Below are positions 1 to 24,537 of a DNA stretch of 24,537 bases, piece after piece. Below the pieces are notes generated by a model. It saw only the letters and a list, made by a program, of their open reading frames with translations, was not told where the DNA came from and did not search any database. The position numbers were made by a program, and so were the translations under genes. The stretch lies in contig CAJXTZ010000035.1 of the NCBI GenBank assembly GCA_913061345.1, positions 1 through 24,537 on the forward strand, written 5' to 3'. This stretch comes from an uncultured Erythrobacter sp. (GTDB taxonomy: Bacteria; Pseudomonadota; Alphaproteobacteria; Sphingomonadales; Sphingomonadaceae). The first letter of the stretch is position 1. Each line of letters begins with the position of its first letter.

Positions 1-227
1 CAGGGTGAAGGGGGGCAGTTGCTGGCCGTCACCCATTCTCCGCAAGTCGCCGCGCGCGGGCGCACTCATTACATGATTGCCAAATCGAGCGAGGGCACGG
101 TGACCAAAACCTCCGTCGGCCTGCTCGACGAGGCCGGGCGGCAGGAAGAGATTGCACGGATGCTGAGCGGAGCGGAAATAACGCAAGAGGCCCGCGCTCA
201 GGCGGATCGATTGCTGGAGGGTGTTTG

Positions 228-228
<1 letters not shown>
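1..228 (+). CDS. recN: DNA repair protein RecN, C-terminal fragment
   Basis: This is the 3' end of a gene that starts before the window; the reading frame is open from base 1. The visible 75 residues contain LLAVTHSPQVAARG, matching the conserved C-terminal ATPase segment of RecN, where the histidine of the THSPQVA-type motif lies in the ABC/SMC-like head. The C-terminal helix with REEIARMLSG-like spacing (EEIARMLSGAEITQEARAQA) is also typical. RecN is a cytoplasmic SMC-like ATPase that tethers broken DNA ends for recombinational repair. The stop TGA (226-228) overlaps the ATG of the following lipoprotein gene by one base, suggesting co-transcription with the lipoprotein gene and ligA. The Walker A region and coiled coil lie outside the window. 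The family call is firm although only the tail is seen. Confidence 0.9.
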
Positions 229-2791
<2,563 letters not shown>

Positions 2792-2794
2792 CCG

Positions 2795-3466
2795 CTAGTC
2801 GTTGGGCATAAGGTGAATTTCACGGATGCACGAGGTGTCGCGCTGATCGAGCGCGAAGACCACCGCGTCGGCGATGTCTTTGGGTTGCAGCTTGGTGGGC
2901 TTGTCTTCGTCGAAAAATGCCGTGTCGACCATGCCCGGTGTGATTAGCGTGCAGCGTCCGTTCCATTCGCGCATTTCCTCAGCCAGGTTGCCCGCAAAGC
3001 CCTGAATGAACCATTTGGTCGCACCGTAGATGGAGCCCTGCATGTGATCGCGACCGGCTTTTGAACCGGTGACGACGAAGGTGCCCTTTGTCTTGCGCAG
3101 ATGTGGCAGCGTGGCATGCGCGGTGTAAAGCACGGCCATGATGTTGAGGTGCACCATGTCGTGCCACTCTGCCGGGTCGCCCTTTTCCACGCCCGGATTT
3201 TCCACACCCATGCCCGCATTTGCAAAAACTGCGTCGAGCCCGCCGAAATGGTGAACCGCGCTGGAAACCGCCTCGTTCAACTGATCGCGATCGGTAACGT
3301 CGCACGGTATGGCGAGGGCGGCATCGCCAATTTCGTCGGCAAGCGCATTCAGCTTGCCTTCGGAGCGGGCCAGTAGCGCCACCTTCCAGCCGGACTTGGC
3401 GGCGGCGTGGGCGGTTGCAGCGCCGATACCGGAGGATGCGCCGGTAATGAGGAGTGTCCTGTTCAT
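2795..3466 (-). CDS. Short-chain dehydrogenase/reductase (SDR)
   Basis: A 223-residue classical SDR, an NAD(P)-dependent oxidoreductase of the cytoplasm. The cofactor glycine motif TGASSGIG lies at residues 8-15, the structural motif NAG at 83-85, and the catalytic Ser135, Tyr147 and Lys151 (YGATK) are all present. An arginine at position 34 in LLARSEGKL, after the second strand, favours NADP(H). The overall pattern resembles YdfG-like 3-hydroxy acid/serine dehydrogenases, but the substrate cannot be told from sequence. ATG at 3466 is chosen because the nucleotide-binding strand starts directly after it; the open frame extends to 3703 but that part looks non-coding and overlaps the PilZ gene. 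It is convergent with ligA, with almost no space between the stops. Confidence 0.9.
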   Translation of the reverse strand: MNRTLLITGASSGIGAATAHAAAKSGWKVALLARSEGKLNALADEIGDAALAIPCDVTDRDQLNEAVSSAVHHFGGLDAVFANAGMGVENPGVEKGDPAEWHDMVHLNIMAVLYTAHATLPHLRKTKGTFVVTGSKAGRDHMQGSIYGATKWFIQGFAGNLAEEMREWNGRCTLITPGMVDTAFFDEDKPTKLQPKDIADAVVFALDQRDTSCIREIHLMPND

Positions 3467-3554
3467 CGTGTCTCTCTTGCATTGCAGTAGGTTTGCAATG
3501 GCAATGAATGGGACATGCGCTGTGTTCCGCAACCTGCGGGCGGCGGCGTACGAC

Positions 3555-3887
3555 TTATCTCGTCGATCCGGGACCGTCGATGTTGCCCTTACCAAGGTCG
3601 CGCAGGTCGAAATGCGTACGGATATGGTCCAGCACCGCAGGATACAGGGGGTTGTCGAAACGCAGGCCGGCATAGGGTTGATCGTGCCAGCGAACCGTCG
3701 CATCGATCGGACCGATAGGACCGATCTTGATTGTCACCGAAAGGTTGTGTGGAAGATGCCCCATCCGGTCATAGATACGGCATCCTCGATCGGAAAGGTC
3801 GACGATCGTCACGTCGCGCTTGCCCGTGCCTGTCCGCAGTTTCCCGACGATAGATATGTCATGCCGCTGGACGCTGCGTTCAGCCAT
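3555..3887 (-). CDS. PilZ-domain protein, putative c-di-GMP receptor
   Basis: A 110-residue single-domain protein. It carries both PilZ signature motifs: RxxxR at residues 4-8 (RSVQR) and DxSxxG at 30-35 (DLSDRG), separated by the usual two dozen residues. A beta-rich stretch ends in YAGLRF, also typical of PilZ barrels. PilZ proteins bind cyclic di-GMP and control motility, exopolysaccharide or other surface traits. With both motifs intact, binding is plausible here, but the partner is unknown. It lies 88 bases upstream of the SDR gene on the same strand and may be co-transcribed with it. An 18-bp dyad (3974-3991) sits about 90 bp upstream of the start. No transmembrane segment or second domain is seen. 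Confidence 0.82.
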   Translation of the reverse strand: MAERSVQRHDISIVGKLRTGTGKRDVTIVDLSDRGCRIYDRMGHLPHNLSVTIKIGPIGPIDATVRWHDQPYAGLRFDNPLYPAVLDHIRTHFDLRDLGKGNIDGPGSTR

Positions 3888-3973
3888 ATTGAAGTACCAA
3901 CCCTGATTTTGTTTTCGTTAGTCGACCTGGGCCGGGGCGTAGCAAACGGTGACATGGCGCGCATCAACCTTTG

Positions 3974-3991
3974 ATAACAACTACGTGTTAT
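3974..3991. repeat. Perfect inverted repeat ATAACA-N6-TGTTAT
   Basis: Six-base arms with a six-base spacer, in the gap between the DUF2459 gene (stop at 4003) and the PilZ gene (start at 3887), both on the minus strand. The site could be an operator for the PilZ gene or a weak stem after the operon. The arms are AT-rich and no T-run follows, which argues against an intrinsic terminator. Confidence 0.35.
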
Positions 3992-4002
3992 ACCTCAGGC
4001 AC

Positions 4003-4716
4003 TTACATATCGCGCTGTAGGGCTGTTTCCGGCTCGGGAATCCATTTCATCACCCCGCCGGCAAACGGTGTCCACGCACCCATTTTCACACCTGCCCGAG
4101 CCAGCGTCTCACCCACCCAACTATTGCAGTTGTTGGCCATCGAATAGGTGCCCGCCGCCTCGTAATAGGCATCGTCGGCATAGGTGCCCTGTAAAATCTC
4201 GCGATGTTTGCCGACAGGAAGGTTGGGCAGGGGTTGTTCGATAGCCGCGACCAGGCGTTCATACTGTTTCGCGCTTATGCGCAAGGGACGGTGGTTAGGG
4301 CCGGGCAGGGGGCGCACGTAATGGCTCACCCGCATCAGGGCATCGCCGCCGATGGTGGCAATGCGCAGGGCGGTGGTGGCCTTCAGGTCGCTCCATGCCG
4401 GCACGTTGAGAAAGACCTCGCGCTCTCCCCAGCCGATGGCAAGATGCGTGGGAAGGCGGCCATAGGCATCGGGCATCGCTGCGCTGGGAAAGCTGGTTCG
4501 CCAGTCCTTGATAGCGGTAACCACCGGAACGACGATACTCGTATGCGTGCCGTTGGTCTCCACCAGAATTTCGATGCCGTCGTCCGCGTGCGCCTGTTCG
4601 TCAACCGCGTTGCTTTGCGGAATGGAACTGCCAATCCACCCTGCCAGCGGATAGCCGACCATCATCAGCGCCAGCAGGCCGATGACAATCAGGAATATCC
4701 GCCGCGCACGTCGCAT
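4003..4716 (-). CDS. DUF2459 / TIGR02117 family membrane-anchored protein
   Basis: A 237-residue protein with one N-terminal membrane segment (about residues 6-28, after MRRARR) and a periplasmic remainder. The pattern of the mature part matches the DUF2459 (TIGR02117) family: HTSIVVPV near the start, AIGWGEREVFLNVPAW, a SHYVRPLP segment and the conserved NNCNSW motif near the C-terminus. Members of this family have no established biochemical role; the conserved Asn/Cys/His residues hint at a hydrolase-like or transpeptidase-like fold, but that is only a guess. ATG at 4716 is preferred over GTG at 4758, which would overlap prmA by 28 bases. A GGAG lies 11 bases upstream. It is the last gene of the SDR/beta-lactamase/prmA operon, 14 bases after prmA. 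Confidence 0.83.
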   Translation of the reverse strand: MRRARRIFLIVIGLLALMMVGYPLAGWIGSSIPQSNAVDEQAHADDGIEILVETNGTHTSIVVPVVTAIKDWRTSFPSAAMPDAYGRLPTHLAIGWGEREVFLNVPAWSDLKATTALRIATIGGDALMRVSHYVRPLPGPNHRPLRISAKQYERLVAAIEQPLPNLPVGKHREILQGTYADDAYYEAAGTYSMANNCNSWVGETLARAGVKMGAWTPFAGGVMKWIPEPETALQRDM

Positions 4717-4730
4717 GGTTTCGTAGTCTC

Positions 4731-5636
4731 CTATCCCGTATAACGGCGACGCAGCCACAGGATGCTCCAGTCGCCGTTCACGATGCGCCGGTGCAGCCGA
4801 AAGCCCGCCCTGCGATAGGCGGCGCGCACATCGTTCTCCTGCCGCTCCAGCAGGCCTGCCAGAAGGATGCTTCCGCGCGAAGTCACGGAATCGCCGAAAT
4901 CTTGCGCCATATCGATCAGCGGACCGGCCAGGATGTTGGCGATCAGCAGATCATAGGGCGCGCGCGCCTGGAGGGCCGGATCGTCCATGCCGTCGGCAAT
5001 CAGCATGGCAAATTCTCCGCGGCGTGCGCCCAGTGACAGACCGTTCAATTCGCAATTATGAACCACCGCCGGACCGCAGACAGGGTCTATGTCGCTGGCC
5101 GTGGTAAAGGCGCGCGGCCACAGGGCAAGCGCGGCAAAGCCCAGCAGGCCAGTGCCGGTACCGATATCGGCAACATCACGCGGGTGGAGCCCTTGTGCAC
5201 GCATGGTATCGAGCATCTGAAGGCAGCCTGCCGTAGTTTCATGCTGTCCTGTTCCGAAAGCCTGTGCCGCGGGGATGACGAATTCTGTCAGGCCCGGCTC
5301 GTCAAGCGCAGCATGATCGGGCGTGCGTACGCGAAAACGGCCCGCGCGGATCGGTTCGACGCCTTTCTGGCTTTCCGTCACCCAATCGGTGGCAGGCAGT
5401 TTTTCCGCAAGAATGGGCGGGGCGGGATCGTCGAACAGCGAACGTACGGCCTTGCGGTCCGCGTCGCTCGGTTTGCCATGGGTATAGGCGTCCAGCCGCC
5501 AGGTGTCCGGCTCCTTGGGGTCAACTTCGAAGCCGGTCAGGACGATGTTTTCGTCCCAACCAACAACATCGTCGCGCCGGTCCAGCGCAGTCTCCACCGC
5601 TTCTCTCGTAGCAATTGCGGACAGCTTCCAGCTCAT
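4731..5636 (-). CDS. prmA: Ribosomal protein L11 methyltransferase PrmA
   Basis: A 301-residue class I SAM-dependent methyltransferase that methylates ribosomal protein L11 in the cytoplasm. The family landmarks are all readable: AFGTGQHETT (the PrmA hallmark before motif I), SAM-binding DIGTGTGLL, the acidic DIDP after strand 2, and the catalytic-loop ANILAGPL. The N-terminal third is the small L11-binding domain. ATG at 5636 is chosen because its bases overlap the TGA of the upstream beta-lactamase (ATGA), a typical coupled start; the frame stays open upstream to 5702 without homology. Placement directly after a beta-lactamase gene is unusual for a translation-related enzyme, though the overlap shows the genes are translated from one message. 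Confidence 0.95.
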   Translation of the reverse strand: MSWKLSAIATREAVETALDRRDDVVGWDENIVLTGFEVDPKEPDTWRLDAYTHGKPSDADRKAVRSLFDDPAPPILAEKLPATDWVTESQKGVEPIRAGRFRVRTPDHAALDEPGLTEFVIPAAQAFGTGQHETTAGCLQMLDTMRAQGLHPRDVADIGTGTGLLGFAALALWPRAFTTASDIDPVCGPAVVHNCELNGLSLGARRGEFAMLIADGMDDPALQARAPYDLLIANILAGPLIDMAQDFGDSVTSRGSILLAGLLERQENDVRAAYRRAGFRLHRRIVNGDWSILWLRRRYTG

Positions 5637-6574
5637 CGTGCAGCCTCCATCGCCAGACGTTCTTCCAACCGGGCCAGCCGATCCGAGGCATAGGCGGCGC
5701 AATCCATCCCCGCGGCAATATCACCGGCCACCAGCTTGTCACGCATGGCGCTCGCCGAGGGGTGTGGTGTGAGCAGTATGTCACAATCCAGCGTGGAGAG
5801 GCGAGCGATACCATCGCGGAAGGCCTGAACATACGGGGGATGGTCCAAGAAACGGTAATCATCACGAGAAACAGGGGATAGGCTGTCTGCATAGACAATG
5901 GTCTTGCAGTCGGCTCCCTCGCAGCTTTCCCACTGCCATGTCAGCGCACCGGGCGTATGGCCGGGTGTGGCGATCGGCATGAAGGTGAGACCGGCAATCG
6001 TAACCGACTCTCCCGGTGGGATCGCGGATACAAACTGGCTGGCAAGCGGGCGTATTGGGGCGTGCATGCCGAATTGCGGATCGTCGCTTGCAGCAACGCC
6101 GGTTGCGATGACGGGTGCAGCCTGGGGCGAAGTCATCACCTTTGCGCCGGTGTTCCGGTTGATCCACCACAGGCCGCCCACATGATCGAAGTGCTCATGG
6201 CTGGTCAGCACGGCGCGCAGGTTCTGCGGCTGGAAGCCCAGCATACGGATGTTGCTGAGGACAACGCGCGCGCCGTCTCGGGTGCCGCTATCGATCAGCA
6301 CGTGGCCGTTCTCTCCGGCAACCAGTATCGCGGAAATCCCGCAGGTGCCCACGTGGTAGGTGTCACCGTGGATGCGAAAGGGCTGGGCGCGCTTGTCCCA
6401 TTCGTCCCAGTCCTCGCAGGCTTCGGCCCAGCCGGCGGGCGAGGGCGCATTGCTTCGCGCAGCATCCAGCACGGCTGTGCTGGCGATGGGCACGGGCGGT
6501 TGCGGGGCGACGCAGGCGGCCAATGAAAGGGCTGCGAGTGCAACCGCCAGCCCGGCTTTCAACCTAGCGAACAT
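5633..6574 (-). CDS. Subclass B3 metallo-beta-lactamase
   Basis: An MBL-fold hydrolase of 313 residues from ATG 6574. All zinc-ligand positions of subclass B3 are present: H126-x-H128-x-D130-H131 (HEHFDH), H206 in TPGHTPG and H271 in LLTPHP. B3-type context such as YADSLSPVSRDDYRF is also visible. No Cys occupies the B1/B2 zinc position. Such enzymes hydrolyse penicillins, cephalosporins and often carbapenems in the periplasm. The N-terminus (residues 1-21, ending LAAC) is a lipoprotein-type signal, so the enzyme may be membrane-anchored. ATG at 6586 or 6592 is also possible; all overlap the upstream SDR. B3 enzymes are known from Erythrobacter and Novosphingobium, so this one is probably a resident chromosomal gene. 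Real activity needs testing, as some B3-like proteins have other substrates. Confidence 0.92.
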   Translation of the reverse strand: MFARLKAGLAVALAALSLAACVAPQPPVPIASTAVLDAARSNAPSPAGWAEACEDWDEWDKRAQPFRIHGDTYHVGTCGISAILVAGENGHVLIDSGTRDGARVVLSNIRMLGFQPQNLRAVLTSHEHFDHVGGLWWINRNTGAKVMTSPQAAPVIATGVAASDDPQFGMHAPIRPLASQFVSAIPPGESVTIAGLTFMPIATPGHTPGALTWQWESCEGADCKTIVYADSLSPVSRDDYRFLDHPPYVQAFRDGIARLSTLDCDILLTPHPSASAMRDKLVAGDIAAGMDCAAYASDRLARLEERLAMEAAR

Positions 6575-7274
6575 AGCTTGCGCCATTGGCATCGATCACC
6601 GCGCCGGTCATGCTTGGCGGAGCGTCCAGCGCGCAGAATACGGCGATGTCGGCAATCTCCTCGGGCTCTGCCACGCGGCCCAGCGGAATATCGGCCAGCA
6701 GACCTTCGCCGCCGCGGCTTTCAAGATAGTCGCCCGCCATACTGGTATCGGTAAAGCCCGGCGTGATGGCGTAGGATAGGATGCCCTCCCCGGCATAGGC
6801 GCGGGCGATGGTCTTGTGCATGGCCACCATCCCGCCCTTGGCCGCGGCATAGTGCCAGTGGGCGGGGGAATCACCACGATAGGCGGCGCGGCTGGAAATA
6901 TGGACCAGGCGGCCAGGGGCACCGCGCTCCTGCCAGTGGCGCACGGCAAACCGGCTGAGCTGCGCTGCGGCGGTAAGGTTGATGCGCAAGGTATCCTCCC
7001 ACCTATCCAGCCACTCGATGTCGCTGGCGTTGAGGGGTATCTGCTCGAACAGACCGGCATTGTTCACCAGCACGTCTATCTGCCCATCAAGGTGCGCCAG
7101 CGCCTCCTCCCACAGCATCTGCGGGGCCGGAGGATCGGCGAAATCGGCGGCTATGGTACGGGTATCCACCGCGCGCGTGGCATGGCCCATGACATTGCAG
7201 CCGCGATCGGCCAACTGGTCGGCAATCGCCTGGCCGATACCTCTGCTGCTGCCGGTTACTAGTATATTGGTCAT
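6564..7274 (-). CDS. SDR-family oxidoreductase (FabG-like)
   Basis: A 236-residue classical SDR: cofactor motif TGSSRGIG at residues 7-14, NNAG, the catalytic Ser in HISSRAAY, YxxxK in YAAAKGG, and a C-terminal MTGAVIDANG stretch in place of the usual TGxxxxVDGG. The architecture is that of FabG-like 3-oxoacyl reductases or sugar/aldehyde dehydrogenases; the substrate cannot be assigned. It is the first gene of the operon with the beta-lactamase, whose start overlaps its 3' end by about 11 bases. ATG at 7274 places the first beta strand (NILVTG) directly at the N-terminus; the long upstream open extension to 7535 overlaps the divergent sdhC and is not coding. It shares the 181-bp gap 7275-7455 with sdhC. 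Confidence 0.9.
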   Translation of the reverse strand: MTNILVTGSSRGIGQAIADQLADRGCNVMGHATRAVDTRTIAADFADPPAPQMLWEEALAHLDGQIDVLVNNAGLFEQIPLNASDIEWLDRWEDTLRINLTAAAQLSRFAVRHWQERGAPGRLVHISSRAAYRGDSPAHWHYAAAKGGMVAMHKTIARAYAGEGILSYAITPGFTDTSMAGDYLESRGGEGLLADIPLGRVAEPEEIADIAVFCALDAPPSMTGAVIDANGASYVR

Positions 7275-7455
7275 AGGGCATGTCATAGCGAGGGGCATCG
7301 CCCTGGGAAAGGCCGAGAAGTTGCAAGATCGGTTCTTCATGGCAAACCGGAACAGGAATTTTGCCAGCCTGATTGAAGGCCCGCTTGTCACAGGCGATAC
7401 AATCGCTAGAGCGGGGATAACGCCCTGGGCATTCAATAACGCGACGGAACACAAC

Positions 7456-7836
7456 ATGGCCAATCGCCCGCTTTCACCGCATCTGCAAATCTGGAAGTGG
7501 GGTCCGCATATGACGGTCTCCATCCTGCACCGCATAACCGGCTCCGGTATGGCCCTAGTTGGCCTCGGCGTCTTGCTGTGGTGGCTAGGTGCAGCGGCCA
7601 GCGGGCCTGACGCTTACGAGACGTTTCATGGTCATGCCTCCAGCTGGTATGGCATGGCCCTGCTGATCGGTCTGACATGGGCCTTCTTCAACCACATGTC
7701 CTCGGGCCTGCGCCACTTCGTGCTGGATATGGGCGCGGGATATGAAATCGAAACGAACCGCAATTTCTCCGTGGTCTCGATCATCTCGGGAATTGTGCTG
7801 ACTGCGGCCTTCTGGGCCTTCATCCTGCTTCGTTAG
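7456..7836 (+). CDS. sdhC: Succinate dehydrogenase cytochrome b556 subunit SdhC
   Basis: The 126-residue membrane anchor of complex II, in the inner membrane. Recognisable features are RPLSPHLQIWKW at the N-terminus, SILHRITG (Ser22 and Arg26 correspond to quinone-site residues in E. coli SdhC), three hydrophobic helices, and HMSSGLRHFVLD. In the last, His80 aligns with the haem b ligand (E. coli His84). ATG at 7456 is chosen because the family N-terminus starts there; the longer open frame upstream is antisense to the SDR gene. It is the first gene of the sdh cluster, followed after 14 bases by sdhD. With SdhD it binds haem b and ubiquinone and anchors SdhA/SdhB. Confidence 0.95.
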   Translation: MANRPLSPHLQIWKWGPHMTVSILHRITGSGMALVGLGVLLWWLGAAASGPDAYETFHGHASSWYGMALLIGLTWAFFNHMSSGLRHFVLDMGAGYEIETNRNFSVVSIISGIVLTAAFWAFILLR

Positions 7837-7850
7837 GACGGAAATTCACT

Positions 7851-8240
7851 ATGGGTAATGGAACTTCGATCGGCCGCGTGCGCGGCCTTGGCGCGGCTCA
7901 CGAAGGGCCGCATCACTGGCTGATGCAGCGCTTCACGGCTGTCGGCAACCTCGTGACGGTGCTGTTTCTCGGCATCTCGCTGGCGTTGATGAACGACTAT
8001 TCCTACGCCGGCATTTCCGGTTGGCTGTCCTCTCCCTTGCCTGCCTTCATGCTGGCGCTGCTGGTGATCTCCACCTTCTGGCACGCGCGCCTGGGCCTGC
8101 AGGTCGTGATCGAGGACTACGTACATGAATCGGGCAGCAAGTTTGCCGCGATTCTCTTGCTCAATGTCGCCTGCTTTGCCGGGGCCGCTTTCGGTCTGTT
8201 CTGCATTGCCAGCCTCGCTTTCTCCACAGGAGCCGCCTGA
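7851..8240 (+). CDS. sdhD: Succinate dehydrogenase membrane anchor subunit SdhD
   Basis: 129 residues with three membrane helices. The alphaproteobacterial signature [14 protein letters not shown] lies at about residues 17-30. His78 in FWHARLG is the expected second haem b ligand, and Asp89-Tyr90 (EDYVH) match the conserved quinone-site pair of SdhD. Its TGA overlaps the ATG of sdhA by one base (TGATG), so the two are translationally coupled. Together with SdhC it forms the quinone-reducing membrane part of complex II. Confidence 0.93.
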
Positions 8241-10072
8241 TGGCCCGCAAAGAGACTTTCGAAATCAACGGACGCGCCTACCCGATTATCGACCATACCT
8301 ATGATGTGGTCGTGGTTGGCGCCGGCGGGTCCGGCCTGCGCGCCACCATGGGCGCTGCCGAAGCTGGCTTGAAGACTGCCAACATCTCCAAGGTGTTTCC
8401 CACCCGTAGCCATACCGTTGCAGCGCAAGGCGGTATTGCCGCTTCGCTGGGCAACAACACGCCCGACCATTGGTCGTGGCACATGTATGACACGGTGAAG
8501 GGTGCAGATTGGCTGGGTGACCAGGACGCGATCGAATATCTCGCGCGTGAAGCCCCCCAAGCCGTTTACGAGCTGGAGCACGCAGGCGTGCCGTTCAGTC
8601 GTAACGAGGACGGCACCATCTATCAGCGCCCCTTCGGCGGCCATATGCAGAACATGGGCGAAGGCCCACAGGTGCAGCGCACCTGCGCCGCTGCTGACCG
8701 TACCGGCCACGCCATGCTGCATGCGCTCTACCAGCAGAGCCTGAAATACAGCGCCGACTTCTACATCGAATATTTCGCGATCGACCTCATCATGAAGGAC
8801 GGCGTGTGCGTCGGCGTGATCGCCATGTGCCTGGATGACGGCACGATCCACCGCTTCCGCAGCCACGGCGTCGTGCTGGCAACGGGCGGCTATGGCCGCT
8901 GCTATTACACTGCCACGTCCGCCCACACTTGCACCGGCGACGGCGGCGGCATGGTGCTGCGCGCTGGTCTGCCCTTGCAGGACATGGAATTCGTGCAGTT
9001 CCACCCCACCGGCATCTACGGCGCGGGCGTACTGATTACCGAAGGCGCGCGCGGGGAGGGTGGCTATCTCACCAATTCCGAGGGCGAGCGGTTCATGGAA
9101 CGCTATGCCCCTTCCGCGAAGGACCTTGCCAGCCGCGACGTCGTCTCGCGCTCCATGGCGCTGGAAATGCGCGAAGGACGTGGCGTGGGTCCGGATGGAG
9201 ACCACATTTTCCTGCATCTCGATCACATCGCTCCCGACGTGCTGGCGCAGCGTCTGCCGGGCATCACGGAAAGCGGCAAGATCTTTGCAGGCGTCGACCT
9301 GACGCGCCAGCCGCTGCCGGTAACGCCCACCGTGCATTACAACATGGGCGGCATTCCGTGTAACTATCACGGCGAAGTCGTCACCATCGGCGCAGACGGC
9401 AATCCCGACGCCGTGGTGCCCGGACTGTTCGCCGTGGGCGAGGCGGCCTGCGTATCCGTGCACGGTGCCAACCGCCTCGGCTCCAACTCGCTGATCGACC
9501 TGGTGGTCTTCGGCCGCGCGACCGGCTTCCGCCTCAAGGAACTGATTACGCCGGGCAAGAGCCATGACGAATTGCCCGCCGACAGCGCCGAATTCGCACT
9601 GACCCGCCTCGATCATTTCCGCCACGCCGACGGGGGTTCTCCCACCGCCGAAGTGCGCGCCGAAATGCAGAAGACCATGCAGAAGCACGCGGCCGTTTTC
9701 CGCGATAGCGAGCTTATGTCAGCCGGCGTCGCCTCTCTGGCAGAGACGAACAAGCGGATGCAGGATATCAAGGTCCACGACCGTTCGCTGATCTGGAATT
9801 CCGACCTCATCGAGACGCTGGAACTGGACAACCTGATGTCGCAAGCCGTCGTCACCATGTCGTCCGCCGAAAACCGCAAGGAATCGCGCGGCGCCCATGC
9901 GCACGAGGACTATCCCGATCGCAACGATGCGGAATGGATGAAGCACACCGCCGCCTGGTTCACCGGCTGGGGCGGCAGCGGCGGCGAAGTGAAGATCGAT
10001 TATCGCCCGGTGCACGAATACACGCTGACAGATGATATCAAGTATATCGAGCCGAAGAAGCGGGTGTATTGA
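8240..10072 (+). CDS. sdhA: Succinate dehydrogenase flavoprotein subunit SdhA
   Basis: The 610-residue catalytic flavoprotein of complex II, which oxidises succinate to fumarate in the TCA cycle and respiratory chain. Visible features are the dinucleotide-binding motif GAGGSGLRA near residue 30, SHTVAAQGG with His58 as the expected covalent FAD attachment site, HPTGI and [10 protein letters not shown] of the active site, NRLGSNSL, and the usual basic C-terminal region. AGGAG at 8228-8232, seven bases before ATG 8240, is a strong ribosome-binding site. The length is normal and no disruption is seen. The next gene overlaps its stop codon and is not sdhB, which is absent from the window. Confidence 0.97.
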
Positions 10073-10425
10073 TTGACAGGTCGCGCCTCCGCCAGTTCGT
10101 GAAGAAGGAACTGTCGGAAGCCGCGCGACTTGAACGGACCGGAAATCCGGCGCACGCCTTTGCTCATCTGGAGCGGGCGCATATCCTCAGTCAGTATGAC
10201 ACGTCTGATCACGTAGGTGTGCATATGGCTATGCTTCACTGGGGCTGGCGTCGGGGTGATTTTCGCGAAGTCCTTGGGCAAGTCACCCGCATCGTAGGCG
10301 CGGCCACCAAGACCGCTTTTGGCTGGGTACCGACGGGCAATACCGGTGGGGCGGATGTAAGCCCGTTTCGAACCATGAATTTGCCGGACGACCTCGCCGC
10401 GATAATCGCGAGCGCGCGGCGATAA
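10069..10425 (+). CDS. DUF3703 family protein
   Basis: A 118-residue soluble protein with the conserved DUF3703 pattern: an N-terminal helix, then [38 protein letters not shown] and the C-terminal [16 protein letters not shown]. The function of this family is unknown; members are often found near heavy-metal resistance or respiratory genes. No initiating ATG is available before the conserved region. TTG at 10069, overlapping the sdhA stop (TTGA), is the best start and implies coupling to sdhA. The position is where sdhB follows sdhA in many proteobacteria. The family identity is well supported; the start codon is less sure. Confidence 0.82.
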
Positions 10426-10468
10426 TCATTGGTTTGCTGTTGGATGCTCTGGGTATAGTTTCCGGCTC

Positions 10469-11797
10469 ATGACATTTCGAATCAGCATCTGCCTCGCCCT
10501 TGGCGCGGCCGCCTTCGCCGCTCCCTCCGCAGCGCAGCTTTCGCCTGCCGAACAGACTATCATCACTACCGTAGATGCGGGTTTCGAGGAAAACGTGGCG
10601 CTTTTGGAGGCGATTACAAACGTCAATTCGGGAACGCACAACCATGAGGGCGTGCGCCAAGTCGGGCAGATGCTTGTCCCCGAATTCGAGGCATTGGGCT
10701 TCGATGTGGAATGGATCGCGCAGGATCATGTGAACCGTGCCGGCCACCTGTTTGCGCGGCGAGAGGGCGATCCCGCCAGCACCCGCATCCTGGTGATCGG
10801 CCATATCGACACCGTGTTCGAGCCGGACACCCCGTTCCAGCAATTCGTGCGTCATACCGAAGATGGGAGTGACACCGCCACAGGCCCCGGTGTGGTGGAC
10901 GACAAGGGCGGCATAATCGTGATCTTGTCGGCCCTGCGCGCCATGCAGGCGGCGGGTACGCTGGAAGGCGCCAACATTGTCGTTGCACTTACAGGTGACG
11001 AGGAAGACGCGGGCTTTCCCATCGACCAATCGCGCGAACACCTGATTGAGGCAGGCCAGTGGGCCGACGTGGCCTTGGGCTTTGAAGGGCTCTCGGTGGT
11101 GGACGGGCAGGATCTGGGCGTGGTTGCGCGCCGTTCCTCCAACAGCTGGACGCTGACCACCACGGGTCGCACCGGCCATTCTTCCGGCATTTTCAGCGAA
11201 GGTGCGGGCTATGGCGCGATTTATGAAATGGCGCGTATCCTCGATGCCTTCCGCACGGAATTGCCTGAGGAAAACCTCACCTATAATGTCGGCTTCATGG
11301 CCGGTGGAACTCCGGCGCAGCTGGGAGACGATAATCTTTCGGCCAGTGCAACGGGCAAGACCAACGTTATCGCTTCCGAAGCCGTGGCGCGAGGTGATCT
11401 GCGCACACTGTCGCAAGCGCAGACCGACCGCGCGGTGGTCGCGATGCAGGCCATCGTGGATGCAAACCTGCCGGGCACCGATGCCGAAATCGAATTTGCC
11501 TTCCGCTATCCGCCCATGTCTCCCAGCGAGGGAAATGCGGCGCTTCTCGATAGGCTCAATGCCATTAATGCCGATATGGGCCTGCCCGAAATGGGCGTGT
11601 TCCCACCCGCAAGGCGCGGGGCTGCGGATATCAGCTTCGTCGCGCCATACACCGATGGGCTGGCGGGCATGGGGCCGGATGGTTCGGGTAGCCATGCCGT
11701 AGGCGAGAGCGTCGATCTGCGCAGTTTGACCCGCCAGTCGCAGCGTGCAGCTATCCTGATGGGTAGACTGGCGCAGGAGACGCCCGCGCGGGAGTGA
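10469..11797 (+). CDS. Secreted M20 family metallopeptidase (carboxypeptidase G2-like)
   Basis: 442 residues with a cleavable signal peptide (about residues 1-22, ending PSAA before QLSP), so a periplasmic or secreted enzyme. The M20 co-catalytic zinc site is complete: H112-x-D114 (GHIDTV), D144 in GPGVVDDKGG, catalytic Glu178 with ligand Glu179 (TGDEED), and H409 in GSGSH. The dimerisation/lid insert carries SNSWTLTTTGRTGHSSG. The pattern is that of the glutamate carboxypeptidase / CPG2 branch, which removes C-terminal Glu or other acyl amino acids; the exact substrate is unknown. It stands alone after a 43-base gap downstream of the DUF3703 gene, converging on the cyclophilin gene. No strong ribosome-binding site is visible before ATG 10469. 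Confidence 0.93.
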   Translation: MTFRISICLALGAAAFAAPSAAQLSPAEQTIITTVDAGFEENVALLEAITNVNSGTHNHEGVRQVGQMLVPEFEALGFDVEWIAQDHVNRAGHLFARREGDPASTRILVIGHIDTVFEPDTPFQQFVRHTEDGSDTATGPGVVDDKGGIIVILSALRAMQAAGTLEGANIVVALTGDEEDAGFPIDQSREHLIEAGQWADVALGFEGLSVVDGQDLGVVARRSSNSWTLTTTGRTGHSSGIFSEGAGYGAIYEMARILDAFRTELPEENLTYNVGFMAGGTPAQLGDDNLSASATGKTNVIASEAVARGDLRTLSQAQTDRAVVAMQAIVDANLPGTDAEIEFAFRYPPMSPSEGNAALLDRLNAINADMGLPEMGVFPPARRGAADISFVAPYTDGLAGMGPDGSGSHAVGESVDLRSLTRQSQRAAILMGRLAQETPARE

Positions 11798-11926
11798 TTT
11801 TCCTACTGCGAGCGCAGCAACTTAGCGCGGCAATGCTCTTTCGCATCGTCAGCCCGCTGAGGCCAAGCGCCATGTGTCAACTTCGATACAGGGGCGCCAG
11901 TGAGCGCATTTCCGGCAATTTCATCG

Positions 11927-12622
11927 TCACGATGCAGTCGTAGAGGTGTCAACTTCGTCAGGTCTGGGCGTGATAGTTTCTTCATCCACCACTCGCGCTT
12001 CGACAATCTCAACCGGCTCTGCCAGCATCTGGCCGCGCATCCAGCCTTCGCCCTTGTCCGGGTCTACGGGAGCCGCGTGAATGGCTTCCACCACGTCCAT
12101 GCCATCGATGACATAGCCGAACACGGCATAGCCATTACGCCACACCGGGTCATCCGCATCGGGCTTTGCATCAAGGCCGATCTGGTCGCCCACCATGATC
12201 GAGAAATCGCCATTTGCCGTGCCCGGCTCCCCCATCGCCATGGATAGCGCGCCGCGTGTGTGACTCAGGCCGGTTTGGCTGGTCGGTTCGTGTTCGATAC
12301 CCGGCAATACGCGGTCCGGGTCCCACTGCGTGCCGCCCTGGATCAGGCCGTTGGGCTGATCGCCCCAGTCCACCGGCATGGCGCGGTAGAACACTGTGCC
12401 GTCGAACCGGTCCTCCTCAACGTAGCGCAGGAAGTTGCCCGCAGTGATGGGAGCGCGCTGCGTCTCAAGCGCGATCACGATGTCGCCCATGGTGGTTTCC
12501 AGCACCACGCCGGTAGTCTCGTATTTCAAGGGAGGGGAAGGGGCGGCCAAGTCCTGCGCCAAAGCCGGAGCGGCACTGGCGGACATGGATATGACGGCAG
12601 AGAAGGCGAATCGTTTTAGCAT
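11927..12622 (-). CDS. Periplasmic cyclophilin-type peptidyl-prolyl isomerase
   Basis: 231 residues: a signal peptide (about 1-22, ending PALA before QDLA), then a cyclophilin domain. Recognisable parts are LETTMGDIVIALE (first strand), ITAGNFLRYVE, FDGTVFYRAMP with the catalytic-type Arg, LIQGGTQ, RGALSMAM, the FSI segment and YAVFGYVIDGMDVVEAI. The family catalyses proline isomerisation of exported proteins. ATG at 12622 is chosen because it begins the signal peptide (MLKRFAF); the frame is open to 12661 without homology. A short acidic/threonine-rich tail follows the domain. It is monocistronic, divergent from creD across 93 bases and convergent with the M20 peptidase across 129 bases of sequence with no clear feature. 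Confidence 0.92.
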   Translation of the reverse strand: MLKRFAFSAVISMSASAAPALAQDLAAPSPPLKYETTGVVLETTMGDIVIALETQRAPITAGNFLRYVEEDRFDGTVFYRAMPVDWGDQPNGLIQGGTQWDPDRVLPGIEHEPTSQTGLSHTRGALSMAMGEPGTANGDFSIMVGDQIGLDAKPDADDPVWRNGYAVFGYVIDGMDVVEAIHAAPVDPDKGEGWMRGQMLAEPVEIVEARVVDEETITPRPDEVDTSTTAS

Positions 12623-12715
12623 GATCCTATTCTGCCTGTTGCACTCGAATTCACCAAGCATTCAGTTCGTCGCTCACAATACACGTTTCATCGCGGAAGT
12701 AGGGAGAATAAGACG

Positions 12716-14095
12716 ATGAGACGAGAGCGCAGCCCAGGCATGAAGCTTACCTTGGCCGGACTGATTGCAGCGGTACTGATCGTGCCGCTGCTGATGGTCT
12801 ACGCGTTGATCTACGATCGTGAGAGCCAGTCCGAACAGGCGCAGGCGCAGATCACGCGGGGGTGGGGCGGTCCGCAGGTTATAACCGGTCCCATGCTCGT
12901 CATTCCATTCCTGTCCCAATCGGTGGACGCCGAAACGGTCGATGGCGTGGTGACGGAGCGGCGGCGACAGGTGCGCCGCGAACTGTTCGTTTCTCCGCTG
13001 GAACAGGCCATCGAAACCCGGCTCGATCCCGACCGCAAGGGGTATGCCATATACCAGAGCGTGGTCTATTCCGGCGCGCTGGGAGGCACCGCCAGATTCA
13101 TGCTCACCAGCGAGCTGGATCGCCTCGATATCATTCGTGATCAGCTCCTGCTCGATGAGGCGGAACTGCGCTTTGGCGTTTCCGACACGCGCGGCCTCTC
13201 TGACGGTGCGAGCGTATCTGCGGGAGGAGAGACGCTGGAACTCAGTCCCGGCAACGGCCCCATGGCCACGAACGGGGCGGGCTTCTCCGCTGCTGTATCC
13301 ACATGGGATGGCGAAGGCGCGCTGGATGTGCGGTGGAGCTATGGCCTGCGCGGTACGCGGTCGCTCTCCGTGGTGCCGCGTGGGGGAGAAACCCAGTGGA
13401 CCGTCACTTCGCCTTGGCCGCACCCCAGTTTTACAGGCAACTACCTGCCGGAACCATCGCAGACGGAAACCACGGACGAAGGCTTCGCCGCCGTCTACCC
13501 CGGTATCACCAATCTAGCCCTGGGCGCAGGATTGCTCTTTGTCACCGATACGACGGCAAGCCAGCCGGTATCGGCAGATACACCAGGCAGTGTTGCGACC
13601 ATCCAAATGGCCACGATCAGCCTCGTCGATCCTGTCGATCTCTACAGCCAGGTGGATCGCGCCGTGAAGTACGGCTTCCTCTTCATCGGCTTCACCTTCG
13701 CCGCCCTGCTGATGTTCGACATCGTTGGCGGCGCGCGCGTGGCTGCTGCGGAATACCTGCTGACCGGGGCGGGGCTGGTGCTGTTCTTCGTGATGCTGCT
13801 GGCCTTTGCAGAGGTGATCGGCTTTGCAATGGCCTATCTTGTTGCAGCCGCTGCCATCATCGGATTGCTGACTGCCTACAGCGCTGCAATGCTCGGCACA
13901 TGGCGCCGCGCAGGCTTTATCGGCACGATGCTGGCCGCGCTTTACGCCGTGCTCTATGTCTTGCTGAACGAGGAAACCTATTCACTGGTGATCGGATCGC
14001 TGCTGCTGTTCGCGGCACTGGCGGGCATCATGTATGCAACGCGCAACGTGGACTGGTCATCTGTGGGCCGAAACGAGGACGAGGATATAGCCTGA
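12716..14095 (+). CDS. creD: CreD-like inner membrane protein
   Basis: 459 residues, the usual CreD length. One N-terminal membrane helix (about 12-32) is followed by a large periplasmic domain with family motifs (RRELFVSPL, YQSVVYSG, SPWPHPSFTGNYLP) and then a C-terminal block of several helices that starts at VDLYSQVDRAVKYGFLFIGFTF, a very characteristic CreD stretch. In Enterobacteria creD belongs to the CreBC regulon and affects envelope integrity and beta-lactam or colicin tolerance; its biochemical activity is unknown. No creB or creC is present here. AGGGAG 9 bases upstream supports the ATG at 12716; ATG at 12740 is an alternative. Its neighbourhood to the BlaI/M56 pair and the ECF sigma operon suggests envelope-stress work, but it is separately oriented. 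Confidence 0.92.
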   Translation: MRRERSPGMKLTLAGLIAAVLIVPLLMVYALIYDRESQSEQAQAQITRGWGGPQVITGPMLVIPFLSQSVDAETVDGVVTERRRQVRRELFVSPLEQAIETRLDPDRKGYAIYQSVVYSGALGGTARFMLTSELDRLDIIRDQLLLDEAELRFGVSDTRGLSDGASVSAGGETLELSPGNGPMATNGAGFSAAVSTWDGEGALDVRWSYGLRGTRSLSVVPRGGETQWTVTSPWPHPSFTGNYLPEPSQTETTDEGFAAVYPGITNLALGAGLLFVTDTTASQPVSADTPGSVATIQMATISLVDPVDLYSQVDRAVKYGFLFIGFTFAALLMFDIVGGARVAAAEYLLTGAGLVLFFVMLLAFAEVIGFAMAYLVAAAAIIGLLTAYSAAMLGTWRRAGFIGTMLAALYAVLYVLLNEETYSLVIGSLLLFAALAGIMYATRNVDWSSVGRNEDEDIA

Positions 14096-14122
14096 CGTTG
14101 GACGCGAAGTATCGGGGCCGCA

Positions 14123-14686
14123 TCAGACTATGTCGCAGATCAGGCCCAGTTGCTTCGCCTCTTCACAGCCGATGTACCAGTTTTCCGGGGCGCGATTCTG
14201 TACCTCTTCGAAAGTGACATTGCTGCCTTCCACGATATCGCGGAAGCCCTGCTCCTCGATATCGATGGAATGCTCGATCTCGTTGAGTGCGGCGTGAAGC
14301 TGGTCGGTGCAGCTTTTCAGCGGACCTGAAAGGTTGATCGTCCGGGTAATCTGCCGCTCGTGTATCAGCAGGCTGCTATTCTTCGTCATGTAGCGATAGC
14401 TGACAGGAAAGCCCGCCATGAAAGTGGCACCGGCGGAATAGACGGCGGACTTGCCGAGAAAGTAGATCTCGCGTCCCGGCTCGCGCAGCAGGCGGACATC
14501 GTCTGCCATGGTGCGCGCGACTTCGGGATTGCCGCCAAGTGTGGTGATGGCAATCACAAGCGGCCCTTCCGTCGGGGCAGCCGCCAACTGATCGCGAAAC
14601 TCGGCATACATCGCTTCGTCGACGCTGCCGATCAGGCGCAGTTGCGGGCTGGTGCGGACGGTCTGGCTTTCGCTTTTCGTATTCAT
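14123..14686 (-). CDS. ClpP/SppA-fold serine protease-like protein
   Basis: A 187-residue protein of the ClpP/crotonase-type fold. It shows ITTLGGN (the ClpP NSPGG-type strand), a likely nucleophile Ser84 in YSAGATF, and His109 in SLLIHERQ, equivalent to the ClpP histidine. The C-terminus keeps the EAKQLGLICDIV pattern of ClpP (EAxxYGLID). The position of the ClpP catalytic Asp seems to carry Asn/Arg (VQNRAPENWY) by my manual alignment, so activity is uncertain. No signal peptide or membrane helix is seen. ATG at 14686 is chosen as the only start giving a clean domain; upstream the frame runs through nrsF. It lies 35 bases after the NrsF gene and is probably co-transcribed with the sigma factor. 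It is clearly not the housekeeping clpP, which is longer and sits beside clpX. Confidence 0.78.
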   Translation of the reverse strand: MNTKSESQTVRTSPQLRLIGSVDEAMYAEFRDQLAAAPTEGPLVIAITTLGGNPEVARTMADDVRLLREPGREIYFLGKSAVYSAGATFMAGFPVSYRYMTKNSSLLIHERQITRTINLSGPLKSCTDQLHAALNEIEHSIDIEEQGFRDIVEGSNVTFEEVQNRAPENWYIGCEEAKQLGLICDIV

Positions 14687-14721
14687 GCCCCTGCAACCCA
14701 CAGCCCCGTCGGCTGTTCCAG

Positions 14722-15348
14722 TTACCATCGCAAGAGGCGGGGACCAAGCAGCCAGCCAATCGCGGCCATGGCAAGGATCGGCAGGCAATAGAACACCGCC
14801 ATGTAGACCATACCGCGCTCGGGGCAGTAGGGTGAATAGGCCGTCATCGCCACGGCCCCGCCGAACAATCCCGCCGCAAATCCGGCGCGGCTTGGCCTGA
14901 CAGGTGCGAGCGAGCGTGTCGCTATGATTGCACCGGCAAATGCAATCGGGCTCATCAGGGCCATCGCTATCAGGCAGCGTCGCCATGTTTCGCCGGGGAA
15001 AGACTGCTGGCCGATCAACAGATCCAGCACCAGTAAGGCGGCAACCAGCACGAAGGGCACCGTCAGTGTCGCCAGCGTTCCACTGGTGGACCTGCCAGGT
15101 CTGCCCATGAACCACAGGGCAAACCCGCTAAGCAACAACAGCGCGATGGAGAAACCCCACTTCAGGAAAATCGGACTGAGACCGTCGGTGTTCACGCTGG
15201 CGAATGGCGAATCGAACGCAAGGATCACGATCGCGGCACAGATCGTGGCCGCGCCCGCCATGGGGGCAACGAAGCGCGCAATGGAGCCTGTGCGCGGTGC
15301 AGCGCCGTCAGTCGCCAGTCGGTCGATAAGAGAGTCCGTCTTGCTCAT
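14722..15348 (-). CDS. nrsF: NrsF/DUF1109 family membrane anti-sigma factor
   Basis: A 208-residue integral membrane protein with six predicted helices (about 28-48, 64-84, 91-112, 124-145, 155-172, 183-203) and a cytoplasmic N-terminus starting SLIDRLATDG. The length, six-helix layout, cysteine before the fourth helix (WRRCLIAMAL) and SPYCPERG loop match DUF1109 proteins such as Caulobacter NrsF, which hold an ECF16 sigma factor at the membrane and release it under heavy-metal stress using conserved cysteines. ATG at 15348 overlaps the sigma-factor TGA (ATGA), the normal arrangement of a sigma/anti-sigma pair. The partner is the adjacent sigma factor. The anti-sigma role is inferred from family and context; the inducing signal is unknown here. 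Confidence 0.88.
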   Translation of the reverse strand: MSKTDSLIDRLATDGAAPRTGSIARFVAPMAGAATICAAIVILAFDSPFASVNTDGLSPIFLKWGFSIALLLLSGFALWFMGRPGRSTSGTLATLTVPFVLVAALLVLDLLIGQQSFPGETWRRCLIAMALMSPIAFAGAIIATRSLAPVRPSRAGFAAGLFGGAVAMTAYSPYCPERGMVYMAVFYCLPILAMAAIGWLLGPRLLRW

Positions 15349-15893
15349 ATACGATCCTTGTCCGCAATTTCTCTTAGCCGGGCCATGCCGCGATGGACGC
15401 GCAGTTTCATTGCCGAGACACCCACGCCCAGACGCTCTCCCGCTTCGCGGTTTGTCAAACCTTCGATATGAGTCAGCCGGATGGCCTGGGCTTGCGCATC
15501 GGGCAGCTTTTCCAGCAGGGTTTCGATATCGGTCGCCGCCAATGTTTCTGGCGCAACGGCCATATCCGCTTCATCGTCCAGATCGATGGGGCTGCGACCA
15601 CGCTTGCGCCAATGGTCAATCAGCTTGTAGTTGGCGATAGCGTACATCCACGGAGCTACGGGACGCCCCGGATCGAGCGTGTGGCGCTTTTGATGAACGG
15701 CGATCAGGCATTCCTGCACCAGATCCTCCACTTCGCTATCGACGCCGATCTTCCTGGCCAGCATGGCGCGGACGCGCTGCGCGGCCTGGGCAAGGAATTG
15801 CCGGTATGCCACGGAATCCCCGTCGCGCGCCGTGGCCATAAGTTGGTCCAGCATATCGATCGAGGTATTCGCCTGACTGTCCATTCGTGCCAT
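15345..15893 (-). CDS. sigF: ECF RNA polymerase sigma factor (SigF/ECF16-like)
   Basis: An ECF sigma factor with sigma-2 (about residues 30-105: DLVQECLIAVHQKRHT, APWMYAIANYKLIDHWRKR) and sigma-4 (about 125-182: LTHIEGLTNREAGERLGVGVSAMKLRVHRGMARLRE), joined by a short linker. It directs RNA polymerase to a small stress regulon. The downstream DUF1109/NrsF gene assigns it to the ECF16 (Caulobacter SigF) group. The outer coordinate is the first ATG (15893). An apparent sigma-F promoter ending at 15884 would place transcription start inside this reading frame, so the real start may be ATG 15854 (MLDQLMATARDGD), giving 169 residues and a normal ECF N-terminus. It is divergent from the BlaI gene. 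Confidence 0.93.
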   Translation of the reverse strand: MARMDSQANTSIDMLDQLMATARDGDSVAYRQFLAQAAQRVRAMLARKIGVDSEVEDLVQECLIAVHQKRHTLDPGRPVAPWMYAIANYKLIDHWRKRGRSPIDLDDEADMAVAPETLAATDIETLLEKLPDAQAQAIRLTHIEGLTNREAGERLGVGVSAMKLRVHRGMARLREIADKDRI

Positions 15894-15909
15894 CACTGCC
15901 AGAGGTTAC
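15884..15909 (-). promoter_or_regulatory. Candidate autoregulatory sigma-F/ECF16 promoter (GTAACC-N16-CGAA)
   Basis: On the minus strand GTAACC (15909-15904) is followed after exactly 16 bases by CGAA (15887-15884). From memory this is the -35/-10 consensus and spacing reported for Caulobacter SigF (ECF16). It lies directly at the head of the sigma gene. The expected transcription start, a few bases past CGAA, would fall near 15877, downstream of the first two ATG candidates of the sigma gene. I scanned the window by eye for other GTAACC sites and found none with CGAA at this spacing. Confidence 0.7.
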
Positions 15910-15988
15910 ACGGATTTGCGCCGAGGCCCATCCCTTCGCGTAATGGCGGCTGGTTCCGAGCGCGACGCTTGCGTTCACCAGGTATTCA

Positions 15989-16027
15989 GATTACAAGCGT
16001 AATCGTAAAGCCTACAAACGTAATCGT
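15989..16027 (+). promoter_or_regulatory. Candidate double BlaI-type operator
   Basis: Two near-identical 15-base direct repeats, TACAAGCGTAATCGT (15992-16006) and TACAAACGTAATCGT (16013-16027), lie 21 bases apart, two DNA turns. Each contains the dyad TAC-N4-GTA; the first extends to GATTAC-N4-GTAATC (15989-16004). TAC-N4-GTA is also the core of the BlaI/MecI operator (TTACA-TA-TGTAA type). The pair ends just before the GGAGG (16031-16035) of the BlaI gene, so bound repressor would block its own transcription. Confidence 0.7.
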
Positions 16028-16040
16028 CAGGGAGGACGGT

Positions 16041-16445
16041 GTGGTTGCGAGGACCAATGCAAGCCAGAGCGGCGCGAGCGTGGAGCGCATCAGCGATGCC
16101 GAGCATGCGGTGATGGAAGCGCTGTGGAAGCGCAGCCCCCAGACCGCCGCCGAAGTGTGTGAAAGGGTGTGCAAGGATCGCGACTGGTCGATACCCACGG
16201 TCAAGACCCTACTCTCACGACTCGTGCAAAAAGGCGCGCTGGCAACCCAGCCTGACGGACGCCGTTTCCTGTACACACCGCTGATTGCCCGCTCCGCCTA
16301 CGTCGGCGGGGAATCGCGGCGCCTTGTCGATCGACTTTTCGGCGGGCGCGCGGCGCCGCTGTTCGCCCATCTGGCCGAATCCGAGGCGTTGAGCGCGGAT
16401 GACATTGCCGAAATCGAGAGCATCCTGCGGGAGTTGAAGAGATGA
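16041..16445 (+). CDS. blaI: BlaI/MecI/CopY family transcriptional repressor
   Basis: A 134-residue winged-helix repressor. Residues from ISDAEHAVMEALW to TAAEVCERV and SIPTVKTLLSRLVQKGALATQPDGRRFLYTPLI form the recognition helix and wing typical of BlaI (the family motif is TVxTLLxRLxxKG). The C-terminal helices serve dimerisation. In the classical system the M56 protease cleaves the repressor after a membrane signal and lifts repression. GTG at 16041 is chosen: GGAGG lies five bases upstream, and the family N-terminus starts about 17 residues in; the frame is open far upstream only as a shadow of the sigma gene. The TGA overlaps the ATG of the M56 gene (ATGA). Two dyads directly upstream suggest autorepression. 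The actual inducer (beta-lactam or another envelope signal) is unknown. Confidence 0.93.
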   Translation: MVARTNASQSGASVERISDAEHAVMEALWKRSPQTAAEVCERVCKDRDWSIPTVKTLLSRLVQKGALATQPDGRRFLYTPLIARSAYVGGESRRLVDRLFGGRAAPLFAHLAESEALSADDIAEIESILRELKR

Positions 16446-18274
16446 ACGGGGCAAGTAGCGTTGGTCTGGCAGACTGGATGGTCGATACCTTTATTTACAC
16501 CAGCCTGCTGATCGCGCTGGTGCTGCTGGTTCGCCGACCGGTGTCCCGCTGGTGCGGGCCGCAGGTGGCCTATGCGCTGTGGACGCTGCCATTCCTGCGG
16601 TTCGTCATGCCGCCCATCGTGCTGCCCGCGTGGATGGCACCTGTCGAAGCGCCTGCTTCGGCACCTGTTGCACAGCCGGTGATGATCATGATTTCCGATC
16701 CGGCTCAAACCGCGTCAAGCGCTACGGAAACCGTCGTCGCTCCGATGGTGGGCCTTGCTGTAACGCACCTGCTGCTGCCGCTTTGGGTAGGTGGCGCGCT
16801 GATATTCATCGGCTGGCGTATTCGCGATTACGTGCAGATGCGCCGTCAATTGCTGGAAGACAGTGTTCCTGTAGGGGATGCGGGCAAGGTGCGGCTGGTG
16901 GAAACGCCCGCTGTTACCGGCCCCGTGGCTTTCGGCATTGCCGACAAGGTGGTGGCCCTGCCGCCTGCCTTCATGGCCTATCACGACATAAAGGCCCGCG
17001 ACATGGCGATTGCGCATGAGCTTGCGCACCATCGCGGCCACGATCTCGTTGCCAACCTGGCGGCGCAGCCGCTGTTGGCCTTGCACTGGTTCAATCCGCT
17101 CGCCTGGTGGGGCTGGAGAGCGATGCGCAGGGATCAGGAGGCAGCGTGCGATGCGCGCGTCGTCGCTGGCCGTGCGCGGTCTGAACGGGCTGCCTATGCG
17201 CGGGTGATCGCCAGCTTTGCTGCGGGTGAACCCCTTGCCCTGGCGGCTCCCATGGCTTGTCCGGTGCTTGGCGAGAAATCGATCATCCATCGTTTGAGGA
17301 GCCTCACCATGTCCGATATTTCATCCGGCCGCCGCCGTCTTGGCATCGCCGCCATCACCACCACTGCTCTGGCCCTGCCGTTGACGGCATCCATCACCTA
17401 TGCGCAGGCCGACGCACCGTTACCGCCCGAAGCGCCGACGGCTCCACAGTCGCCGGAACCTCCGTTACCGCCCGAAGCACCCGAGCCGCCACTGCCACCC
17501 GCAGCACCGGCTATCGAGGGAGAAGACGAGCACATCATCATTGAGATTGATGACGAAACGGGCGAGCGGCGCGTCATCCGCCGTCACAACGTCCGCGAAG
17601 GTTCCGAGCATCACGATGAAGAGATCGAGGCAATGGTGGAGCGGCTGGAAGCCGAAATGGAGCGCCGGGAGGCCGAGATCGAGATGGTTGTGAGGCGTGC
17701 GCAGGAACGGGCGCAGGAACGGGCGCAGGAAGCTGCAAACGGAGCAGAGCGTGCGTCGGAACGCGCTGCCCATACACGGGCCATGGTGGCCAGCCTGGGT
17801 GAAGAGTTCGACTGCGATAGTGCCAATGGAAATCGCGTGATCGAGCGTGATCTGGGCAACGGGCGCAAGGCGACAATCATCTGCGAAACCGAAAACTACG
17901 AACGCATCGCTCACGAAAGCGCCAAGATCTCGATGGAAGCCGCGATCGTAGGGCTTCGCGCTGCAATGGAGGCGCTTCGCGATAACGAGATCATACCCGC
18001 AGGCGAGCGTGTAGAAGCCTTACGGGAAATGCGCGGTGCTATTCGCGAACTAGAGAGCGAAACGCGCAACCTGCGCCGGACGCAGGCCAGTTTGGGCATG
18101 CAACTGCGATCCGCGCCCCATCCCCGCGGGTCAACCGTCGCCGTGCGTTGGCAGGGGCGAATGGTCTCTCCGGTTCAGGCAATTTCACCCGTCAGAGTGG
18201 AAATTTCCGCTCCTTCGACAGATGAAGACTGCGAGTCCGATAAGGTGCAGGCCGCGATTACGACCCGCGCCTGA
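16442..18274 (+). CDS. M56 family membrane metallopeptidase (BlaR1-like, without penicillin-sensor domain)
   Basis: A 610-residue membrane protease paired with BlaI. Helices lie at about 13-32, 46-66 and 105-125. The cytosolic M56 zinc site is H192-E-x-x-H196 (HELAHHRGHD) with third ligand Glu233 in DQEAACDAR. A fourth membrane segment (about 300-318) leads into a periplasmic tail: a proline-rich stretch (about 325-360, two LPPEAP units), an acidic/basic beta segment (HIIIEIDDETGERRVIRR), a long charged coiled coil (about 390-450) with an AQER repeat, a pair of cysteines in FDCDS and IICETE, and more helix. BlaR1 instead ends in a transpeptidase-like beta-lactam sensor with an STxK site, which I do not see. 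It would cleave BlaI on an envelope signal read by the tail; the ligand is unknown. Confidence 0.9.
   Translation: MNGASSVGLADWMVDTFIYTSLLIALVLLVRRPVSRWCGPQVAYALWTLPFLRFVMPPIVLPAWMAPVEAPASAPVAQPVMIMISDPAQTASSATETVVAPMVGLAVTHLLLPLWVGGALIFIGWRIRDYVQMRRQLLEDSVPVGDAGKVRLVETPAVTGPVAFGIADKVVALPPAFMAYHDIKARDMAIAHELAHHRGHDLVANLAAQPLLALHWFNPLAWWGWRAMRRDQEAACDARVVAGRARSERAAYARVIASFAAGEPLALAAPMACPVLGEKSIIHRLRSLTMSDISSGRRRLGIAAITTTALALPLTASITYAQADAPLPPEAPTAPQSPEPPLPPEAPEPPLPPAAPAIEGEDEHIIIEIDDETGERRVIRRHNVREGSEHHDEEIEAMVERLEAEMERREAEIEMVVRRAQERAQERAQEAANGAERASERAAHTRAMVASLGEEFDCDSANGNRVIERDLGNGRKATIICETENYERIAHESAKISMEAAIVGLRAAMEALRDNEIIPAGERVEALREMRGAIRELESETRNLRRTQASLGMQLRSAPHPRGSTVAVRWQGRMVSPVQAISPVRVEISAPSTDEDCESDKVQAAITTRA
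17699..17731 (+). repeat. 12-bp tandem repeat in the M56 coiled-coil region
   Basis: GCGCAGGAACGG occurs twice and is followed by nine bases of a third copy (2.75 units). It encodes AQER-AQER-AQE within the coiled coil from residue 420. Being in-frame, slippage here would change coiled-coil length by four residues at a time. Confidence 0.8.
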
Positions 18275-18288
18275 GCGATCCACCTCGA

Positions 18289-18903
18289 TCAATCGACGGG
18301 CTGGACGACGGGACGCGATACGAAGCGCGTTCCGTCTTCGCCCATCACTTCACGCTGTTCGGGCACGGCGGGTACCAGCGATTCGCCCTGCTCCATGGCT
18401 ACCCGCATCTCGGTCGGCAGGGGCCGCGCTGGATAGGGGCAGTCGCGCGCTTCGCCCAAACCCTTGAGGTAGGATCGGCGCATCAGTCCCGCAGCGATTG
18501 CCTGACGGAACTTCTCCTCGTGATCGTTCGCTCCTGAAATCTCGCGGATGATGCCACGAAACGGGATGAACATGCCGACCGCGCTTTGCGCCACGCCGGT
18601 TACCGACAGGCGGCCTTCTTCGTCGGGCTGGGTATCCACGTCGTCGCCCAGTACAGCATCCAGATCCCCGATTCCGCGCAGGATGTTGGCGCAGTCTTCC
18701 ATGCCTTCATTGGCATAAGGATTTTCCCTCGCCCAGATCAGGATCGTGGGGATGGGGTCACGCGTCAGGTTGAGATCGCTCAGCGGCGTCATGGCCACAT
18801 CGGCCACGTTCGGCGTACGGTCGGTCACATCGTCCTGCGCGCTGGCGGGTATGGCCAATGCGAGAATGGGCAGGGCAAGCAAATATCGAAATTGTGTCAT
18901 CAT
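18289..18903 (-). CDS. Exported protein of unknown function
   Basis: A 204-residue protein with a signal peptide (about 1-23, ending PASA before QDDV), so it is probably periplasmic. I recognise no domain. Visible pieces are a region with paired cysteines (EDCANILRG and ARDCPYPARP), a hydrophobic SAVGMFIPFRGIIREISGA stretch that could be a short membrane-associated helix, and a polar C-terminus rich in Val/Pro. Its ATG (18903) overlaps the TGA of the upstream zinc metallopeptidase gene; the second ATG at 18900 is equally possible. The coupling suggests that the two exported products act together, for example as protease and modulator, but nothing in the sequence proves this. It is convergent with the M56 gene, 14 bases away. 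Confidence 0.8.
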   Translation of the reverse strand: MMTQFRYLLALPILALAIPASAQDDVTDRTPNVADVAMTPLSDLNLTRDPIPTILIWARENPYANEGMEDCANILRGIGDLDAVLGDDVDTQPDEEGRLSVTGVAQSAVGMFIPFRGIIREISGANDHEEKFRQAIAAGLMRRSYLKGLGEARDCPYPARPLPTEMRVAMEQGESLVPAVPEQREVMGEDGTRFVSRPVVQPVD

Positions 18904-19766
18904 CAGGTCCGTAAATAGGTGGCATCGCACTGTTCGTCGTCGCTTGTGCGCATGCCCAGTTGCAGCGCGTCCATGCGTTGCTGGCTGGTGCCGTGGGTGA
19001 AATTGTCGGGGCTGACGCGCCCCTGTGTTAGCGTGTCGTCGCCGATGGCGGCAGCGGCGTTCATGCCTTCCTCGAAATCGCCGGGTTCGATGGCGTTGCG
19101 ATTGCGGCCCGCCCATACGCCGGCATAGCAGTCGGCGTGCAGTTCCATGCGCACCTGCAACTGGTTCTGCATGCGCGGGTTCTGCTGCTGCGCGCTGCGA
19201 ATCTGGTCGGATACGCCGGTGATGGTCTGCACGTGATGGCCATATTCATGCGCCACTACGTAAAGCCGCGCGAAATCGCCGCCTTCGCCCGCCATCTGCG
19301 CGAGCTGGTCGAAGAAGGCGACATCGATATACATCCGTTCGTCCGCCGGGCAGTAGAACGGCCCCATGCCTACAGAACCCGTGCCGCAGCCGGTGCTGAA
19401 CTGCTGCGCGGTGGCAAAGCGCAGGCCGGGACCACGGAACTGGCCGCCATAGCCTTCCTCGGCGAAGCGCGCGGCCCATGTCTCGTTGAGGGAGGTGAGC
19501 GCGTTGCAGCTTTCGCGGGCATATTCGTTGGAGGAGCAGAGGGCCGCCTCGTCCTCGTTCGCGGGCGCGGATTGTATCTGGCCCTGGCCCTGCTGCATCC
19601 CCTCCACCGTAGCGGCGGTCTGCATCGGGTCGAGGCCGAAGACGAAATAGCCGATCGCAGCGATGACGATGGTGCCGCAGCCCAGTCCGCCAGCCTTGCC
19701 CATGCCGCCACGTCCGCCGGTGGTGCCCACATCGATCTTGCTGGTATCGAACGGATTAAGTCTCAT
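18903..19766 (-). CDS. ypfJ: Neutral zinc metallopeptidase, YpfJ family
   Basis: A 287-residue membrane-anchored protein matching the Zn_peptidase (YpfJ/KPN_01323) family. It has a glycine-rich N-terminus, one membrane helix (about 28-45, GCGTIVIAAIGYFVFG), CGTGSVGMGPFYCPADERMYID, the zinc motif H173-E-x-x-H177 (HEYGHHVQ), MELHADCYAGVWA with the downstream Glu ligand, and FTHGTSQQRMDAL. The active domain would face the periplasm. Substrates of the family are unknown. ATG at 19766 (MRLNPFDTSK) is chosen because the cytosolic N-terminus of the family begins there; the frame is open to 19814. It is followed by an overlapping exported-protein gene and is divergent from bdhA across 107 bases. Confidence 0.93.
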   Translation of the reverse strand: MRLNPFDTSKIDVGTTGGRGGMGKAGGLGCGTIVIAAIGYFVFGLDPMQTAATVEGMQQGQGQIQSAPANEDEAALCSSNEYARESCNALTSLNETWAARFAEEGYGGQFRGPGLRFATAQQFSTGCGTGSVGMGPFYCPADERMYIDVAFFDQLAQMAGEGGDFARLYVVAHEYGHHVQTITGVSDQIRSAQQQNPRMQNQLQVRMELHADCYAGVWAGRNRNAIEPGDFEEGMNAAAAIGDDTLTQGRVSPDNFTHGTSQQRMDALQLGMRTSDDEQCDATYLRT

Positions 19767-19873
19767 TAAGCGCCCTTCCGCGGCGTTGCATGTTGTCATC
19801 GCCGTTGTGTTCACCGTGCCATCGTGTTTACGGCAAGGCGATATATCGGCAATTCAATTGTATGGAGACACGA

Positions 19874-20629
19874 ATGTTCCTCAAAGGCAAGCGCGCACTG
19901 ATCACCGGTTCGACTTCGGGCATTGGCCTGGCCATCGCCCGCGCCTTGCAGGCAGAGGGTGCGGACGTCGTGCTGAACGGCTTTGGCGACGAGGCAGAGA
20001 TCGCCAAACTGTGCGAGGAACTGGACGCCAGCCATTCCGGCGCGGACCTGACCGATGCCAGCGCGATAGAGAGCATGATGGCCGATGCCGGCGGGATAGA
20101 CATTCTGGTCAACAACGCGGGCATGCAGCACGTCGCCCCGGTGGAGGAGTTCCCGGTGGAGAAGTGGAACCAGATCATTGCGCTGAACCTTTCGGCTGCC
20201 TTCCACACCTGCCGCCTTGCCGTGCCGCACATGAAGGAGGCGGGCTGGGGCCGCATCATCAACACCGCCAGCGCGCATTCCACCACAGCCAGCCCCTTCA
20301 AGGCGGCCTACGTCAGCGCCAAGCACGGTATCGCAGGCCTTACGAAGACCATCGCGCTGGAACTGGCGGAACAGAACATCACCGCCAATTGCATCTCGCC
20401 CGGCTACGTCTGGACCCCGCTGGTGGAAAGCCAGATCCCCGACACGATGAAAAGCCGTGGGCTGACGCGCGAGGAAGTGATCAACGACGTGTTGCTGGAA
20501 CGTCAGCCAAGCAAGAAGTTCGCCCAACCGGATGAGGTGGCCGCGCTGGCCGTGTTCCTCTGCCGCGACGTGGCACAGAATATCACCGGCGCGAATTACG
20601 AGATCGATGGGGGCTGGACGGCGCAGTAG
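19874..20629 (+). CDS. bdhA: D-3-hydroxybutyrate dehydrogenase
   Basis: A 251-residue SDR that oxidises D-3-hydroxybutyrate to acetoacetate with NAD+, in polyhydroxybutyrate/ketone-body use. TGSTSGIG lies at residues 11-18 and NNAG at 80-83, with catalytic Ser133, Tyr146 and Lys150. The residues that distinguish this enzyme from other SDRs are present with a constant offset of nine from the Pseudomonas fragi enzyme: Gln85 (Gln94), His135 (His144), Lys143 (Lys152), Gln187 (Gln196) and the C-terminal Trp248 (Trp257). Trp187 is replaced by Tyr178. ATG at 19874 has GGAG six bases upstream (19864-19867), which decides it over ATG 19862. No PHB genes are nearby. Confidence 0.93.
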   Translation: MFLKGKRALITGSTSGIGLAIARALQAEGADVVLNGFGDEAEIAKLCEELDASHSGADLTDASAIESMMADAGGIDILVNNAGMQHVAPVEEFPVEKWNQIIALNLSAAFHTCRLAVPHMKEAGWGRIINTASAHSTTASPFKAAYVSAKHGIAGLTKTIALELAEQNITANCISPGYVWTPLVESQIPDTMKSRGLTREEVINDVLLERQPSKKFAQPDEVAALAVFLCRDVAQNITGANYEIDGGWTAQ

Positions 20630-20727
20630 AAGGCTGCTTTCGGAGAGTAACTTAGGTGGCGACGGTAAGAACATATCTGTTCGATAGGTATTTCGAACTG
20701 CTCATTCTTTTGGCAATGTGCTGCTAA

Positions 20728-21108
20728 TTGGCAGGCTTGAGTATTTACGAGCTGGTCTCGACCGGCACTCTTGATCTCCAGGCGGTAACAGCCACACTCC
20801 GCAGGATACCGATGTGGCTAGTATACTCTGGCGGTTGGCTAGGTTTAGCGATTTTTCTGAGAACCTTCTTCTTGCCAGCACTCTCTGCTGTCCTGAGAGG
20901 CTATCTTTTTAAGATTTCGGACAACTCATTATGTATAGCCGGGACTTGGATCGACCGAAGCGAAATTTGTTCTTTCAAATGGAGCCATTGGACAGGTGAT
21001 CTGCTTCTCATTACCTCGAACGAAAATTTCTCAGTTAACCCTCGTCTTAATCGAAATGGAAAAGCCGCGATTTCACTTTTTTTGGGTGATATTCGCCAAG
21101 ATTTCTAA
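20728..21108 (+). CDS. Doubtful AT-rich ORF, small membrane protein of unknown function
   Basis: An open frame of 126 codons between bdhA and guaB. It is unlike its neighbours: about 47% G+C by my count over 20761-21060 against about 62% in a sampled stretch of guaB. The product would have one strong hydrophobic segment (about 29-55, MWLVYSGGWLGLAIFLRTFFLPAL), then a beta-rich tail (YLFKISDNSLCIAGTWIDRSEICSFKW) loosely reminiscent of small bacterial PH-like membrane proteins. No good start is seen: TTG at 20728 or 20737 without a clear ribosome-binding site, or ATG at 20812. I recognise no family. It may be a young or transferred gene, or simply an open stretch in a low-GC island. Confidence 0.45.
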   Translation: MAGLSIYELVSTGTLDLQAVTATLRRIPMWLVYSGGWLGLAIFLRTFFLPALSAVLRGYLFKISDNSLCIAGTWIDRSEICSFKWSHWTGDLLLITSNENFSVNPRLNRNGKAAISLFLGDIRQDF

Positions 21109-21152
21109 CGCCTGATTCTCCGGGCTAAGACAAAGCGCACCCCACCCCCTAG

Positions 21153-22670
<1,518 letters not shown>

Positions 22671-22878
22671 GCGGGCGCGTGGGCCGCGACTTTCCTACTT
22701 CGGCCAGCGGGTGGAGTCTTCAGACCATGGAAGCGACTACATCGTCTGAATCGGCCGGGTCTGCGAAAAGTCACACGTTCTCCAACAGGATTGTAACGCA
22801 ACCCTTTGGAGAGGCAGCAGAATTTCGGAACGCGAAGTTTAACAAACGGGGCGATCAACGTTCCATATCGGAGCAACC

Positions 22879-24060
22879 ATGACCCCCGCAGCACGTATCC
22901 AGGCCGCTATCGAGATACTCGATAGCATCATCGAAGCCGCGAAGAACAACGGCCCTCCGGCAGACAGGTTGGTGGCGGACTGGTTCAAGAACCATCGTTT
23001 TGCCGGATCGAAGGACAAGCGCGCCATTCGCGAACACGTGTATGACGCGATCCGCGCTTGCGGCCCCGTGCCTGCCACGGGTCGCCGGGCGATGCTGGGG
23101 CTGGTGCAGGAACAGCCTGACTTGCGCGAACTGTTCAACGGCGAAGGTTATGGCCCGCCCAAGATCGGCAAGAACGAACAACCGGCGGACGGCGGCATTG
23201 CGCCCGAATGGCTGGAAGATCGCCTGATCGGCTCGGGTATTGGACAGGCTCAAGCCGAAGCGCTGCTGTCGCGCGCGCCGCTGGATGTGCGGATCAACCG
23301 GCTGAAGGTGGGTGCAGACCTCGCCGATTTGCCCAAAGCGGGAGAGAAGCTGGCCCTGGAGGCTGCCCTGCGCTTTCCGTCGGGCACGCAGCTATCGAAT
23401 TGGGATGCTTACGAGCAGGGTCTGATCGAGGTTCAGGATCTGGGCAGTCAGGTTGCTTGTTCTGCCGTCGGCGCGCAGCCGGGGGAAACAGTGATTGACC
23501 TGTGCGCAGGGGCGGGCGGCAAGACGCTGGCGCTGGCGGCTGCGATGGTAAACGAGGGCTCGCTGATAGCCGCCGATACCGACAAGCGCCGCCTATCCCA
23601 GCTTGGCCCGCGCGCGGAGCGTGCAGGGGCGCAGGTGGCCGAGACCGTGCTTCTCGATCCGGGCCGCGAGATGGAGGCGCTTTCTGCCTGGCAGGGCGCG
23701 GCGGATCGCGTGCTGGTCGATGCGCCATGCTCGGGCACGGGCACCTGGCGCCGCAATCCGGAAGCGCGCTGGCGCCTGTCTGCAGCCGAGTTGTCGCGGT
23801 TGACGCAGCTTCAGGCGCGCTTGCTGGATATCGCCGCGCAACTGGTGAAACCGGGCGGGTCCATCACCTATGTCACCTGTTCTTTGCTGGACGAGGAGGG
23901 GGCAGGGCAAGTCGCCGCGTTCCTATCCGATCACGCGGATTGGCAGGCAGAAACGCTCGACCTGCCTCTGGGAACCCAAAGAGGGCCGGGAATGCGTCTT
24001 ACCCCGTCCCGCGACGGAACGGACGGATTTTTCATCGCACGTATATCTAAGGCGTGTTAA
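22879..24060 (+). CDS. rsmB: RsmB/NOP family 16S rRNA (cytosine-C5) methyltransferase
   Basis: A 393-residue SAM-dependent RNA m5C methyltransferase of the RsmB type, expected to modify C967 of 16S rRNA. It has an N-terminal NusB-like helical domain (about 1-130), then LSNWDAYEQGLIEVQDLGSQ and the SAM site DLCAGAGGKTLALAA. The two catalytic cysteines are Cys284 in DAPCSGTGTWRRNP and nucleophile Cys334 in YVTCSLLDEE. The C-terminus has the usual LTPSRDGTDGFFIARI. ATG at 22879 is preceded by GGAG (22862-22877 region, spacing about 6). Some members of this branch methylate tRNA instead, so the position is inferred. It is probably in line with guaB but separated by 208 bases that hold no clear gene or terminator. 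Confidence 0.93.
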   Translation: MTPAARIQAAIEILDSIIEAAKNNGPPADRLVADWFKNHRFAGSKDKRAIREHVYDAIRACGPVPATGRRAMLGLVQEQPDLRELFNGEGYGPPKIGKNEQPADGGIAPEWLEDRLIGSGIGQAQAEALLSRAPLDVRINRLKVGADLADLPKAGEKLALEAALRFPSGTQLSNWDAYEQGLIEVQDLGSQVACSAVGAQPGETVIDLCAGAGGKTLALAAAMVNEGSLIAADTDKRRLSQLGPRAERAGAQVAETVLLDPGREMEALSAWQGAADRVLVDAPCSGTGTWRRNPEARWRLSAAELSRLTQLQARLLDIAAQLVKPGGSITYVTCSLLDEEGAGQVAAFLSDHADWQAETLDLPLGTQRGPGMRLTPSRDGTDGFFIARISKAC

Positions 24061-24120
24061 CATCTGAGTGAAATGGACGCTTACAACCCATCTTTATCGT
24101 CCAATCTCAAGGAGTACGCC

Positions 24121-24488
24121 ATGCGTTTCGGACCTGTCGCCGCCGCCCTTTCTCTCGCCCTGGCATTGCAGGCGAGCATCGGGATCGCAGGCGAATACGA
24201 GGTCGATCCGCGGGCACAGGCGCTGGTAGCCGAAGGGCAGGCAGCGCTGGAAATGGGCGATACGCAAACCGCTATCGACGCTTTCGAGGCCGCGTTGGCG
24301 GTCGATCCCGGCTATACCGGCGTTTACATCGAACTGGCTGATGCTGCGCGTGTCGAAGGGCTGCAGGGCAAGGCGATCCATTATTATCGCGAGGCGCAGG
24401 AACGCGATCCGGAGAATCTCGCCGCCATCACGGGCGAGGGAGAAGCGCTGGTAGAGAAGGGCGCGTTGACCGCCGCTCGCGAGAACCT
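24121..24488 (+). CDS. Exported tetratricopeptide-repeat protein, truncated at the contig end
   Basis: The N-terminal 122 or so residues of a TPR protein. A signal peptide (about 1-23, ending IGIAG) is followed by two TPR units: ALVAEGQAALEMGDTQTAIDAFEAALAVDPG (about 37-67) and VYIELADAARVEGLQGKAIHYYREAQERDPE (about 69-99), and the start of a third. AAGGAG-type ribosome-binding site at about 24109-24114 supports ATG 24121. TPR repeats mediate protein-protein contacts in the periplasm; the partner is unknown. The native sequence ends at about 24488: the following bases are adapter, and in this frame they would encode the artefact CLLYTSPSPRD before a false stop. The true C-terminus is missing. 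Confidence 0.87.
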
Positions 24489-24537
24489 CTGTCTCTTATA
24501 CACATCTCCGAGCCCACGAGACTAGGCATGATCTCGT
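24489..24537 (+). other. Illumina Nextera adapter read-through (not genomic)
   Basis: 24489-24507 is CTGTCTCTTATACACATCT, the 19-base Tn5 mosaic end used in Nextera libraries. 24508-24522 is CCGAGCCCACGAGAC, the read-2 side adapter. 24523-24530 is TAGGCATG, which I recall as i7 index N706. 24531-24537 is ATCTCGT, the start of the P7 tail. The order is exactly that of adapter read-through, so this stretch should be trimmed. Confidence 0.98.

What the first reader, a model, noticed from the sequence alone, without database searches (positions are those of the whole stretch)
24489..24537. Contig ends in untrimmed Nextera adapter, creating a false protein C-terminus
The mosaic end, read-2 adapter, an 8-base index and the first seven bases of the P7 tail follow one another without a gap. 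Translated in frame with the TPR gene they give CLLYTSPSPRD and a stop, so an automatic annotation would report a complete-looking but chimeric protein. It also shows that this is a contig edge, not a real gene end.
Basis: partly seen in the sequence, partly recalled or inferred. Interest (0 to 1): 0.8.

Follow-up and report, generated by a model that had tools for sequence, protein, structure and literature searches.

The report
Untrimmed Nextera adapter at contig end
The last 49 bases of this contig are leftover Illumina sequencing adapter rather than bacterial DNA, and they give the last gene a false protein ending.

Summary
Bases 24489-24537 are, without gap or mismatch, the Tn5 mosaic end (19 nt), the rest of the Nextera read-2 adapter (15 nt), index TAGGCATG (N706) and the first 7 nt of the P7 tail. 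This is a printed order for an i7-side library end (passages of PMC10810209; index in PMC7589761). In four relatives the gene continues: identity is 81-87 of 100 bases up to 24488 and 10-13 of 49 after it. Their protein is 165 aa, and this copy breaks at residue 123. The adapter replaces the last 42 residues with CLLYTSPSPRD, and the first three index bases (TAG) supply the stop. Adapter-derived protein tails recur in public databases: in a capped search 7991 of 8000 scored candidates passed E<=1, and 120 of 120 listed end in LLYTSPSPRD-xxx-SRMPSSA. This is a technical artefact with no biology in it, of some curation value.

The parts
24489..24507 (+). Tn5 mosaic end (transposase recognition end used in Nextera), sequencing artefact
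   Evidence: exact 19/19 match; published library layout
24508..24522 (+). remainder of Nextera read-2 (i7-side) adapter, CCGAGCCCACGAGAC
   Evidence: exact 15/15 match; read-filter and library passages in papers
24523..24530 (+). i7 sample index TAGGCATG = N706; its first three bases form the false stop codon TAG
   Evidence: index table passage in PMC7589761 lists N706-A = TAGGCATG; codon view
24531..24537 (+). first 7 nt of the P7 tail (ATCTCGT...)
   Evidence: exact 7/7; layout
24121..24488 (+). genuine part of a tetratricopeptide-repeat protein gene (residues 1-122 and two bases of codon 123), truncated by the contig edge; about 42 native C-terminal residues missing
   Evidence: Pfam TPR models above cut-off; 88% identical to the 165-aa P0001 in the alignment and homologous through codon 123; nucleotide homology in four relatives ends at 24488/24489
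24490..24525 (+). false C-terminus CLLYTSPSPRD plus stop, translated from adapter and index
   Evidence: codon view; absent from the 15 relatives aligned and from the 120 homologues listed

Best explanation
Some Nextera library molecules in this sample had inserts shorter than the read length and ended inside the TPR gene. A gene caller would then read through the adapter to the in-frame TAG of the index and see an apparently complete protein of 134 aa (from ATG 24121). Shown: the sequence match, the index match, the break in homology at the junction, the edge position and outward orientation of the same adapter in other contigs, and adapter-derived protein tails in the database. Inferred: short inserts, missed trimming and low coverage at the tip.
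For: Exact 41 fixed bases plus a listed index. Printed layout adapter-i7-P7 in the same order. Identity to four relatives falls from 81-87/100 to 10-13/49 at the junction. The 15 relatives aligned run on into a shared tail with a conserved LCG..C motif or close to it; only one Leu of CLLYTSPSPRD aligns with an invariant residue. 118 of 120 IMG/VR stretches have the adapter within 60 bases of an end, reading outward. 90 of 91 matches with at least 4 bases after the index continue into P7 with at most one mismatch, and 12 of 123 carry this same N706 index. 120 of 120 listed database proteins carry the adapter-derived tail.
Against: None found against the adapter identity. Raw reads and coverage were not available, so read-through and missed trimming are not shown directly. 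Two of the 120 IMG/VR stretches carry the adapter more than 60 bases from an end (L064, 4687 bases; L119, 149 bases), so the edge position is not universal, and one match (L064) has neither a listed index nor a P7 tail.
Confidence: 0.995

Rival explanations
1. The mosaic end marks a real Tn5-type or engineered transposon inserted in the TPR gene of the organism.
For: The first 19 bases are a Tn5 mosaic end, which engineered mini-transposons also carry (general knowledge).
Against: The mosaic end is followed at once by read-2 adapter, a listed sample index and the start of P7, not by transposon DNA, and the contig then stops. The natural IS50 ends differ from the mosaic end (recalled, not tested by a call).
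Confidence: 0.002
2. CLLYTSPSPRD is a genuine divergent C-terminus of this TPR protein.
For: The reading frame stays open across the junction and ends in a stop.
Against: The 15 relatives aligned continue for about 42 residues with a conserved tail. The core of the same peptide ends proteins with many different Pfam domains (120 of 120 listed carry it). The DNA is adapter.
Confidence: 0.001
3. The stretch is genomic sequence that resembles an adapter by chance.
For: None.
Against: Chance about 10^-20.5 over the window; four relatives differ there; the exact 19-nt mosaic end is absent from loci L001-L005 on both strands.
Confidence: 0.0005

Closest known systems
Illumina Nextera / Nextera XT i7-side library end (mosaic end + read-2 adapter + i7 index + P7)
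   Same: Identical base for base over the 41 fixed positions, and the index is the listed N706.
   Different: Only the first 7 of 24 P7 bases are present because the contig ends there.
Adapter-tailed contigs in IMG/VR
   Same: Same 34-nt adapter within 60 bases of an end, reading outward, in 118 of 120 stretches returned; most matches go on into an index and P7.
   Different: Other indices in most (N706 in 12 of 123 matches); all three reading frames occur (45, 44 and 34 of 123).
TPR protein of Aurantiacibacter and an uncultured Sphingomonadaceae bacterium (165 aa, P0001, P0015, P0016)
   Same: Homologous through codon 123, and in L001-L004 it lies in the same place, downstream of the RsmB/F-type methyltransferase.
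   Different: The window copy lacks about 42 native C-terminal residues and carries 11 adapter-encoded ones.

Membership tests
Nextera i7-side library end | 19-nt mosaic end | tested here: met
   19/19 at 24489-24507
Nextera i7-side library end | read-2 adapter CCGAGCCCACGAGAC directly after it | tested here: met
   15/15 at 24508-24522
Nextera i7-side library end | 8-base i7 index from the published list | tested here: met
   TAGGCATG = N706-A in PMC7589761 table passage; same bases as Ad2.6 in PMC11584177 passage
Nextera i7-side library end | P7 tail ATCTCGTATGCC... | tested here: met
   first 7 of 24 nt present, then the contig ends
Nextera i7-side library end | not present in the genome of relatives at the same place | tested here: met
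   L001-L004 run on with other bases; exact mosaic end absent from L001-L005
Nextera i7-side library end | coverage at the tip made of read tails only | not testable with these tools
   no reads available
Real transposon (Tn5-type) insertion | transposon DNA continuing inward from the mosaic end | tested here: not met
   adapter, index and P7 follow instead
TPR protein (the host gene) | TPR motifs above Pfam cut-off in the genuine part | tested here: met
   TPR_19, TPR_16, TPR_2, TPR_1, TPR_8, TPR_14 above cut-off on 24121-24489

The most novel reading that the evidence does not exclude
Nothing novel at this locus. The boldest reading left is about databases: translated Nextera adapters form a recurrent false C-terminal tail on many unrelated predicted proteins, in all three frames, with the sample index deciding where the false stop falls, and such tails may be numerous enough to mislead protein clustering or motif discovery.
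Probability: 0.9. Interest if true: 0.2.

Novelty: not a real feature. Interest (0 to 1): 0.07.

Why it matters
It matters for curation only. Bases 24489-24537 should be trimmed and the last gene annotated as partial, running off the contig end. More widely, predicted proteins ending in CLLYTSPSPRD, LSLIHISEPTR or VSYTHLRAHET (or their extensions through index and P7) should be suspected of being truncated and contaminated. One capped database search gave 7991 candidates at E<=1 for a tail of the first kind; the 120 listed were checked and all carry it. The other two frames were seen in IMG/VR contigs but not searched in the protein database.

Tried and rejected
Tried: scanning the window's own whole genome for further adapter copies; no genome is held. 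Text searches for the peptides LYTSPSPRD and SLIHISEPTR found 0 papers each. Other text searches on adapter contamination or spurious proteins were seen only as listings and gave nothing used here. One search, which joined the mosaic end with two other terms, found 0 papers.

Rejected: a real transposon insertion, a native divergent C-terminus, and chance (see rivals).

The 60-base edge limit was my choice. Frames were taken as the longest open frame into the adapter, which is short in some loci and need not be a gene. The second protein search scored only 8000 candidates and lists 120. Its 40-residue query region held 21 adapter-coded and 19 native residues, and one of the 120 (P0121, 100% identical, contig of the same length as L015) appears to be the query contig's own protein. 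Tails were checked in the 120 listed only, not in all 7991.

Full report
What is there. The window's last 49 bases read mosaic end (24489-24507), CCGAGCCCACGAGAC (24508-24522), TAGGCATG (24523-24530) and ATCTCGT (24531-24537), exact and without gaps. A passage of PMC10810209 prints the same layout for a finished library: random sequence, then CTGTCTCTTATACACATCTCCGAGCCCACGAGAC, an 8-base i7 index, then ATCTCGTATGCCGTCTTCTGCTTG. A table passage in PMC7589761, headed as Nextera XT v2 index adapters, lists N706-A as TAGGCATG. Its primers begin with the reverse complement of the P7 tail, but their other end is not the Nextera adapter. A passage in PMC11584177 lists the same eight bases as Ad2.6. 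A passage of PMC6460022 gives the 34-nt string among sequences passed to a read filter. The 34-nt string occurs in 49 papers of the library (listing only). Chance is about 10^-20.5 over the window, and none of the adapter 12-mers tested occurs elsewhere in it.

Does the genome continue there? A scan of one genome per species with the neighbouring methyltransferase gene (22879-24057; Pfam RsmB/F) returned 5 loci, from Aurantiacibacter and uncultured Sphingomonadaceae. Four of them, L001-L004, reach beyond the TPR gene; L005 ends within the methyltransferase. In these four, ungapped identity over 24389-24488 is 87, 86, 81 and 87 of 100, and over 24489-24537 it is 11, 11, 13 and 10 of 49. BLASTN alignments stop at 24488 in L002-L004 and at 24489 in L001, where the next base happens to be a C. 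All four encode a 165-aa protein there. The exact mosaic end is absent from L001-L005 on both strands.

The protein. From ATG 24121 the genuine part gives 122 codons plus two bases of codon 123 (Leu), then CLLYTSPSPRD from the adapter and TAG from the index, 134 aa in all. A start at ATG 24073 would give 150 aa. Fifteen relatives were aligned, chosen by me from the 120 listed of 1997 homologues. These 15 continue past Leu123 with a shared tail of about 42 residues; the aligner places one Leu of the adapter peptide on an invariant Leu, and otherwise the tails do not agree. None of the 120 listed homologues contains an adapter peptide, so the window's own chimeric protein is not among them; the other 1877 were not seen. 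Both the genuine part and the chimera score as TPR proteins, so a domain scan does not reveal the error.

Is this a general artefact? They hold 123 matches. In 121 of 123 at most 60 bases follow the adapter before the end of the stretch. 90 of the 91 matches with at least 4 bases after the index continue into P7 with at most one mismatch; the exception is L064. N706 accounts for 12 of 123. The longest open frame runs into the adapter as VSYTHLRAHE(T) 45 times, LSLIHISEPTR 44 times and CLLYTSPSPRD 34 times. By stretch, 118 of 120 have the adapter within 60 bases of an end reading outward, and 3 have it at both ends. Only 2 of the 34 CLLYTSPSPRD cases stop immediately after PRD, as here (L010 with N701, TAA; L054 with N706, TAG). 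The sample index therefore decides whether the false protein looks neatly closed.

Protein databases. A search with the last 40 residues of an adapter-tailed reading frame from L015 (21 adapter residues, 19 native) scored 8000 candidates, a cap, and 7991 passed E<=1. The 120 listed all carry LLYTSPSPRD exactly 10 residues from their end, followed by three index-dependent residues and SRMPSSA. They bear many unrelated Pfam domains; by my count of the listing, all but three have a longest contig under 3 kb and all but three name ENA as a source.

Mechanism. Best reading: short inserts, read-through of read 1 into adapter, index and P7, no effective trimming, and contig extension into the read tails. 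The match, the homology break and the edge position are shown; read-through and missed trimming are inferred, since no reads were available.

Verdict. It is a technical artefact of a known kind, of low biological interest.

Noticed in passing
Reading frames change across it, which suggests a false join of two fragments through adapter sequence.
   Followed up: partly
L119:10630-10812: Adapter, N712 index and P7 tail (23 of 24 bases) are followed by 117 more bases, A-rich at first, so the contig seems to have been extended past the adapter.
   Followed up: partly
L042, L051, L109: Viral contig stretches with the Nextera adapter at both ends, reading outward.
   Followed up: no
protein database, P0121-P0240: 120 of 120 listed proteins share a false C-terminus from the Nextera adapter; 7991 of 8000 scored candidates passed E<=1. 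Two text searches for such peptides (LYTSPSPRD; SLIHISEPTR) found no paper in the held library.
   Followed up: partly
window 20639-21144: No BLASTN match to L001-L005 although both sides match; the relatives have DNA of other lengths there, so it looks like a variable interval. A 126-aa ORF lies here (20728-21108), before the putative IMP dehydrogenase gene (name from my reading of the sequence).
   Followed up: no
window 1-225: The window also begins inside a reading frame; the 75-aa fragment resembles the end of RecN (recalled; no Pfam match), with no adapter at this edge.
   Followed up: partly
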